Shown piece by piece: positions 1 through 64,000 of a stretch of DNA of 64,000 nt (position 1 is the first letter of the stretch; each line of letters starts with the position of its first letter). The stretch is taken from assembly GCA_028871345.1 (NCBI GenBank), contig JAGWNK010000012.1:27704-91703 (forward strand), given 5' to 3'. Below the pieces are notes generated by a model that was not told where the DNA came from, made no database searches, and worked only from the letters and a program-made list of their open reading frames with translations. The DNA comes from Alphaproteobacteria bacterium (GTDB taxonomy: Bacteria; Pseudomonadota; Alphaproteobacteria; Micropepsales; Micropepsaceae). A program made the translations under genes and the position numbers.

Positions 1-1
1 A

Positions 2-52
2 GTCGTGGCCGCCTTGAAGCGCAGCGGCCGCTGGAAGGACGGCACGCCTTGA
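2..52 (+). CDS. 3' end of an unidentified gene entering from the left edge
   Basis: Reading from base 2 gives the tail VVAALKRSGRWKDGTP followed by TGA at 50-52. Sixteen residues are too few to identify a family. In many alphaproteobacteria the genes before degP / response regulator / histidine kinase / glnE are cytochrome c maturation genes (ccmH/cycL), so this may be the tail of such a gene. That is inference from gene order, not from the peptide. Confidence 0.3.
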   Translation, partial: VVAALKRSGRWKDGTP

Positions 53-67
53 CAGCCCTTGACCCTG

Positions 68-97
68 TTGCCATGTCCTGGGCATGGCGCGTTATAG
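68..97 (+). promoter_or_regulatory. Candidate promoter of the degP-type gene
   Basis: TTGCCA (68-73) and TTATAG (92-97) are 18 bases apart, about 120 bases before the degP start. The spacer holds a short inverted repeat, CCATG/CATGG. The match is modest and untested. Confidence 0.35.
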
Positions 98-219
98 GTT
101 CATTATTCTTCAGGGCCTCGGCGCCGTGATTGCCTCTTCTTCATGTTCAAGAAAGAATTGAGCAATCTCGATGGCGTAAGGCTAGCGTGTCGGCTCTCCC
201 AGTATGGAGAAGGTACATC

Positions 220-1782
220 ATGCGGAAAGATCAAGTCGTGGATTTCGTGAAGCGGAACAGGCGTTTGGTGGCAGCGTCGTCGGCTGCCGGTGTCATCTTG
301 GTGAGTTTCGGCGCGTTTGCGCTGCTGCCGGAGCGGGCGCCGACGCCGATTTCAACCAGCGCCGTGCGCTATGCCGAGAACCGGTCCGACCGCGCCGAAC
401 CGCCCCGCATGGTGGAGAGCGGCTCGCCCTTCAGCTTCGCCGATCTTGTCGAGCGCGTCAGTCCGGCGGTCGTCAGCATCACGGCCGACGAGATTCAACA
501 GGTCAACAGCCAGATCCCGGACAATATCCCCGATCCCTTCTTCCGCCAGTTTTTCCGGCAGTTCGGCCAGCCTCAGGTGCAGCCGCAAACGCAGCGCGCC
601 GTGTCGATGGGGTCGGGCTTCATCATCGACAAGTCCGGCTTGATCGTGACCAACAATCACGTCATCGACGGCTCCAAGAAGATCACGGTGAAGTTGCCTG
701 ACGGGCGCAGCTTCGAGGCCAAGCTGGTCGGCACCGATCCGGCGACCGACGTCGCGCTTCTCAAGGTCCATCCCGACAAACCGCTGCCGACCGTCGAGTT
801 TGGCAATGACCGCCAGCTGCGCGTCGGCGACTGGGTGGTTGCGGTGGGCAATCCATTCGGACTGTCGAACACCGTGACCGCCGGCATTGTCTCGTCGATC
901 GGGCGCGACATCAACAACGACCAGCCCTATACGGACTTCATCCAGATCGACGCGCCGATCAACCGCGGCAATTCCGGCGGCCCGACCTTCGATCTGCACG
1001 GGCAGGTCGTCGGCATGAACTCGATGATCTTCTCGCCGTCGGGCGGCAGCGTCGGCATCGGCTTCGCCATCCCGGCCTCCACCATCAAGGATGTGGTGGC
1101 GCAGCTTGAGGCGCACGGCCATGTCGCGCGCGGCTGGCTCGGCGTCCAAATCCAGAGCGTGACGCCCGAGATGGCGGCTTCGCTCGGCCTCACCCAGCCC
1201 AAGGGGGCGATCGTCGCCGGTATCGTGCCGGACAGCCCGGCGGCTCGCGCCGGCTTGCGCCAGGGTGATGTCGTCCTCGGTGTGAACGGTCACGAGATCG
1301 AAGACTCCCGCGACATGACCCATCGCGTCGCGCAGCTTCCGGCCGGCAAGTCCGCGAACTTTGCGATCTATCGCGATGGGAAGAGGGACAATGTGGCGAT
1401 CGTCATCGGCCTCAAGAAGGAGGACCAGATGGCGTCACTCGGCCAGCAGCAGGGGCCGGAGTCCCCGGCGGCAGCCGTGACCGGCAAGGCCATGGGATTG
1501 GCACTGTCGGCCGTCACGCCCGATGTGCGTCGCGCTTACAATCTCGGCGACAGCGTCCAAGGTGTTCTGGTCACCAAGGTTGATCCCGACAGCGACGCTG
1601 CCGACAAGGGCTTGCAGCCCGGCGACATTCTCCTGTCGGTCAACAATCATGCGGTGCGTTCGCCGCAGGACGTCGAGAAGAGCGTCGCTGCGGCGCATTC
1701 TGCCGGCCGCAAGAGCATGCTTCTATTGGTATCGAGCGACGGCACCTCGCATTTCGTCGCGGTGGACATCGGTAAGACCTGA
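220..1782 (+). CDS. degP: DegP/HtrA-type periplasmic serine endoprotease
   Basis: A 520-residue Do-like protease that degrades or refolds misfolded envelope proteins. Residues ~14-36 form an uncleaved-looking signal anchor. The trypsin-like domain shows the triad His148 (TNNHV), Asp177 (ATDVAL) and Ser252 (GNSGGP). Two PDZ domains follow, at about 310-405 and 420-515, the normal DegP/DegQ layout. The ATG at 220 is chosen because GGAGAAGG lies just upstream; an in-frame start at 130 would add 30 residues without a good ribosome site. The two-component pair follows after a terminator-like hairpin. This order, ending in glnE, is common in alphaproteobacteria. DegP versus DegQ cannot be separated from sequence alone. 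Confidence 0.93.
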   Translation: MRKDQVVDFVKRNRRLVAASSAAGVILVSFGAFALLPERAPTPISTSAVRYAENRSDRAEPPRMVESGSPFSFADLVERVSPAVVSITADEIQQVNSQIPDNIPDPFFRQFFRQFGQPQVQPQTQRAVSMGSGFIIDKSGLIVTNNHVIDGSKKITVKLPDGRSFEAKLVGTDPATDVALLKVHPDKPLPTVEFGNDRQLRVGDWVVAVGNPFGLSNTVTAGIVSSIGRDINNDQPYTDFIQIDAPINRGNSGGPTFDLHGQVVGMNSMIFSPSGGSVGIGFAIPASTIKDVVAQLEAHGHVARGWLGVQIQSVTPEMAASLGLTQPKGAIVAGIVPDSPAARAGLRQGDVVLGVNGHEIEDSRDMTHRVAQLPAGKSANFAIYRDGKRDNVAIVIGLKKEDQMASLGQQQGPESPAAAVTGKAMGLALSAVTPDVRRAYNLGDSVQGVLVTKVDPDSDAADKGLQPGDILLSVNNHAVRSPQDVEKSVAAAHSAGRKSMLLLVSSDGTSHFVAVDIGKT

Positions 1783-1833
1783 GTTTGTTGCGTACCGGGC
1801 CTCGTTCTTGCGTAACAGGACGGTGCCCGGCCC

Positions 1834-1892
1834 CCGCGCCGGTGGTGGCGGCCCCATCCCCCCGTTGCTGCCGCCGGCGCGGACCCTTTTTT
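1834..1892 (+). terminator. Rho-independent terminator after degP
   Basis: CCGCGCCGG (1834-1842) pairs perfectly with CCGGCGCGG (1874-1882), and ACCC then TTTTTT (1887-1892) follows. The 31-base interior can itself pair partly. It lies between degP and the response regulator, so the regulator probably has separate or read-through expression. Confidence 0.6.
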
Positions 1893-1913
1893 CACCAATG
1901 AGCGGAGGCGGGC

Positions 1914-2588
1914 ATGCGCATCCTCGTCGTTGAAGACGATCTCGAGGCGCAGCGCTATTTGGTCAACGGGCTGAAGGAAGCCGGGCATGTCGTCGACGAT
2001 GCCGCCGACGGCGATACCGGCCTGACGCTCGCCTTGTCGCGCCCCTACGATGTCGCGATCATCGACCGCATGCTGCCCAGGATGGACGGCCTCAACGTGG
2101 TGGCCGAGATGCGCGAGCATGGCAACACCATGCCGGTCCTGTTCCTCAGCGCCTTGTCGGAAGTTGATGACCGCGTGAAGGGGCTCAAGGCCGGCGGCGA
2201 CGACTATCTGACCAAGCCTTACGCCTTCGTGGAGCTGTTGGCGCGCATCGACGCCCTGATGCGGCGGCGCTCGCCGTCGTCGGTCAAGACCAAGCTGTCG
2301 GTGGGCGATCTCGAGCTTGATCTTCTGACGCGCACGGCGACGCGGGCGGGGCGGGCCATCGATCTGCAGCCGCGCGAGTTCCGCCTGCTCGAATATCTCA
2401 TGCGCCATGCCGGGCAGGTGGTGACGCGCACGATGCTGCTCGAGAGCGTGTGGGAATACCATTTCGATCCTCAGACCAACGTCATCGACGTGCATGTGTC
2501 GCGACTGCGCGCCAAGATCGACAAGGGCTTTGAGGCGCCGCTGCTCCATACCATCCGCGGCGCGGGCTACATGATCCGTGCGCGGTAG
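1914..2588 (+). CDS. OmpR/PhoB-family response regulator
   Basis: A 224-residue two-domain regulator. The receiver domain (1-~120) has acidic residues VVEDD near the N-terminus, phosphoacceptor Asp51 (AIIDRMLPRMDG) and the Lys of LTKPYAF. The winged-helix DNA-binding domain (~130-222) ends in VDVHVSRLRAKID and a typical IRGAGYMI tail. It resembles the TctD/QseB group. Start is ATG with GGAGG upstream. It overlaps the kinase gene by 11 bases, so the two are translationally coupled. Linkage to degP suggests envelope-stress sensing, but the target genes are not shown here. Confidence 0.93.
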   Translation: MRILVVEDDLEAQRYLVNGLKEAGHVVDDAADGDTGLTLALSRPYDVAIIDRMLPRMDGLNVVAEMREHGNTMPVLFLSALSEVDDRVKGLKAGGDDYLTKPYAFVELLARIDALMRRRSPSSVKTKLSVGDLELDLLTRTATRAGRAIDLQPREFRLLEYLMRHAGQVVTRTMLLESVWEYHFDPQTNVIDVHVSRLRAKIDKGFEAPLLHTIRGAGYMIRAR

Positions 2589-3990
2589 CGACCTCCGCCA
2601 CTGGGTGCCTGGCATTTTTCACACCCAGGCCTTCCGCATTGTCCTCGTCTATGTCTTCGTGTTCGCCGTGTCGGCCACGGCGCTGGTGGGCTTCACCTAC
2701 TGGTATACCGAGCGGTCGCTGGACGCGCAGACGGACCAGATTGTCGATGCCGAGCTGTCGGAACTCTCCGATCGTTACCTGCGCCTCGGTCTGCTGGGGC
2801 TGATCGACGAAGTCGACAATCGCTGGATGCACGGCGGCACCAGCCTTTACATCCTTGCCGATGCCAGCGGTCAGCGCATTACGGGCAACCTTCTGCAGTG
2901 GCCGAGTGGAGTCCAGCGCACCGGCGATTTCGCCGAATTCGATTATCAGCGCACGGTTCAGGGCAACCTGGTGACGCGCCGCGCTCGCGGCGAGGCCGTC
3001 GTGCTGGCGGGCAGCTTCCGGCTTCTGGTCGCCCGCGACGTCTATGAACGGCATCTGACGCGCCGGCTGTTCACCACGACTTTGCCTTGGAGCGTCGGCT
3101 TGATGCTGCTCTTCGGCCTCGTCGGTGGCGCCCTGATGAGCCGCAATGTTCTGCGACGCCTCGACTCCATCAACCGCACGAGCGCGGAAATCGTGGCAGG
3201 CGATTTCTCGCGCCGCGTGCCGCTCACCGATGCCCACGACGAGTTCGACGCCCTTGCCGAAAATCTCAACCGCATGCTGGATCGCATCGAGCGGCTGATG
3301 AAGGGCATGCGCGAAGTCGTGGACTCCGTGGCGCACGATCTGCGCACGCCGCTCAACCGGCTGCGCAATCGGCTCGAGGAAACGCAGCGCAAGCTTGAGG
3401 CCGACAGTCCGTTCCAGGAGGAGATCGACGCCGCCATCGCCGAGACGGATCGCCTGATCGGCACCTTCAACGCCCTGCTTCTGATCGCCGAGGCGGATTC
3501 GGGGGCGGCGCGCGGCGCCATGACCGCGATCGATCTGCGCGCGGTCGTCGCCGATGTCGCCGAACTCTATGCTCCGCTGGCGGAGGAGAAGAACGTGGCG
3601 CTGGAAGTCCTGCCGGCCGGCGCGCTCAGCGTCGAGGGCAACCGCAGCCTGATCAGCCAGGCGTTGGCCAATCTCATCGACAACGCCATCAAGTACACGC
3701 CGGACGGCGGACGCATTGCCGTCTCCCTCGGTGAAACGCCGTCAGGCATCGATCTGGCGGTGGCGGATACGGGACCCGGTATTCCGGCTTCGGAGCGCGC
3801 CAGGGTCTTGGAACGGTTTGTCCGGCTCGAATCGAGCCGGAACTCGCCGGGCACCGGCCTGGGCCTCAGCCTCGTGGCGGCCGTCGCCAAGCTTCATGGC
3901 GCCCAGCTCACGTTGGGTGACGCCGAGCCCGGCCTCAAGGCCACTCTCTCCTTTCCGCGCGCGCGCAAATCGCGCGAGATCGGCGAATAA
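2578..3990 (+). CDS. Sensor histidine kinase, partner of the upstream regulator
   Basis: A 470-residue membrane kinase starting at GTG 2578. There are transmembrane helices at about 15-38 and 163-190, enclosing a periplasmic sensor of ~125 residues with no recognised domain. A HAMP linker follows (~190-242), then HisKA with His253 (VAHDLRTPLNRLRN) and a HATPase domain with N-box NLIDNAIKYTPDG, DTGPGIP and GTGLGLSLV. All ATP-binding motifs are intact, so it should be active. Its ligand is unknown. Confidence 0.93.
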   Translation: MRGSDLRHWVPGIFHTQAFRIVLVYVFVFAVSATALVGFTYWYTERSLDAQTDQIVDAELSELSDRYLRLGLLGLIDEVDNRWMHGGTSLYILADASGQRITGNLLQWPSGVQRTGDFAEFDYQRTVQGNLVTRRARGEAVVLAGSFRLLVARDVYERHLTRRLFTTTLPWSVGLMLLFGLVGGALMSRNVLRRLDSINRTSAEIVAGDFSRRVPLTDAHDEFDALAENLNRMLDRIERLMKGMREVVDSVAHDLRTPLNRLRNRLEETQRKLEADSPFQEEIDAAIAETDRLIGTFNALLLIAEADSGAARGAMTAIDLRAVVADVAELYAPLAEEKNVALEVLPAGALSVEGNRSLISQALANLIDNAIKYTPDGGRIAVSLGETPSGIDLAVADTGPGIPASERARVLERFVRLESSRNSPGTGLGLSLVAAVAKLHGAQLTLGDAEPGLKATLSFPRARKSREIGE

Positions 3991-4014
3991 CAGGCAATTG
4001 CCGCGACTCGATCT

Positions 4015-6924
4015 GTGGACCTAATATTGGACTCGATGAAGTTCGCCTTTTCCGCTGCATCGCTGCCCAAGCCCTTCGATTCTGCGCGCGCCGCTCGCAC
4101 CTTCGAGCGGTTGGCGGAGCTGGGATACCGGCCGCAGGGCGATGTCGCCGCCTTGCTCGAGGGGGCCTTTGGCAACAGTCCGTTCCTCTGCCGCCTGGCG
4201 CTGCGCGAGCACGCCTTGCTGGACAAGCTGTTCGCCGATGGGCCGGCAGTCGTCGTCGAGCAGGCTATCAGCGATGCGTCTGCCGCTGCACGATGCAACA
4301 AAGAAACCGAGGCAATGAAGTGCCTGCGCGAATCAAAGCGGCGCGCCGCCCTCGCCATTGCGCTGGCCGACATCGCTGAGGTCTGGCCGCTCAACGAGGT
4401 GACGTGTGCCTTGACCCGGTTCGCCGACGCGGCGGTGCGCGGTGCCCTGGGTTTCGCCTTGCGTGAAGCGTCTTGCGGGACCCCGCTCGAAGGCCAGGAC
4501 GGCACCGCGCTTGAGGCGTCGACCGGACTCGTCGTCCTCGCCATGGGAAAATACGGCGCCTTCGAGCTCAATTATTCCAGCGACATCGATCTCATTGTCT
4601 TCTACGAGTCGGAGCGCTTCCCGTTCCAGAAGCGAGGCGATCCCCGCGGCGCCGCCGTCGATATCGTCAAGAAGCTCGTCAAATTGATCGGCGAGATTAC
4701 CGTCGACGGTTACGTGTTCCGTGTCGATTTGCGGCTGCGCCCGGACGCGGGCGCCACCCAGATCGCGATCTCGACCGAGGCGGCCGAGGCCTATTACGAG
4801 GGCATGGGTCAGAACTGGGAGCGTGCCGCCATGATCAAGGCGCGCCCCTGCGCCGGCGATCTCGGCGCCGGCGGTCGGTTCATCGCCGCCATCGAACCTT
4901 TCGTGTGGCGCCGCAATCTGGACTTTGCCGCGATCGAAGACATCCATTCGATCAAGCGGCAGATCCACGCCCATCGCGGCCATCATGAGATCGCGGTGGC
5001 CGGCCACAACATCAAGCTCGGCCGCGGCGGCATCCGCGAGATAGAATTTTTCGTGCAGACCCAGCAGCTGATCCTCGGCGGACGCGATCCGAGCCTCAGA
5101 CGGCGCGGCACGCTTGATGCCCTCGCGGCGCTGCTGTCAAAGGACCGTGTCAGTGAAGCGGCGGCCGACGATCTTGCGGAATCGTACCGTTTCCTGCGCA
5201 CGCTCGAGCATCGCCTGCAGATGGTGGAGGACGAGCAGACGCACACGGTTCCGAAGTCGGACGAGGGCGTCGCACATATTGCGGCCTTCCTGGGTTTTCG
5301 TACGACTGAAATGTTCGCGGCGGCGCTGAGGCAGGAGCTGGAGACCGTGCAGGGCCATTACGCGCGGCTGTTCGAACGCGCCGCCCCCTTGGCCGCGGAC
5401 AGCGGCAGTCTGGTCTTCACCGGCGTCGAGGACGATCCAGAGACGCTGCAGACGCTAGTGCGCATGGGCTATCGCGACGCGGCCCATGTTTCGAGCGCCA
5501 TCCGGGGCTGGCACCACGGTCGCATCCGCGCCATGCGCAGCTCGAGAGCCCGTGAGCTCCTGACCAAGCTGGTGCCTGCGCTGCTGGCGGCGCTTGCCGC
5601 CACGGCTGATCCCGACGCCGCCTTCGCCCAGTTCGATCGCTTCCTCACCAACTTGCCGGCCGGCGTACAGCTGTTCTCGCTGCTCTTGGCGCATTCGGAG
5701 ATGCTGCGCCTGCTGGCCGAAGTGATGGGGTCTGCACCGCGGCTGGCCCAGCATCTGTCGCGCGCCCCATCGACGCTTGATGCCCTGCTCGACCCCGGGT
5801 TCCTGCACGCCTTGCCCGACCGCAAGGCGCTCGACGTCCAGTTTGACGCCCTGATCGCGCGCGCCGGCGGTTATGAAGGGGCGCTCGATGCCGCGCGCCG
5901 CTTCGCCAAGGAGCAGATATTCCGCGTCGGCGTGCAGGTGATCGAAGGTACGGCGCCTGCCGATGCGGCCGGCCCCGCCTTTGCGTCCGTCGCCGAATGC
6001 ATCACTTGCGGTCTCCTTGATCGCGTGGACGAGGAGCTGGCGGCCTCGGCAGGCATGGTGCGTGCCGGTGCGTTCGCCGTCATAGCGATGGGCAAGCTCG
6101 GTGGGCGCGAGATGACCGCCGGGAGCGACCTCGACCTGATCTTCGTCTACGACGCACCCGCCGACGTGGAGGCCTCGAACGGTCCGAAGCCGTTGGCGAC
6201 GAGCCTCTATTACGGGCGGCTGGCGCAGCGGCTGATCGCGGCGCTCACCGTGCCCACCGCGGAAGGCGTGCTCTACGAGGTTGACATGCAGCTCAGGCCC
6301 ACGGGCAACAAGGGACCTGTCGCCGTGAGCCTCGAATCCTTCAGGCGCTATCATGAAGCGGAGTCCTGGACCTGGGAACGCATGGCGCTGACGCGCGCGC
6401 GCCTCATCGCCGGCCCTTCCGAGTTGCGCGAGAACCTCGAGGCGATCATCCGTACCACGCTCTGCCGGCCGGTGGCGTGGTCCACGCTGCGCGGTGATGC
6501 GCGCGAGATGCGCGCCAAGGTCGCCGCGCAGTACCGGGGTCGCAATCCCTGGGACCTCAAATACGCGCCCGGCGGGCTGATGGACATCGAGTTCACCGTG
6601 CAGACGCTGCAGCTGCGCCACGCGCCCGACGCCCCGGACCTGCTGTCGCCGAACACCCTCGACGCGCTCCACCGGCTCGAGCGGGCGGGCGCCTTGGAGG
6701 CGGATGCCGCCGCCGACTTGGCCGATGCCGCGCGGTTGCAGCACGCGCTGGCGCAGACGCTTCGCATCGCGCTCGAAGGCCCTCTGGACCCCGACGCGGC
6801 GACCCCCGGCCTCAAGATGCTGCTGGCGCGCGCCGCCGGGCTTGAAAGCTTCGAGGAAGTCCAGCGCCGCTTGGCCCATGTGCAGGCGGCCGCCCGGCGG
6901 CAGTTCGAGCGGGCGCTGGGTTAG
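4015..6924 (+). CDS. glnE: Bifunctional glutamine synthetase adenylyltransferase / adenylyl-removing enzyme
   Basis: A 969-residue protein that adenylylates and deadenylylates glutamine synthetase in answer to PII, tuning ammonia assimilation. The duplicated GlnE architecture is complete. The N-terminal removase half has GKYGAFELNYSSDIDLIVFY and the C-terminal transferase half has GKLGGREMTAGSDLDLIF, each followed by a helical regulatory domain. Length is normal. The start is GTG 4015; ATG 4036 is an alternative giving MKFAFSAAS. It lies 24 bases after the histidine kinase and may share its transcript. Confidence 0.96.
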   Translation: MDLILDSMKFAFSAASLPKPFDSARAARTFERLAELGYRPQGDVAALLEGAFGNSPFLCRLALREHALLDKLFADGPAVVVEQAISDASAAARCNKETEAMKCLRESKRRAALAIALADIAEVWPLNEVTCALTRFADAAVRGALGFALREASCGTPLEGQDGTALEASTGLVVLAMGKYGAFELNYSSDIDLIVFYESERFPFQKRGDPRGAAVDIVKKLVKLIGEITVDGYVFRVDLRLRPDAGATQIAISTEAAEAYYEGMGQNWERAAMIKARPCAGDLGAGGRFIAAIEPFVWRRNLDFAAIEDIHSIKRQIHAHRGHHEIAVAGHNIKLGRGGIREIEFFVQTQQLILGGRDPSLRRRGTLDALAALLSKDRVSEAAADDLAESYRFLRTLEHRLQMVEDEQTHTVPKSDEGVAHIAAFLGFRTTEMFAAALRQELETVQGHYARLFERAAPLAADSGSLVFTGVEDDPETLQTLVRMGYRDAAHVSSAIRGWHHGRIRAMRSSRARELLTKLVPALLAALAATADPDAAFAQFDRFLTNLPAGVQLFSLLLAHSEMLRLLAEVMGSAPRLAQHLSRAPSTLDALLDPGFLHALPDRKALDVQFDALIARAGGYEGALDAARRFAKEQIFRVGVQVIEGTAPADAAGPAFASVAECITCGLLDRVDEELAASAGMVRAGAFAVIAMGKLGGREMTAGSDLDLIFVYDAPADVEASNGPKPLATSLYYGRLAQRLIAALTVPTAEGVLYEVDMQLRPTGNKGPVAVSLESFRRYHEAESWTWERMALTRARLIAGPSELRENLEAIIRTTLCRPVAWSTLRGDAREMRAKVAAQYRGRNPWDLKYAPGGLMDIEFTVQTLQLRHAPDAPDLLSPNTLDALHRLERAGALEADAAADLADAARLQHALAQTLRIALEGPLDPDAATPGLKMLLARAAGLESFEEVQRRLAHVQAAARRQFERALG

Positions 6925-7156
6925 ACGGAGGTGCGCGGGCGGGCGCCACCGGCTTGCCGGGAGCCGAGGATTGTCGGGTTCTCAGGCCTCGGCGGACGGC
7001 GCACGCCCCGCCGGGGGCTGCCGCCAACATGGCCGGCCGGTTGTATCTGCCCGCCGGAATTGCCTTTGGCCTGCCGGATGAATGGCGTTGACCAAGGGTG
7101 CGCCGACGACTTGAATCCGGGCCGAGGCTGGGCCATAACCCGCCTCCCACTTGGAC

Positions 7157-7231
7157 GCGGGCGTAGCTCAGGGGTAGAGCATAACCTTGCCAAGGTTAGG
7201 GTCGGGCGTTCGATTCGCCTCGCCCGCTCCA
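7157..7231 (+). tRNA. tRNA-Gly (anticodon GCC)
   Basis: A full cloverleaf is visible. The acceptor GCGGGCG pairs with CGCCCGC, the D-arm is GCTC..GAGC, the anticodon loop is TTGCCAA (anticodon GCC), and the T-arm is GGGCG-TTCGATT-CGCCT with one G-U pair. CCA is encoded at 7229-7231. The gene stands alone and is followed by a terminator. Confidence 0.98.
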
Positions 7232-7262
7232 AGTAGATCAAGAAAATCAAAGATTTGTCTGA

Positions 7263-7284
7263 GGGCGCGCCAAGCGCCCTTTTT
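7263..7284 (+). terminator. Rho-independent terminator of tRNA-Gly
   Basis: GGGCGC (7263-7268) and GCGCCC (7274-7279) enclose GCCAA and are followed by TTTTT, about 30 bases after the tRNA. I see no gene from here to 7467. Confidence 0.85.
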
Positions 7285-7467
7285 GCTGTCCGCGCCGGGG
7301 AAGCATCGCGAGAGCGACCGGCGGGCGATCAGCTTGGCGCGAACGTGGGGCTGAAAGGAACGTCCTGCTCAGGGGCCGACAAAGCCTCTATTTCCTTCCT
7401 CGCAACGATCCCGCAGCGGATACCCCACATCGGCGATGATGCCGCAGGGCGGCGAACGCAATGGGGC

Positions 7468-7505
7468 TTGTCACCAGCTAAAAGAAATATCTAGTATATA
7501 TGTTA
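7468..7505 (+). promoter_or_regulatory. Candidate promoter and AT-rich operator of the NO-detoxification module
   Basis: TTGTCA (7468-7473), an 18-base spacer and TAGTAT (7492-7497) form a plausible sigma-70 promoter. The AT-rich stretch AATATCTAGTATATATG, centred on CTAG, overlaps the -10. In this context an NsrR-like repressor is the obvious candidate ligand. The link is inference, since the sequence does not match the enterobacterial NsrR consensus closely. Confidence 0.4.
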
Positions 7506-7527
7506 TAGGCAACGACCTCAGGCGGCG

Positions 7528-8886
7528 GTGCGTCACATGTTCGGATCGGTGGTTTCCCGCTGGACCATGCTTCACTTCTGGGCGGCGTTCGGTTTGTTCG
7601 CGCTGGCCCAAGCGGCGATGGCGCTGGGATTTGCCTATCCTGACGTGCCGCTGTTCGCCCCCACGACATTGGCTGTCGTGCATCTTCTCACCATCGGCTG
7701 GATCACCGTGCTGATGTTGGGAGCCCTGCATCAGTTTCTGCCCGTCATCACGGCCCAGAGGATCGTGGCCGGCAGATCGGCGCTGATCTCGCTGGTCGCC
7801 ATCCTCGGCGGCCTGTGCGGTATGGAAGCGGGCTTCCTCGCGATGGGCGGGGTGTTGCCGATGGCCTGTCTGATATGCCTTCCGGTCGGCGGCACGTTGG
7901 TGCTCGTCGGCCTGGTCACGGCGTCGGGCGTGCTCGCCCGGATTTTGTGGCGCACGCGGCCGCTTCCCTTCTCGGCGCGCTTCGTCGCCGTGGGGCTCGT
8001 CTTTCTGCTCGTCACGGCCGCGATGGGGATCGTGATGGGCCTGGTGTTCGCTTACCCGGACCTGGTGCCGTGGCCCGAGGCACTCTCGACCGGCTTCCAT
8101 CTGCACCTGCTGGCCGGGCTCGTCGGCTGGTTCACTTTGACGGCCATCGGCGTCAGCTATCGGCTGCTCAGCATGTTCACGCTGGCGCCGGAGGAGCGGG
8201 GTGGGATCGGTACCGCCGTCTTCGTGCTGAGCGCCGGCGGCACAGCAGCGGCGTGGCTCATCGGCCTTGCCAATGCCGCGGGCTTGGCCGTTCCGGGCGA
8301 GACGGCTGCCCTTGGCGCGGCCGCAACGGGCGTTGCGCTCTACTTCGTCGACATGATCCGGCTCTATCGCGCGCGCCGCCGCCGCAAACTTGAGCTCAAC
8401 ACATCCATGGCCGTGCCGCCGCTTGCTGCATTTGCGGCCTGTCTCGTGGGAGTGTTGGCGATTGCCGCGGGAGATGATGCCTTCATTGGGCCGGTCGCTT
8501 ATCTCTTCATTTTTGGCTGGCTGTCCGGTCTGGGGCTCAGTCAGCTCTACAAGATCGTCCCGTTCCTCACCTGGCTGCAGCGCTATGGCCATCTCCTCGG
8601 CAAGCAGGACGTACCACGCGTCCAGGACCTGGTCGATGAGCATCGCGACCGGCCGTGGTTCTGGCTCTATTTTGCGGCCGTTGCCTTCGGATTCCTCGCG
8701 GGCCTGGCTGGCTGGACGTTGGTCTGGCGCCTTGCCATCGCGACACACCTCGCGGCCACGCTGATGATTGCGCGGGCCCTTTGGCTCGCGCGGCGGCCTC
8801 AAGCTCCAACCTTGGGTCGGGAAAGGCCCATGGGACCGCGCCATTTCGGCATTCTTCCCTATCCGCACGGAGGTACTGTTCGATGA
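7528..8886 (+). CDS. Polytopic membrane protein resembling heme-copper oxidase subunit I, in an NO reductase cluster
   Basis: A 452-residue, almost wholly hydrophobic protein with about 12 membrane helices. Conserved-looking histidines lie in hydrophobic segments: VVHLLTIGW, HQFLPVI and GFHLHLLAGLVGW. This suggests heme or metal ligands, as in the heme-copper-oxidase-like proteins found beside NO reductases; NnrS is a functionally similar family. I cannot assign a reaction. The start is GTG 7528, with ATG 7537 as an alternative. The last bases overlap the next gene as ATGA, so it heads a coupled operon running to 10133. A role in NO metabolism or heme handling is inferred from context. Confidence 0.75.
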   Translation: MRHMFGSVVSRWTMLHFWAAFGLFALAQAAMALGFAYPDVPLFAPTTLAVVHLLTIGWITVLMLGALHQFLPVITAQRIVAGRSALISLVAILGGLCGMEAGFLAMGGVLPMACLICLPVGGTLVLVGLVTASGVLARILWRTRPLPFSARFVAVGLVFLLVTAAMGIVMGLVFAYPDLVPWPEALSTGFHLHLLAGLVGWFTLTAIGVSYRLLSMFTLAPEERGGIGTAVFVLSAGGTAAAWLIGLANAAGLAVPGETAALGAAATGVALYFVDMIRLYRARRRRKLELNTSMAVPPLAAFAACLVGVLAIAAGDDAFIGPVAYLFIFGWLSGLGLSQLYKIVPFLTWLQRYGHLLGKQDVPRVQDLVDEHRDRPWFWLYFAAVAFGFLAGLAGWTLVWRLAIATHLAATLMIARALWLARRPQAPTLGRERPMGPRHFGILPYPHGGTVR

Positions 8887-9122
8887 CTGAGAATTCTCTT
8901 GTGACCGTCGACGTTCGCGAGACGTTGAAAGCAGGCGGAGAACCCTTCTCCGACATCATGAAGGCCGTGGCGGCGCTCAAACCGGGGCAGGGGGTCAAGC
9001 TGCTTGCCATCTTCAAGCCGGTGCCGCTGTTCGCGGTGATGGCCGAGAAGGGCTTCAGACACAGCGAGCGCGAAATCGGAGGCGGCGACTGGGAGGTCAT
9101 CTTCACGCCGGCCGGCGCTTGA
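8883..9122 (+). CDS. DUF2249 protein, copy 1
   Basis: A 79-residue protein that is almost entirely one DUF2249 domain: VDVRETL at the N-terminus, a GQGVKLLAIFKPVPLFAVMAE core and a final WEVIF strand. DUF2249 is a small TusA/SirA-like alpha/beta fold, often encoded near nitric oxide and denitrification genes; its biochemistry is not settled. The TusA catalytic cysteine is absent. The start ATG overlaps the upstream stop (ATGA). It is the first of three divergent DUF2249 copies within 1.3 kb. Confidence 0.85.
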   Translation: MTENSLVTVDVRETLKAGGEPFSDIMKAVAALKPGQGVKLLAIFKPVPLFAVMAEKGFRHSEREIGGGDWEVIFTPAGA

Positions 9123-9139
9123 TCTGCCGGGTGCCGTCC

Positions 9140-9364
9140 ATGATCCGTCTCGATTTACGCGACCTCGAGCCGCCCGAGCCGATGCGGCGGGCACTCGAAG
9201 CGGTGGAGGGCCTCGGCCTCAGCGACGTCCTCGAGATCGTCACCGATCGCGAACCGATGCTGCTGCACAGAGAACTTGAGCGGCGCGGCCACCGCTACGT
9301 AGCCAGCTGCTTAAATGGGGGCTTCACGACTACCGTTCGCCGCGCCAGGGAGACGAAGCCATGA
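9140..9364 (+). CDS. DUF2249 protein, copy 2
   Basis: A 74-residue DUF2249 domain: LDLRDLEPPEPMRRALEAVE, then the LEIVTDREPMLLHRELERRG core. ATG 9140 is chosen; an in-frame TTG at 9119 would add seven residues not typical of the domain. It overlaps the following MIP18-type gene by ATGA. It is only distantly similar to copies 1 and 3, so the copies probably have different partners. Confidence 0.83.
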   Translation: MIRLDLRDLEPPEPMRRALEAVEGLGLSDVLEIVTDREPMLLHRELERRGHRYVASCLNGGFTTTVRRARETKP

Positions 9365-9678
9365 CCACGGCCGCCGAGGTCAAAGAAGCGCTGAAACAGG
9401 TGATCGATCCCGAACTTGGATACAACATCGTGGACCTCGGCCTCGTTTACGACGTCGACGTCGACTGCGATCTGGTCCGCATTCTGCTCACCACGACAAC
9501 CAAGGGCTGCCCTGCCACGGAATTCATCCGAAGCGGTGTCGAAGATTGCGCTGCTGGCGTCGCCGCCAAGGTCGAGGTCACCATGACCTGGGACCCACCG
9601 TGGACTCCCGAAAAGATGAGCGATATGGCCAAGGAGCATTTCGGGGTGTCCACGGAACGCACGAGCGCGTGGCGGTGA
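9361..9678 (+). CDS. MIP18/DUF59-family iron-sulfur assembly-type protein
   Basis: A 105-residue protein of the MIP18/SufT/PaaD group. It has VKEALKQVIDPELGYNIVDLGLVYD and the cysteine-bearing TTTTKGCPATEFI, then a short WDPPWTPEKMS tail. These families help deliver or mature Fe-S or other metal centres. Here it lies in a four-base-overlap chain between DUF2249 genes. That suggests a factor that assembles or repairs metal centres damaged by NO, which is inference. Both ends overlap their neighbours by ATGA or GTGA. Confidence 0.88.
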   Translation: MTTAAEVKEALKQVIDPELGYNIVDLGLVYDVDVDCDLVRILLTTTTKGCPATEFIRSGVEDCAAGVAAKVEVTMTWDPPWTPEKMSDMAKEHFGVSTERTSAWR

Positions 9679-10133
9679 ACATCGCTGCTCCCCGGCCAGA
9701 AACACCGTCTTTGCGGGCACTCAACCGGCTCTTCATCGAGGCGCTTCGGGCGCTGCACGCGCGCGGCGAGGGGGACTTCGCATGCCGCCTTGCCGCGAAA
9801 GCCTGGAGTGTCTCGCGCACGTCATGTCCGGCGGAGGCCGACAGGCTGACCGCGACCCTGCACGTTCTAGTTCGTCCACTAAAGAAGGAGAAGTCCATGT
9901 CAGAACCCCAACAACTCGATGTCCGCCGGCTGCCGCCGCCGCAACGCCATGCGCTGATCTTCGAGACCTGCGGCAAGCTCGGTGCCGGCGATGCCGTCAT
10001 GCTCGTCAATGACCACGATCCTAAGCCGCTCTACTACCAGTTCGAGGCAGAGCATCCTGGTCGCTTCGGCTGGGAATATGTCGAGGCGGGGCCCGAAGTG
10101 TGGAAGGTCCGCATCAGCCGCAAGGCTGCGTAG
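9675..10133 (+). CDS. Small helical domain fused to DUF2249, copy 3, with a strong internal start
   Basis: An open frame of 152 residues starts at GTG 9675, overlapping the upstream stop as GTGA. Residues 1-73 are a helical segment (LNRLFIEALRALHARG, then ACRLAAKAWS). Residues 75-152 are a complete DUF2249 domain (LDVRRLPPPQRHALIFE). An in-frame ATG at 9897, residue 75, is preceded by AAGGAGAAG at ideal spacing. Translation could therefore yield both the fusion and a free DUF2249 protein. Elsewhere the two parts may be separate genes; here no stop divides them. Confidence 0.8.
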   Translation: MNIAAPRPETPSLRALNRLFIEALRALHARGEGDFACRLAAKAWSVSRTSCPAEADRLTATLHVLVRPLKKEKSMSEPQQLDVRRLPPPQRHALIFETCGKLGAGDAVMLVNDHDPKPLYYQFEAEHPGRFGWEYVEAGPEVWKVRISRKAA

Positions 10134-10297
10134 AAGCCCGACGTCGGCACGCATTCGCAGAAGCCCGAATCCTCCTCCATGGTTGCCAATGCGAAGTGCG
10201 TGCCGGCGGCGCGGGCCATGCCGCGGTGCATGGTGCGAGGCAAGTGACCCCATAATCGTCTTTGACGGCGGCACCGCCTCGAAAGGCCAACGAACGC

Positions 10298-10762
10298 ATG
10301 CGACTTACGCTGCAGACCGACTACGCGCTGCGGATACTTATGTTTGCTGGTATCAGGGGCGATGCTTTGTCGACGATCGACGAGATCGTGACACGTTTCG
10401 ACATCTCCCGGGGTCATGCCATGAAGGTCGTCCATCGCCTCGGTCAGAAGGGCTATCTCAGGACGGTCCGCGGCAAGAACGGCGGCATGCGCCTGGCGCG
10501 GATTCCCTCGCAGATCAATGTCGGTGCCGTCGTCCGTGACATGGAGGGGGAACTGGGCGTTCTGGGCTGTTTGCAGGACGAGAAGGAATTCTGCCGCATC
10601 CAGACCTGTTGCGTTCTGCGCGGCGCGCTGCATGAGGCGACCAAAGCCTTCCTCACCGCCCTCGACGTCCTAACCATCGCAGACCTCATCAAGCCACACC
10701 GGTCGATGACCAAGCTCCTCGATCTCGATCGCTCGATCGTACGATCTTCCAGACTGCGTTAG
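10298..10762 (+). CDS. nsrR: Rrf2-family, NsrR-like nitric-oxide-sensing repressor
   Basis: A 154-residue Rrf2 winged-helix regulator starting MRLTLQTDYALRILM, the classic family start. An ATG at 10262 would add 12 unconserved residues. The cluster cysteines GCLQDEKEFCRIQTCC match the three-cysteine pattern of NsrR, which holds an Fe-S cluster destroyed by NO. It stands between the DUF2249 genes and the NO reductase, as expected for a local NO-responsive repressor. A close paralogue lies at 57933. NsrR is the best call, though IscR/RirA-like relatives share the fold. Confidence 0.87.
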   Translation: MRLTLQTDYALRILMFAGIRGDALSTIDEIVTRFDISRGHAMKVVHRLGQKGYLRTVRGKNGGMRLARIPSQINVGAVVRDMEGELGVLGCLQDEKEFCRIQTCCVLRGALHEATKAFLTALDVLTIADLIKPHRSMTKLLDLDRSIVRSSRLR

Positions 10763-10896
10763 CTGAGGGAACTGCGTCGTCGATACGCTGCCCATGCGCG
10801 ATGCGGACCTCCTGACGTGTTCCACTTGCCGCTGGTCGATCAGCGGATTAGCCTTTTGCAGCTTCGCAGCACTCGTTTCCTGCCAGGAGGGATGTC

Positions 10897-13215
10897 ATGG
10901 CTGTTGATATCGAGAACGTTTCGCCAGCCCCGTACGACCCCGTCAGCAACGTGCTCAAATGGATTCTGCTCGCCGTCGCTGTTCTGACCTTTGCCCTCAT
11001 GGCTTGGGCGACCTGGATCACGTATCGCCTCGCGCCGCCGCAGCCGGACCGCTTCGTAACGCGCGACGGCGCGCAGCTGATGTCGGCCAGCGACATCCTT
11101 GCCGGAAAGGCCGGGTTCCAGAAGGCCGACCTGATGGACTACGGCAGCCTATATGGCATGGGCTCGTATTACGGTGAGGATTACACGGCCTCGGTACTGG
11201 TGCGTTTGGCAACGCAAACCCAGGAACATCTCGCGCTTCACGCCACCGGACGCTCCTATGACCGCTTGACGGAGTTGGCGCGCGCGCCGCTCGATACCGA
11301 GATGCGCGCCGAACTGCAGCACATCGATCTGACGAAACCGGTCGTGGTGCTGCCCGATGCGCTGGCAGCAGCGCTCCGAGACGAGCAGGCCGAGCTGACC
11401 TCGGTGCTCAATACCGCGAATCCAACCCTGGGCTGGACTCCGGCCTACAGCCTCACGGGTGATGACGGCCTGCACACGGCCGACTTCCTTATCTATTCCG
11501 CGCTGACGACCGTGGCGCGCCGTCCGGGCGTGAGCTGGTCGTGGACCGAGAATTGGCCTTACGAACCGCTGGTAGGCAACACGCCGACCACCAACACGTT
11601 CCGCTGGACCTGGATCAGCTTCTGCTTCACCTTCCTGATGTTCGGTGTGGTGCTCTTCATCTACGAGTTCTGGCTCAACAACCCCGATGAAGCGCCCATG
11701 GATCCGGTGCTCGCGAATTTCGGGCCGCTCACCGCAAGCCAGCGTCGCATCGGCAAGTACTTCCTGATCGTGGCACTGGTGCTGCTGCTGCAGATCGTTG
11801 CCGGCACGATCATGGCGCATTCCTATTATGATCGCACCAGCTTCTACGGCATTGATATCAACCGCTGGTTCCCGTTCAATTTCCTCCGCGACGTGCACAT
11901 CCAGTCACCGATCATCTGGATCGGATTGTCGTGGATTGGCGCCGGCTTGTTCCTCGCGCCGGCGATCGCCGGCGGCCGCGAGGCCCGCGGGCAAGGCATG
12001 CTTGTCGACTTCCTCTTCTGGGTGACGCTGATCGTGGTCGCCGGAGCGCTTCTGGGCGACTACTTCGGAATCATGGGCGGCATCCGGAAGGGTTGGTTCT
12101 GGTTCGGCAACCAGGGCCTTTCCTACATCCAGCTCGGGCGCGCCTGGCAGATCGGCTTCTTCGCCGGCCTGTTATTATGGAGCATTCTGGTGTTTCGCGC
12201 CCTTTGGCCGTCACGCGAATCCCTGGCGCTTGCGACGCGGCAGTTCTGGACCGGTCGCATCCGCCTCGAAAACCTGATCTGGGCGTCGACCATCAACATC
12301 GCAGTCCTCTACGCCTTCGGCATGATACCGCTGACCGGCATTGAAAAGTCCTTCACCATCACCGATTTCTGGCGTTGGTGGGTGGTGCATCTCTGGGTCG
12401 AGCAGTCGTTCGAATTTTTTGCGGCCGCAATCAGCGCCTATCTGTTGATGGCCGTCGGTCTCGTGTCGCGCAAGCTCGCCGAAAGGGCCGTCTATTTCGA
12501 GCTCATCCTGATCTTTCTGGGCGGCGTCATCGGCACCGGCCATCACATCTACTGGGCGGGAGGGCCCAGCATGTGGGTACCCATGGGCAGCATGTTTTCC
12601 TTCATCGAAGTGTTGCCGCTCGTCCTTCTCATCATCGAGGCAATCAACCATTACCGGCTCATCCGCGGACGGGCGCAGTTCCACTACGGCGTTGCCTATA
12701 CCTACATCATCGGCGCCGCGTTCTGGAATTTCGTGGGAGCCGGTGTGTTCGGCGGCGGCACGCTCAATGCGCCGCTCGTCAACTATTACGAGCACGGCAC
12801 GTTCCTGACCCTCAACCACGCTCACACGGCATTGTTCGGGGCGTTTGGCCTGTTGGCGATCGGGCTGGTCTATTTCTGCCTGCGCTATGCCGCAAGCGAG
12901 CGCGGCGTCTTCACGGAGCGCAACGGCATAATTGCCTTCTGGTTGTACAACGCGGGTCTGGTGCTGTGGATCGTCCTCAACTTCTTCCCCATCGGCTGGC
13001 CGCAGCTTGATGCGGTATTCGAGCACGGTCTCGCATATGCCCGCAGTACCGACTTCTACGACAAGACTCTACTGTGGCAGTGGATGCGCCTGCCCGGCGA
13101 CGTGGTGTTTGCGGCCGGCGCTCTGCTGATGGCGTGGGACTTCTTCATCAAGTTGGGTCCGCTCCTGCCCCGGTTTCTGCGATGGCGGCAGGCCGAGACT
13201 CAGCCGGCTGAGTGA
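10897..13215 (+). CDS. norZ: Quinol-dependent nitric oxide reductase (single-subunit qNOR)
   Basis: A 772-residue membrane enzyme reducing two NO to N2O with electrons from quinol. The N-terminal helix and ~200-residue periplasmic extension are typical of qNOR rather than cytochrome-c-dependent NorB, and no norC gene is nearby. Metal ligands are in place: His334 and His643 for the low-spin heme, His641 for heme b3, and His498, His549 and His550 for FeB. Glu502 in HLWVEQSFEF is the conserved FeB-site glutamate. A good ribosome site (CCAGGAGGG) precedes the ATG. With no nitrite reductase in view, detoxification rather than full denitrification is the simpler reading. Confidence 0.95.
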   Translation: MAVDIENVSPAPYDPVSNVLKWILLAVAVLTFALMAWATWITYRLAPPQPDRFVTRDGAQLMSASDILAGKAGFQKADLMDYGSLYGMGSYYGEDYTASVLVRLATQTQEHLALHATGRSYDRLTELARAPLDTEMRAELQHIDLTKPVVVLPDALAAALRDEQAELTSVLNTANPTLGWTPAYSLTGDDGLHTADFLIYSALTTVARRPGVSWSWTENWPYEPLVGNTPTTNTFRWTWISFCFTFLMFGVVLFIYEFWLNNPDEAPMDPVLANFGPLTASQRRIGKYFLIVALVLLLQIVAGTIMAHSYYDRTSFYGIDINRWFPFNFLRDVHIQSPIIWIGLSWIGAGLFLAPAIAGGREARGQGMLVDFLFWVTLIVVAGALLGDYFGIMGGIRKGWFWFGNQGLSYIQLGRAWQIGFFAGLLLWSILVFRALWPSRESLALATRQFWTGRIRLENLIWASTINIAVLYAFGMIPLTGIEKSFTITDFWRWWVVHLWVEQSFEFFAAAISAYLLMAVGLVSRKLAERAVYFELILIFLGGVIGTGHHIYWAGGPSMWVPMGSMFSFIEVLPLVLLIIEAINHYRLIRGRAQFHYGVAYTYIIGAAFWNFVGAGVFGGGTLNAPLVNYYEHGTFLTLNHAHTALFGAFGLLAIGLVYFCLRYAASERGVFTERNGIIAFWLYNAGLVLWIVLNFFPIGWPQLDAVFEHGLAYARSTDFYDKTLLWQWMRLPGDVVFAAGALLMAWDFFIKLGPLLPRFLRWRQAETQPAE

Positions 13216-13283
13216 CCGGACAAAGGCCAAGCCGTCATGCGACGGGAAATTGCATCGGCGGTCGGCGTGGGCGCTGCGCCGGC

Positions 13284-15674
13284 CTATCCCATGACGACGA
13301 CGACATCGTTGATGCTGCCCGCCGCCTGCTGAGCGACTACCGGGCCGGCCGGCAGGCCGTTCAGCGTGATCGCCGCAACGCCCCGGCACACGCCGTGTGG
13401 ATTGCGAACCTCGATGCGGTAGACAGCATCCCGCCAGCGGCGCGCCACGCTGAAGCCTTGCCAATGTGGCGGGATGCACGGATCGATGATCAGCGCCGCA
13501 AAACCCGGCCGGACGCCGAGGATCCACTTGGTCACCGCCGTGTAATTCCAGCCGGCGCTGCCCGTCAGCCAGGGATGGCGCGCGCGTCCGTGGGCCTTGT
13601 GTTCTGCGCCATAGATGAACTGGCAATAGCTGTAGGGTTCGGCCTGACGGATCTCGATCTTGTCGTTCTGATCGTAGGGCAGCAGGGCGTCGTAGAAGCG
13701 TAGCGCGCGTTCGCCCTGACCGAGCTTGGCTGCCGCGATCACGGCCCAGGGATTGGGATGGCTGAAGATCGCGCCATTCTCCTTGATGCCTTTGTAGACG
13801 CGGCCCATGAATCCGATCTCGTCGTTGGGCTTGGAGAAGCTGGGCTGCAGCAGGTGAAGGCCCCAGGGGGTGTAAAGCAGCTCATCCATCGCCGCCACGG
13901 CGCTTTCGGCCCTCTCCGGCGCCGCAACGCCCGAGAGCACGGCCCAGGTGTTGCTCTCGATGAAGATCTTGGCTTCCTCATTGGCCTCGGTGCCGATCTT
14001 GAGACCGGAAGCGGTGGTGCCGCGGGCATACCATTTGCCGTCCCAAAGCTCGCGCTCGCAGGCGGCGCGGACGCGGTCGGCGAGGATGCGGTATTCTTCC
14101 GCGTCGGCTCGGCGGCCCAGATGCTCTGCTGCTTCCACGAAACTGAGCAGCGCCCAGTGATGCAGGAAACTGACCATGGCGCTCTCACCGCCGCCGAGAT
14201 TGAGGCAGTCGTTCCAGTCGGCGCGCAACCCGAGGCAAATGCCGGACGGCCCCACCTGCTTGGCGCTGAAGTCGAGGCCCGCCTTGATGTGTTCCCACAC
14301 GGTGGCTTCGCCCGCGTCGGCATAAGGCACGACCTCGTCGAAGAAGCCCGTGTCGCCCGTCTCCTTGACGTATTCGCAGATCGAAGGGATCAGCCACAAG
14401 TGATCGTCGGAGCACGCGTGGTCGAGGCCGTGGATGTAGCTCGATTTAGCCGGCGCGTGCGCGATGGTTGGGCTCTTGAACGTCGGTTTCTCGCCAGGCT
14501 TGAACCAGTCCGGATTGAACAGGTGCAGGCCATAGCCGGCGCTGACTTGGCCGTGCAGGAGTTCTCCGATACGCTCCTTGACCTTGGCGGGGCTGGTGTG
14601 GGGCACCGCCATGATGTCCTGGCCAGTGTCGCGATATCCCAGCCCGGTGCGTCCGCCCACTTCGATGAAGCTGGCGAAACGGCTCCAGTGCACGCAGGTT
14701 TCGGCCTGGTACAGCGTCCAGATGTTGGCCATGGTATCGAGGCCCGGGTGCGGGGTCTTGGCTTGGAAGACCGCGCATTTCTCATCCCAGTAATGCCTCA
14801 GGTCGGCGAATGCGGCGTCGACGTTGGCGAGCTTGGAATACTTTTCCCTCTTCTGCAGGCCGACGGAGCGGTTGCCGTACCCCGTGAGGAAGATGAGGCG
14901 CCTTTCCTCGCCAGGCTGCAGCACGATCCGCTTGTGCAGGCTGGCACAATGGTTGCCCGTCAGCTCCTCGCTGCCGCTGCAGCGTCCCCGTTCTACCGCC
15001 ACCGGATTGCGCTCGGTGCGATACGGCCCGACCCAGTTTTCGCGCACGCTGTCGAAGCCGTCCGGCCAGAAACTGGCCGCGTGGTAGTGGTAGGTCCACG
15101 GCTCGTAGTGGAAATCGTATTCGATGACGCCCTCGGCATAGCTCGAGCCCGAGGCGTAGAGCGACATCTGCAGGTTCTGATTGTCGATCTCGATGTGGTG
15201 AAAACTCCACTCGAGATAGCTGAAGGCGCTGATCGTGCGGGGCCGCTCCGACGTGTTCTTGATGCGAACATCCCAGATCTCGACGTCGTCCTCGCACGTG
15301 ATGAAGATGAGTTGCTCTGCTTCAATGCCGTTGTAGGCGGCGCGATAGCGCGAATAGGAAAGGCCGTGCCGGCACTCGTACTTCGCCTTGTTCAACGGCT
15401 TTCCGATCGGCTGCCAGGAGACCGACCAGTAATCGCCTTCCTCGTCGTCGCGCAGATAGACCCAGTGTCCAGGCCAGTCCATCGGCACGCCGTTGGGGCG
15501 GAACTTGGTGATGCGCCCATGCTCGGCATCGCGATAGAAGCTGTAGCCACCGGCCACCTGGCTGAGGACGGCGCACATCTTGCTAACCCCGATGTAGTTC
15601 GTCCAGGAAACCGGCGTGTCGACATGGTCGATCACGTATTCGCGGGCCACGTCGTCGAAGTATCCGTAACGCAT
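13284..15674 (-). CDS. chbP: N,N'-diacetylchitobiose phosphorylase (GH94)
   Basis: A 796-residue GH94 enzyme that phosphorolyses (GlcNAc)2 to GlcNAc-1-phosphate and GlcNAc. The start MRYGYFDDVAREYVIDHVDT, the ASFIEVGGRTGLGYRDT segment and the catalytic-acid region RADWNDCLNLGGGES (Asp489) closely follow Vibrio chitobiose phosphorylases, as recalled. There is no signal peptide, so it acts in the cytoplasm. It is the last gene of the minus-strand chitin operon, 7 bases after the mutase fusion that consumes its product. That context fits chitobiose rather than cellobiose. Confidence 0.93.
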   Translation of the reverse strand: MRYGYFDDVAREYVIDHVDTPVSWTNYIGVSKMCAVLSQVAGGYSFYRDAEHGRITKFRPNGVPMDWPGHWVYLRDDEEGDYWSVSWQPIGKPLNKAKYECRHGLSYSRYRAAYNGIEAEQLIFITCEDDVEIWDVRIKNTSERPRTISAFSYLEWSFHHIEIDNQNLQMSLYASGSSYAEGVIEYDFHYEPWTYHYHAASFWPDGFDSVRENWVGPYRTERNPVAVERGRCSGSEELTGNHCASLHKRIVLQPGEERRLIFLTGYGNRSVGLQKREKYSKLANVDAAFADLRHYWDEKCAVFQAKTPHPGLDTMANIWTLYQAETCVHWSRFASFIEVGGRTGLGYRDTGQDIMAVPHTSPAKVKERIGELLHGQVSAGYGLHLFNPDWFKPGEKPTFKSPTIAHAPAKSSYIHGLDHACSDDHLWLIPSICEYVKETGDTGFFDEVVPYADAGEATVWEHIKAGLDFSAKQVGPSGICLGLRADWNDCLNLGGGESAMVSFLHHWALLSFVEAAEHLGRRADAEEYRILADRVRAACERELWDGKWYARGTTASGLKIGTEANEEAKIFIESNTWAVLSGVAAPERAESAVAAMDELLYTPWGLHLLQPSFSKPNDEIGFMGRVYKGIKENGAIFSHPNPWAVIAAAKLGQGERALRFYDALLPYDQNDKIEIRQAEPYSYCQFIYGAEHKAHGRARHPWLTGSAGWNYTAVTKWILGVRPGFAALIIDPCIPPHWQGFSVARRWRDAVYRIEVRNPHGVCRGVAAITLNGLPAGPVVAQQAAGSINDVVVVMG

Positions 15675-15681
15675 TCAGTCC

Positions 15682-17865
15682 TCAGTTCTTGGCGGAGACG
15701 AACTGCTTCAGCCAACTGACGAGGGCCTGCGCCTTCTCGAGTGTGTCCGCTTCGGCCGCCAGGCGCAACACCGGCTCCGTGCCGCTGAAACGCAGCTGGG
15801 CCCAGTTGTCGTTCTCCAGATAGAGTTTGGTGCCATCGATATGGGTGACACGTTCCACTTTGTGGCCCGCGATCTCCTTGCACGGTGTCTTCTTGAGCCG
15901 TCGGGGTATGGCGATCTTCATCTCCGGAGTCGCCGGCAGCGTCTCCTCCGCGCCGTAAAGACGCCCCGTAAGCGCCCACACCTGCTCCTGCAGCTCGCTG
16001 ATCTTGAGCTTGGTGCGCGCCACCATCTCGACCACGATGGCCGAGGCGAAGATGCCGTCCTTGCCAAGGATGTGGCCGCGGATGGTGAGCCCGCCGCTCG
16101 ACTCACCGCCCAGCAGGGCATTGTGTTCCGTCATGCCGGCGGCGATGTGCTTGAAGCCCACAGGAGTTTCGATGCACTTCTCACCCAGAACACGGGCCAG
16201 ACGGTCCAGAATGTGCGTGGTCGAGAGGTTGCGGACCACGCCGCCCTTCTCGCCGCGCACCTCGTGCAGGTACCAGTAGAGCAGCACGAGAACGTCGTTG
16301 AACGAGATGTAGCGACCCGTCTCGTCAAGGATGGCAATGCGGTCGGCGTCTCCGTCCATGGCAAGCCCCAGATCGTAGTGCGCCTGTTGCATGACGTTTA
16401 TCAGATCGCGCATCGCCTCATGGTCCGGCGCCGGGCTGCGGCCCCCGAACAGCGGATTGTGGCGGTTATGTATGAAGTGCACGCGGCAGCGCGCTTCGGT
16501 CAAAACCGTCTCCAGCGTCAATTGGCCCACGCCATACATAGGGTCGACGATCAGCCTGAGGCCCGCCTTGCGGATGGCCTCCATATCGATCAGCTTCTCG
16601 ACCGCGTCGACATATTGGTTGGTGAAGTCGCGGATCTGAACGACGCCCGTCTCGAGCGCCAAGTCGAGCTCCAGCTTGATCACATCCGTAGTCGCCAGCG
16701 CGTTGGTCTCCGCCGAGATCGACTTGGTCTCGTTGTCTAGCAGCAGCGACCCGTCGCCGTGGAACACCTTCAGTCCATTCCATTCCGGCGGGTTGTGGCT
16801 GGCGGTGAAGGCCAGGCCGTAGGCGCTGCCGAGGAGCGCCGTCGCATAGTTGATGAGAGGGGTCGGCGCGTCCTCGTTGCACAGGATGGCCGCGATGTTG
16901 TTGCCGGCGAAGACCTCGCAGGCAGCTTCGGCGGCCTGGCGACTGAGGAAGCGGCGGTCGTAACCCACGATCACGCCCTTCTTCTCCTCGCCGCGGCGGG
17001 TGATCTCATTGGCCAGCGCCTGGCACAGCCGGCGCACGTTGTGCATCGTGAAGCCTTCGCCGATGATGGCCCGCCAGCCGCCTGTGCCGAATGCGACCTC
17101 GTTCTCCTCCTCCTGCCTGCGCGGGCGGAAGATGCGTTTCTGCAGGATGAAGGCGGCCTGTTCCAAATCCTGGGCGTCGTTGATGCCGCGCACCTCGTCC
17201 GGGTCGGACAGCTGATAGCTGTCGACCTTGAGGCCGGTGCGCAGGAGCTGCTGCACGCAGTCGGTGAGGCGCAGTTCGCCCTCGATGCGGCGGTTGAGGC
17301 CTTGCAGGGCCTCGAGGATTGTGGCGGCCTTCACCACATAGGCACCGACGTTCAGCTCGCGGATGGCCTTGACCTCGCTCGACGCCTCCGACTGTTCGAC
17401 GATGTCCAGAATCTTGCCGGATGCGTCGCGCACCACGCGTCCGTACGGCAGGTCGTGATTCACGTTGGCAGTAAGAAGCGTCAGGTTGGCGCGCTTGAGA
17501 CGATGGCGGTTGAGAAGTCCGCGCAAGGTCGCGGCGCGCAGCAGCGGCGTGTCGCCGTAGAGAATCAGAAGATCGCCGTCATAGCCAGTGAGGGCGTCGG
17601 CAGCCTGCAGCACGGCATGCCCAGTACCGAGCGGCTCCTCCTGGATGACATAGGTGGGCTCCCAACCCAGCACCTTCTGGATCGATTTCAGCGAAGCCGG
17701 CGCCGCCACCACGATGAGGTTGGTCGGCAACGCGAGCCCGCGGAGGTTCTGCGCCACGTGGCCAAGCACGGTGGATTCGCCCAGGGGCTGAAGCTCAAGC
17801 GGGCCACCTCCCGGAACCGACTTTTGTCCCGCGGCAAGGATGAGTACTTTGAGGGACGCAGGCAT
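15682..17865 (-). CDS. Nucleotidyltransferase-phosphohexomutase fusion (GlcNAc-1-P processing)
   Basis: A 727-residue fusion. Residues 1-~245 are a GlmU-type nucleotidyltransferase domain with LAAG at the start and LILYGDTPLL. However, the usual GTRM phosphate-binding segment is replaced by KSVPGGG and lacks the arginine. Residues ~255-727 are a complete alpha-D-phosphohexomutase with active Ser356 (TASHNPPEWNG), metal loop DGDADR, sugar loop GGESSGG and phosphate loop RFSGTEP. Beside chitobiose phosphorylase, the mutase half most likely converts GlcNAc-1-P to GlcNAc-6-P. The N-terminal half may make UDP-GlcNAc or may only bind. One base separates it from the permease gene. Confidence 0.88.
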   Translation of the reverse strand: MPASLKVLILAAGQKSVPGGGPLELQPLGESTVLGHVAQNLRGLALPTNLIVVAAPASLKSIQKVLGWEPTYVIQEEPLGTGHAVLQAADALTGYDGDLLILYGDTPLLRAATLRGLLNRHRLKRANLTLLTANVNHDLPYGRVVRDASGKILDIVEQSEASSEVKAIRELNVGAYVVKAATILEALQGLNRRIEGELRLTDCVQQLLRTGLKVDSYQLSDPDEVRGINDAQDLEQAAFILQKRIFRPRRQEEENEVAFGTGGWRAIIGEGFTMHNVRRLCQALANEITRRGEEKKGVIVGYDRRFLSRQAAEAACEVFAGNNIAAILCNEDAPTPLINYATALLGSAYGLAFTASHNPPEWNGLKVFHGDGSLLLDNETKSISAETNALATTDVIKLELDLALETGVVQIRDFTNQYVDAVEKLIDMEAIRKAGLRLIVDPMYGVGQLTLETVLTEARCRVHFIHNRHNPLFGGRSPAPDHEAMRDLINVMQQAHYDLGLAMDGDADRIAILDETGRYISFNDVLVLLYWYLHEVRGEKGGVVRNLSTTHILDRLARVLGEKCIETPVGFKHIAAGMTEHNALLGGESSGGLTIRGHILGKDGIFASAIVVEMVARTKLKISELQEQVWALTGRLYGAEETLPATPEMKIAIPRRLKKTPCKEIAGHKVERVTHIDGTKLYLENDNWAQLRFSGTEPVLRLAAEADTLEKAQALVSWLKQFVSAKN

Positions 17866-17866
17866 G

Positions 17867-19192
17867 TCAGTGGGCTCCTGTTGGGGCTTTCTTTTCTTCC
17901 GGGATGGGGCGGAACGGCACGAGCCAGGCCACCAGGAACGACGGCAGCGTCGCCACCATCACCCAGATGAAGAAGTGCTGGTATCCCAGCCAGTCGCTCA
18001 GCATGCCGCTGATCGAGGAGGGGACCAGGAAGCCGAGGTTCATCAGCGATGTGGCGAAGGCATAGTGCGCTGTGCGGTAGGGACCGGGCGCGATCTGTTG
18101 CATCATGAAGAGCTGCAGTCCGACGAATCCGAAGCCGTAGCCGAGATATTCGAGGCTCACCATCGCGGTGATGGTCGGAAGGTTGGTCGGCTGGGCCAGC
18201 GCCAACGCCAGATAGACGACAAAGGGCACGTTGAAGGCCGCGCACAGGACGACCAGCGAACGGCGCAAGCCTCGTCCAGCCGTGAAATAGCCGGCCACGA
18301 TCGAGCCGAGGATGAAGGCTACCGGCGGGAATATCCCGTACATCAGCCCGATGTCTTCGGTGGAAAGCCCCAGACCGCCGTGGTCTCGCGCCGCGCGCAT
18401 GAACAGCGGCACGATCTTGATCGCCTGGCCTTCAGCGAAGCGGTAGAGCACCAGGAACAGGATGCCCCACAGGATGTATTTCTTCTGGAAGAACGTGACC
18501 AGCACATTGAAGAAGGTGCGGACATTGTCGCGGCCCGATACGCGCTTGGCGCGTTCTCCGGTCGGCAGGAAGCACAGATGCCAGAGGCAGAGGAGCGACA
18601 TCAAGCCGCCGAAACCCGCCATGGCAATGGTCCAGGCCGCGACGGGCCCGTAATCCTTTTCCAGCAAGCCCGCCACCCAGACGAAACCGCCTTGGCTGAG
18701 GATTTTGCCCACGTTGTAGAAAGCGCCCTGCCAGCCGACATACTGCGCCTGTTGTTTAGGGCTCAGGACGGTGACGTAGACGCCGTCGGCTGCGGTATCA
18801 TGCACCGCGGAGTTGACGGCGATCAGTCCGAAGAAGATCAGCGTCCAGGTGAACCACTGAGGCACGTGCAGGCTGAGCGCCAGAAGCCCGAAGCAGATGC
18901 CGCCGCCCAGTTCGGTCGCCAGCACGAAGGCCTTCTTGGTACGGAACATCTCGATCAGCGGTCCCCAGATCGGCTTCATCGCCCAAGGCACCGTTACCAG
19001 GCTGGTAAAGAACGCGATCTGCGCGTCCTTCAGGCCCAGGCTCTTGTACATGAGCACCGAGACGACATTAACCATCACGAAGGGCAGGCCTTCGGCGGTA
19101 TAGAGCGTCGGCACCCAGAATGCGGGATGGAAGCGACCGGTGGTGGATACCTTCAGCGGCGCGTTGAGGGCGGCCGGAACGTCACTGGACAT
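17867..19192 (-). CDS. PAT/AmpG-like MFS permease, probable chitobiose or chitooligosaccharide importer
   Basis: A 441-residue membrane protein with about 12 helices, related to the PAT family (AmpG-like) of the MFS superfamily, whose members carry GlcNAc-containing sugars. It starts at ATG 19192 with GAAGG five bases upstream; an ATG at 19225 would add 11 residues. It overlaps the GH18 gene by 11 bases and is followed by the mutase fusion. Position in the operon suggests it brings chitobiose to the cytoplasmic phosphorylase. The substrate is inferred. Confidence 0.87.
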   Translation of the reverse strand: MSSDVPAALNAPLKVSTTGRFHPAFWVPTLYTAEGLPFVMVNVVSVLMYKSLGLKDAQIAFFTSLVTVPWAMKPIWGPLIEMFRTKKAFVLATELGGGICFGLLALSLHVPQWFTWTLIFFGLIAVNSAVHDTAADGVYVTVLSPKQQAQYVGWQGAFYNVGKILSQGGFVWVAGLLEKDYGPVAAWTIAMAGFGGLMSLLCLWHLCFLPTGERAKRVSGRDNVRTFFNVLVTFFQKKYILWGILFLVLYRFAEGQAIKIVPLFMRAARDHGGLGLSTEDIGLMYGIFPPVAFILGSIVAGYFTAGRGLRRSLVVLCAAFNVPFVVYLALALAQPTNLPTITAMVSLEYLGYGFGFVGLQLFMMQQIAPGPYRTAHYAFATSLMNLGFLVPSSISGMLSDWLGYQHFFIWVMVATLPSFLVAWLVPFRPIPEEKKAPTGAH

Positions 19193-20339
19193 GAAGACCT
19201 TCGGGAGAGTCTCGCCGGGCCGCATCGGCAGGAGGCCTGCCGAGGAGCGCGCCGGCTCTGGTTTCGATTTCTCTTGGTGAAGCGGCCGCCGACGGCCCGC
19301 AGGCAGGCAGGTGCTGGTCCTTCAAGAGGTGCCAGAGCATCGCGCCGTCCCGCGGATTTCCGTTCGGTCGAGGCGCCAGTGGTCCCGATTCCAGCAGGCG
19401 CTCGACCGAATACGGCCGGTTGATGGTCTCGCCGAACTGGTCGGCGAGGACGATGGCGCCGCGACAGGCGGCGTCATCGTCGTTGATGACGAGGGTTGCA
19501 TCCCCCCAACCCTGGGGAGCCGTCTCGAATCCGATGTTCACGACGATCCGGGACGGCACCAGATCGCGATAAAGCTTCCAGGCTGCCACGGGATCGTAGC
19601 TCTCCGTGCCGCCGTCGTACGACATGATGTTGATGATGTTGATCTTGCTCAGGACGTCGCCGTCGCGGAACAGGAGGCGTTCCCGCCCGACCGGGGTCGG
19701 CCAGATCGAGGCCCGCCCGCCGCAGCCCTCAAGACCGGTGGCTGCCGTGCAGTCGGCGCCGGTGGACCAGCCCGCGAGGCTGAGGATCTTTCCCCGGCCG
19801 GCTTGGTCGGCGGCGCGGCGCATCGCCGATATGGCGTCCGCGTATTCTCCGATCTGGTCGACGGCACCGTCGCGGGCTTCGTAATCGACATCGAGGCCGT
19901 CGAGGTCCAGATCGGAAACGACCCGCGTCAAGGCGGCCGTCACAGGGCCGGACCGACCAGCTTTCCCTTCGGCCGCCAGCGCAGCCCAGTTCACGTATTT
20001 CTGCCCTCCTACGGCGAGAAGGACACGCATGTTCCGTCTGTGAAGTGCGTCAACGGCACGCCGAACGCCTGCGGGCGGCAGCTTAAAATCGAGGCCGGTG
20101 TCCGTCCACGACGCGCCATCCCAAGCGAAATCCGGCTTGGCGAAGGCGATGATGACGTGGCTGTAGACGGGCGAAACGCAGGCCAGCTTGCTCGCTGCAT
20201 CCACGCCGCAGTCGGCCGGATTGGCCGCATCCATCCAGCTCGGATAATAGCCCACGAACATGCGCTCCCCGGCTGCCGACGGCGAGGCCGCCGCCAGGGC
20301 CAGGATCGCGATTACGCCACCCGATCGGAGAGACCTCAC
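19182..20339 (-). CDS. Exported GH18 chitinase-like hydrolase
   Basis: A 385-residue GH18 enzyme. The catalytic motif DLDGLDVDYE is intact, with proton donor Glu154, and the domain opens with MFVGYYPSW, a typical first GH18 strand. Starting at GTG 20339, which overlaps the nagA stop as GTGA, the protein begins MRSLRSGGVIAILALAAAS, a clear signal peptide ending near AAG. ATG 20372 is an alternative that adds 11 residues. There is no chitin-binding module, so soluble oligomers in the periplasm are the likely substrate. Exo or endo action cannot be told. Confidence 0.87.
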   Translation of the reverse strand: MRSLRSGGVIAILALAAASPSAAGERMFVGYYPSWMDAANPADCGVDAASKLACVSPVYSHVIIAFAKPDFAWDGASWTDTGLDFKLPPAGVRRAVDALHRRNMRVLLAVGGQKYVNWAALAAEGKAGRSGPVTAALTRVVSDLDLDGLDVDYEARDGAVDQIGEYADAISAMRRAADQAGRGKILSLAGWSTGADCTAATGLEGCGGRASIWPTPVGRERLLFRDGDVLSKINIINIMSYDGGTESYDPVAAWKLYRDLVPSRIVVNIGFETAPQGWGDATLVINDDDAACRGAIVLADQFGETINRPYSVERLLESGPLAPRPNGNPRDGAMLWHLLKDQHLPACGPSAAASPREIETRAGALLGRPPADAARRDSPEGLHVQ

Positions 20340-21484
20340 GACACGGGAATCTGGGGCTCGCCACCAACCCATGTCTGCCGCACCTCGAGCGCGTCGCCCA
20401 ACAAGACGAAATCCGCGCGCGCACCGCGCGCGATTTCGCCGGTTTCCCTTCTCAAGCCGAGGAATGCCGCCGGGTTGGCGCTTGCCATCCGCGAAGCTCC
20501 GGCCAAGCCGATGTTCAGGAATGTCATGGCATTGCGCACGGCCGTCGCCATGCCGATGTCGGTGCCCGCCAGCGTCCCGTCGGGCGCGACGCAGACTCCG
20601 TCCTTGGCGGTGATGATTCGGCCCTGGAGCCGGAAGGTCTTCGCGGCGGAGCCAACCGGCGGCATCGCATCCGTCACCAGCATCAGTTTGTCGGGGCCCT
20701 TGGCCCGGTAGGCCATCCGCAGCACAGCGGGATGGACATGAAAGCCATCCATGATGATGCCGCACCAGCTGTCGCGATCGTCAAGGGCCGCTCCGACGAC
20801 ACCCGGCTCGCGGTTTTTCAGCGGTGTCATCGCGTTGAAGACATGCGTGAAGCCGCGCAGCCCGGCGGCGAGCGCCGCTTGCGTCTCTTCGAAGGTTGCG
20901 TCGGTATGGCCGGCACAGACGGCGACGCCCGCCTTGCTCAGTGCCTCGATGACGCCCGGTTTGACGATCTCAGGCGCCAGGGTGACGAGGGTCTTGCCGC
21001 GCTTCAGAGATGAGAGCAGTGCGATCGCCCGCTCGTCGATCTCGCGGAAATTAGCCGGATCATGGATGCCGCTGCGCGACGGGCTGAGGAAAGGCCCTTC
21101 AATGTGGATACCAAGGATGCCGGGAATGCCGCCTGCGATGGCCTGGTCGACGGCCGCGATGGCTTGAGCGATGGTGTCGAGATCGGCACTCACGGTTGTG
21201 GGCAGGAAGCCCGTCGTTCCCGAAAGCGCATGGGCGCGGGCGATTGACTGCAGTCCTTCAAGCGTGGGCCGGTCGTTGAACAGCACGCCGCCGCCGCCGT
21301 TGACCTGGATGTCGATGAATCCCGGCACCAGCGTGCCGCCTTCCAGGTCCACGGCTCGCGCGTTCGTGGGAACGTCGGTCCGCGGCAGGATGCTTTCGAT
21401 CCGCCCCGCCCTGGCGACTACCGCCATGCCGGTGGCAATCGTGCCGCCAACCAGGATCCTGCCGTTCACGAATGCCGTGCTCAT
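20336..21484 (-). CDS. nagA: N-acetylglucosamine-6-phosphate deacetylase
   Basis: A 382-residue amidohydrolase turning GlcNAc-6-P into GlcN-6-P and acetate. GFIDIQVNGGGG, HIEGPF, CAGHTDATFEE, GFTHVFNAMTP and the metal-site LVTDAM are the NagA signatures. The start ATG 21484 overlaps the NagB-II stop as ATGA. Together with NagB-II it is the central pathway of the locus, fed by both the PTS and the phosphorylase route. Confidence 0.96.
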   Translation of the reverse strand: MSTAFVNGRILVGGTIATGMAVVARAGRIESILPRTDVPTNARAVDLEGGTLVPGFIDIQVNGGGGVLFNDRPTLEGLQSIARAHALSGTTGFLPTTVSADLDTIAQAIAAVDQAIAGGIPGILGIHIEGPFLSPSRSGIHDPANFREIDERAIALLSSLKRGKTLVTLAPEIVKPGVIEALSKAGVAVCAGHTDATFEETQAALAAGLRGFTHVFNAMTPLKNREPGVVGAALDDRDSWCGIIMDGFHVHPAVLRMAYRAKGPDKLMLVTDAMPPVGSAAKTFRLQGRIITAKDGVCVAPDGTLAGTDIGMATAVRNAMTFLNIGLAGASRMASANPAAFLGLRRETGEIARGARADFVLLGDALEVRQTWVGGEPQIPVS

Positions 21485-22533
21485 CAAATCGTCTCTGTAA
21501 TCTTGTTCAAATGCGGCGGCTGATCGGGGTTGAGGCCGCGGGCGCGCGACAGCGATTCGGCCATGCGGTAGAAGCTTTGCAGGAAGAGGACAGGTTGCAG
21601 CGCCGGATGCGCCGGCGCCGATGGCAGATTGAGCGCGTGCGCATCCTCGTAGCCGGCGAGCAGCACCTCCGCTCGGTTCCTGTGAAGCACCTCGACGAGT
21701 TCGCAGATGCCCTGCCGCGTCTCGTCTTCCTGCGACATCACCAGCACCGGGAAACCGTTCTGCGCCAGGGCCATCGGGCCGTGGCGCACTTCGGCGGCAC
21801 TGAAGGCTTCGGCATGCAGCGCACAGGTCTCCTTCAACTTGAGGGCGGCTTCCTGCGCCGCACCGAAGCCGATGCCGCGGGCGATGACATAGAGATCACG
21901 CGCCGCGCAAAGCTTGGCGACCGCAGCGTTCCAGTCGAGGCGCCAGGAGTTCGCCAGCAGTACCGGCAAACCGTCCAGCGCATTGATCAAGGCCGTGTCG
22001 ATGCACCAGGCCGAAACCAGCTGGGCCACGGCCGTACAGGTGGCGATGTAGGATTTCGTGGCGGCGACGCTGCGTTCGGCTCCGGCATGCAGCGGCAAGA
22101 CTTCGTCGACCTTTTCTGCCAGCGGCGAGTCCACCGTGTTGACCAGGCCCACCGTGAAGGCGCCGGCGCGCTTGGCCGCTTCCACCGAGGCCAGGATGTC
22201 CGGGCTGCGTCCGGATTGCGAAATCGCGAGGTACACGACGTCGTTCAGATGAGCCGGCGCGCTGTAGACGGAGCTGACGGACGGCGCCGCCGATGAGGTG
22301 AGCACGCCGAGCTTGGTTTCGATCAGATATTTCGCGTAAGTGGCGGCATTGTCGGAGCTGCCGCGAGCGGCGGTCACCACGGCGCGAGGGCTTAACGCTT
22401 GTAGCCGGCGCACGATTTTTGCCACGATATGCTGGTTGATGCGCAGCTGCTTCTCGACGACGAGCGGCGCCTCGCTGGCCTCTTCGAACATCTTCGTCGG
22501 TTGAACCACGTCATCCATCTGTCGCACGCTCAT
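21484..22533 (-). CDS. nagB-II: SIS-domain glucosamine-6-phosphate deaminase (NagB-II type)
   Basis: A 349-residue protein with two SIS domains and no glutaminase domain. The segments AARGSSDNAATYAKY, ISQSGRSPDILA and HAEAFSAAEVRHGP, and the ending GLNPDQPPHLNKITETI, match NagB-II enzymes of Shewanella and alphaproteobacteria, as recalled. It should convert GlcN-6-P to fructose-6-P and ammonia, replacing classical NagB, which is absent here. The ATG overlaps the GntR stop as ATGA. Confidence 0.92.
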   Translation of the reverse strand: MSVRQMDDVVQPTKMFEEASEAPLVVEKQLRINQHIVAKIVRRLQALSPRAVVTAARGSSDNAATYAKYLIETKLGVLTSSAAPSVSSVYSAPAHLNDVVYLAISQSGRSPDILASVEAAKRAGAFTVGLVNTVDSPLAEKVDEVLPLHAGAERSVAATKSYIATCTAVAQLVSAWCIDTALINALDGLPVLLANSWRLDWNAAVAKLCAARDLYVIARGIGFGAAQEAALKLKETCALHAEAFSAAEVRHGPMALAQNGFPVLVMSQEDETRQGICELVEVLHRNRAEVLLAGYEDAHALNLPSAPAHPALQPVLFLQSFYRMAESLSRARGLNPDQPPHLNKITETI

Positions 22534-23273
22534 TCCGATGCGTTCAGCTCGGCGACGAAGTCATAGGTGTCGCCGCAGTAATAAGACTGGGAGAATTCGA
22601 CGACGCGCCCGTCATTCATGAAGCCGCGCCGTTCCACGAGCAGGCCCGCATCGCCCTCCTTGCCGTGCAGGAGCTCTGTCTGTTGCGCGGTCAACAGTAC
22701 GGCCCGCAAGCGCTGCAGCGCGCGCTGTGGGCGGTAGCCCGATTTTTCCAGCGCCTTGTACAGCGATGTTTCGACGGCTTCGATCGACGGCAGGCAGAAG
22801 GTCGGGATGGTGCAGAATTCCAGTGACATCGGCACTTCATCGGCATAGCGCAGGCGATTGAAGCGGTAGACCGGCGTGCCGGGGCTGAGCCCCATCGTCA
22901 TGGCCTCTTCGGGTGTCACCGTGCCTTGCGACTTCTTGAGCCAGATCGAGCTCGCCGTGCGGCCGCGCGCGCTCATGTCCTCGGTGAAGCTCGACAGCTT
23001 GGAGAAGCTCTTCTCGACCCGGCTTGCGACGAAGGTGCCCGAACCCTGGCGCCGCGTGAGCAGCCCTTCGTGGACAAGGCCGTCCAAGGCCTTGCGGATG
23101 GTGATTCGGGAGACCGAGAACTGCTCTGCGAGCTCGCGTTCGGGGGGCAGGGCGTCCTCTGGCGCCAGCAACTTCATTTCAATTGCCCGCCGCAGTCCCC
23201 GTTGCAGCTGCTGGTAGAGCGGCAGGCTCTGGTCGCCGTCGAGCCCGCCAATCAGGGAAGAAAGCGAGGGCAA
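22530..23273 (-). CDS. nagQ: GntR/HutC-family regulator of the chitin/GlcNAc operon
   Basis: A 247-residue regulator with an N-terminal winged helix (LPPERELAEQFSVSRITIRKAL) and a C-terminal UTRA effector domain. The open frame runs on upstream to 23657. TTG 23273 is chosen because GGAGG stands five bases before it, the length becomes normal for the HutC group, and the extra N-terminus is unlike the family. This start also leaves the AATACCA repeats at 23323-23340 outside the gene, in its promoter. It is the first gene of the seven-gene operon and is probably autoregulated. The likely effector is GlcNAc-6-P or GlcN-6-P, by analogy. The symbol follows the nag regulator name in related bacteria and is tentative. 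Confidence 0.85.
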   Translation of the reverse strand: MPSLSSLIGGLDGDQSLPLYQQLQRGLRRAIEMKLLAPEDALPPERELAEQFSVSRITIRKALDGLVHEGLLTRRQGSGTFVASRVEKSFSKLSSFTEDMSARGRTASSIWLKKSQGTVTPEEAMTMGLSPGTPVYRFNRLRYADEVPMSLEFCTIPTFCLPSIEAVETSLYKALEKSGYRPQRALQRLRAVLLTAQQTELLHGKEGDAGLLVERRGFMNDGRVVEFSQSYYCGDTYDFVAELNASE

Positions 23274-23322
23274 TTCTGCCTCCGAATGGTCTTGATGAAC
23301 GGCATGATGCGACGCCACAATT

Positions 23323-23362
23323 AATACCAATTGAATACCATGAACGCCCCGTGGTTCGTCAA
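23323..23362 (-). promoter_or_regulatory. Promoter and candidate GntR operators of the chitin operon
   Basis: On the minus strand TTGACG (23362-23357) and GGTATT (23339-23334) are 17 bases apart. AATACCA occurs on the plus strand at 23323-23329 and 23334-23340, exactly 11 bases or one helical turn apart, and the second copy covers the -10. This is good geometry for repression by the GntR protein encoded just downstream. Confidence 0.65.
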
Positions 23363-23413
23363 CCCAATAATTATGCAACAGGTGTTCAGAAAGGTGAGGC
23401 ATCGCAGAGAAAA

Positions 23414-23459
23414 TTGTTGGACTTGACACGAGAGCCCAATCTATAAATGGTATTGCATT
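23414..23459 (+). promoter_or_regulatory. Promoter and candidate GntR operator of the TonB receptor
   Basis: A TATAAA box (23442-23447) is preceded by TTGGAC (19-base spacer) and by TTGACA (23423-23428, 13-base spacer), so the exact -35 is uncertain. Directly after the -10, AATGGTATTGCATT (23446-23459) holds the AATACCA repeat in inverse orientation within an imperfect palindrome. This puts receptor and operon under the same regulator. Confidence 0.6.
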
Positions 23460-23572
23460 GGGCTTTAATTGGGCGATCCCAGGGAGGGGTCCAGGAAAAA
23501 ATGCCAGGCAGGGCGGCGGCGGGCAGTTCGGCGACACCTGCGGGGTCAAAACTTGAAGGAGAGGGTCAAGCC

Positions 23573-26272
23573 ATGAAGTTGCAGACAGTACTCGTGGGTT
23601 CGGCGAGCGCACTCGCGCTCTTGGCGGTCGGGATTCCGGCTGTCGCGCAGGACACACAAACGATGGAAACCGTCACCGTGACGGGCTACCGCGCATCGTT
23701 GGACCGTGCGTTGGACATCAAGCGTGATTCGGTCACGCTGGTGGATGCAGTATCCGCCGAAGATATCGGCAAGTTCCCCGACAAGAACGTCGCGGACGCG
23801 CTCCAGCGCGTTCCGGGCATCAACACGGTGTCGGCCGGCGGCGGCGAAGGCGGCTTCGACGAGAACGACCGCGTCTCCATCCGCGGCACGAACCCGAGCT
23901 TGACCGACGTCCAGGTCGACGGGCACAAGATTTCCACCGGCGACTGGTTCATTCTCGATCAGTTCGGCACGGTCGGCCGCAGCGTCAGCTTCACGCTGCT
24001 GCCGTCGGAAATCGTCAGCAACCTGAAGGTCTACAAGAGCCAGCAGGCCGACCTCGTCGAAGGCGGCGTGGCGGGCATGGTGGACATCATCACGCGCAAG
24101 CCGCTGGATCTGAAGGACCCGCTGACGATCGAGGCGAGCGCTGAGGCCGCCTACACGACGTTGCGCGGCAAGACGACGCCGCAGTTCAACGCCCTGTTCG
24201 GCTGGCGCGACCCGTCGGACAAGTTCGGCGTGATCGTGCAGGCGTTCTATGAGCAGCGCGACATCCGCCGCGACGGCCAGGAGTTCCTGGGTTACTCGCA
24301 GGTGGGCGCAGGCAGCAATGCCGGCATCGCGCATCCGGATCTCGTCGGGGCTTACTACCCTAACCTGATCGGTTCAGCTCTGTTCATGCAGCAGCGCACG
24401 CGCGAAGGCGGCGACGTTGCAGTCCAGTTTGCGCCGAGCGACAGCTTTGAGTTCGATGTGGAAGGCTTTTATTCGAAGCTCAAGGCCTCGAACATCAACA
24501 ACAACTTCATGTTCTGGGGTTCAAACGAGTTTGGCGGAAACGTTCCATCTGCCTACACGATCAAGAACAACACGATCGTGGCGGCGACGTTCCCATCGGC
24601 AGGCGGTACACCGATCGTGGCCGACTCGATAGCGCGTCCCGGGTCTGACTCGAGCAGCTACTATGTGAACGCGCATGGCCGCTGGGATGCGAACGAGAAT
24701 CTTTCGGTCCAGGTGCAGGGCGGATTCACGCGCGGCACCGGCAACACCGATCCGCAATTGGCCTGGGAAGGCGAGGTCCAGGGTGCCACGGGCGGAACGG
24801 CTGGCTACAGCATCACCAGCACCGGCGTTGCGACGGTCAGTGTTCCTGGCGTCGATCTTTCCAACCCGCACAACCTGATCAATGACTGGGCGTGGACGGT
24901 CGTGGATACGTCGGTGGACCGTGAGTATTACGGTCAGATCGACGCCACGCAGAAAGTGCACCTCGGCCCGATCGATTCCATCAAGGTTGGTGCTCGCTTT
25001 GCCGATCACCGCCACACTGTTACGGTTTGGGACGGTGGCGTCTCCTATGGCGACAATGCGACGGACATCTCCAATTCGAACTATCCGTCCGATTTTGCGA
25101 GCAGCTTCCGGGTGCCGGGCTTCCTGTACAACGTGCCGCTGGGCAACACGGCCATGATGGAAGCGTTCATGTTCAATCCGGCGAACACCAGCTGGCGGCC
25201 TTATCCGCAGACGCCAGGTGCCATCTCCGATCCGGCACATCACCGGTACTATTGGCCCGGCAGCATGGATTTGGTGGAGCGTGATTCTGCCGCCTATGTG
25301 ATGGCGAATTTCGGCGGCGAGGGCTGGAAGGGTAATTTCGGCGTACGCGTTGTCGAGACGGCCGAGACAATCAATCAGAACGCCAACGCCACCACCGACT
25401 GGGGCACGGGAACCTGCCCGAGCGGTGGTACGTACGAAGACTTCGGTTGTTTCGTGGTCAACAAGATCTCCCACCACTACTGGGACGTCCTGCCGAGCGC
25501 GAACATCAGTATCGACGTGAACGACAACAGCGTCCTGCGCTTCGCGGCCGCCGAGACAATGGCGCGCCCGGACTACAGCGCTTTGGGCGGTGCGGTGTCA
25601 CTGACCGATCTGATCCTGACGGGATCAGGCGGCAACCCGAATCTGAGGCCCATCAGGTCGGCAAATTACAATGTCAGCTATGAGTGGTACTACGCGCCAC
25701 AGTCTCTCCTCGCCGTCAGCGCGTTCTACATGGATCTGTCGTCCTATGTGGGCTTCGGCACACATCAGGCGGTCTATCTGAATATGCTTCTGACGGGCAC
25801 GGGCTCTCCAGTCTATTCGACCTACAACATCACCTCGCCAATCAATACCAGCGGGCATTCTGAAGGCTTCGAAGCGCAGTGGGAGCAGCCGATCTATGGC
25901 GGCTTCGGCGTCCAGACCAACTTCACCTATGCCGATGGTGTGGACAACAACGGTGGACCGTTGGTCGGCGATGCAAAGATCACGACCAACCTGACGGCCT
26001 ATTACGAGAACGATTGGCTCAGCGCGCGGGTGTCCTACGGCTACCGCTCGAAGATGTTGATCGGACTTGATCGCAGTTCGCCGGAATACCAGAGCCCGGC
26101 GGACAGGATCGACGCCTCGATTCAGTACACCGTGAACGACAACATCTCTCTTACCTTCGATGCACTCAACATCACCAACCGCCTGTTGCGGTATACGCAA
26201 GGCACGTCTGAGCCCCGTGCCATCTACGACAACGGCAGACAGCTCTATGCCGGCATTAGGGTCAAGTACTGA
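23573..26272 (+). CDS. TonB-dependent outer-membrane receptor, probable chitooligosaccharide/GlcNAc importer
   Basis: An 899-residue receptor starting at ATG 23573 after AAGGAGAGG. A signal peptide (1-~24) is followed by METVTVTGYRASL, then the plug domain (IGKFPDKNVADALQRVPGI) and a 22-stranded barrel ending in YAGIRVKY with a terminal aromatic. This is the Caulobacter/Xanthomonas type (TonB-Xanth-Caul). It is divergent from the GntR-led operon and shares its regulatory region, so import of chitin-derived sugars is the likely role. The exact ligand is not visible in the sequence. Confidence 0.92.
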   Translation: MKLQTVLVGSASALALLAVGIPAVAQDTQTMETVTVTGYRASLDRALDIKRDSVTLVDAVSAEDIGKFPDKNVADALQRVPGINTVSAGGGEGGFDENDRVSIRGTNPSLTDVQVDGHKISTGDWFILDQFGTVGRSVSFTLLPSEIVSNLKVYKSQQADLVEGGVAGMVDIITRKPLDLKDPLTIEASAEAAYTTLRGKTTPQFNALFGWRDPSDKFGVIVQAFYEQRDIRRDGQEFLGYSQVGAGSNAGIAHPDLVGAYYPNLIGSALFMQQRTREGGDVAVQFAPSDSFEFDVEGFYSKLKASNINNNFMFWGSNEFGGNVPSAYTIKNNTIVAATFPSAGGTPIVADSIARPGSDSSSYYVNAHGRWDANENLSVQVQGGFTRGTGNTDPQLAWEGEVQGATGGTAGYSITSTGVATVSVPGVDLSNPHNLINDWAWTVVDTSVDREYYGQIDATQKVHLGPIDSIKVGARFADHRHTVTVWDGGVSYGDNATDISNSNYPSDFASSFRVPGFLYNVPLGNTAMMEAFMFNPANTSWRPYPQTPGAISDPAHHRYYWPGSMDLVERDSAAYVMANFGGEGWKGNFGVRVVETAETINQNANATTDWGTGTCPSGGTYEDFGCFVVNKISHHYWDVLPSANISIDVNDNSVLRFAAAETMARPDYSALGGAVSLTDLILTGSGGNPNLRPIRSANYNVSYEWYYAPQSLLAVSAFYMDLSSYVGFGTHQAVYLNMLLTGTGSPVYSTYNITSPINTSGHSEGFEAQWEQPIYGGFGVQTNFTYADGVDNNGGPLVGDAKITTNLTAYYENDWLSARVSYGYRSKMLIGLDRSSPEYQSPADRIDASIQYTVNDNISLTFDALNITNRLLRYTQGTSEPRAIYDNGRQLYAGIRVKY

Positions 26273-26281
26273 TACGCTCCA

Positions 26282-26386
26282 GGACCCGGGCGCTCCCGAC
26301 GCCCGGGTCCCCTTCTCTCTGATGTGAAGTCTCTCTACGAACTGAATCTGGGAGCGGGGCGGCGACAGCTGCTCCGCTCATTTTTT
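26282..26386 (+). terminator. Two consecutive terminator hairpins after the TonB receptor
   Basis: The first is an 11-bp perfect stem, GGACCCGGGCG (26282-26292) with CGCCCGGGTCC (26300-26310), followed by a CT-rich tract. The second pairs GAGCGG (26352-26357) with CCGCTC (26374-26379), followed by ATTTTTT (26380-26386). They separate the receptor from the convergent sulfotransferase gene. Confidence 0.8.
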
Positions 26387-26405
26387 CTTGTGACGCAGGA
26401 TGGGA

Positions 26406-28073
26406 TCAGCGCAGGGCGTCTCGCAGTGGTTGGAGCCAGCTGGCATAGGCCTGCCAGCGTCCGACCGAAGTCGTGAACAGAGGCTGGCGCACCTGCATCT
26501 CGCTGAGCGTCCGCACCGCCCGCGCCGCTTCGAAGAACCGCAGACAGCGCTCGTCCCAGCCGAGGTCGCAATACGCCACAAGACGCCGCGCCTCGCCTTC
26601 CAGATCGGCGACCAAGGACTCGTACGCCACTTCGAGCATGACGCCTTCGGGCAGTACGGCGCGCCAATGCGCCATCAGGGCCTCATAGGCCTTGTAATAC
26701 CGCCCCAGTTCCCCGAGGTCGTAGGTGTAGTTGAGGCCGCTGGCGAAAAGCTTCGAGTAGCAGGAGAGGCAGGTATCGAGCGGATCGCGGCGGACGTGGA
26801 TGAACTTGGCACCGGGCAGCGCCAGATGCAGCAGCCCCAGGTGACGGAAATTGGCCGGCAGCTTGTCGACGATGCGTTCGGCCTCCGGCGCCAGCGCCTG
26901 CAAACGCGCCGCGTAACGCCCACCGAAGTCGCGCAGCGCCGCATCCGGCAGGGTAGCAAAATCGGTTGGGTAATTGCGCCCGGCATGGCCCGCGAGGATG
27001 AGGTCCTGCGTGTACAGACGTTCCCCCGCCCCGAACACGGCGGGATGGCTCGCCAGGATCTGCTCCACCAGAGTCGTACCCGAACGCGGCATGCCGACCA
27101 CGAACACCGGCACGTCCGAAGGATGGCCCTTGCCGCGGCGCGCGGCGATCGCCTCGGCCGTGAAGATGCGCACGATCTCCCCGAAGAAAGCGAAGACTTC
27201 GCTCTCCTCGTACGGCACCAAGCCACGGTAAATCCTGTTGCCCTGTTCCAGATGCCGGAAGGCGTCTTGGTGGCGCTTCAGGTCGTCATAGGCCTTGGCC
27301 AGTGCGAAGTGCAGCTCCGCCTTCTGCCTATCGGACAAGCGGTCCTGGTTGCGCGCCAACTGCTCGAGCGGGGCGAGCCGCGCATCGCCGTCCGTGAACG
27401 GCGCACTTTCGGCCAGAGCCCGGTGGTAGGCCGGTTCGACCGGGGCAAGCGAAACCGCCCGGGTGTATTCATCGTGTGCCTCCTCCCCCAATCCGAACTG
27501 CTTCAGGACGCTGCCCAGGCGCCAGTGCGCCGCTGCGTTGTTTGGATCGCGCGCCAAGAGCTGTTCATAGGCTTTGCGGGCCTCGCTCTGCCGGCCCAGA
27601 TTGTCAAGGGCGTCGCCCAGGCCCATCAGCGCGGCGGCGAAGGCCGGACGTCTTTCCAGCGCCTTCGTGAACGCATCCCTGGCCTCCTCGAATCGCCCGG
27701 TCTTCAGGAAGGCCTGACCCAGCCCGATCAGCGCCTCGAACAGCCCCGGCTCGATTCGCAGGGCAGAATCGAAGGCGGCGGCAGCTTCGTCGTATCGGCC
27801 GAGTCGTGCCAAGGTGAGACCAAGGTAATTCCGCACGCCCGCATCGCCAGGCGCCGCGGCGGCTGCGCTGGCGAAGGCGTCCGCCGCCTTTTCCACATCG
27901 CCGAGGTGGACATGGACCACCCCCAGTCCGGAGAGGATTGCCGGATGTCCGGGGCTCGCTTCGAGCGCGGCAAGATAGCGCTCACGCGCCTCGCCAAGCC
28001 GGTTCTGCCGGTGCAGCAGCACCGCCGACTGATAGAGCTGGCGCGCGGCGGGTCCGAGTTCGGCATCGGTCAT
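26406..28073 (-). CDS. TPR-repeat sulfotransferase
   Basis: A 555-residue protein starting at ATG 28073. Residues ~1-260 hold about seven tetratricopeptide repeats (for example AILSGLGVVHVHLGDVEKAADAF). Residues ~290-545 are a sulfotransferase domain with the PAPS-binding loop VGMPRSGTTLVEQILASHP and the downstream HVRRDPLDTCLS segment. It has no signal peptide. Such TPR-sulfotransferases often sit beside TonB receptors in glycan loci of alpha- and gammaproteobacteria. Whether it sulfates a sugar, a protein or a surface polymer is unknown. It is transcribed against both flanking genes, so it has its own promoter. Confidence 0.85.
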   Translation of the reverse strand: MTDAELGPAARQLYQSAVLLHRQNRLGEARERYLAALEASPGHPAILSGLGVVHVHLGDVEKAADAFASAAAAAPGDAGVRNYLGLTLARLGRYDEAAAAFDSALRIEPGLFEALIGLGQAFLKTGRFEEARDAFTKALERRPAFAAALMGLGDALDNLGRQSEARKAYEQLLARDPNNAAAHWRLGSVLKQFGLGEEAHDEYTRAVSLAPVEPAYHRALAESAPFTDGDARLAPLEQLARNQDRLSDRQKAELHFALAKAYDDLKRHQDAFRHLEQGNRIYRGLVPYEESEVFAFFGEIVRIFTAEAIAARRGKGHPSDVPVFVVGMPRSGTTLVEQILASHPAVFGAGERLYTQDLILAGHAGRNYPTDFATLPDAALRDFGGRYAARLQALAPEAERIVDKLPANFRHLGLLHLALPGAKFIHVRRDPLDTCLSCYSKLFASGLNYTYDLGELGRYYKAYEALMAHWRAVLPEGVMLEVAYESLVADLEGEARRLVAYCDLGWDERCLRFFEAARAVRTLSEMQVRQPLFTTSVGRWQAYASWLQPLRDALR

Positions 28074-28208
28074 AACGATCTGTGCCGCGAAAGCGGATAC
28101 GACGCGGACCTTACAGGAGGTGTGCGCGATTGTCCTTGCCATCTTTTTCGCTATGCAGGGGGTGAGGTGGTCGATAGAGTGCCGCCCGCCGCCTCTTGCA
28201 ATTGCCGC

Positions 28209-30476
28209 ATGACCGCAGGGTTGCGCCTTCCGGCAGTCATCCTCTTCACCGCGCCGTTGTTGTTCTCGGGCATGGCGGCCGCTCCAACCCCGCCGACACC
28301 ATTGTCGTTGATCCCCGAACCCGTGCAGATCGTCATGGGTGAGGGCGCCTTCGCCTTGTCGGCGGACACCAGGGTCGTGTGCGTCCCCGCCGACAGGCGC
28401 TGCGACTGGAGCGCGAAATACCTCTCCAATCTGCTGCAGCGTACACGTGGCATGTCGTTGGGACGCCCGGGCCATTCATCCAAAACCGACGTCATCGTCT
28501 TCCGCCGACAACGAGGCGTACGGGATCCCGAAGGCTACCGCCTGCGTGTGCGCCCCGGCGCCGTAGTTGTCTCGGCCGCCACCAACGCGGGCCTCTTCTA
28601 CGGTGCGGTAACCCTGTGGCAGCTGGCGACCCAGACCCGCGGTGCCGCGACCCGTATCGACATTCCGGCGCTGGACATCGTCGATTCACCGCGCTTCGCC
28701 TGGCGCGGCGTTCTTTTGGATTCGGCGCGGCACTATCAGTCGCCGACCTTCATCAAGTCGTTCATCGACGCCATGGCGTTGCACAAGCTGAATGTCCTGC
28801 AATGGCATCTGACGGACGATCAGGGCTGGCGTCTGCAGATCCGGCGGTATCCCCGGCTGACATCGGTTGGCGCCTGGCGCCTGGCGCCGGATGGCGCGCG
28901 GTATGGCGGCTTCTACACCCAGACCGAGGTTCGTGACATCGTTGCCTATGCCCGCGAACGGCACGTCACCATTGTCCCTGAGATCGAGATGCCGGGGCAT
29001 TCGCTGGCCGCGATTGTCGCCTATCCCGGGCTCGCCTCGATACCGCATCCACCAACCAGGGTGTCCGGCGACTGGGGCATCTTTCCCTATCTCTACAAAC
29101 CCGACCCGGCGACCTTCCGCTTCCTGGAAAACGTCCTCAACGAAGTGATGGCGTTGTTCCCCGGTCGCATCATCCATGTCGGCGGCGACGAGGCGGTCAA
29201 GGACCAGTGGAATGCGTCGCCGCGTGTCCAACAGCAGATGAGGCGCCTGCACATCGCGAGCGCCGACGATCTGCAAGCCTATTTTATCGACCATATCGGC
29301 AGGTATCTTGAGGCCCATGGTCGTCGTTTGGCGGGCTGGGACGAAATCCTCAACAGGCATCTGGCGAGAAATGCGATCGTGACCTCCTGGCACAGTGTCG
29401 ACAGTGCGGTGGAAGGGGCGAAGCTCGGCCATGACGTCGTGCTGTCGCCGTCTCCCACGCTGTATTTCGACAATTGCCAGGCGAACGCGGCCGATGTGCC
29501 ACCGTGCCGCGGCACGGTGGTCACGCTGCAGGATGTCTACGCCTTCGATCCGACGCCGCGCGCGCTCGACGCCATGCAGCAGAAGCATATCCTCGGCGTC
29601 CAGGCCAACATCTGGACGGAACACATCCGCTCGGACGATCTCGTCGGCTATGCGGCATTCCCGCGCGCCGCCGCGCTGGCCGAGATGGCATGGACGCCGC
29701 AGGCCGGTCGCGACTGGCGGGGATTCCTGGCGCGTCTGCCGGGCCAGCTCGATCGTTATCAAGATCTCGGCCTGGTCTACTCGGACAGCGCCTTGAAGGT
29801 CGCTGTGGCGGCGGAGCCGTCTGGAGGCGGCGCCAGACTATCGCTGTCAAATCAGGCCGGTTTCGGGACCATCCGCGACGCGCTGAACGGCGCAGCGCCG
29901 ACCACCGGGTCTCAAGCTTATACCGGCCCGTTCGAGGTCGGGCTGCCTGCTCGCATATCCGCCGCAGCCTTTAGTGATGACCGCGCGCTCACGACGCCCA
30001 CGATACAGATGATCGATGCGGCATCGATCCTGAGGCGCGACAGTCACCAGATGCGGCAGTGCACCGACGATCTTCCACTTTCCTTGCAGGTCGGCAGCGA
30101 CACGGTCATGGTCAATGTCATGAACCCCTGCTGGGTCTACCGCGGGCTCGATCTTACGAGCATCGCGGGCTTCGATGCCGCCGTGGCGCAGCGGCCGTTC
30201 AACTTCCAGATCGGCAAAGATGTGGCCAAGATTCCGCTCTATCCGGACGCGGCGCCGGACGGTCAGCTCGAGATCCGCCTCGACACCTGCAAGGGAGAAC
30301 TTCTGGCCATGTTGCCCTTGGCCTCGGCTATGGGCCGCGGTTCGCCAAGCGAGCTTCATGCTGCGATCTCGCCCCACGCGGGAGTCCACGACTTGTGCTT
30401 CCTCTTCGCCCGCCGCGGCATCGATCCCGTATGGCTGCTCGATTGGGTGCAACCTCTATCCGCGCGGCAGGAGTAG
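28209..30476 (+). CDS. Exported GH20 beta-N-acetylhexosaminidase
   Basis: A 755-residue GH20 enzyme releasing terminal GlcNAc from chitooligosaccharides. The signal peptide is MTAGLRLPAVILFTAPLLFS. The N-terminal GH20b-like domain is at ~35-155 and the catalytic barrel at ~160-500, with WHLTDDQGWRLQI and the catalytic pair Asp327-Glu328 in HVGGDEAVKDQW. Residues ~510-755 form an extra C-terminal region with four cysteines and no recognised fold. ATG 28209 is chosen although its ribosome site is weak; the frame is open far upstream. Three bases separate it from the PTS gene, so sugar release and uptake are co-transcribed. Confidence 0.92.
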   Translation: MTAGLRLPAVILFTAPLLFSGMAAAPTPPTPLSLIPEPVQIVMGEGAFALSADTRVVCVPADRRCDWSAKYLSNLLQRTRGMSLGRPGHSSKTDVIVFRRQRGVRDPEGYRLRVRPGAVVVSAATNAGLFYGAVTLWQLATQTRGAATRIDIPALDIVDSPRFAWRGVLLDSARHYQSPTFIKSFIDAMALHKLNVLQWHLTDDQGWRLQIRRYPRLTSVGAWRLAPDGARYGGFYTQTEVRDIVAYARERHVTIVPEIEMPGHSLAAIVAYPGLASIPHPPTRVSGDWGIFPYLYKPDPATFRFLENVLNEVMALFPGRIIHVGGDEAVKDQWNASPRVQQQMRRLHIASADDLQAYFIDHIGRYLEAHGRRLAGWDEILNRHLARNAIVTSWHSVDSAVEGAKLGHDVVLSPSPTLYFDNCQANAADVPPCRGTVVTLQDVYAFDPTPRALDAMQQKHILGVQANIWTEHIRSDDLVGYAAFPRAAALAEMAWTPQAGRDWRGFLARLPGQLDRYQDLGLVYSDSALKVAVAAEPSGGGARLSLSNQAGFGTIRDALNGAAPTTGSQAYTGPFEVGLPARISAAAFSDDRALTTPTIQMIDAASILRRDSHQMRQCTDDLPLSLQVGSDTVMVNVMNPCWVYRGLDLTSIAGFDAAVAQRPFNFQIGKDVAKIPLYPDAAPDGQLEIRLDTCKGELLAMLPLASAMGRGSPSELHAAISPHAGVHDLCFLFARRGIDPVWLLDWVQPLSARQE

Positions 30477-30479
30477 GCG

Positions 30480-32936
30480 GTGGTCAGTCTCGTGCTTCTC
30501 GCGCCGCTGGAGGGCTGGGTCTCGCCGCTCGAGGAAGTCCCCGACCCGGTGTTCTCCGACAAGGTGATGGGAGACGGTCTCGCCATCGATCCCACAAACA
30601 CGACGGTCTTTGCACCCTGTGACGGCATCGTGGCCACTCTCGCGAAGCATGCGGTGATGATTCGAGCCGCCTGCGGCGCGGAAATCCTCATCCACGTCGG
30701 GCTCGAGACCGTGGCTCTTGCCGGCCGCGGATTCCGCCAGCGCGTGGGTGAAGGACAGGCCGTCAAGGCGGGCGATCCTCTGCTCGATTTTGATCTGGAA
30801 TTCCTTGCCGCCCATGCGAAGAGCCTGATTTCCCCCGTCATTGTCGCCAATGGCGAAGCCTTTGCCATCACCAGGCGTCGTGGAGACTGCGAAGCCAAGG
30901 TCGGCGATGTTCTGATGGAGCTTGAATCCGTCGCACCTGCGGGAAAATCGTCCGGGGACGCATCGCAGCCTGCCTCTCGCCAGGTCGTCATCGCCGCGAC
31001 GCACGGGCTGCACGCGCGTCCGGCTGCTTTGGTTGCGGCTTCCGCCAAGCCTTTCCAGGCGGAGATCATGGTGACCGCAGGCGCGCGACAGGCCAATGCC
31101 AAGAGCGCGATGGCCTTGATGACGTTGGGGACGAAGCACGGCGACACGCTGACGATCGCGGCCCGGGGCGCGGACGCCGCGCAGGCTGCAGACGCAGTCG
31201 CCCTGGCCATCGCGCGGCTGCCGGACGAGCCGGTGATAGTGCCCGTTGCAAGAACGGTTGCGTCCCCCCAATCCCGATCGCAGACGATCATTCACGGCAT
31301 TGGCGCCGCGCCGGGCATCGCTGTCGGTCACATCTTCCATCTGCGGGCGGCGGACGTCGCAGTCGCCGCCGAGGGCAAAGGTCTGGCACACGAGGCTGCA
31401 GAATTGCGCCGCGCGGTCTCTGCGGTCAAAGAGCGCCTCCAGAAAGCCGCGGCGGCCGGCGACCCGGCGCATCGTGGGATCGCGACCGCGCATATCGCCC
31501 TGCTCGAAGATGCCGAGTTGCAGCAGGTCGCGCTCAGGGCAATCGAAATGGGAAGCAGCGCCGCCTTCGCCTGGCGGCAGGCGGTGCGCGGCTATGTTGA
31601 CATTCTGCGCGCCGCCGATGACGAACTGCTGCGCGAGCGGGCGTCCGATCTTCTCGATCTCGAACGACAGATGCTCGGTGTGCTGACCGGCGAAGGGCCA
31701 CGGCCTATCCCGCCGCCGTCAGCGGTGCTGGTGGCCGACGAGATTTTTCCGTCCGATCTGCTCGGGTTCCAGTCATCGAGGCCTGCGGGCATCGCGACGT
31801 CGCGGGGCGGCGCGACGTCTCACGCCGCAATCCTGGCGGCCGGCATGGGCATCCCCGCACTGGTCGGAGCGGGTACGGACTTGCTGCGGGCGGAAGACGG
31901 TGCGCTGGTCGTATTGAACGCCGACGAAGGTTGGCTCGATCTCAATCCCGGCGAGGAAGCCAGGCGCGCCGCGGAAGACTCCGTCGCACGCGCCGCGAAG
32001 CGACGCGTCGAAGCGTTGGCGATGGCCGGCCAGGAATGTCACACCGCGGATGGCGTGCGCATCGAGGTCTTCGCCAATCTGGGCAAGGGCGGTGCCCGCG
32101 AAGCCGTGCAGCTCGGCGCCGAAGGGTGTGGACTGCTGCGCACCGAGTTCCTCTTTATGGATCGCACTGCGCCACCCGACGAGGACGAGCAGTACACACT
32201 GTACAAAGCCGCTGCGGAAGCCCTGGGCGGACGCGAGCTCGTCCTGCGCACCTTCGACATCGGTGCCGACAAGCCGGCGCCCTATCTGGCGTTTCCCCCC
32301 GAGGAGAATCCGGCGCTGGGCATCCGCGGCGTCCGCACGGCTCTTATGCGGCCGGAGCTCCTTCGCACACAGCTGCGGGCCGCGGCTCGCGTAGGCTGCA
32401 AGATCATGCTGCCGATGATCGCCTCGGTCGACGAGGTCGTATCGGTTCGCGCGATCCTCGATGAGGCATGCCGCGAGCTCGGCGTCACGCCTCCGCCACT
32501 TGGTATCATGATCGAGACCCCCGCTTCCGCCCTGCTGGCCGACCGGCTGGCCCGTGTGGCGGACTTCTTCTCCATCGGGACGAATGATCTGACGCAATAC
32601 ACCCTGGCGATGGACCGCGGCCACCGTGATCTGGCGGCGCGGCTCGACGCGCTACACCCCGCCGTGTTGCGCCTGATCGCCCAGACTGTGCAGATGGCGA
32701 CAGGCAAGCCTGTCGGCGTGTGCGGCGGGCTCGCTGCGGAGATGCCGGCCGTGCCCGTGCTGCTCGGGCTCGGCATCGGCAGGCTCTCCGTTCCCGCAGG
32801 CGCGATCCCCAATCTCAAGTCCGCGATCCGGACGCTTGCCCTCGAAGATTGCCGGGCGGTCGCGGAGCAGGCCCTCACGCTCGACTCGGCGCAGACCGTC
32901 CGCGCCATGGTCCGCCAACGCTTCTCCTGGTGCTGA
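30480..32936 (+). CDS. nagF: Fused PTS protein EIIA-HPr-EI for GlcNAc uptake
   Basis: An 818-residue phosphotransfer chain in one polypeptide. Residues 1-~150 are a glucose-type EIIA with the active His in EILIHVGLETV. Residues ~165-250 are HPr with THGLHARPAA. Residues ~265-815 are enzyme I with the PEP-phosphorylated His in GGATSHAAIL, the LLRTEFLFMDR and RTFDIGADKP segments and the C-terminal GVCGGLA loop. It starts at GTG 30480, three bases after the hexosaminidase stop. Phosphate passes to the NagE protein encoded next. The same fused arrangement occurs in the Caulobacter GlcNAc locus, as recalled. Confidence 0.92.
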   Translation: MVSLVLLAPLEGWVSPLEEVPDPVFSDKVMGDGLAIDPTNTTVFAPCDGIVATLAKHAVMIRAACGAEILIHVGLETVALAGRGFRQRVGEGQAVKAGDPLLDFDLEFLAAHAKSLISPVIVANGEAFAITRRRGDCEAKVGDVLMELESVAPAGKSSGDASQPASRQVVIAATHGLHARPAALVAASAKPFQAEIMVTAGARQANAKSAMALMTLGTKHGDTLTIAARGADAAQAADAVALAIARLPDEPVIVPVARTVASPQSRSQTIIHGIGAAPGIAVGHIFHLRAADVAVAAEGKGLAHEAAELRRAVSAVKERLQKAAAAGDPAHRGIATAHIALLEDAELQQVALRAIEMGSSAAFAWRQAVRGYVDILRAADDELLRERASDLLDLERQMLGVLTGEGPRPIPPPSAVLVADEIFPSDLLGFQSSRPAGIATSRGGATSHAAILAAGMGIPALVGAGTDLLRAEDGALVVLNADEGWLDLNPGEEARRAAEDSVARAAKRRVEALAMAGQECHTADGVRIEVFANLGKGGAREAVQLGAEGCGLLRTEFLFMDRTAPPDEDEQYTLYKAAAEALGGRELVLRTFDIGADKPAPYLAFPPEENPALGIRGVRTALMRPELLRTQLRAAARVGCKIMLPMIASVDEVVSVRAILDEACRELGVTPPPLGIMIETPASALLADRLARVADFFSIGTNDLTQYTLAMDRGHRDLAARLDALHPAVLRLIAQTVQMATGKPVGVCGGLAAEMPAVPVLLGLGIGRLSVPAGAIPNLKSAIRTLALEDCRAVAEQALTLDSAQTVRAMVRQRFSWC

Positions 32937-32950
32937 AGAAAGGCCCGCCG

Positions 32951-34726
32951 ATGAAATCGACCGTCGAAATCCTGCAGCCTCTCGGTCGCGCCTTGATGCT
33001 GCCGATCGCGGTATTGCCGGTCGCAGGCATCCTGCTGCGGCTAGGCCAACCGGACGTTTTGAACATTGCTTTCATCGCGGCGGCCGGCAACGCGATCTTC
33101 TCCAATCTCGGTCTGTTGTTTGCGGCCGGCGTCGCCGTCGGGCTTGCGCGCGAGAATCACGGAGCGGCCGGCCTGGCCGGTGTCGTCTGCTTTCTTGTGG
33201 CGACCGAAGGCGCCAAGGCCCTGATGAGCGTACCAGTCGAAGCGACTGCGGGCTACTTGGGCACCGGGACGTTGGGAACCGCGCCGCAGCTTGCCGCCGA
33301 TGCGTTCAAGAGCGGCGTAATCTTCAAACTCGGTGTGCCGATCGGCATCACCTCCGGCCTGATCGCTGGTTGGCTCTACAACCGCTTCCACGACGTCCGA
33401 CTTCCCGAATATCTGGCTTTCTTCGGCGGACGTCGCTTCGTGCCTATCGTCGCGGGCTTCTCGGCGCTGCTACTTGCGCTTCTGATCGGCCTGAGCTGGG
33501 CCGGCATCTCGCACGGCATGGACGCCGCCAGTCACGCGGTCCTCAAGCTCGGTGCTTTCGGCCTCTTTATATATGGCGCAGTGAACCGGCTTCTTATCGT
33601 TACCGGCCTGCACCATATCCTGAACAACATCGCCTGGTTCATGCTTGGCGATTATCACGGTGTCACAGGCGACCTGAAGCGGTTCTTTGCGGGCGATCCT
33701 ACGGCCGGCGCCTTCATGTCGGGCTTCTTCCCGGTGATGATGTTCGGACTGCCTGGCGCTTGCCTGGCGATGTATCACTGCGCCCGTCCCGAGCGGCGCA
33801 AGGAGGTGGGCGGGCTGCTCGCCTCGATGGCACTCACGGCATTTCTTACCGGCGTCACCGAGCCAATCGAATTCAGTTTCATGTTCCTGGCACCGCCGCT
33901 CTACGCGATCCACGCGGTGCTCACCGGAGTCGCCATGGTCGTGATGAACGCGCTCGACGTTCACTTGGGTTTCGGCTTTTCGGCCGGGGTGTTCGATTAC
34001 ATCATCAATTTCGGCAAAGCGACGCATCCGCTGATGCTTCTGCCGGTCGGAGCCGCATATGCGGCACTGTATTACGGCATCTTCCGACTCGCGATCCAGC
34101 ATTTCGACCTCAAGACGGTGGGCCGAGAGGATGCAGACATTGTCCCCGCGCCGATCGTCGATGCGCAGGGCCGCGGGAGCGTCTACGTCGATGCGCTCGG
34201 CGGCGCCGCCAATCTGCAGAGCGTCGATGCTTGTACCACCCGGCTGCGCCTGACCGTGCGATCCTCGATGGCCATCGACGAGCCGCGCCTGCGCGCGCTT
34301 GGCGCCCGTGGCTTCGTACGGCCGTCGCCCACTTCGCTGCAGGTCGTAGTAGGTCCCGCAGCCGATCAGATCGCCGGTGAGATCCGGGCGTCGCTGCCGC
34401 AGGCCGGGGGACGGTCGGTGCCATCGCCCGCCATGTCCGCCGCCAGGCCGGCCGAGCCGGCGACCGCGGGTGTTGTAGCGGCCTCACCCGAGGCCGAGGT
34501 TCTTCTCAAAGGCCTTGGCGGCCGCGCCAACGTCCTTTCCTTGTCGGCGTCCTCCAGCCGCCTGATGGTGGAACTCTTCAACATGGCGCTGCTCGATGAG
34601 GGCGCCTTGCGCGCCGCCGGCGCGCGTTCGGTGGTGAAGCTGAAAAGCAGCGTGCAGATCGTCATGGGTCCGCAGGCGGAAGCCTTGGCGGCCGGCCTCA
34701 GGTCGGCGCTTGATGCGACGCGTTGA
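32951..34726 (+). CDS. nagE: GlcNAc-specific PTS permease EIICB with a second, cysteine-less EIIB domain
   Basis: A 591-residue permease that imports and phosphorylates GlcNAc. Residues 1-~385 are EIIC with about ten helices and the GVTEPIEFSFMF substrate motif. A first EIIB domain (~410-480) has phospho-Cys428 in VDACTTRLRL. A second EIIB-like domain (~515-590) has Ser534 at the equivalent place (SASSSRL), so it cannot carry the phosphocysteine. It starts at ATG 32951, 14 bases after the EIIA-HPr-EI stop. Confidence 0.93.
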   Translation: MKSTVEILQPLGRALMLPIAVLPVAGILLRLGQPDVLNIAFIAAAGNAIFSNLGLLFAAGVAVGLARENHGAAGLAGVVCFLVATEGAKALMSVPVEATAGYLGTGTLGTAPQLAADAFKSGVIFKLGVPIGITSGLIAGWLYNRFHDVRLPEYLAFFGGRRFVPIVAGFSALLLALLIGLSWAGISHGMDAASHAVLKLGAFGLFIYGAVNRLLIVTGLHHILNNIAWFMLGDYHGVTGDLKRFFAGDPTAGAFMSGFFPVMMFGLPGACLAMYHCARPERRKEVGGLLASMALTAFLTGVTEPIEFSFMFLAPPLYAIHAVLTGVAMVVMNALDVHLGFGFSAGVFDYIINFGKATHPLMLLPVGAAYAALYYGIFRLAIQHFDLKTVGREDADIVPAPIVDAQGRGSVYVDALGGAANLQSVDACTTRLRLTVRSSMAIDEPRLRALGARGFVRPSPTSLQVVVGPAADQIAGEIRASLPQAGGRSVPSPAMSAARPAEPATAGVVAASPEAEVLLKGLGGRANVLSLSASSSRLMVELFNMALLDEGALRAAGARSVVKLKSSVQIVMGPQAEALAAGLRSALDATR

Positions 34727-34825
34727 GCAATCCGCGGGTACCGTGCGTTCGTTGCCTGTCTCAGCCGTGAAGATGGCAATGGAGCCCGCCGCGAGACCGG
34801 CCCCAAAGCATCCGGCGTCCGGGTG

Positions 34826-36055
<1,230 letters not shown>

Positions 36056-36063
36056 GCGAACCT

Positions 36064-36092
36064 GCCCGGGCGCGTTGTTGGCGCGCCCGGGC
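36064..36092 (-). other. Perfect 11-bp hairpin in the Ro60-rtcB intergenic leader
   Basis: GCCCGGGCGCG (36064-36074) and CGCGCCCGGGC (36082-36092) are exact inverted repeats with a 7-base loop. There is no T-run, so it is not a standard terminator. It begins 9 bases before the rtcB ATG, on the minus strand, and could limit translation or mark an RNA processing site between the two genes. Confidence 0.6.
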
Positions 36093-36120
36093 CTCCTCTT
36101 GCGTTTGTTGATGGAACGCT

Positions 36121-37446
36121 TCAGTGCGGCGTCGTTTCCTGCGCCGCGATCCAGGCGATGATGGCCTCCGAAAAACCGTCGACGCGCTGCCACGCTCCGC
36201 TGCCGACGCCATGCTGGTAGGAGGCGACGTTGACCATCGTCGCCTTGCCCTTCGGCGCCGGAACGCGGTCATGCGCCTGCTCGTCGGTGAAGACGATGAG
36301 GCGTGCGCCTTTGCGGTCGACCGCTTCGACCGCGGCCCCCAGCATGGTGCTGCCGTGCGGCTGCGAGGCGATCACGGCATCACGCAGAGCGAAGCCGCGT
36401 CGCGGCGGCACCTTCACGGTCTTGTGGGAGAACGTGAAGATCTCCACCTCGTCGCACACCTCGCGCGCCAGGATGGCCAGGCCGCAGGCGGCTTCCAACC
36501 GGGTCATCTCCGATTGGGCCGACAGCGGTGCATCCATAGACCCTGAAACGTCGATCAGCAGGGTGGTGCGACCCTTAAGCCGCGCGTAGCCCTTGAGCGA
36601 CTTCAGCATCGCGCTCTCGAGCTCCGGCTCGAAGTCCGGCGCATAGCGCGCCGCCGCGATGAACCGGAACGGCAGGATTCGATCGGTCCGCATGGCCGCG
36701 ATGGCGCCGGCGATGGTTGTTCGCTCCACGCCTTCCTTCTGCATCAGGCGCAGGTTGCGCAGCAGTGCAAGGCCGCCCAGCTTTCCGTCGGCGATCAGCC
36801 GCTCGAAGGTCTGTCGTTTGTCCTTGCCGCCCGACAGCGATACTTCCCACGTGTCCGGCGCAGCCAGCGTGCCGTCGACGAGCTGCTTCCACACCTTCTC
36901 TTGGGACGCATCCTTCGGCTTGGCGTGGACCAGGAACAGGACGTCGCGGATGCGCACCGCGCCATCGCGGTCGTACTTGGCCAGCTGGTAGGCGTCGAAC
37001 TTGGTGAGCGCCCGCGCCAGGCCCTTCTTGATCTGGGCCGCGACCGGCTGCTTCTTGCGCTGCTGCATCGGCCCCAGAGCATCCGCCCAGTAGATGGCGA
37101 GCAGCTCCGTCATCTCGTCCGGCCGCTGGATGATCTTCTCCAACGTCTCGGCCACCAGCGCCCGGTGCGTCTCGTGGCGCGCCATCTCGCGCACCACCAG
37201 AAGCGGCGCATGGCGCAGCTTCATCACCTCGCGGGCCTCTACGGCCAGGGCGGCGGCCCGCTCCGGCTGCACCATCGGCACCAGCGTCTTGATGCGATCG
37301 GCGATGGAGACTCCGTCCTCGTAGAACTGGTCTTCCCACAGGAGGCAGTTCATCAGCGTGCGCTTCAGTTCTCTCTCAGGCGCGAAGCGCTTGCCCTTGG
37401 CGCCTTCGTGCGTGAAGACGCGCAGGATCTTGTTGAGTTTGGCCAT
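36121..37446 (-). CDS. rsr: Ro60/Rsr ring protein (TROVE and vWA domains)
   Basis: A 441-residue orthologue of the Ro autoantigen. The TROVE domain (HEAT-like repeats, ~1-280) forms the RNA-holding ring. The C-terminal von Willebrand A domain carries the metal site DVSGSMD (Asp299, Ser301, Ser303). Bacterial Ro proteins bind Y RNAs and help exoribonucleases such as PNPase process structured RNA. It starts at ATG 37446, giving MAKLNKILRVFTHEGAKGK, with GGGGGTG upstream. rtcB follows and Y-RNA-like elements precede it, the usual Ro context. Confidence 0.93.
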   Translation of the reverse strand: MAKLNKILRVFTHEGAKGKRFAPERELKRTLMNCLLWEDQFYEDGVSIADRIKTLVPMVQPERAAALAVEAREVMKLRHAPLLVVREMARHETHRALVAETLEKIIQRPDEMTELLAIYWADALGPMQQRKKQPVAAQIKKGLARALTKFDAYQLAKYDRDGAVRIRDVLFLVHAKPKDASQEKVWKQLVDGTLAAPDTWEVSLSGGKDKRQTFERLIADGKLGGLALLRNLRLMQKEGVERTTIAGAIAAMRTDRILPFRFIAAARYAPDFEPELESAMLKSLKGYARLKGRTTLLIDVSGSMDAPLSAQSEMTRLEAACGLAILAREVCDEVEIFTFSHKTVKVPPRRGFALRDAVIASQPHGSTMLGAAVEAVDRKGARLIVFTDEQAHDRVPAPKGKATMVNVASYQHGVGSGAWQRVDGFSEAIIAWIAAQETTPH

Positions 37447-37461
37447 GGAACACCCCCTTTC

Positions 37462-37594
37462 GGCCAGTCTAGAGTGATTGTTGGCGGAAACGCCAGGGAA
37501 CAGGCGCCGTCTGAGACGGTGCTGTCGCACCCCCGGCGCGCAGGACTTCCCCGCCTTCCGGTACCCGAAGAAACAGACGACTTCACCACTGGCC
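37462..37594 (-). ncRNA. Y-RNA-like element 3, reaching into the rsr leader
   Basis: Minus strand. GGCCA-GTGGT (37594-37585) can pair with ATCAC (37478-37474) and TGGCC (37466-37462), with a 7-base bulge between. The 5' arm carries the conserved TGGTGAAG...CTTCG hairpin. The interior has two further perfect hairpins, GGTGC-GACA-GCACC and CCGTC-TCA-GACGG, but no tRNA-like arms. The 3' arm lies only 16-32 bases before the rsr start codon, so this copy may act as part of the rsr mRNA. The call rests on similarity to elements 1 and 2. Confidence 0.45.
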
Positions 37595-37845
37595 TAAATG
37601 AACGCACGATCCGGGAACGGGTGATGCTGAGACCCGGGGCCTTGCGGCTCCGGCAGCGCTCTACCGAAGTATCATATGTCTTCACCACCGCCGCCGCCCG
37701 CGAGGGCGGAATGAGCGGCCGAGGAACAGCCGGGCCTGTACTGCCTCTTGCGAGGCGATGATGCTCTGCCGCTGAGCTACGGATTTCTCCGGGTGGAGTC
37801 GAACCACCGGCCTTCACCTTAGCGAAGTAACAGCACCCTTCACCA
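37562..37845 (-). repeat. Three copies of a 26-27-base hairpin repeat
   Basis: On the plus strand the copies are at 37820-37845, 37662-37687 and 37562-37588. Each reads TA-(G/C)1-2-CGAAG-N10/11-CTTCACCA, with CTTCACCA identical in all three. On the minus strand each is TGGTGAAG-N10/11-CTTCG, a GAAG/CTTC hairpin. Each copy forms the 5' part of one Y-RNA-like element. Confidence 0.8.
37620..37689 (-). ncRNA. Y-RNA-like element 2 (compact, no tRNA module)
   Basis: Minus strand. GGTGGTG (37689-37683) pairs with CATCACC (37626-37620), seven pairs including one G-U at the same place as in element 1. The conserved hairpin GAAG-N10-CTTC follows the 5' arm directly. The interior is a GC stem, CCGG.GCC-GCAA-GGC.CCGG, capped by a GNRA loop. 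It looks like a minimal Ro-binding stem without the tRNA-mimic module. Function is inferred from position and shared structure. Confidence 0.5.
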
Positions 37846-37860
37846 TCGGCCTTCTGCGCT
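37740..37860 (-). ncRNA. yrlA: YrlA-like Y RNA with permuted tRNA-mimic module (element 1)
   Basis: Minus strand, ends approximate. GGC(C)GATGGTG (37851-37841) pairs with CATCATCGCC (37763-37754), leaving one bulged C, as in Ro-binding stems of Y RNAs. Inside, in 5'-3' order, come the conserved hairpin GAAG...CTTC, a perfect T-arm GGTGG-TTCGACT-CCACC (37808-37792), a short hairpin CGGA-GAAA-TCCG (37791-37780) in place of the acceptor end, and a canonical D-arm TAGCTCAGCGGCAGAGCA (37779-37762). T-arm before D-arm, joined by a GNRA-capped stem, is the permuted tRNA mimicry of the YrlA family. It lies upstream of rsr on the same strand. No clear promoter was found. Confidence 0.75.
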
Positions 37861-38204
37861 CGCGCGCAGCATGAACCCAGCATGCGGCGGAAATACCGCG
37901 TGCCGGAAGGAAGCTTCCAGGGGAACAATTGGGCCGGGGTCCCCCCGTTTGGGCAGATCGTGGACAGCGATGTACCCGCTTCCCGTCACCACCTGGAACA
38001 CGTCGCCGCGAAGCGCGGCAAATCAAGAAACGAATGTCGTCGCGGCGCTCTGGATCATGGCGCGCCGCCAAAGCGAACCGAGGTTCGCTCCGCCATCGGT
38101 GGTCCGCGCTTGCGCGCGCCGTTCCCTCCGGCGGGCCCCGCGCTTCTGGTCGGGATCCGGGTCTCCCGCCCCGGCGAGCCGGGGAACGATTGAGCCGCGG
38201 AGGG
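37861..38204. other. Gene-free, hairpin-rich spacer upstream of the Y-RNA array
   Basis: I find no convincing coding sequence here. There are several perfect inverted repeats: GCCGCG-AAG-CGCGGC (38005-38019), GCGAACC-GA-GGTTCGC (38073-38088) and CCCCGGC-GA-GCCGGGG (38169-38184). The last two share a two-base GA loop. GGTCCGCGCT at 38101-38110 recurs at 38259-38268 inside the neighbouring ncRNA. The stretch may be structured leader RNA or may separate two transcripts. Confidence 0.5.
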
Positions 38205-38401
38205 TGCAAAAACAAAAAACCCTCCGATGGTTCGGAGGGTTCATCCGAAATCGGATGTGGTCCGCGCTACGCGGGACCGCCCCCACGAACCGGGCGCGCG
38301 TCAGCGATGGGATTTGGACCCGTCGCATCGCTGGCAAAGCATTGCAGTTCGCGTTTCATGCTCGGCTCGTGTTGACCGCAGGACCCCATGCCCTGCGAAG
38401 G
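38205..38401 (-). ncRNA. Promoter-to-terminator small RNA of unknown family
   Basis: About 190 bases on the minus strand, between a good promoter and a strong terminator. Predicted stems include CGCAGG/CCTGCG near the 5' end, AGCGATG/CATCGCT enclosing the T-loop-like GGGTCCAAATCCC, GGTCC(C)GCG-TAG-CGCGGACC with a bulged C, CATCCG-ATTT-CGGATG and the terminator. The 5' and 3' ends do not pair, against 6S RNA. A 30-codon frame, MKRELQCFASDATGPNPIAD onward (38359-38267), lies inside but has no clear ribosome site. The T-loop and the Ro neighbourhood hint at another Y-related RNA, but this is weak. Confidence 0.6.
38214..38239 (-). terminator. Rho-independent terminator of the small RNA
   Basis: On the minus strand CCCTCCGA-ACCA-TCGGAGGG forms a perfect 8-bp stem (38239-38220), followed by TTTTTT and then GTTTTTG. 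There is no T-run on the other strand, which fixes the direction. Confidence 0.92.
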
Positions 38402-38407
38402 GCGCGG

Positions 38408-38436
38408 TGCATACCAGCGTGATTCGGCAAAGTCAA
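38408..38436 (-). promoter_or_regulatory. Sigma-70-type promoter of the small RNA
   Basis: On the minus strand TTGACT (38436-38431), a 17-base spacer and TATGCA (38413-38408), with TG one base before the -10 (extended -10). The predicted start is near 38401. Confidence 0.7.
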
Positions 38437-38624
38437 CGCGCACCATATCACATTGATGCGGCAGAAACCGTCGTCTGCCACACTTGCTGCACTGCGATGC
38501 CTGAGAACCCGCTGCAATATCCCGGCGATCGTTCCATCATGCCGCAGTCCTCAACGTTCGAGCCGCTGGTGGGTAAATCTCTGTTGCATTACCATTTTCA
38601 ATGCGGCTTCCCGAGGATGCCAGC

Positions 38625-39098
38625 ATGACCTCCATATCCTTCAACCTCAACGGCAAGCCGGTGTCGCTACCCGGCGGCGATGATCGCACGCTGCTCTGGG
38701 TCCTGCGCACCGATGCCGGTCTTACCGGTCCTAAGTATGGCTGCGGCGAAGGCCGGTGCGGCGCCTGCACGGTGCTGGTCGACGGCCAGCCTGTGCGCTC
38801 GTGCGCCTATCCGCTGTCGGGCGTCGCGGGCAAGCGTGTGCTCACCATCGAAGGTCTGGCGAAGAACGGTACACTGCATCCTTTGCAGCAGGCCTTCATC
38901 GATCACGGCGCCTTCCAGTGCGGCTACTGCACTTCGAGCATGCTGCTGACGGCTTACGCGCTGTTGCAGGAGACGCCCCATCCCACCCGCGATGACATGA
39001 TTTCCCGGCTGAACAACAACCTATGCCGCTGCGGCGCCCATTTGCGCATTCTCGACGCCATCGAAGCGGTCTCCAAACCTATGGGAGCCCGGTCATGA
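38625..39098 (+). CDS. Two-iron-sulfur-cluster subunit of a molybdenum hydroxylase
   Basis: A 157-residue small subunit of the xanthine dehydrogenase/IorA type. The N-terminal plant-type [2Fe-2S] site is CGEGRCGACTVLVDG with a later conserved cysteine. The C-terminal all-helical [2Fe-2S] site is QCGYCTSSM and NLCRCG. It passes electrons from the molybdenum subunit encoded next. ATG 38625 follows a GAGGA site; the downstream gene overlaps as ATGA. No FAD subunit or cytochrome gene is adjacent, so the final electron acceptor is unknown. Confidence 0.94.
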   Translation: MTSISFNLNGKPVSLPGGDDRTLLWVLRTDAGLTGPKYGCGEGRCGACTVLVDGQPVRSCAYPLSGVAGKRVLTIEGLAKNGTLHPLQQAFIDHGAFQCGYCTSSMLLTAYALLQETPHPTRDDMISRLNNNLCRCGAHLRILDAIEAVSKPMGARS

Positions 39099-41236
39099 CG
39101 CAGCTTCGACAAGCGAGTCGTCGCGATCTGTTCAAGTTCGCCGGCGCCGGCGTGGTGATTTTCTTCGGCTTGAAGGGCTTGGCCGATGCCCAGGCCCAGG
39201 AACGTCGCCCGCCTTATCCTTCCGACTTCCACGCCTATCTCGCCGTCGGCGAGAACGGTCGCGTCACGGTTTTCTCCGGCAAGATCGAGATGGGGCAGGG
39301 CGTTCTGACCTCGCAGGCCCAGATGGCGGCCGAAGAACTCGGTGTTGCTTTGTCGTCGGTCGACATGGTGCTCGGCGACACCGAGAGATGCCCGTGGGAC
39401 ATGGGCACGTTCGGCTCGCTCACGACGCGGATGTTCGGTCCCTATCTGCGTGCCGCCGCCGCCAAGGCGCGCAGTGTGCTGCTTGGGCTCGCCGCCAAAC
39501 GGCTGAACGTACCGGCCGACATGCTTACCGTGAAAGACGGTGTGGTTTTCGTCATCGGCGATCCCGCCCGCAGCGTGACCTATGCCGCGCTGGCGAAGGA
39601 AGCGCGCGTCACGGAGGCCGTCGACGAGCAGGCGGTGCTGCGCCGTCCAGCCGCGTTCACGGTCATGGGCCGCTCCCCTAAGCGCCTGGACGGCGTCGAG
39701 AAGGTCACGGGCGAAGCGAAGTACGCCGCGGACATCCGCCTACCCAATATGCTGTACGCGCGCGTGCTGCGCGCTCCGGCGCACGGTGCCGTGCTTACGC
39801 GTCTCGATACCGCGGCGGCGGAGAAGCTGCCCGGCGTGATCGTCATCAAGCATGAAGATCTCACGGCGGTGTTGCATCCCGATCCGGAAGGCGCGGCCAG
39901 TGCGCTTTCCAAGGTCGTCGCCGCCTGGCGCAAGGCGCCGTCGTCTCTCAACCAGGAGACCATTTTCGCTCATCTGTTGTCGGCCGCCACTGACGTGCGC
40001 GCCATCGAGGCCAGGGGCAACGCGACGTCCAAGCCCGTCCGGACGTTCGAGACCACCTATCACAAGGGCTATGTGGCGCATGCCCCGATCGAGCCGCACG
40101 CCGCCCTAGCGGAGGTCAGGAACGGCCGTGCCACGGTCTGGGCCTCCACCCAGACGCCGTTTCCCACCCGCAGCGCCGTCGCTAAGGCGCTCGGTTTCGA
40201 GGAGAAGGCGGTGCGGGTCATTACGCCCTTCGTCGGCGGTGGCTTCGGCGGCAAGAGCGCCAGCCTGCAGGCCATCGAGGCCGCGCGCCTGTCGCAGATC
40301 ACCGGTAGGCCGGTGCAGGTCGCTTGGACGCGCGCGGAGGAGTTCTTCTACGACACTTTCGATCCGGCCGCGGTGGTCACCATCCGCTCCGGACTCGATG
40401 CTCGGGATCGCATCTCGCACTGGGACTATGTGGTCTATGCCGCAGGGCCGCGTGGCGCCAGTCTGTTCTACGACATCCCCAATGTGCGCGTGCGCTCGGC
40501 GGGCGGCTTGGCCTACGAAGGCGAAGCGGCCAATGAGAGTCTGCATCTGTTCGGCACGGGACCCTGGCGGGCGCCCGGCGCCAACATGAACGTCTTCGCC
40601 ATCGAATCCCAGATCGACACCATGGCGGCGGCTGCGGGCCAGGACCCGGTCGCCTTCCGCCTGCAGCATCTCACCGACGAACGCATGCGCCGCGTGCTGC
40701 AGGCCTGTGCCGGCGCGTTCGGCTGGAAGCCGGCGCGCGCGCCCAGCGGAGGCGGCGTCGCGGTGGCGCTCAGCATCGATGCGGGCACTTATGTGGCCAC
40801 CATGGCGGAAGTGAAGGTGGATAGGTCGAAGGGCCTGGTGCAGCCCACGCGCATCACCTGCGCCCTTGATATGGGCGTCGTCGTCAATCCCGATGGCGCG
40901 CGCATGCAGACCGAAGGCTGCCTCACCATGGGGCTGGGCTACACGCTGGCCGAAGAGCTGAAGTTCGACGGCGGCGAGATCCTCGATACCAACTTCGGCT
41001 CCTACCAGCTGCCGCGGTTTTCCTGGGTGCCGCCGATTGAGACCGTGTTCGTCAAGAACGACACCCTGGCGCCACAAGGCTGCGGCGAGCCCGCCATCAC
41101 CACCACGGGCGCGGTCCTGGCCAATGCGGTGTTCGACGCCACCGGGGCGCGTCTGCTGCGCCTGCCGATGACGCCGGAGCGCGTGCTGGCGGCCCTGGCG
41201 GCGAAGGGGAGACAGGCCTCGGCGGGGGCCGCCTGA
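39095..41236 (+). CDS. Molybdopterin-binding large subunit (IorB-like aldehyde/N-heterocycle oxidoreductase)
   Basis: A 713-residue catalytic subunit of the xanthine oxidase family. The N-terminus SRRDLFKFAGAGVVIFFGL is a twin-arginine signal, so the enzyme is exported folded and works in the periplasm. Molybdenum-cofactor segments include VGGGFGGKSA (~405), GTGPWRAPG and QGCGEPAITTTGAVLANAV near the C-terminus. The arrangement resembles isoquinoline 1-oxidoreductase IorAB and periplasmic aldehyde dehydrogenases with two subunits. The substrate cannot be read from sequence; aldehydes or N-heterocycles are the usual candidates. Confidence 0.92.
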   Translation: MTQLRQASRRDLFKFAGAGVVIFFGLKGLADAQAQERRPPYPSDFHAYLAVGENGRVTVFSGKIEMGQGVLTSQAQMAAEELGVALSSVDMVLGDTERCPWDMGTFGSLTTRMFGPYLRAAAAKARSVLLGLAAKRLNVPADMLTVKDGVVFVIGDPARSVTYAALAKEARVTEAVDEQAVLRRPAAFTVMGRSPKRLDGVEKVTGEAKYAADIRLPNMLYARVLRAPAHGAVLTRLDTAAAEKLPGVIVIKHEDLTAVLHPDPEGAASALSKVVAAWRKAPSSLNQETIFAHLLSAATDVRAIEARGNATSKPVRTFETTYHKGYVAHAPIEPHAALAEVRNGRATVWASTQTPFPTRSAVAKALGFEEKAVRVITPFVGGGFGGKSASLQAIEAARLSQITGRPVQVAWTRAEEFFYDTFDPAAVVTIRSGLDARDRISHWDYVVYAAGPRGASLFYDIPNVRVRSAGGLAYEGEAANESLHLFGTGPWRAPGANMNVFAIESQIDTMAAAAGQDPVAFRLQHLTDERMRRVLQACAGAFGWKPARAPSGGGVAVALSIDAGTYVATMAEVKVDRSKGLVQPTRITCALDMGVVVNPDGARMQTEGCLTMGLGYTLAEELKFDGGEILDTNFGSYQLPRFSWVPPIETVFVKNDTLAPQGCGEPAITTTGAVLANAVFDATGARLLRLPMTPERVLAALAAKGRQASAGAA

Positions 41237-41293
41237 TCCGCTGGTCGGCCGGCGACTTCGCCCGAGGTCCCTGCATGGGGTAAGAAGGAGCCC

Positions 41294-42973
41294 ATGCGGA
41301 TTCCGGCTGCGGCACTGATTCCCCGCACGCTCAGGGGCTGGGCTTGGAGCGATCTGGGCGGCGATCTCGCCGCCGGATTGACGCTCGCCGCCATTGCCAT
41401 CCCCGAGCAGATGGCCACCGCACGTCTGGCCGGCTTTTCCCCGGAGATCGGCTTGTTCGCCTTCGTCGCCGGCAGCCTGGCTTTCGCCATCTTCGGCGCC
41501 AGCCGCACGCTCTCGGTCGGCGCCGATTCGACCATCGCGCCCATCTTCGCCGGAGGCCTGGCGCTGCTGGCGGCTGCCGGATCGCCCGCCTATGCCGGCC
41601 TCGCCGCGGCGCTGGCGTTGCTGGTCGGTCTCATCCTCGTCCTGGGCGGGCTGTTCCGCATGGGCTGGATCGCCAACCTGTTGTCGGTTCCGGTCACCAC
41701 GGGATTTCTCGCCGGCATCGCGGTCCATATCGTCGTGCTGCAGCTGCCAGCGTTTCTGGGCACGCCCGAAGGCTCAGGCGATCTCGCCGCCCGCATCACC
41801 ACGCTCGCCGCAGCGATGGGCCGCCTCAATCCCGCGGCGCTGGCGATCGGCGCCGGCGTGCTCGTGATTAGCCTGGCGTTCGAGAAGATCAACCCGCGCC
41901 TGCCGGGCGCCCTGGTCGGGCTGTTGGCTGCCACCCTGGCGGTGATCGTCCTTCATCTCGAGAACCAAGGCGTGTCGGTGATCGGCACGGTGTCGGGCCA
42001 GCTTCCGCCGTTCGCCCCGCCCGCGGCCGCCGACATGCTGCAGCTCATCGGCCTGGCGCTCATCGTTTCCGTGGTGGTGATGGTGCAGACGGCGGCGACG
42101 ACGCGCGCCTTCGCCGCGCAGCAGGACGACATCAACCGCGATTTCATCGGCGTCGGCGCCGGCAGCCTGTTGTCCGGCCTCTTCGGCCTGTTTCCCGTCA
42201 ACGCCAGCCCGCCGCGCACGGCGGTCGTCGCCCAAAGCGGCGGACGCTCGCAAGGCGCGGGCCTGTTGGCCGCACTGGCCGTGGGCCTTCTCATCGTCTT
42301 CGGTCCGGGACTCCTGACCCATGTGCCGTCCGCCGCGCTGGCCGGCGTGCTGCTGTTCATCGCCCTGCGAATCGTGCGCGTGCCGGTGTTCGTCCAGGTC
42401 TATCGCTCCTCCCGCGGCGAGTTCGCGCTCATCCTGGCGACCATGATCGCCATCGTCGTGCTTCCCATCCAGGTGGGGGTGACGGTGGGCGTCTTTCTCT
42501 CGCTGCTGCACGGCTTCTGGACGATCACGCGGGCGCGCATGATCGCGCTGGTGAAGGTGCCTGGCACCTCGGTGTGGTGGCCGCCGAGCGGCGGGGCAGC
42601 CGGCGGGGCGGAAGGCGGCGTGCTGGTGCTGGCCTACCAGGCGCCCCTTTCCTTCCTCAACGCGCAGCATTTCCAGAGCGAGTTCCTCGACCGGATCGGC
42701 CGCGCGCGAGAGCCGCTGAAGGCCGTCATCCTGGAAGCCAGCAGCGTGGTCGAGATCGATTACACCGCCTCGCAGGTCCTTACCGGGCTGATCGAGCATT
42801 GCCGCACGGCGCACATCCGTCTCGCCATCGCGCGCCTCGAATCGCTGCGCGCCCAGACCTCGCTCGAACGCTTCGGCATCATCGAAAAGCTCGGTCCCGA
42901 CGCGATTTTCCGCAGCGTGCAGGACGCCGTCGATGCCCTGGTGCGCGACGGCGTGTTGCCGGCGGACGCTTAA
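41294..42973 (+). CDS. SulP-family anion transporter with STAS domain
   Basis: A 559-residue protein. About 10-14 membrane helices (~20-420) contain the SulP signature region IAIPEQMATARLAGFSPEIGL and VNASPPRTAVVAQSGGRSQ. A cytoplasmic STAS domain (~440-555) follows, with EASSVVEIDYTASQVL. SulP proteins move sulfate, bicarbonate or dicarboxylates. The substrate is unresolved here; sulfate supply for the sulfotransferase at 26406 is possible but there is no linkage. The ribosome site AAGAAGGAG precedes ATG 41294. Confidence 0.9.
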   Translation: MRIPAAALIPRTLRGWAWSDLGGDLAAGLTLAAIAIPEQMATARLAGFSPEIGLFAFVAGSLAFAIFGASRTLSVGADSTIAPIFAGGLALLAAAGSPAYAGLAAALALLVGLILVLGGLFRMGWIANLLSVPVTTGFLAGIAVHIVVLQLPAFLGTPEGSGDLAARITTLAAAMGRLNPAALAIGAGVLVISLAFEKINPRLPGALVGLLAATLAVIVLHLENQGVSVIGTVSGQLPPFAPPAAADMLQLIGLALIVSVVVMVQTAATTRAFAAQQDDINRDFIGVGAGSLLSGLFGLFPVNASPPRTAVVAQSGGRSQGAGLLAALAVGLLIVFGPGLLTHVPSAALAGVLLFIALRIVRVPVFVQVYRSSRGEFALILATMIAIVVLPIQVGVTVGVFLSLLHGFWTITRARMIALVKVPGTSVWWPPSGGAAGGAEGGVLVLAYQAPLSFLNAQHFQSEFLDRIGRAREPLKAVILEASSVVEIDYTASQVLTGLIEHCRTAHIRLAIARLESLRAQTSLERFGIIEKLGPDAIFRSVQDAVDALVRDGVLPADA

Positions 42974-43540
42974 TTACGCAAAGACGATCTCAACTTCGGT
43001 CGCCTCCGCCCCCACCCGAAGCGCTTCGCGCGGCCTACAAGACGGAGCCCTATACGCCAAAGGCGGGCGCACCGAATGCGTCCGCCTCTGCAGGGCTACG
43101 GCGGGCATTAGGAATGGGCGTGTCCGCACAAACCAGCATGCACCTTTGCCTTCACCTCAGGCGTGACGAAGCTTGCGTCAGTGCGTTCGGCCTCTCCAGG
43201 CGGCGCATTCGCCGGCTCGCTTCGCCGTGATGCCCGCAAGGTGCATCGCGGCCCTGTATGGCTTGCCTTGCAGCGGATAATAGTCCTCGCAGCATGTGCT
43301 GCTTTTGGCCGTGTCCTCATGATCACATTGGACAAATGGGGTACTAAACGGCGTGTTCAAGAGGTGTGTCAATCACTTATTGTTACAACCAGATAGGAGA
43401 ATAGAGCAGGAGCAGTTGCAGGATTAATTTCTTTTATGACGCCTCGCCGAGCACCGCGCCGCGCCGCGAATCGCTCTGCGAACATCGCGCCCTCGACTGG
43501 CGTGCGGAGCCGACGGGCGCCTCCTTTCGCGGTGTCCGCT
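42974..43540. other. Gene-free region between the SulP gene and the maltodextrin locus
   Basis: No convincing gene is present. Short open frames such as 43163-43396 lack homology, ribosome sites and consistent composition. The part 43330-43440 is noticeably AT-richer than its surroundings and may contain promoter sequences. It ends at the LacI-type operator at 43541. Confidence 0.5.
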
Positions 43541-43552
43541 GAATACGTATGC
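43541..43552 (+). promoter_or_regulatory. LacI-type operator, copy 1 (before the GH13 alpha-glucosidase)
   Basis: GAATACGTATGC, with the perfect palindrome ATACGTAT at its centre, lies 69 bases before the start codon at 43621. The same 12-mer occurs before two other units of this locus. The central CG palindrome is typical of LacI-family sites. Confidence 0.72.
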
Positions 43553-43620
43553 GCCGCCACCGCGCTGGTCGGGCGCGCGGCTTTGATCTTCAATGGTTTG
43601 ACGCTGATCGGGAGAGTCGC

Positions 43621-45336
43621 ATGAAGAGGAAGAGCATTCTGGCGGCAGTGGCGCTCTGCGGCCTCCTGTTCGCGACCAGTTCTGCCGCGGCCAAGGCCCC
43701 CTGGTGGAAGGGCGCCGTCATCTACGAGATCTATCCGCGCAGCTTCCAGGATTCCAACGGCGACGGCGTCGGCGACATCAACGGCATCACCTCGCGCCTC
43801 GACTACATCAAGTCGCTGGGCGTCGATGCCATCTGGCTGACGCCCATCTATCCCTCGCCCCAGGTCGATTTCGGCTACGACATCTCCGACTACGAGGCCA
43901 TCGACCCGCAATACGGCACCATGCAGGATTTCGACCGCCTGGTGGCCGAAGCGAAGAAGCGCCACATCCGCATCATCATGGATTTCGTGCCGAACCACAG
44001 CTCTGACAAGCACCCGTGGTTCGAGGAATCGCGGAGCTCCCGCAACAATCCCAAGCGCAACTGGTACATCTGGCGCGACGGCAAGAACGGCGGCCCGCCC
44101 AACAACTGGCAATCCGTGTTCGGTCATTCCGCCTGGCAGTACGACGCCAAGACGGGGCAGTACTACTATCACAAATTCTACATCCAGCAGCCCGACCTGA
44201 ACTGGCGCAATCCCGATGTGCAGAAGGCGATGTACGACGTCGAGCGCTTCTGGATCAAACGCGGCGTCGACGGCTTTCGCATCGATTCCGTCCTGAACAT
44301 CTTCAAGGACCCGAAGCTGCGCAACGAAGACATCATTCGCGACAAGAACGGGAAGCCGGTGATCAACGACTACGGCGATGTCGCGGTCACCGACAAGTAC
44401 AGCAGCAATCTGCCCGAGGTTCACGGCGTGCTGCGCCAGATGCGCCGCATCGCCGACGGCTACGGCGACCGCAACGTCGTCCTCATCGGCGAGACCTGGG
44501 TCGGCACCACGGCCGCGCTTCGCAAGGTGTACGGCGCGCACGACGACGAGCTTCAGCTTCCGATGGACCTGCAGGTCGGCTTTATCGACAAGCTGGACAC
44601 CGCGCGCTTCCGCACGCTCATCAACGATGCCGAGACCGGCATCGGCGATAACGAGCCGCTGTTCGTGCTCGACAACCACGACCGGCCGCGCTGGGACCGC
44701 TACGGCGACGGCGTGCACAACAAGGACATCGGCCGCATGCTTTCGACGGTCATCCTGCTGTCGCGCGACACGGCCATGTACTACTACGGCGACGAGATCG
44801 GCATGGTGACGACAACGCCCACGCGCAAGGAAGACGTGCGCGACCCCGTCGGCATCACCGGCTGGCCCAAATACAAGGGCAGGGACGGCTCGCGCACCCC
44901 GATGCAGTGGACGGCCGGTCCCAATGCGGGATTCTCCACGCCGGGCGCCAAGACCTGGCTTCCCATCCCCGCCAGCTACAAGACGGTCAACGTCGCGGCC
45001 GAGGCGTCCGACCGCAACTCCATGCTGGCCTGGTTCCGCGCCCTGGGACGGCTGAAGCACAGCGATCCTGCGCTGCAGGGCGGCCGCCACATCATGCTGA
45101 ACCCGCAAGATCAGAACGTCCTATCCTGGCTGCGGCTTGCCGATAATGGCGAGGCGGTCGTGGTGGCCTGCAACTTCACGGCGCAAGCCCGCACGGTCAG
45201 CTTCGATTTGCAGTCGCAAGGCGTGACCAAGACGGCGCTGGAGACCTTGCTGATGACTCCGGGGGCGTCGCCGCCGGCTTCCATCCGCGCGGTCTCGCTT
45301 CCACCGTTTGGCGTTTACGTAGGCAAGCTTCGTTAG
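43621..45336 (+). CDS. Exported GH13 alpha-glucosidase
   Basis: A 571-residue GH13 enzyme of the oligo-1,6-/alpha-glucosidase type (EIYPRSFQDSNGDGVGDINGI). The signal peptide MKRKSILAAVALCGLLFATS places it in the periplasm. Catalytic motifs are DFVPNHSS, nucleophile Asp in GVDGFRIDSV, acid Glu in VLIGETW and transition-state Asp in LDNHDRPR. A C-terminal beta domain ends the protein. ATG 43621 follows GGGAG. It probably splits imported maltooligosaccharides to glucose. The operator 69 bases upstream suggests LacI control. Confidence 0.92.
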   Translation: MKRKSILAAVALCGLLFATSSAAAKAPWWKGAVIYEIYPRSFQDSNGDGVGDINGITSRLDYIKSLGVDAIWLTPIYPSPQVDFGYDISDYEAIDPQYGTMQDFDRLVAEAKKRHIRIIMDFVPNHSSDKHPWFEESRSSRNNPKRNWYIWRDGKNGGPPNNWQSVFGHSAWQYDAKTGQYYYHKFYIQQPDLNWRNPDVQKAMYDVERFWIKRGVDGFRIDSVLNIFKDPKLRNEDIIRDKNGKPVINDYGDVAVTDKYSSNLPEVHGVLRQMRRIADGYGDRNVVLIGETWVGTTAALRKVYGAHDDELQLPMDLQVGFIDKLDTARFRTLINDAETGIGDNEPLFVLDNHDRPRWDRYGDGVHNKDIGRMLSTVILLSRDTAMYYYGDEIGMVTTTPTRKEDVRDPVGITGWPKYKGRDGSRTPMQWTAGPNAGFSTPGAKTWLPIPASYKTVNVAAEASDRNSMLAWFRALGRLKHSDPALQGGRHIMLNPQDQNVLSWLRLADNGEAVVVACNFTAQARTVSFDLQSQGVTKTALETLLMTPGASPPASIRAVSLPPFGVYVGKLR

Positions 45337-45443
45337 CAGGCATTTCCTCCGCCCCCGGAGGAGGTGACAACGCTTTCCGGCGCCCGGTGACTCACGCTGG
45401 CTGCTTTGCAACGGCTTGTCCCAATTCCACAATCGACCGGCTT

Positions 45444-45455
45444 GAATACGTATGC
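45444..45455 (+). promoter_or_regulatory. LacI-type operator, copy 2 (before the maltodextrin TonB receptor)
   Basis: An exact copy of GAATACGTATGC, in the same orientation to the downstream gene, 144 bases before the receptor start at 45600. It lies between the alpha-glucosidase gene and the receptor, so the receptor has its own regulated promoter. Confidence 0.72.
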
Positions 45456-45599
45456 AGGGCGTTGGCAGCAAAAGATGACCGCATGATGATCCTCCGGACG
45501 CACGCAATCGCCGGTGCGGTTGCAGAACATCACCCGAGGGCAGCGGGCTCCCGGGCAAGTGTCTTGTGCCGCGGAAACGCATTTCGGGGAGAGGAACTC

Positions 45600-48452
45600 A
45601 TGAAGAATTTGGAATCGGGGCGCATGTCGGCCCTCAAGCACTGGGCGCTCGGCACCACGGCATCGGGCATCGCCCTGATGCTGATGGCGGCCGGCGGCGC
45701 CGCCCTGGCCCAGACGACGGACCAGTCGGACCAGAGCACCATGGAGACCGTGACGGTGACGGGCTTCCGGGCCAGCCTGGAGAACACCATCGCCCTCAAG
45801 AAGAACTCGACGGAGATCATCGAGGCGGTCTCGGCCGAAGACATCGGCAAGCTGCCGGACCAGTCGATCGCGGAAGCCATTTCGCGCCTGCCCGGCGTCG
45901 CCACGCAGCGCCTGAACGGCCGCGCCCAGGACATCTCGATCCGCGGCCTGTCCGCGGACTTCGCGACCACGCTGTTGAACGGCCGCGAGCAGGTTTCGAC
46001 CAACGATAACCGCAGCGTGCAGTTCGACCAGTATCCGGCCGAGCTGATGAGCGGCGTCGTGGTCTACAAGACGCCGGCCGCCGACCTGGTCGGCGCAGGC
46101 CTGTCGGGCACCATCGACATGCGGACGATCCGCCCGCTCGACTATGACCACCGCGTGATTTCCGTGAACGCCCGCGGCGAAACCAATTCGCTGGGCGAGC
46201 TGAATCCGAAAGAGGGCAAGTACGGCTACCGGTTCGGCGGCACCTATATCGATCAATATGCCGACGGCAAGCTCGGCGTCATGATCGGCGTGGCGCTGAT
46301 GGATTCTCTCAATCCTTACAACGAATATGCCCCGTGGGGCTGGCCGAACGGCAATGGCGGCGTGGTTCCGTCCAACGATTTCGCCATCGGTGGCGCCAAG
46401 TTCAATTCGGTGGTGGACAATCTCAAGCGCAATGCGGCCATTGCCACCTTCCAATACCGGCCCAACGAGAACTTCGAATCCACGCTCGATCTCTTCGCCA
46501 CGACCTACAGAGACGACTGGCAGGTGGCGCGCGTCGAAGCCCCGCTTTATTCCTGGGGCGGCCAGGACCTCCTGCCCGGCGCCACGATCACCAATGGCTA
46601 TGCCACGGCCGGAACGTGGACGCCCGGCGTGAAGGCCGTCAGCCGCGAGGAGTCGGACCGTCACAACAACGACCTGTTCGCCTTCGGCTGGAAGAACACG
46701 TACAACGCCGGTCCTTGGACGGCGACTCTCGATGCCGGCTATTCCAGCGTGCAGCGCCATTCGCGCCTGCTCGAGAACTGGGCCGGCACCGGCGTAGCGG
46801 GGACGGGCGCGGTCGATCCGATGCCGTTCACCATGAATGCCGACAACATCATGCACGTGACGCCGGAAATCAATTACGGCGATTACAACAACATGCTGCT
46901 GACGGCGCCCCAAAACTGGGGTGGCCCCGGATCCGGGCCGCTCGCCGGGACGCTCGCCGAAGGCTACCTCAAGTATGACAAGGTTCACGACCACATGTTC
47001 ACCCTGAAGGGCGAAGTGCAGCGTGACCTGGGCGAAGGCTTCTTCAAAGACATCGTCGTGGGCGTCTACTACACCAACCGCACCAAGACGAAGTCGACGG
47101 ACGAGTACTTCCTCACCAGCAAGGCGACGGCTGATGCGGCGACGGCTTATGCCGCGGCCCATGGCGGCAGCCTGGCGGGCTTCGTGCAGACAGGCTCGCC
47201 GATTCCGACGCAGTATCGCACCGGCGTTTCCAAGGGCCTCAGCTATTTCGGAATCCCCGGCTTTGCGGCCTGGAATGCCGATCAAGCCTTGGATAGCGGC
47301 GGCTATGTCCTGACGCACAACACCGGCGTGTGGGCCTATCAGAAGGGCTATGACGTCAACGAAATCGTCTATACCGGCTACATCAAAACCGATATCGACG
47401 GCACGCTCGGCGAGCATGCTTTGACCGGCAACGCCGGCGCACAGTTCGTCCTGACCCATCAGGGGTCGTCGGGCTATGCCGTATCTTGGCCCAACGCCTA
47501 TCCGATCCACGGCGGCGCGGAATACGGCGAACTCCTGCCCAGCTTGAACCTGGCTCTGGCCATCAACGATGAGAGCAAGATCCGCCTGGGCGCTGCGCGC
47601 GAGCTGGTGCGGGCGCGCATGGACCAGATGGTCGATGTCAACTCCTATGGATTCAGCACAGCCTCGCAAAACGTGAACTGCCCGACCTCCCAGTGGACGA
47701 ACTGTTCACCGTGGAGCGGCTCGACGGGCAATCCCAAGCTGAAGCCCTGGATCGCCGATGCCGTGGACCTTTCGTATGAATACTATCACGGCAACGCCAC
47801 CTATCTGGCGGTCGCGGGCTTCTACAAGAACCTCGAATCGTACATCTACACGCAGAAGACACCGTTCGACTTCACCGGCTACGTCTATCCCGCCGGATAT
47901 ACGCCGCAAACGTTCATGGGTTACGTGACCGAGGACGTCAACGGCACCGGCGGCCAGATCACCGGCGTCGAAGTCAGCGGCGCGATCGCCGGCAATGCGA
48001 TCACCAACATGTTCGACGGGTTCGGCGCGACGGCGAACATGTCGTACACCGACAGCGGCATGAAGGGTGTTTCCGACTCCGGTCCGTCTACGCCGCTGCC
48101 CGGCTTGTCGAAGTTCGTCTACAACATCACGGTGTATTACGAGAATGCCGGCTTCTCGGCCCGCGTGAACTACAACTACCGCTCGCGCTTCTTCAGCGAG
48201 ATCAAGGGCTTCGACAACACCTATACGCGCAATGAGTTCAAGGAACAGGGCTGGCTCGGCGCCCAGATCGGCTACACCTTCCAGGAAGGCACGCTGAATG
48301 GTCTGTCGGTCAACCTGCAGGCCGACAACCTGCTGCATGAAACGCAGACCATGTACCAGTTCACTTCCAACCCGAACGATGCGCGCCAAGTCCTCGATTG
48401 GTGGCGCTTCGGCACGACGTATCAGTTTGGTCTCACGTACAAGCTGAACTAA
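45600..48452 (+). CDS. TonB-dependent receptor, probable maltodextrin importer
   Basis: A 950-residue outer-membrane receptor starting at ATG 45600 after GGGGAGAGGAAC. The N-terminus has a signal peptide ending near AALAQ, then METVTVTGFRASL, the plug (IGKLPDQSIAEAISRLPGV) and a barrel ending FGLTYKLN. It is the same Xanth-Caul type as the receptor at 23573 but clearly divergent. The context of two GH13 enzymes and a GH65 phosphorylase points to malto-oligosaccharides, as with Caulobacter MalA. The ligand is inferred. Confidence 0.92.
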   Translation: MKNLESGRMSALKHWALGTTASGIALMLMAAGGAALAQTTDQSDQSTMETVTVTGFRASLENTIALKKNSTEIIEAVSAEDIGKLPDQSIAEAISRLPGVATQRLNGRAQDISIRGLSADFATTLLNGREQVSTNDNRSVQFDQYPAELMSGVVVYKTPAADLVGAGLSGTIDMRTIRPLDYDHRVISVNARGETNSLGELNPKEGKYGYRFGGTYIDQYADGKLGVMIGVALMDSLNPYNEYAPWGWPNGNGGVVPSNDFAIGGAKFNSVVDNLKRNAAIATFQYRPNENFESTLDLFATTYRDDWQVARVEAPLYSWGGQDLLPGATITNGYATAGTWTPGVKAVSREESDRHNNDLFAFGWKNTYNAGPWTATLDAGYSSVQRHSRLLENWAGTGVAGTGAVDPMPFTMNADNIMHVTPEINYGDYNNMLLTAPQNWGGPGSGPLAGTLAEGYLKYDKVHDHMFTLKGEVQRDLGEGFFKDIVVGVYYTNRTKTKSTDEYFLTSKATADAATAYAAAHGGSLAGFVQTGSPIPTQYRTGVSKGLSYFGIPGFAAWNADQALDSGGYVLTHNTGVWAYQKGYDVNEIVYTGYIKTDIDGTLGEHALTGNAGAQFVLTHQGSSGYAVSWPNAYPIHGGAEYGELLPSLNLALAINDESKIRLGAARELVRARMDQMVDVNSYGFSTASQNVNCPTSQWTNCSPWSGSTGNPKLKPWIADAVDLSYEYYHGNATYLAVAGFYKNLESYIYTQKTPFDFTGYVYPAGYTPQTFMGYVTEDVNGTGGQITGVEVSGAIAGNAITNMFDGFGATANMSYTDSGMKGVSDSGPSTPLPGLSKFVYNITVYYENAGFSARVNYNYRSRFFSEIKGFDNTYTRNEFKEQGWLGAQIGYTFQEGTLNGLSVNLQADNLLHETQTMYQFTSNPNDARQVLDWWRFGTTYQFGLTYKLN

Positions 48453-48470
48453 ACGACGCTCCCTCCCAAT

Positions 48471-48498
48471 CCCTCGCCGGCGGCAACGCCGGCGAGGG
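48471..48498 (+). terminator. Strong hairpin between receptor and GH13 genes (terminator or attenuator)
   Basis: CCCTCGCCGGCG and CGCCGGCGAGGG are perfect 12-bp inverted repeats around a GCAA tetraloop, followed by GCCCTTTCCC. The T-run is short, so partial termination or 3'-end protection of the receptor message is more likely than a full stop. Confidence 0.6.
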
Positions 48499-48587
48499 GC
48501 CCTTTCCCGGGAAGAGCACACTGGCAAGGTCGGACGACGCGGCGCGAAAACACGGACTGTCGGCTGGGCGACCGTCGAGGCAATAAA

Positions 48588-50423
48588 ATGAAGTCGCGCA
48601 TCGTTGTTTCACTGATTGCCTTCGGATTTCTCCTTCTCCTGATGCCCAGTTCCGGCGCCGCGGCGGCTCAGAACGCCGCTTACCTGGAGCGCCTGCCCCA
48701 GGACGAGATCATCTACCTCATCATGCCCGACCGCTTCGACAACGCCGATCCGGCGAACGATCGCGGCGGATTGAAGGGCGGCCGCCTCAAGACCGGCTAC
48801 GATCCCACCGACAAGGCCTTCTATCACGGCGGCGATCTCGAGGGCGTTCTGAGGCGCCTCGATTACATCCAGGGTCTCGGCGCCACGGCCATCTGGCTTA
48901 CGCCGGTCCTCAAGAACAAGCCGATGGGGGGAACGCCGGGGCACGAGAACGCCGGATACCACGGCTACTACATCGTCGATTTCACGCGGATCGATCCCCA
49001 TCTGGGAAGCGACGCGCAATACAAGAAGCTGGTCGACGCCGCGCACGCCCGCGGCATGAAGGTCTACATGGACATCGTCGTGAACCACACGGCCGATGTC
49101 ATCAAGTATCGCGAATGCCCCGACAACAACTGCCCCTATCGCTCGCGCGCCGACTATCCTTACACGCGCAAGGGCGGCCTTCAAGGCAAGCCGATCAACG
49201 ACGGCTTCATGGGCGACGCGCCGCAATACCAGACGGACGAGAACTTCGCCAAGCTGACCAATCCCGATTACGCCTACACGCCCTATGTCCCCAAAGGCGA
49301 AGAGCACGAGAAGGTGCCCGACTGGCTCAACAACCCGATCTATTACCACAACCGCGGCAATTCCACCTTCCGCGGCGAAAGCGAAGGGCTGGGCGATTTC
49401 GGCGGGCTCGATGATGTCTACACCGAGAACCCGCGCGTGGTGCGCGGCTTCATCGCCATCTACGGCGACTTGATCGACAGGTTCCACATCGACGGCTTCC
49501 GCATCGACACCGAAAAGCACGTCGATCCGCAGTTCTGGCAGGCCTTCATTCCCGCCATGCTGGCGCGCGCCAAGGCCGACGGTATCCCGAACTTCCACAT
49601 CTTCGGCGAAGTGATGGAAACCGAAGTCGTCGTGGACCGGACGGCGCGGCGCACCCGCGAGGACGGAATCCCGGCCGTGATGGATTATCCCTTTGCCGCC
49701 GCGGTGCGCGAAACCGTGGCAGGCAGCGCGGGCACCGACGTTCTGGCGCAATTGTTCGCGGACGACGCACTCTATCAGGGCGGCGCGGCCACGGCGATGC
49801 ACAACGCCACGCTGATCGGCAACTACGACATCGGCCGCTTCCCCTGGTTCATCAAGATGGCCTTTCCCGCCATCTCGGACGAGGAGCTGTTCAAGCGCGA
49901 CGTTCTGGCCTACGCCATGCTCCTGACCTTGCGCGGCGTGCCGGTGATCTATTATGGCGACGAGCAGGGCTTTCCTTCCACCGGCAACGACCAGGCGGCG
50001 CGCGAGGACATGTTCGGCAGCAAAGTGGCTCTCTATGACAGCGAGAAGCTGGTCGGCTCGACCTCGACCATCGCCGTCGCCAACTTCGGCACCGACCAGC
50101 CCATCTATCGTGCCATCGCGGAGCTGGCCAAGCTGCGCCGCTCCACGCCGGCCCTGACGCGGGGCGCCCAGGTGGTGCGCAACTATTCGGACAAGCCCGG
50201 GCTCTTCGCGGTGTCGCGCATCGATCCGGACACGGGGCGCGAGGTCGTCGTTGCCTTCAATACTTCGACGGCCCCCTTGTCGGCGCAGGTCGAAACCGAC
50301 CCGGCTTCGAAGCACTTCTCGTCGCTGCACGGGACCTGTGCGCCGGCACCGGATGCGCCGGGAAGCTACCACGTGAATCTCGCACCGCTCGATTTCGTCG
50401 TTTGCGCCGGAGCCGGCCGATGA
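48588..50423 (+). CDS. Exported GH13 alpha-amylase / cyclomaltodextrinase-like enzyme
   Basis: A 611-residue GH13 enzyme with signal peptide MKSRIVVSLIAFGFLLLLMP. It opens EIIYLIMPDRFDNADPANDRGG, a feature of cyclomaltodextrinase/amylase subfamilies. DIVVNHTAD, DGFRIDTEKH (nucleophile), a FGEVMET acid site and a weak NYDIGRF in the place of NHD are visible. The last motif differs from the usual N-H-D, so the substrate may be unusual. The stop overlaps the next gene as ATGA. It likely degrades starch fragments in the periplasm. Confidence 0.9.
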   Translation: MKSRIVVSLIAFGFLLLLMPSSGAAAAQNAAYLERLPQDEIIYLIMPDRFDNADPANDRGGLKGGRLKTGYDPTDKAFYHGGDLEGVLRRLDYIQGLGATAIWLTPVLKNKPMGGTPGHENAGYHGYYIVDFTRIDPHLGSDAQYKKLVDAAHARGMKVYMDIVVNHTADVIKYRECPDNNCPYRSRADYPYTRKGGLQGKPINDGFMGDAPQYQTDENFAKLTNPDYAYTPYVPKGEEHEKVPDWLNNPIYYHNRGNSTFRGESEGLGDFGGLDDVYTENPRVVRGFIAIYGDLIDRFHIDGFRIDTEKHVDPQFWQAFIPAMLARAKADGIPNFHIFGEVMETEVVVDRTARRTREDGIPAVMDYPFAAAVRETVAGSAGTDVLAQLFADDALYQGGAATAMHNATLIGNYDIGRFPWFIKMAFPAISDEELFKRDVLAYAMLLTLRGVPVIYYGDEQGFPSTGNDQAAREDMFGSKVALYDSEKLVGSTSTIAVANFGTDQPIYRAIAELAKLRRSTPALTRGAQVVRNYSDKPGLFAVSRIDPDTGREVVVAFNTSTAPLSAQVETDPASKHFSSLHGTCAPAPDAPGSYHVNLAPLDFVVCAGAGR

Positions 50424-53400
50424 CGGCGCTCGATCTGGACGTCGAGCAGCAAGGCGGGAGCTACAAGCCCGAAGCCTTCCTGTTCGATCTCGACGGCGTC
50501 ATCGTCGATACCGCCAAGTACCATTTCCTGGCCTGGCGCGAGATCGCCCGCGAGCTCGGCTTCACCTTCACCGAAGCCCATAACGAGCGCCTCAAGGGCG
50601 TCTCCCGCATGCGCTCGCTGGATTTCCTGCTGGAGACCGGCGGCCTGACGCTCGACGACGAAACCAAGAAGGCTCTCGCCGCGCGCAAGAACGACATCTA
50701 CCTGCAATATGTCCTCAAGATGGGGCCGGAAGAGGTCCTGCCGGGGGCGCGGGAATTCCTCGCCGAGGCGCGCCGGCGCGGATTGAAGGTGGCGCTGGTC
50801 TCGGCCAGCCGCAACGCGGCAACGATCCTGGAACGGCTGAAGCTCAGCGGCTGCTTCGATGCCGTGGTCGACGGCAATCGCGTCTCGAAGACCAAGCCGG
50901 ATCCGGAAGCGTTCCTGATGGCGGCGCGCGACCTCGCCGTGCCTGAAGCGGTCTGCGTCGTGTTCGAAGACGCCACGGCCGGCATCGAAGGCGCCGCGGC
51001 GGCCGGGATGGCCTGCGTCGGCATCGGCGATCGCGCCATCCTGAAGAAAGCCGACGTCGTCGCGGCGGGGCTGGCGCAGATTTCCGTCGAGGACCTTCTG
51101 GGCGAGCTCGGCCGCCGGCGGCGCGCGCGCAAGCCCTCGCGGCGCAAGCGCAAGGCGGCGGGCATCGGCCATTGGTGCGACGATGCCTGGTCGGTGGTCG
51201 AAGAAGGTTTCGATCCCGACCGTCACAAGGCGGCCGAGAGCATCTTCAGCATCGGCAACGGCTATATGGGCCAGCGCGCCAATTTCGAGGAGCGCTACAG
51301 CGGCGAGACCCTGCAGGGCAGCTACCTCGCCGGCATCTATTACCCCGACAGGACCCGCGTCGGCTGGTGGAAGGTGGGATATCCCGAATATTTCGCCAAG
51401 GTCCTCAACTCGCCGAACTGGATCGGAATCGACGTCGAGGTGAACGGCCATTCGCTCGACCTGGCGCGCTGCACCGTGGACGGCTTCCGCCGCGTGCTCG
51501 ACATGCGGCACGGGACCCTCAGCCGCAGCTTCACCGCGGCGACGCCCGACGGGGCGCGCGTCCGCATCGAGGCGAGGCGATTCGTCAGCATGGCGAACCC
51601 ACGGGTGGGCGCCATCCGCTACAGCGTCACCGCCATCGACGCCGCGGCGATCTCGCTCTCCCCCTATATCGACGGGGACGTGAAGAACGAGGACGCCAAC
51701 TACAACGAGTATTTCTGGAACATCCTGGAAGTCGAGGCGGCCCCCGGCCGGGGCTTCCTGCTGGCCCAGACACGCAAGCTCGATTTCCGCGTGGCTGTGG
51801 CCGCAGAGTACCGCTGCTCGGTCGGCGGCAGGCAGGCAGAGGGCGAACCGCGCTGCGTGGAAACCGGCTCGCTCACCGGCAACGTCATCGAGCTGCGCCT
51901 GAAGGCCGGGGAGACCGCGGTACTCGACAAGATCGTCGCCATCACGAGTTCCGCCGATTACGGCAATTCCGAGCTGAAAGCGAAGGCGCTCGACGCCGCC
52001 GCAGCCGCCGTCGCCATGGGATTTGACTGCCTGCTCGCTGCGCACAAGGACAAGTGGGCGGAAATCTGGAGCCACAGCGACATCGTGGTCGAGGGCGACA
52101 TCAAGGCGCAGCAGGGCATCCGCTTCGCCATCTTCCACCTCAACCAGACCTATACCGGCCAGGACGCGCGCCTCAACATCGGTCCCAAGGGATTCACCGG
52201 CGAGAAATACGGCGGCAGCACCTACTGGGACACCGAAGCGTTCTGCATTCCCTTCTACCTGTCCACGGCGCCCAGCGAAGTGACGCGCAACCTGCTGCTC
52301 TATCGCTACAAGCACCTGCCCAAGGCCATCGAGAATGCCGCCAAGCTCGGCTTCGGCGGCGGCGCGGCGCTCTACCCGATGGTGACGATGAACGGCGAGG
52401 AGTGCCACAACGAGTGGGAGATCACCTTCGAGGAGATCCACCGCAACGGCGCCATCGCCTTCGCCATCTACAACTATGTGAGGCACACGGGCGACGAGAG
52501 CTACCTTGCCGACTACGGCCTGGAAGTGCTGATCGGCATCGCCCGCTTCTGGGCGAAAAGGGCCTCCCATTCCGCCGCCAAGGGACGCTATGTCATTCTC
52601 GGGGTGACCGGCCCGAACGAATACGAGAACAACGTCAACAACAACTGGTTCACCAACACGATCGCCTGCTGGTGCATGGATTACGCACGGGAAACCGTCG
52701 AGCTGGTGTGGGCTCGCTGGCCCGAGCGTTTCGCCGCCGCGACGGCCAAGACCGGCCTCGACGAGCGCGAACCGCGGCGCTGGCAGGAGATCGCCGGCAA
52801 CATGTACTTCCCCTACGACCAGGAAAGCGGGCTGTTCCTGCAGCAGGAAGGCTATCTCGACAAGGAGCAGACCCTGGCGAAGGACATCGATCCTGCCGAG
52901 CGGCCGATCAACCAGCACTGGAGCTGGGACCGCATCCTGCGGTCGCCGTTCATCAAGCAGGCGGACACGCTGCAGGGGCTTTACCTGTTCGAGACCAATT
53001 ACGATCTCGATCTCATCCGGCGCCATTTCGCCTATTACGAAGCGCGGACGGTGCACGAGTCGTCGCTTTCGCCGTGCGTTCACGCCGTACTCGCGGCCAA
53101 GATCGGCGAAATCGGCAAGGCCTACGAGCTGTATCTGCGCAGCGCCCGGCTCGATCTCGACGACTACAATCACGAAGTGGACGAGGGTCTCCACATCACC
53201 AGCATGGCCGGGACCTGGATGGCGATGGTCGAGGGCTTCGGCGGCAAGCGCATGCACGACGGCAAGCTCTTCCTCGATCCGGTAATTCCCCGAAGCTGGC
53301 AGAGTTATTCCTTCCGCCTGCTCCTGAAGAACCAACCCTTGGAGGTGACGGTCACCAAATCCCAGTTAAGCGTCCTGTACATGGGTCCCGAATCCGTGAC

Positions 53401-53476
53401 CATCCAGGTGTACGGCAAGGACTGCAGTGCGACGCCCGGCGAGCCCCTGATCGTTCCGATAGTGTCCGCGCCTTAA
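50420..53476 (+). CDS. Beta-phosphoglucomutase-GH65 phosphorylase fusion
   Basis: A 1018-residue cytoplasmic fusion. Residues ~15-235 are a HAD-type beta-phosphoglucomutase with FLFDLDGVIVDT (nucleophile Asp23, acid/base Asp25), VSASRNA and KTKPDPEAFL. A basic linker RRRRARKPSRRKRK follows. Residues ~250-1018 are a GH65 phosphorylase with general acid Glu734 in TGPNEYENN and C-terminal HEVDEGLHITSMAGTW. Together they would cut maltose with phosphate to glucose and beta-glucose-1-P, then isomerise the latter to glucose-6-P. Trehalose or kojibiose phosphorylase is possible, but maltose suits the context. The start overlaps the amylase stop (ATGA). Confidence 0.93.
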   Translation: MTALDLDVEQQGGSYKPEAFLFDLDGVIVDTAKYHFLAWREIARELGFTFTEAHNERLKGVSRMRSLDFLLETGGLTLDDETKKALAARKNDIYLQYVLKMGPEEVLPGAREFLAEARRRGLKVALVSASRNAATILERLKLSGCFDAVVDGNRVSKTKPDPEAFLMAARDLAVPEAVCVVFEDATAGIEGAAAAGMACVGIGDRAILKKADVVAAGLAQISVEDLLGELGRRRRARKPSRRKRKAAGIGHWCDDAWSVVEEGFDPDRHKAAESIFSIGNGYMGQRANFEERYSGETLQGSYLAGIYYPDRTRVGWWKVGYPEYFAKVLNSPNWIGIDVEVNGHSLDLARCTVDGFRRVLDMRHGTLSRSFTAATPDGARVRIEARRFVSMANPRVGAIRYSVTAIDAAAISLSPYIDGDVKNEDANYNEYFWNILEVEAAPGRGFLLAQTRKLDFRVAVAAEYRCSVGGRQAEGEPRCVETGSLTGNVIELRLKAGETAVLDKIVAITSSADYGNSELKAKALDAAAAAVAMGFDCLLAAHKDKWAEIWSHSDIVVEGDIKAQQGIRFAIFHLNQTYTGQDARLNIGPKGFTGEKYGGSTYWDTEAFCIPFYLSTAPSEVTRNLLLYRYKHLPKAIENAAKLGFGGGAALYPMVTMNGEECHNEWEITFEEIHRNGAIAFAIYNYVRHTGDESYLADYGLEVLIGIARFWAKRASHSAAKGRYVILGVTGPNEYENNVNNNWFTNTIACWCMDYARETVELVWARWPERFAAATAKTGLDEREPRRWQEIAGNMYFPYDQESGLFLQQEGYLDKEQTLAKDIDPAERPINQHWSWDRILRSPFIKQADTLQGLYLFETNYDLDLIRRHFAYYEARTVHESSLSPCVHAVLAAKIGEIGKAYELYLRSARLDLDDYNHEVDEGLHITSMAGTWMAMVEGFGGKRMHDGKLFLDPVIPRSWQSYSFRLLLKNQPLEVTVTKSQLSVLYMGPESVTIQVYGKDCSATPGEPLIVPIVSAP

Positions 53477-53639
53477 CCAAACCCCTGGGCGAATCCGCCC
53501 GGAGGCGGCCGTTCGGGAAAGCGATGCATCGGAGTCACGATCACCGGCAACATCGCCGCGGCGGCAAATCTGCTTGCTGCCAAATATGGCACCGTTGTGT
53601 CATAGTCCGCCCAGCAGTCCGGAACAGAAGCGGGAAGGC

Positions 53640-54698
53640 GTGAGCGACGTAAAGAGCCGTGGGTCTATCAGGCCGACGTCTTTCGATATCGCCTATCGGG
53701 CCGGGGTGTCGCAATCGACCGTGTCCCGCGCCCTGCGGGGTGACCCCAACGTCAGCGAAGACACGCGGCGGCGGATCGAATCCATCGCCAGACAGCTCAA
53801 CTACAAGGTCGACAAGAACGCCTCGAACCTGCGGTGCCAGCATTCGAGAACCTTGGCGCTGCTGTTCTTCGAAGACCCGACGACCGACGACTCGCTGATC
53901 AATCCCTTTTTCCTTTCGATGCTGGGCTCGATCACCCGCGCCTGCGCGCACCGCGGTTACGACCTGCTCATTTCGTTCCAGCAGTTTTCACACGATTGGC
54001 GCGTGGACTATGAGGACAGCGGCAAGGCCGACGGAGTCATCCTGCTCGGTTACGGCGACTACCTGACTTATCGCGAGCGGCTGGAGCAGCTGGTGCAGCA
54101 AGGCATGCATTTCGTCTGCTGGGGCGCGGTGCAGCAGGGACAGCCTGGGCTTTCCGTCGGATGCGACAATCACCAGGGCGGATACGATGCGACCAGCCAC
54201 CTCGTGCGCCTGGGCAGGCGGAACATCGCCTTCATAGGCGATGCGTCGAGCCATTCACCGGAGTTTTCCGAGCGATATCGCGGCTACGCCGAGGCCCTGG
54301 TGGCGGCCGGCCTGTCGGCCGCGCCGGAACTGCAGGTGGATGCGATCTCCACCGAACGGTCGGGCTTCGAGGCGACGCACGAGCTGATCGCGCGGCGCAC
54401 GCCGTTTGACGGACTGATGGCTGCGAGCGACCTCATCGCCATCGGTGCCATCCGGGCCCTTCAGGACCAGGGCCTGCACGTGCCCGCGGATGTCTCCGTG
54501 GTGGGTTTCGACGACATTCCCGCCGCCAGCCTGGTCAATCCGCCGCTAACCACCGTAATGCAGGACACCTGGCAGGCCGGCGAAGTGCTGGTGCGTACGC
54601 TGTCCCAACTGGTCCAGGGCGAGCCGGCCGAGAGCACGGTCCTGCCGGCGCGGCTGGTGGTGAGAGGGTCCTGCGGGGCCCGTCTGCAGAATCCCTAA
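53640..54698 (+). CDS. LacI-family regulator of the maltodextrin locus
   Basis: About 352 residues. The helix-turn-helix TSFDIAYRAGVSQSTVSRAL and hinge LNYKVDKNASNLR are followed by a periplasmic-binding-protein-like sensor domain with FDGLMAASDLIAIGAIRAL and VVGFDDIPAASLVNPPLTTV. The start is uncertain: GTG 53640 has AAGCGGGAAGG just upstream, while ATG 53586 would add 18 residues. It lies 163 bases after the phosphorylase fusion. The three GAATACGTATGC sites in this locus are its likely operators. The effector is probably maltose or a maltodextrin. Confidence 0.88.
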   Translation: MSDVKSRGSIRPTSFDIAYRAGVSQSTVSRALRGDPNVSEDTRRRIESIARQLNYKVDKNASNLRCQHSRTLALLFFEDPTTDDSLINPFFLSMLGSITRACAHRGYDLLISFQQFSHDWRVDYEDSGKADGVILLGYGDYLTYRERLEQLVQQGMHFVCWGAVQQGQPGLSVGCDNHQGGYDATSHLVRLGRRNIAFIGDASSHSPEFSERYRGYAEALVAAGLSAAPELQVDAISTERSGFEATHELIARRTPFDGLMAASDLIAIGAIRALQDQGLHVPADVSVVGFDDIPAASLVNPPLTTVMQDTWQAGEVLVRTLSQLVQGEPAESTVLPARLVVRGSCGARLQNP

Positions 54699-56227
54699 GC
54701 GCGCGCCTTCTCCACCTTCGGCAGGCGAAGGACGAGCAGTCCGGAGAGGATGAAGCACACCCCGCCCAGCGCCAATGCGTAGATCGGGGCGCCGCCGAAC
54801 AGCACCTTGAGAAGGAATCCGAGCACGCTCGCGGCGACAAGCTGGGGTATGACGATGAAGAAATTGAAGATTCCCATGTAGACGCCCATGCGTTCCGCCG
54901 GAATGCTGTCGGAAAGCAGGGCATAGGGAAGCGACAGGATGGAGGCCCAGGCGATACCTACACCGACCATCGATATCAGAAGCAAGTCGGGATCGCGGAT
55001 GAAGAGGAACGAGAGGAATCCGGCTCCCCCGAGCCAGACGTTGACGAGGTGGGTCCAGCGCATGCCGATCCGCTTCACGAAGAACGGGATGATGATGGAG
55101 GCGACGGCGGCAAACCCATTGTATGCCGCGAACAGGACGCCCACCCAGTTCGCTCCTTCGTTATAGGCGGCCGAACTCGGATCGGTGGAGCCGAAATACA
55201 CTTCGGCAACAGCCGACGTGGTGTAGATCCACATCGAGAACAGCGCCAGCCACGAGAAGAACTGCACGGGCGCCAGCAGGCGCATCGCCGTCGGCATCGT
55301 CTCGATGTTGTACATGATCGAGCCAAACAACCCATGCGGCTTGCCGCGCCGCTGCAGCAGAAGCGCGAGACCCCAAAGAAAGGCGCCGGTGCATACGAGA
55401 TAAAGCTGACGGTCGAGGGCGAAGTGCCATACGCCATAAATGCCGGCGCCACCGACGGCGCTCCACAACAGTCCTTTGGCGCGATGACGCCCGGGCCGCA
55501 GGTCGGCTTCGGGAAGCGGCGGGGCGGCATCCTCGAAGGCGTTGAGCTCTTCGGGCGGGTATTCGCGCGAGGTCACGACGGTCCACAGGATCGTCAGGAA
55601 CAGCACGGCGGCTCCGCAGAAGAAGGCGTAGCGCACGGTGTCGGGCACGACGCCCGGCGCCGGCGAGACGTTGCTGACGCCCGCGTGCTCGAACAGCCAG
55701 GGCAGCATGCTCGCCACGACCGCGCCGACGCCGATGAAGAAGCTCTGCATGGCATAGCCGGCCGCGCGCTGTTCGACCGGCAACTGATCGCCGACGAAGG
55801 CGCGGAACGGCTGCATCGACGTGTTGATCGACGCATCCAGGATCCACAGCATCACGGCGGCGATCCACAAATAGGGAGACAACGGCATGATGAGCAGGGC
55901 GGCGGAGGAGAGAAGGGCGCCGACAAGAAGGTATGGACGCCGCCGTCCCAGCTTCGTCCAGGTGCGGTCGGACATGTAGCCCACCAGCGGCTGGACCAGG
56001 AGACCGGTCAACGGCGCCGCGATCCACAACGCCGGAATCTGGTCCAAATGGGCGCCGAGGGTCTGGAAAATCCGGCTAACATTGGCGTTCTGCAGGCCCA
56101 GCCCGAATTGCAGGCCCAGAAAGCCGAAGCACATGTTCCAGATTCGCCAAAGGGCGACTCTTGGCTTGGTGCGACCGGCGCCCTTGGCAAACCCGTCCCC
56201 CTGCCGTTGCGCCGAGCCTGATATCAT
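54695..56227 (-). CDS. MFS glycoside permease, probable maltose/maltodextrin importer
   Basis: A 510-residue, ~12-helix transporter of the SLC45/GPH-like MFS group, with the loop YMSDRTWTKLGRRRPY (RxGRR type motif) and a matching SIIMYNIETMP-type central region. Start is ATG 56227; the frame is open 195 bases upstream but that part carries the operator and looks non-coding. Its TAG stop (54697-54695) overlaps the convergent LacI stop by two bases. Context places it as the inner-membrane step that feeds maltose to the cytoplasmic phosphorylase. Confidence 0.9.
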   Translation of the reverse strand: MISGSAQRQGDGFAKGAGRTKPRVALWRIWNMCFGFLGLQFGLGLQNANVSRIFQTLGAHLDQIPALWIAAPLTGLLVQPLVGYMSDRTWTKLGRRRPYLLVGALLSSAALLIMPLSPYLWIAAVMLWILDASINTSMQPFRAFVGDQLPVEQRAAGYAMQSFFIGVGAVVASMLPWLFEHAGVSNVSPAPGVVPDTVRYAFFCGAAVLFLTILWTVVTSREYPPEELNAFEDAAPPLPEADLRPGRHRAKGLLWSAVGGAGIYGVWHFALDRQLYLVCTGAFLWGLALLLQRRGKPHGLFGSIMYNIETMPTAMRLLAPVQFFSWLALFSMWIYTTSAVAEVYFGSTDPSSAAYNEGANWVGVLFAAYNGFAAVASIIIPFFVKRIGMRWTHLVNVWLGGAGFLSFLFIRDPDLLLISMVGVGIAWASILSLPYALLSDSIPAERMGVYMGIFNFFIVIPQLVAASVLGFLLKVLFGGAPIYALALGGVCFILSGLLVLRLPKVEKARA

Positions 56228-56299
56228 GGGAAGGCCTGTGCTAGAGAAGGGGCGATTGCCGCGGCATCGTACCGTCAGGAAGACGTGTGGCAATCGACT

Positions 56300-56311
56300 G
56301 CATACGTATTC
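56300..56311 (-). promoter_or_regulatory. LacI-type operator, copy 3 (before the MFS permease)
   Basis: On the minus strand the identical GAATACGTATGC lies 73 bases before the permease start. TTGCCA, a 16-base spacer and TACGAT follow downstream and could be the promoter; the operator then sits above the -35. Confidence 0.72.
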
Positions 56312-56337
56312 GGCACCTGTCGCTGCGTCACCGCCGC

Positions 56338-56568
56338 TCAGCGAAACATGAACCACGCGACGGCGATCCAGAACACAGTGCAGATGGCCGTGACGAAGAA
56401 GAAGCTGCGCCGCGGGGACCATTGCCCAGGGATGTCGACACCATCGGCCTCGGGCGCATGGGGATCAAGAAGGGCGATCTCGGGCTCCGCATCGAGGGAA
56501 TGCGTTGGCTGGCCGGAGACTTCCGCCGCCTGGCAGGTCGTGGTGTCCGACTTGACCCACATGCCCAT
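56338..56568 (-). CDS. Small hypothetical protein with a C-terminal membrane helix
   Basis: A 76-residue frame. The first 48 residues are polar and acidic (EPEIALLDPHAPEADGVDIP). The last ~25 form one membrane helix (SFFFVTAICTVFWIAVAWFM), as in tail-anchored proteins. It is upstream of the permease on the same strand; the operator lies between them. No family was recognised. The amphipathic design and AT-rich upstream region support a real gene. Confidence 0.55.
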   Translation of the reverse strand: MGMWVKSDTTTCQAAEVSGQPTHSLDAEPEIALLDPHAPEADGVDIPGQWSPRRSFFFVTAICTVFWIAVAWFMFR

Positions 56569-56587
56569 GTCCCCCTCAAACGCGTCC

Positions 56588-56600
56588 TATAATCATTATA
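56588..56600. promoter_or_regulatory. Perfect palindrome TATAAT-C-ATTATA between divergent genes
   Basis: Two -10-like hexamers facing each other around one base. It could be a bidirectional -10 or an operator; no good -35 is seen on either side. The rest of 56601-56737 holds an AT-rich stretch and GAGGAGAGG, the ribosome site of the phosphatase gene. Confidence 0.4.
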
Positions 56601-56737
56601 CTGTATTGCAGGCCGTGTGTGCGTTTGCTGTCAGCCGAAGCACCGGTACGCCTCAAAGTAGATGACCGACCCGGGGCCCGGAGAGCCCCAAGGCATGAAA
56701 TTATCTCATAGAATCAAAATATTATGCGAGGAGAGGC

Positions 56738-57565
56738 ATGCGTTTGACGCCGACGGCAATCGTCCCGGCGAACCCGACGGCGCAGGCCCCAATCGGCATG
56801 CCCATGCCGCAGCATAAAGGCGTTGCGGACCTGTTCCGTGGTCGCCGCCACATCGGGCCGGCGGTCCCCGATGGCGTGCGGGTCTATGCGATCGGCGACG
56901 TTCATGGTCGCGCCGACTTGCTTGACCGGCTGCTCGAGCGGATCTGGGCCGACGCCGGCGAGGGCCCGCTGTGCAATCTGATCGTCCTGCTGGGCGATTA
57001 CGTCGACAGAGGACAGCAATCGCGACAGGTGCTCGAACGTCTCGTGGCTTTCGACCGTCCGGGCTGGCGGATGGTTGCGTTGCGCGGCAATCACGATCAG
57101 ATGGTCCTCAATTTCCTCGCCGATCCGCCGATCTATCGCGCCTGGCGGGAGTTCGGAGCGCCGCAGACTCTTGTGAGCTACGGCGTGGCGCCGCCCGCCG
57201 ACGACAAGAACAGCCTGGAGCGCGCCCGTGACGCCTTGGCCGCGGCGATGCCGGAGGCGCATGTCGATTTCCTTCGCACGCTGCCCTATTCCCATGTCGT
57301 GGGCGGCTACATGTTCGTGCATGCCGGCGTGCGCCCCGGCGTTGCGCTGGACCGCCAGGTCCCCGCCGACCTGATGTGGATCCGCGACGAGTTTCTGCTG
57401 TCGGACTGCGCCTTCGGCAAAATCGTGGTCCACGGGCACACGCCGTCGGAGCGGCCAGTCGTCATGCCCAACAGGATCGGCGTGGATACGGGCGCCTATG
57501 CCACCGGCTGCCTCACGGCCGTCGTGCTGGAAGGTGGCGAGCACAGCTTCTTGTCCGTGGGCTGA
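56738..57565 (+). CDS. PPP-family metallophosphatase
   Basis: A 275-residue serine/threonine-type or bis(5'-nucleosyl)-tetraphosphatase-like enzyme. The metal motifs are all present: IGDVHGRADLL, LLGDYVDRGQQS, ALRGNHDQM, FVHAGVRP and VVHGHTP. The first ~45 residues are extra and unstructured-looking. The GAGGAGAGG site precedes ATG 56738. It resembles the PrpA/PphA-like proteins of alphaproteobacteria; the substrate is unknown. Confidence 0.9.
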   Translation: MRLTPTAIVPANPTAQAPIGMPMPQHKGVADLFRGRRHIGPAVPDGVRVYAIGDVHGRADLLDRLLERIWADAGEGPLCNLIVLLGDYVDRGQQSRQVLERLVAFDRPGWRMVALRGNHDQMVLNFLADPPIYRAWREFGAPQTLVSYGVAPPADDKNSLERARDALAAAMPEAHVDFLRTLPYSHVVGGYMFVHAGVRPGVALDRQVPADLMWIRDEFLLSDCAFGKIVVHGHTPSERPVVMPNRIGVDTGAYATGCLTAVVLEGGEHSFLSVG

Positions 57566-57932
57566 TGCTGGCGGCGCGCGCACCTTTGCCGCGGCGCCGG
57601 TAAGTATCCGTACACAGATGGTTACAGGAGACGCGGCATGGCGTCCTGCTCAATGCGGCGTTGCGCGGCGGGCTGAAGCCGTCCCGTTTCGTGCTCGACA
57701 GGCAATGCGGTTTCCACCCCGAGGAACACGAGATCCTTCGGCCGGCGGTGGGAACCCGGCGACCCGAGCGAAAATCGCAGGCATCGCCTGCCTGCGCGCC
57801 ATCGCAAGCTTCTGCGGCCGGCGCGACGAGGCGCATCCGAGCGAACCTCGGGTGCCCTCGAACGGAGCCGCGATGTGTGTTACAAGGCGGATATATCCCT
57901 GACCACCCCTGACCACGTTCGCAGGAAGATCC
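57566..57932. other. Intergenic region before the second NsrR-like gene
   Basis: No gene of credible size. A 12-codon frame (ATG 57638) follows a GGAGA site and may be chance. GCAGGC-ATC-GCCTGC (57777-57791) and GGATATATCC (57889-57898) are perfect palindromes. The second lies 35 bases before the Rrf2 start and may be its operator. Confidence 0.4.
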
Positions 57933-58394
57933 ATGCGCCTGACTCTGCACACGGACTATTCGCTTCGTGTTCTGATGTTCTGTGCTGTGAAAGGCGACGA
58001 CCTTTCGACCATCCAGGAGATCGTCCACCGATTCGGCATCTCGGAAGGCCACGTCATGAAGGTCGTGCACGCCCTCGGCCAGAAGGGCTATCTCGAGACG
58101 ATCCGAGGCAAGCACGGCGGCATGCGGCTGGCGCGGAAGTCTTCGCAGATCCGTGTCGGAGCGGTCGTCCGCGACATGGAGGAGGAGCTGGGCGTCGTCG
58201 GCTGCCTGCAGGGCGAGCGGGACTTCTGCCGCATCGAGAGCGGCTGCGTGCTGAAAGGCGCGCTGCGCGAGGCCACCAATGCCTTCCTGTCCGTGCTCGA
58301 CCGGCTCACCATCGAAGACCTCGTGAAGCCGCGCCGCCCGCTCGCCAGGCTGCTCGACATCGATCCTGACGGACGCGTCGCAGCCGGCCGCTGA
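57933..58394 (+). CDS. Second Rrf2-family, NsrR-like regulator
   Basis: A 153-residue paralogue of the regulator at 10298, starting MRLTLHTDYSLRVLM. The recognition helix region SEGHVMKVVHALGQKGYLETIRGKHGGMRLA is nearly the same as in the first copy. Cluster cysteines GCLQGERDFCRIESGC keep the NsrR spacing. No NO-related gene is beside it; the next gene is UPF0182. It may share NO sensing while acting on distant targets. Confidence 0.85.
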   Translation: MRLTLHTDYSLRVLMFCAVKGDDLSTIQEIVHRFGISEGHVMKVVHALGQKGYLETIRGKHGGMRLARKSSQIRVGAVVRDMEEELGVVGCLQGERDFCRIESGCVLKGALREATNAFLSVLDRLTIEDLVKPRRPLARLLDIDPDGRVAAGR

Positions 58395-58566
58395 TCCGGG
58401 CCGTGCATGGCCGCTTTGTCCGGCGCGACGCTGAAGCGGCCCTGCCGATCGGCGCGCGCTGATCGTCTGGTGCATCGAATGGCGCGCAGTTGCCGATGCT
58501 GCGCCGCCGGGTGTATCAACGCGTCGCCGCCACTGAATCGCTCACGCCGCGGGATCGAGGTGGAAT

Positions 58567-61350
58567 TTGCTAGCGAGATTCAGAGCAATTATCGCCATCC
58601 TGGTCGGCGTGGGCCTCTTGATCGGCCTTGGTTTCTTGACGCGTTTTCTCGTCAATTGGGACTGGTTCTCGGCCCTCGGCTATGGCGGCGTCTTCTGGAC
58701 GACGATCATGGCCCGCATCGCCGTCTTCGCGGTGGTGTTCGTCGTCTCGGCGGCAGCCATCTGGATCAACGGCTACATCGCCTACCGGGCCTCGGGCGGC
58801 GCCGTCGGGATGCTTCGCGCGGTGCCGTCGCCCTGGAGCTCCATCGAAGGCATCACGCCGCCGGCGCCGCTCGAACGGCTCATCCGCCAGTTCCCCTGGC
58901 GATTCTTCATCGCGGGGATCGCGCTCGTCCTGGGACTGCTGGTCGCGGCGGGCGAGGCGGCGAACTGGCCGCTGGTCCTGCGCTACCTCTATCAGGTCCC
59001 CTACGGCCGGCCCGATCCGCTTTTCGGCCGGGACATCGGCTTCTACCTGTTCTCGCTGCCCTTCTACGAGGCGCTCAAGGATTGGGTTTTCACCCTCATC
59101 GTGTTCAGCGCCTTGTTCGCCGCGGCCGGCTACTGGATCCACGGCGCCGTCACGCTGCGCGGACGGATGCCCACGGTGGCACCGGCGGCCATCGCCCACG
59201 GCTCCGCCTTGCTCGGCCTCTTCTTCGTGGTCGAAGCGGCATCGTACTGGCTCGCCCGCTACATGCTGTTGTTCGGTGACAACGGCGTGGTGGTGGGGGC
59301 GAGCTACACGGACACCAAGCTCCAGCTTCCCATTCTCTGGCTGCTCGTGATCCTCAGCCTGCTCGCGGCCGCAGCCTCGTTCGTCAACGCGCGGCTGAAG
59401 ACGGTCCGCACGCCGCTCATCGCCGCCGGGGTCGTCTTCGTGGTCGCCGCCGTGGTGGCCCCTTTGGCCGTGGCCGTCTATCAGCGCGTCGTCGTCAAGC
59501 CGAACGAACTCGGTTTCGAGGCGCCCTACATCGCCCGCAACATCGCCTCGACGCGCGAGGCCTACAAGCTCGGCAACGTCGTGGTCAAACCTTTCTCGGC
59601 GGACGAGACCCTGGGCTATCAGGACATCGAGAACAACCGTCCCACCATCGACAACATCAGGCTGTGGGACTGGCAGCCGCTGCTCGACACCTACGGCCAG
59701 CTGCAGGAGATCAGGACCTACTACAAATTCCATGACGCCGACGTCGACCGCTACACGCTGGGGGGGGCCTACCAGCAGGTCATGACGTCGGCGCGCGAGC
59801 TCGACTCGTCCCTGTTGTCGGAGAACGCGCAAACCTGGGTGAATCTCCACGTGCTCTTCACGCACGGCAACGGCGTCGTGATGTCGCCCGTCACCCAGGC
59901 GACCGCCGAGGGCCTGCCCAAATTCTATCTGCAGGACATCCCTCCGGTCGCCTCGGGCGGCCCGGTGGTCACCCAGCCGCGCATCTATTTCGGAGAGGCC
60001 GACGAAAGCTACATCATCGTGAAGGGCAGCACGCCCGAATTCGATTACCCGAAAGGCGACAAGAACGTCTACACGACCTATGACGGAACGGCGGGCGTGC
60101 CGGTTGCCGGCCTCGCCAGGCGCCTGCTCTATGCCTGGTACTTCGGCGACATCAACATCCTGCTCAGCGAATACATCACCGGCGAAAGCCGCATCGTCTT
60201 CCGCCGCAACATCCAGGAACGCATCCGCACGCTGACGCCGTTCCTGCGGCTGGACGCCGATCCCTACATCGTGGTGAGCGGCGGGCGCCTCTACTGGATC
60301 CAGGACGCCTATACGACGAGCCGCTGGTTCCCGTATTCCAAGACGGGCGACGACGGTGCCGAGAACTACATCCGCAATGCGGTGAAGATCGTCATCGACG
60401 CCTACAACGGCACGGTCGACTACTACATCACGGACACCTCGGACCCGATCATCAAGACCTACGCGCGCATCTTCCCGGGCCTGTTCAAGCCGCTGTCGGC
60501 GATGACGCCGGATCTGAAGAGCCATATCCGCTATCCCGAGGACATGTTCCAGATCCAGGCGCAGATGTACCGCGCCTATCACATGGATGCGCCGGAGGTC
60601 TTCTACAATCGCGAGGATCTGTGGCAGTTCCCGCGCCAGCCCGCCGGCGTCGACGACAGCGGCGACAGCAAGATGAAGCCGTATTTCATCAACATGAGGC
60701 TGCCCGGCGAGAGCCGCACGGAATTCGTATTGATGCTGCCGATGGTCCCCAGCCAGCGCGAGAACATGATTGCCTGGCTCGCGGCACGCTGCGACCAGCC
60801 CGATTACGGCAAGCTCATCGTCTACACGTTCCCGAAGGAAAAACTTGTCTACGGCCCGTTCCAGATCGAAGCCCTGATCAACCAGAACACCGAGATATCG
60901 CAGCAGATATCGCTGTGGAATCAGATGGGCTCGCGCGTCATCCGCGGCAACCTTCTGGTCGTGCCGATCGAGAACTCGCTGCTCTATGTGACGCCGCTGT
61001 ACCTGCGGGCGCAGAACGGGCAGATGCCCGAGCTCAAGCGCGTGATCGCGGTGTACGGCAGCAGAGTGGTGATGGAAGAGACGCTGTCGCAGGCTCTCGC
61101 CGCGTTGTTCAAGGCGCCGGGAGAGGTTCCCCCGGCGGCGGCCGGAGGGACGCCTGCCGCAGAAGCTGTCGTGACACCGGCGTCACCGGGCACGGCCGGC
61201 GAGGCGCTCGACCACTATCGGCGGGCGATGGAGCGGCTGAAGGCGGGCGATTGGAGCGGCTTCGGCAAGGAATGGGATGCCTTGGGTCCGGCCCTGCAGA
61301 AACTGAACGAGGCAAAGAATCCTGCCGGCCCGGCGAGGGCGCAGCACTGA
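58567..61350 (+). CDS. UPF0182 family membrane protein
   Basis: A 927-residue member of UPF0182 (COG1615), of unknown function. About seven membrane helices fill residues 1-~310. A large extracytoplasmic domain (~320-860) follows, with family-like segments GFEAPYIARNIASTREAY and TYYKFHDADVDRYTL. The C-terminus is Ala/Pro-rich with a helical EALDHYRRAMERLKAGDW element. Start is TTG 58567 with GAGGTGGA before it. The length is normal for the family. Confidence 0.9.
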   Translation: MLARFRAIIAILVGVGLLIGLGFLTRFLVNWDWFSALGYGGVFWTTIMARIAVFAVVFVVSAAAIWINGYIAYRASGGAVGMLRAVPSPWSSIEGITPPAPLERLIRQFPWRFFIAGIALVLGLLVAAGEAANWPLVLRYLYQVPYGRPDPLFGRDIGFYLFSLPFYEALKDWVFTLIVFSALFAAAGYWIHGAVTLRGRMPTVAPAAIAHGSALLGLFFVVEAASYWLARYMLLFGDNGVVVGASYTDTKLQLPILWLLVILSLLAAAASFVNARLKTVRTPLIAAGVVFVVAAVVAPLAVAVYQRVVVKPNELGFEAPYIARNIASTREAYKLGNVVVKPFSADETLGYQDIENNRPTIDNIRLWDWQPLLDTYGQLQEIRTYYKFHDADVDRYTLGGAYQQVMTSARELDSSLLSENAQTWVNLHVLFTHGNGVVMSPVTQATAEGLPKFYLQDIPPVASGGPVVTQPRIYFGEADESYIIVKGSTPEFDYPKGDKNVYTTYDGTAGVPVAGLARRLLYAWYFGDINILLSEYITGESRIVFRRNIQERIRTLTPFLRLDADPYIVVSGGRLYWIQDAYTTSRWFPYSKTGDDGAENYIRNAVKIVIDAYNGTVDYYITDTSDPIIKTYARIFPGLFKPLSAMTPDLKSHIRYPEDMFQIQAQMYRAYHMDAPEVFYNREDLWQFPRQPAGVDDSGDSKMKPYFINMRLPGESRTEFVLMLPMVPSQRENMIAWLAARCDQPDYGKLIVYTFPKEKLVYGPFQIEALINQNTEISQQISLWNQMGSRVIRGNLLVVPIENSLLYVTPLYLRAQNGQMPELKRVIAVYGSRVVMEETLSQALAALFKAPGEVPPAAAGGTPAAEAVVTPASPGTAGEALDHYRRAMERLKAGDWSGFGKEWDALGPALQKLNEAKNPAGPARAQH

Positions 61351-61517
61351 CACCTGCCGAAATCAATCATCCTTCGTACATGTTTCGAAATTGAAACAAT
61401 TATCCGCCATTTCGCTAACGGGCCGGGCACCGGCATCGCGTTAAAGTGGCGCCGACGATCCGCATTCGTGGAGCGGCATCGTCGCGAGTCGAAAGGATCG
61501 CCACGGGAGCCAGCGCC

Positions 61518-63770
61518 ATGTCGCAGCGCGCAGCCGGGTTCGGCAAGAAGCCGGTCGCTTCGAAAGCGGCCCGGTCGGCCGCGGCTGCGCAGCTGGTGAT
61601 GGATCATCCCGAAGCACCGCGTGCGATGCCGCTCGAGCTCGCATCTTTGGTGGCTCCGTTCCGCAAGCGAGGCCGCATCGCCGTCCGCGTGGAGCGACTG
61701 CCGCGCTCGGCGCGGCTGTCCGCAGGCCGCAACAACGGCGACGGCTCCTGGTCGCTGATGTCGGACGAATTGCAGGATCTCGAATATCTGCTGCCCGACG
61801 ATATGCACGAGCCCCACACGCTGGCGATCCGTATCGTCGGTCTCGACGGCGTCGCGGCCACTACGCTTGCCGTGCACGATCTTCCGATCGAGGCTGGCAG
61901 CGCGTACGACCCAGAAGCAGAGGTGGAAGCGCCGGCCGCCCCGTCGAGCGTCGGACATCTGCAGCAGCAGATCGAGGCCGCTTTCGCCCCGCGAGAACGC
62001 GACGAGGCAGGCGACTTCGCGAGCCTCAATGCCGCAATCCTGGTGCGCGATGGCCGCACCGAAGGCCACCAACGCGCCATGGGAAAGCCGGACCCGCTGG
62101 TGCGAAAGGGAAGCGCGGCGCCCTCTCTTCTGACGGCGACGGAGAGCGAGGCGCTGGCCCAGGCGCTGGCGGCGCGCCATCAGGCGGAAGAAGCGCTCCG
62201 AGATGCGCGCGATCAGTGCGCCAGCCTGCAGGCCAGGTTGTCGGAACGCGATGTCGATATCGCCCGCGCGGGCGTGACAGCCGAGCAGGCGCACCTCGCC
62301 TGGCAACGCGAGCTTGGCGAAAAGATCGCAAAGGCACAGGCCGATTGGCGGGCCGAGGAGGCATCCCGCTTCGCGGCCGCTGAAGCGCAGTGGCAGGAGA
62401 CCGCCGCGAAGGCGATCGCCGCCGCGCTGGCGCAAGCCGATATTTCGCGCAACCAAGGACATGGCGACGAGCGCCGCCGGCTGCTCGACCAGATCGCCGC
62501 CCTCCAGACGGCGGCAAAGGATCAGGACGTGGCGCTGGCATTGGCGCGCGCGAATGTCGAAGAAGCGCGCGATCACGCGCGCCGGGACACCGAGTCCGCC
62601 CTGCTCAAGGCCGAAAAGGCATGGCGCGAAGAGGAAGCGTCGCGGCTGTCAGCGCTCGAAAGGCAATGGCAGCAGCGTGCGGCCCCCGAACTCGCGCGGC
62701 TGCGCGAGCGCTGCGAACGCGCCGAGGACGCGCTGAACAAGGCCCGTGAGGCGGCCGCATCGGTCCCGTCGGGGAACGGCGACGAGGAGCTGCGACTGCT
62801 GCAATCCCGTTGCTCGAGTCTGGAAGCGACTCTCGCCGAGCGGGAATCGGAGCTCGCCCGCGCCAGGCAGACAGGCTCCGATCGCGAGCGCTTGAAGAAT
62901 CGCTGCGCCAGCCTGGAGGCGGTTCTTGCCGAACGCGACGCAGAACTCGTGCAGGCGCGCGCGGTGACCGGCTCCGACCGCGACCGGCTGCAAAAGGAGT
63001 TCGACGCGAGCCTGTCGCAGGCGAAAGCCAAATGGGGCGCGGAAGAGGCCGCGCGGCTGGCTGATGCGGACGCGAAGTGGCGGGAGACGACGACCAAGGC
63101 CGTCGCCGCCGCCCGGTCCCAGGCCGAAACGGCGCGCCGGCACGAATACGAGGCCGAGATCAAGCGGCTCCGCGACCAGGTCGTCGAACTCCAGGCGGTG
63201 CTGATGGAGCGGGCGGCCGTGGTTGCGGCGCCTTCGGTCGAACTGGGCGCCAAGATCGTGGAAGGCGACGGAACGGACGAACCCCGCATCGTGCTGCGCA
63301 CGGACCGCGCCTGGGAAGCCGAGGATGCGCTTCAGAACAAGCCGAAAGGCCGGGACGGCTGGCGCATCATGCGCGACATCGCCGTTGTCGCGGTGATCGT
63401 GGCGGTGGGAATCGTCTTCTATCCCAGCGTTTCGCCCGTCCTGATGGACCATCTGCGTTCCGTCACCGGGCAGCAGGAAGCGGCCGATCCGTCACCGCCG
63501 GTGCCGCCAAAGCCGGCTCCGCCTCCCGCTCCGGTCCTGCCGACGGCCGTCGCGCTGCACGACATCAACGTGCGCAGCGACCCGTCGGCAAACGCTGCCA
63601 TCGTGTCGTCGCTCAAGCGTGATGTGAAGGTGACCGTGCTGGCGCAGCAGGGCGACTGGACACGCGTGCGCATCGATGCGGTAAGCGGAGGCGCGCCCGT
63701 CGAAGGCTGGGCATTCACGGCTCTGCTGAAGATCACGCGGGCCGCGTCGGCGACCGCGCCGTCCCCTTGA
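61518..63770 (+). CDS. Coiled-coil membrane protein with C-terminal SH3b domain
   Basis: A 750-residue protein of no recognised family. Residues ~30-120 form a small beta domain with RLSAGRNNGDGSWSLMSDEL, a motif seen in large alphaproteobacterial surface or coiled-coil proteins. Residues ~200-575 are a long Ala/Glu/Arg-rich coiled coil with internal repeats (RCASLEAVLAERDAEL recurs three times in variants). One membrane helix is at ~621-640. A proline-rich linker and an SH3b domain (ALHDINVRSDPSANAAIVSSL) follow. The coiled coil is probably cytoplasmic and the SH3b periplasmic, so it may tie an inner scaffold to peptidoglycan. ATG 61446 is an alternative start. Confidence 0.75.
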   Translation: MSQRAAGFGKKPVASKAARSAAAAQLVMDHPEAPRAMPLELASLVAPFRKRGRIAVRVERLPRSARLSAGRNNGDGSWSLMSDELQDLEYLLPDDMHEPHTLAIRIVGLDGVAATTLAVHDLPIEAGSAYDPEAEVEAPAAPSSVGHLQQQIEAAFAPRERDEAGDFASLNAAILVRDGRTEGHQRAMGKPDPLVRKGSAAPSLLTATESEALAQALAARHQAEEALRDARDQCASLQARLSERDVDIARAGVTAEQAHLAWQRELGEKIAKAQADWRAEEASRFAAAEAQWQETAAKAIAAALAQADISRNQGHGDERRRLLDQIAALQTAAKDQDVALALARANVEEARDHARRDTESALLKAEKAWREEEASRLSALERQWQQRAAPELARLRERCERAEDALNKAREAAASVPSGNGDEELRLLQSRCSSLEATLAERESELARARQTGSDRERLKNRCASLEAVLAERDAELVQARAVTGSDRDRLQKEFDASLSQAKAKWGAEEAARLADADAKWRETTTKAVAAARSQAETARRHEYEAEIKRLRDQVVELQAVLMERAAVVAAPSVELGAKIVEGDGTDEPRIVLRTDRAWEAEDALQNKPKGRDGWRIMRDIAVVAVIVAVGIVFYPSVSPVLMDHLRSVTGQQEAADPSPPVPPKPAPPPAPVLPTAVALHDINVRSDPSANAAIVSSLKRDVKVTVLAQQGDWTRVRIDAVSGGAPVEGWAFTALLKITRAASATAPSP

Positions 63771-63855
63771 TCCGCCGGGGCCGATCCTCTTGGGGGCCGA
63801 GTGGCCCCCTGCCCAAACCGGGACGGGCAGGGAGCCTCGGCGCTCGGGGAGCTTA

Positions 63856-64000
63856 GAGGCCGTTTGGAAATTCACGATTAGGGATTCCAGGGGACGGCCG
63901 ATTGTGATTCAAGCTTGGGATGTGGACCGAGCAAAGCCGTGGCCGGATGGCCAAGATCGCCAAGAAGACCAAGCGTTACCCCTCCGACCTGACGGACGAG
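63856..64000 (+). mobile_element. Left end of an IS5-family insertion sequence, cut by the window edge
   Basis: GAGGCCGTTTGGAAATTC from 63856 has the look of an IS5-family terminal inverted repeat and follows TTA, a usual target of the IS427 group. The transposase frame begins 64 bases later. The right end is outside the window, so the boundary and target duplication cannot be confirmed. Confidence 0.6.
63920..64000 (+). CDS. IS5-family transposase, N-terminal fragment
   Basis: Only 27 codons are in view: MWTEQSRGRMAKIAKKTKRY then PSDLTDE. The RYPSDLTDE segment is the typical start of DUF4096-type IS5 transposases, which continue EWALIEPLLP. ATG 63947 is an alternative start. The gene is incomplete because the window ends. 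Confidence 0.7.
   Translation, partial: MWTEQSRGRMAKIAKKTKRYPSDLTDE

Follow-up and report, generated by a model that had tools for sequence, protein, structure and literature searches.

Tandem Y-RNA-like units beside rsr and rtcB in an alphaproteobacterial genome, one of them holding a permuted tRNA module

Upstream of a Ro60-family gene (rsr) that adjoins an RNA ligase gene (rtcB) on the minus strand of an alphaproteobacterial draft genome (3.9 Mb), parts of a tRNA stand in the reverse of their usual order, which raises the question of what RNA is encoded there and what its tRNA-like part could be used for. The reading considered probable here is that the region encodes tandem Y-RNA-like units, the second of which (U2) would be a YrlA-like RNA with a tRNA-mimicking module for a tRNA-handling partner, while anticodon-bearing units of relatives (class II units) would most likely act as bait or competitor for anticodon nucleases. 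The whole stretch of DNA analysed, 64 kb long, is called the window, and two adjacent protein genes within it are:

36121..37446, minus strand: rsr, Ro60-family (TROVE) protein of 441 aa (Pfam TROVE, 56.8 bits, cut-off 23)
34826..36193, minus strand: rtcB, RNA ligase (Pfam RtcB, 445.9 bits)

The rsr product scored 20.6 bits against Pfam vWA_Ro60, below the cut-off of 27.7, and its nearest named relatives, among the best 120 of 7999, were from Rhizomicrobium assemblies or unplaced Pseudomonadota. The start codon of rtcB is uncertain and its open reading frame overlaps the end of rsr.

The permuted order could be read directly from U2, in which a T-arm, the hairpin CGGA-GAAA-TCCG, the dinucleotide TA and a D-arm follow one another on the minus strand (37808-37763). 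This order, described by a sequence-only reading of the same DNA, was borne out by a covariance model (R1) built from an alignment of 22 like units found in relatives, window excluded, with structure added. Searched on both strands of the 64 kb window, R1 matched U2 over its full model length, and its strongest match outside the array was the tRNA-Gly region 7083-7225 (15.3 bits, E 0.031). The parts of U2 are:

37717..37851, minus strand: U2, Y-like unit, YrlA-like RNA with permuted tRNA module (R1, 129.4 bits, E 1.8e-31)
37846..37851, minus strand: 5' strand of the terminal stem P1, GGCCGA, pairing with 37717-37722; compensatory changes in relatives
37717..37722, minus strand: 3' strand of P1, TCGGCC, partner of 37846-37851
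37814..37818, minus strand: helix P2, GGTGA, equivalent of tRNA 39-43; covariation in 22 relatives
37757..37761, minus strand: helix P2, TCATC, equivalent of tRNA 27-31; covariation in 22 relatives
37792..37808, minus strand: T-arm, GGTGG-TTCGACT-CCACC; from sequence, with conserved columns
37780..37791, minus strand: acceptor-like hairpin, CGGA-GAAA-TCCG; from sequence
37763..37777, minus strand: D-arm, GCTC-AGCGGCA-GAGC; from sequence, conserved, two pairs compensatory in one relative

The earlier location of the unit held, but its extent shifted from 37740-37860 to 37717-37851, and the unit ends in the GGCCGA/TCGGCC stem that had gone unused. The Ro60 gene does lie downstream, as had been noticed, the ATG of rsr (37446) coming about 270-300 nt further on. 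U2 thus defined is 135 nt long, inside the range of about 90-150 nt given for Y RNAs in excerpts of PMC8394870, provided that the transcript has the predicted ends. Sequence and comparison place in U2 the features of the YrlA type, i.e., a position beside rsr, paired ends, and a permuted T-arm, acceptor-like stem and D-arm closed by a helix. A match to the Rfam YrlA model (RF02553) was obtained at 37749-37820 (29.3 bits, E 3.2e-4), but it did not reach the gathering score of 69, so that U2 is described as YrlA-like rather than as a match to the curated model; at gathering score, RF02553 matched none of the nine relatives' loci scanned. No canonical tRNA in normal order was found at U2, ARAGORN and Rfam tRNA (gathering) giving only 7157-7231 in the window, and the parse found no 7-nt anticodon loop with stem in U2, which is thus not a complete permuted tRNA gene. 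The earlier identification as a Y RNA that holds tRNA parts in permuted order is supported by genomic context, covariation and co-occurrence with Ro, and U2 is accordingly predicted to be a YrlA-like Y RNA.

U2 is the second of four Y-RNA-like units arranged in tandem (37491-37998, minus strand), all matched by R1. The sequence-only reading had missed the other three:

37915..37998, minus strand: U1, short Y-like unit without tRNA module, terminal stem TTCCAGG/CCTGGAA (R1, 39.1 bits, E 2.4e-8, at 37916-37997; stem search)
37606..37693, minus strand: U3, Y-like unit (R2, 25.2 bits, E 1.1e-4; R1, 20.5 bits, E 0.0015, at 37608-37693)
37491..37594, minus strand: U4, Y-like unit without canonical tRNA module (R1, 44.9 bits, E 8.1e-10)

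The simple stem-based unit finder has no null of its own, and the R1 model and the co-occurrence given below stand in for one. Further copies were not found elsewhere in the genome (best match outside the array, E 0.086). The search for a sigma-70 promoter match upstream of the array gave none. A terminator-like hairpin with a T-run was located upstream of the array, on its strand (38217-38242; three such hairpins found vs 2.1 expected), and the promoter of the array may sit between this hairpin and U1. A GC-rich block upstream of U1 (38030-38200), single-copy in the genome, resembled by eye the same place in the relative's locus L011.

Y-like units were distributed with Ro across the order. 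Ro itself was patchy, with a match in 19 of 96 genomes, and R1 units (E 1e-5) were detected in 18 of the 19 Ro-positive genomes vs none of the 77 Ro-negative ones (Fisher p 1.4e-18, uncorrected for relatedness). By contig and locus matching, 11 of the 18 unit-bearing genomes had supplied units to R1 and seven had supplied none. The Ro match of the nineteenth genome (G015), which displayed no units, spanned only 35 residues at a contig end. Another genome (G067, locus L021, G067:C1:924674-924802) showed a Ro match of only 42 residues in a 142-aa open frame, yet three Y-model matches beside it, and may represent an array that has survived the loss of its Ro gene. A relative of RtcB was present within the examined DNA of 41 of 84 loci, upstream in two of them, with about 31-34% identity in the Bradyrhizobium loci having one; none was found in the other 43, some of which are too short to tell. 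Most relatives derived from one alignment-based scan, Bradyrhizobium-rich, of which 80 of 146 confirmed matches were kept.

The units of relatives shared a conserved fold, which differed in part from the one drawn earlier. RNAalifold on the 22 relatives' units gave 33 pairs, 19 of them with both partners changed in one or more sequences, and a consensus made of P1, an upper stem, P2, three inner T-arm pairs, the D-arm and a small hairpin. Absent from this consensus was the acceptor hairpin, because the stretch varies in length among relatives. All five P1 pairs at columns 5-9 displayed changes on both sides in the 22 relatives. P2, which in the window joins five bases standing five before the T-arm with five starting one base after the D-arm, was paired in 98.2% of cells in the 22 relatives, with a covariation of 1.008 vs 0.213 in shuffled alignments (none of 500 shuffles as high); across 61 units, it scored 11.46 vs 10.13 with mismatched partners (maximum of 11.0 in 200 shuffles). 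The enclosing 10-bp stem with a bulged C described previously (GGC.C.GATGGTG / CATCATC.GCC) can be drawn, but was unconserved, with 67.9% of cells paired vs 68.4% when shuffled (478 of 500 shuffles as high). As a conserved structure it was rejected also over 61 units (10.21 observed vs 10.66 with shuffled partners). The partner of the TCATC within it is instead the second GGTGA, which precedes the T-arm by five bases, and the two form P2.

The predicted fold of the naked RNA followed the drawn stem rather than the conserved one. Free folding of the window RNA paired GATGGTG with CATCATC, and for naked U2 this alternative was preferred (-57.6 kcal/mol vs -39.5 kcal/mol with the conserved helices enforced). 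Formation of the two arms, expected earlier on folding the minus strand, was obtained for the T-arm (pair probability of about 0.9) but only partly for the D-arm (0.35). Of the 61 class I units, the group of U2 (window included), 49 kept the T-arm in the free fold and 45 kept the D-arm. These models suggest that a bound protein would have to favor the conserved fold.

Sister units in relatives carried a more complete tRNA. A simple parse sorted 304 unique units from 85 loci, including the window, into 64 class II units, 61 class I units, 73 others with some T-arm and 106 lacking one. In class I units, including U2, the anticodon stem is left open, and the Y stem occupies the place of the anticodon loop. 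Class II units, overlooked by the sequence-only reading, are broken between tRNA positions 26 and 27 and retain a closed anticodon arm. They were carried chiefly by Bradyrhizobium, Rhizomicrobium-like bacteria and Hyphomonadaceae, and run through the anticodon arm, variable loop, T-arm, acceptor 3' strand, linker, acceptor 5' strand, TA or TG, and D-arm. Their anticodon stem had five pairs in 44 of the 64 modules and four in 20, with a loop of 7 nt; the variable loop was 5 nt long in 59, the acceptor had seven pairs in 62 and six in two, and the linker started with N-CCA in 26 of the 57 unique modules. The 7-nt loop and the arms were required by the parse, while U33, A37 and CCA were not. Ten of 74 parsed candidates were dropped for lacking TA/TG before the D-arm or for a linker longer than 12 nt, and at least six of them were also classed as class I.

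Re-ordered into the normal sequence, all 64 class II modules were called tRNA by ARAGORN with the anticodon as parsed (64/64), and none of 64 after shuffling. Since 17 of the 64 were also called in native order, some class II units may be listed as plain tRNA genes in annotated genomes. One unit in native order (L010:3107-3174) scored 29.3 bits against Rfam tRNA (cut-off 29). The anticodon stem was paired in 91.4% of cells of a 26-unit alignment vs 80.5% when shuffled (none of 500 as high), with a covariation of 0.324 vs 0.117; changes on both sides were found in only one of its five pairs, 31-39, which was kept in 64/64 modules. The free fold displayed the anticodon arm in 23 of the 64 units. 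Under a stricter geometry, 39 of 80 genome loci had a module upstream of rsr, as did 10 of 80 loci from a viral collection, which served as a fresh test because the parser had been built on genome loci; on the reverse strand, in each shuffled set and downstream of the viral-collection rsr genes, modules were present in none of 80 each. U33 was present in 48 of the 49 strict-geometry modules. A flank-based finder detected any Y unit in 29 of the 80 viral-collection loci and a class II unit in three. Ro-family genes were common in this collection (L242-L321; 156 confirmed, 80 kept), which may include host DNA, and carriage by phages is not claimed. At one genome locus, the final Y unit and rsr were separated by an ordinary tRNA gene at L084:4878-4948 (56.5 bits with Rfam tRNA; TTG anticodon by eye).

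Run across the whole class, the class II model gave matches in 326 of 385 genomes at E 0.001; they fell mostly in seemingly ordinary, often neighboring, tRNA genes and were not used to estimate spread. The weak matches of such genes, the ability of neighboring genes to supply a 3' half with a 5' half behind it, and the lost module of U3 could all be taken to mean that the locus is a decayed tRNA gene cluster with no functional RNA. Against the compensatory changes across 22 units, the conserved Y stem and the strict co-occurrence with rsr, this explanation, already disfavored, is scarcely credible.

The anticodon of class II units changed fast within a fixed frame. Among the 57 unique modules, U33 was present in 53 and A37 in 51, and the entropies at positions 32-38 were 0.92, 0.42, 1.47, 1.70, 1.84, 0.64 and 1.34 bits; the 64 modules displayed 19 triplets. 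On a Ro protein tree of 61 loci, every locus giving a single module (18 of the 58 inner branches left open, and modules outside Bradyrhizobium maybe not orthologues), the triplet changed 31 times, with a minimum possible of 16 and a mean of 42.8 for shuffled labels, and thus follows kinship in part. Per column, there were 18, 21 and 19 changes at positions 34-36, 18 each at 31 and 39, 15 at 38 and 11 at 32, compared with three at 33, four at 37 and none at T54-56. In 12 disjoint pairs of loci with at least 95% Ro identity, 16 of 36 anticodon sites differed vs 35 of 828 other module sites (p 5.9e-12, a value too small because the sites within a triplet are not independent). The triplet as a whole differed in six of these 12 pairs, and in one of five pairs at 97%.

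A match of the changing anticodons to the tRNA body was rejected: by a simple score with two tRNA sets, the nearest tRNA of the body was Asn in 36, Arg in 9, Met in 8 and others in 11 of the 64 modules, as against 19 triplets, most bodies being compared with the tRNAs of one Bradyrhizobium rather than those of their own genome. This mismatch bears on whether class II units are working tRNA genes, the halves of a permuted precursor being rejoined by RtcB or another ligase with the help of Rsr. Such a use would account for the tRNA geometry, the frequent N-CCA at the linker start and the tRNA calls of all re-ordered modules, but it is very unlikely given anticodons that do not fit their bodies (as far as bodies compared mostly with one Bradyrhizobium can tell), 44 ordinary tRNA genes in the window genome, Asn and Arg included, and a window U2 without anticodon.

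The fixed frame with its fast triplet is the pattern that would be expected of a bait under changing attack. A different explanation has an appreciable but minor probability, namely that these are Y RNAs whose tRNA-like module merely serves stability or PNPase docking, the anticodon of relatives drifting without function in an unconstrained loop or being occasionally copied from real tRNA genes. YrlA modules with D, T and acceptor arms are indeed a known kind (excerpts of PMC8394870), and U2, like the other class I units, does without an anticodon loop. Plain drift, however, would keep neither the loop length nor U33, A37 and the pair 31-39 at the frequencies found, and it agrees poorly with changes that gather at 34-36 and spare 33 and 37.

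The bait reading, preferred here for the class II units, could not operate in that form in the window, since U2 lacks an anticodon loop and the module of U3 is gone. In an alignment of U3 with locus L043, one long gap removed the anticodon arm, T-arm, acceptor and half of the D-arm. The best 15 of 300 relatives' units matching the 3' part of U3 (GGTAGAGC to its end) were all of class II, as were 12 of the best 20 matching the whole of U3, the top two of which belonged to other classes, the very best being unclassed. The long gap and the class II best matches make U3 a likely remnant of a class II unit that once bore an anticodon, and it was most likely the window lineage that lost the module.

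Taken together, these observations suggest the following mechanism. The array would form the transcribed leader of an rsr-rtcB operon, from which the units would then be excised, with Rsr probably binding the conserved GGUGAAG/GUUCC stem region. In U2, the stem would likely bind the Rsr ring; the permuted parts (T-arm, acceptor and D-arm) would mimic a tRNA and so either bring in or obstruct a partner that handles tRNAs. The module may be bound by enzymes that recognize the tRNA elbow, e.g., PNPase or tRNA modification enzymes, as reported in other bacteria. The class II unit of relatives would most likely lure, or compete for, nucleases acting on tRNA anticodons, and RtcB is encoded at the locus in the window as in roughly half of the loci studied. 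A bolder picture, rather improbable as a whole, would make Rsr Y-RNA arrays fast-evolving bait boards that combine an elbow-only mimic with a permuted tRNA of swapped anticodon; nucleases of phages, rivals or toxin systems would bind or cut the Rsr-held decoy, RtcB, where present, would reseal it, and the window lineage would have deleted the bait U3 and kept U2.

Beside an RNA repair ligase, the arrays suggest for bacterial Ro60 and Y RNAs a role in protection against, or sensing of, anticodon nucleases, and class II arrays form a natural set of anticodon-swapped tRNA bodies. The literature searched displayed no link of permuted tRNA to Y RNA, nor of Bradyrhizobium to the TROVE domain, and an earlier mention of anticodon arms or arrays may exist elsewhere. 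A search of solved structures returned two TROVE entries only, 9l5y and 9kop.

In red algae, permuted tRNA genes carry the tRNA 3' part before the 5' part, and the halves of the permuted precursor are rejoined in algae with such genes. Class II units resemble these genes by their 3' part standing first, their full acceptor and their often CCA-like linker, but differ in being enclosed in a Y stem, in their break at 26/27 and in an anticodon unrelated to the body; U2 is not of such a kind.

The closest likeness of U2 is to the YrlA RNA of Salmonella and other bacteria (RF02553), with which it shares the position beside rsr, the terminal stem, the permuted T-arm, acceptor-like hairpin and D-arm, and a helix next to the T-arm that closes these parts, also present in the Rfam consensus. 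Unlike YrlA, U2 has a short 4-bp acceptor and is one of four tandem units, and its relatives hold anticodon-bearing units. The YrlA module has been likened to D, T and acceptor arms, is bound by PNPase and is modified by DusA and TruB (excerpts of PMC8394870). The Salmonella rsr-yrlBA-rtcBA RNA repair operon likewise brings Rsr, Y RNAs and RtcB together, whereas the Y units precede rsr in the window; the tRNA-like domain of Salmonella YrlA was not a substrate of an anticodon nuclease and was suggested to be a competitive inhibitor (excerpts of PMC7790460). In the excerpted parts of that 2020 study, the roles of Ro60 and Y RNA are left unaddressed and possibilities are listed (PMC7790460). The Deinococcus RYPER complex (Y RNA-Rsr-PNPase) offers a further likeness through the proposed role of the Y RNA as a tether on the Rsr ring (excerpts of PMC4726728 and PMC8394870).
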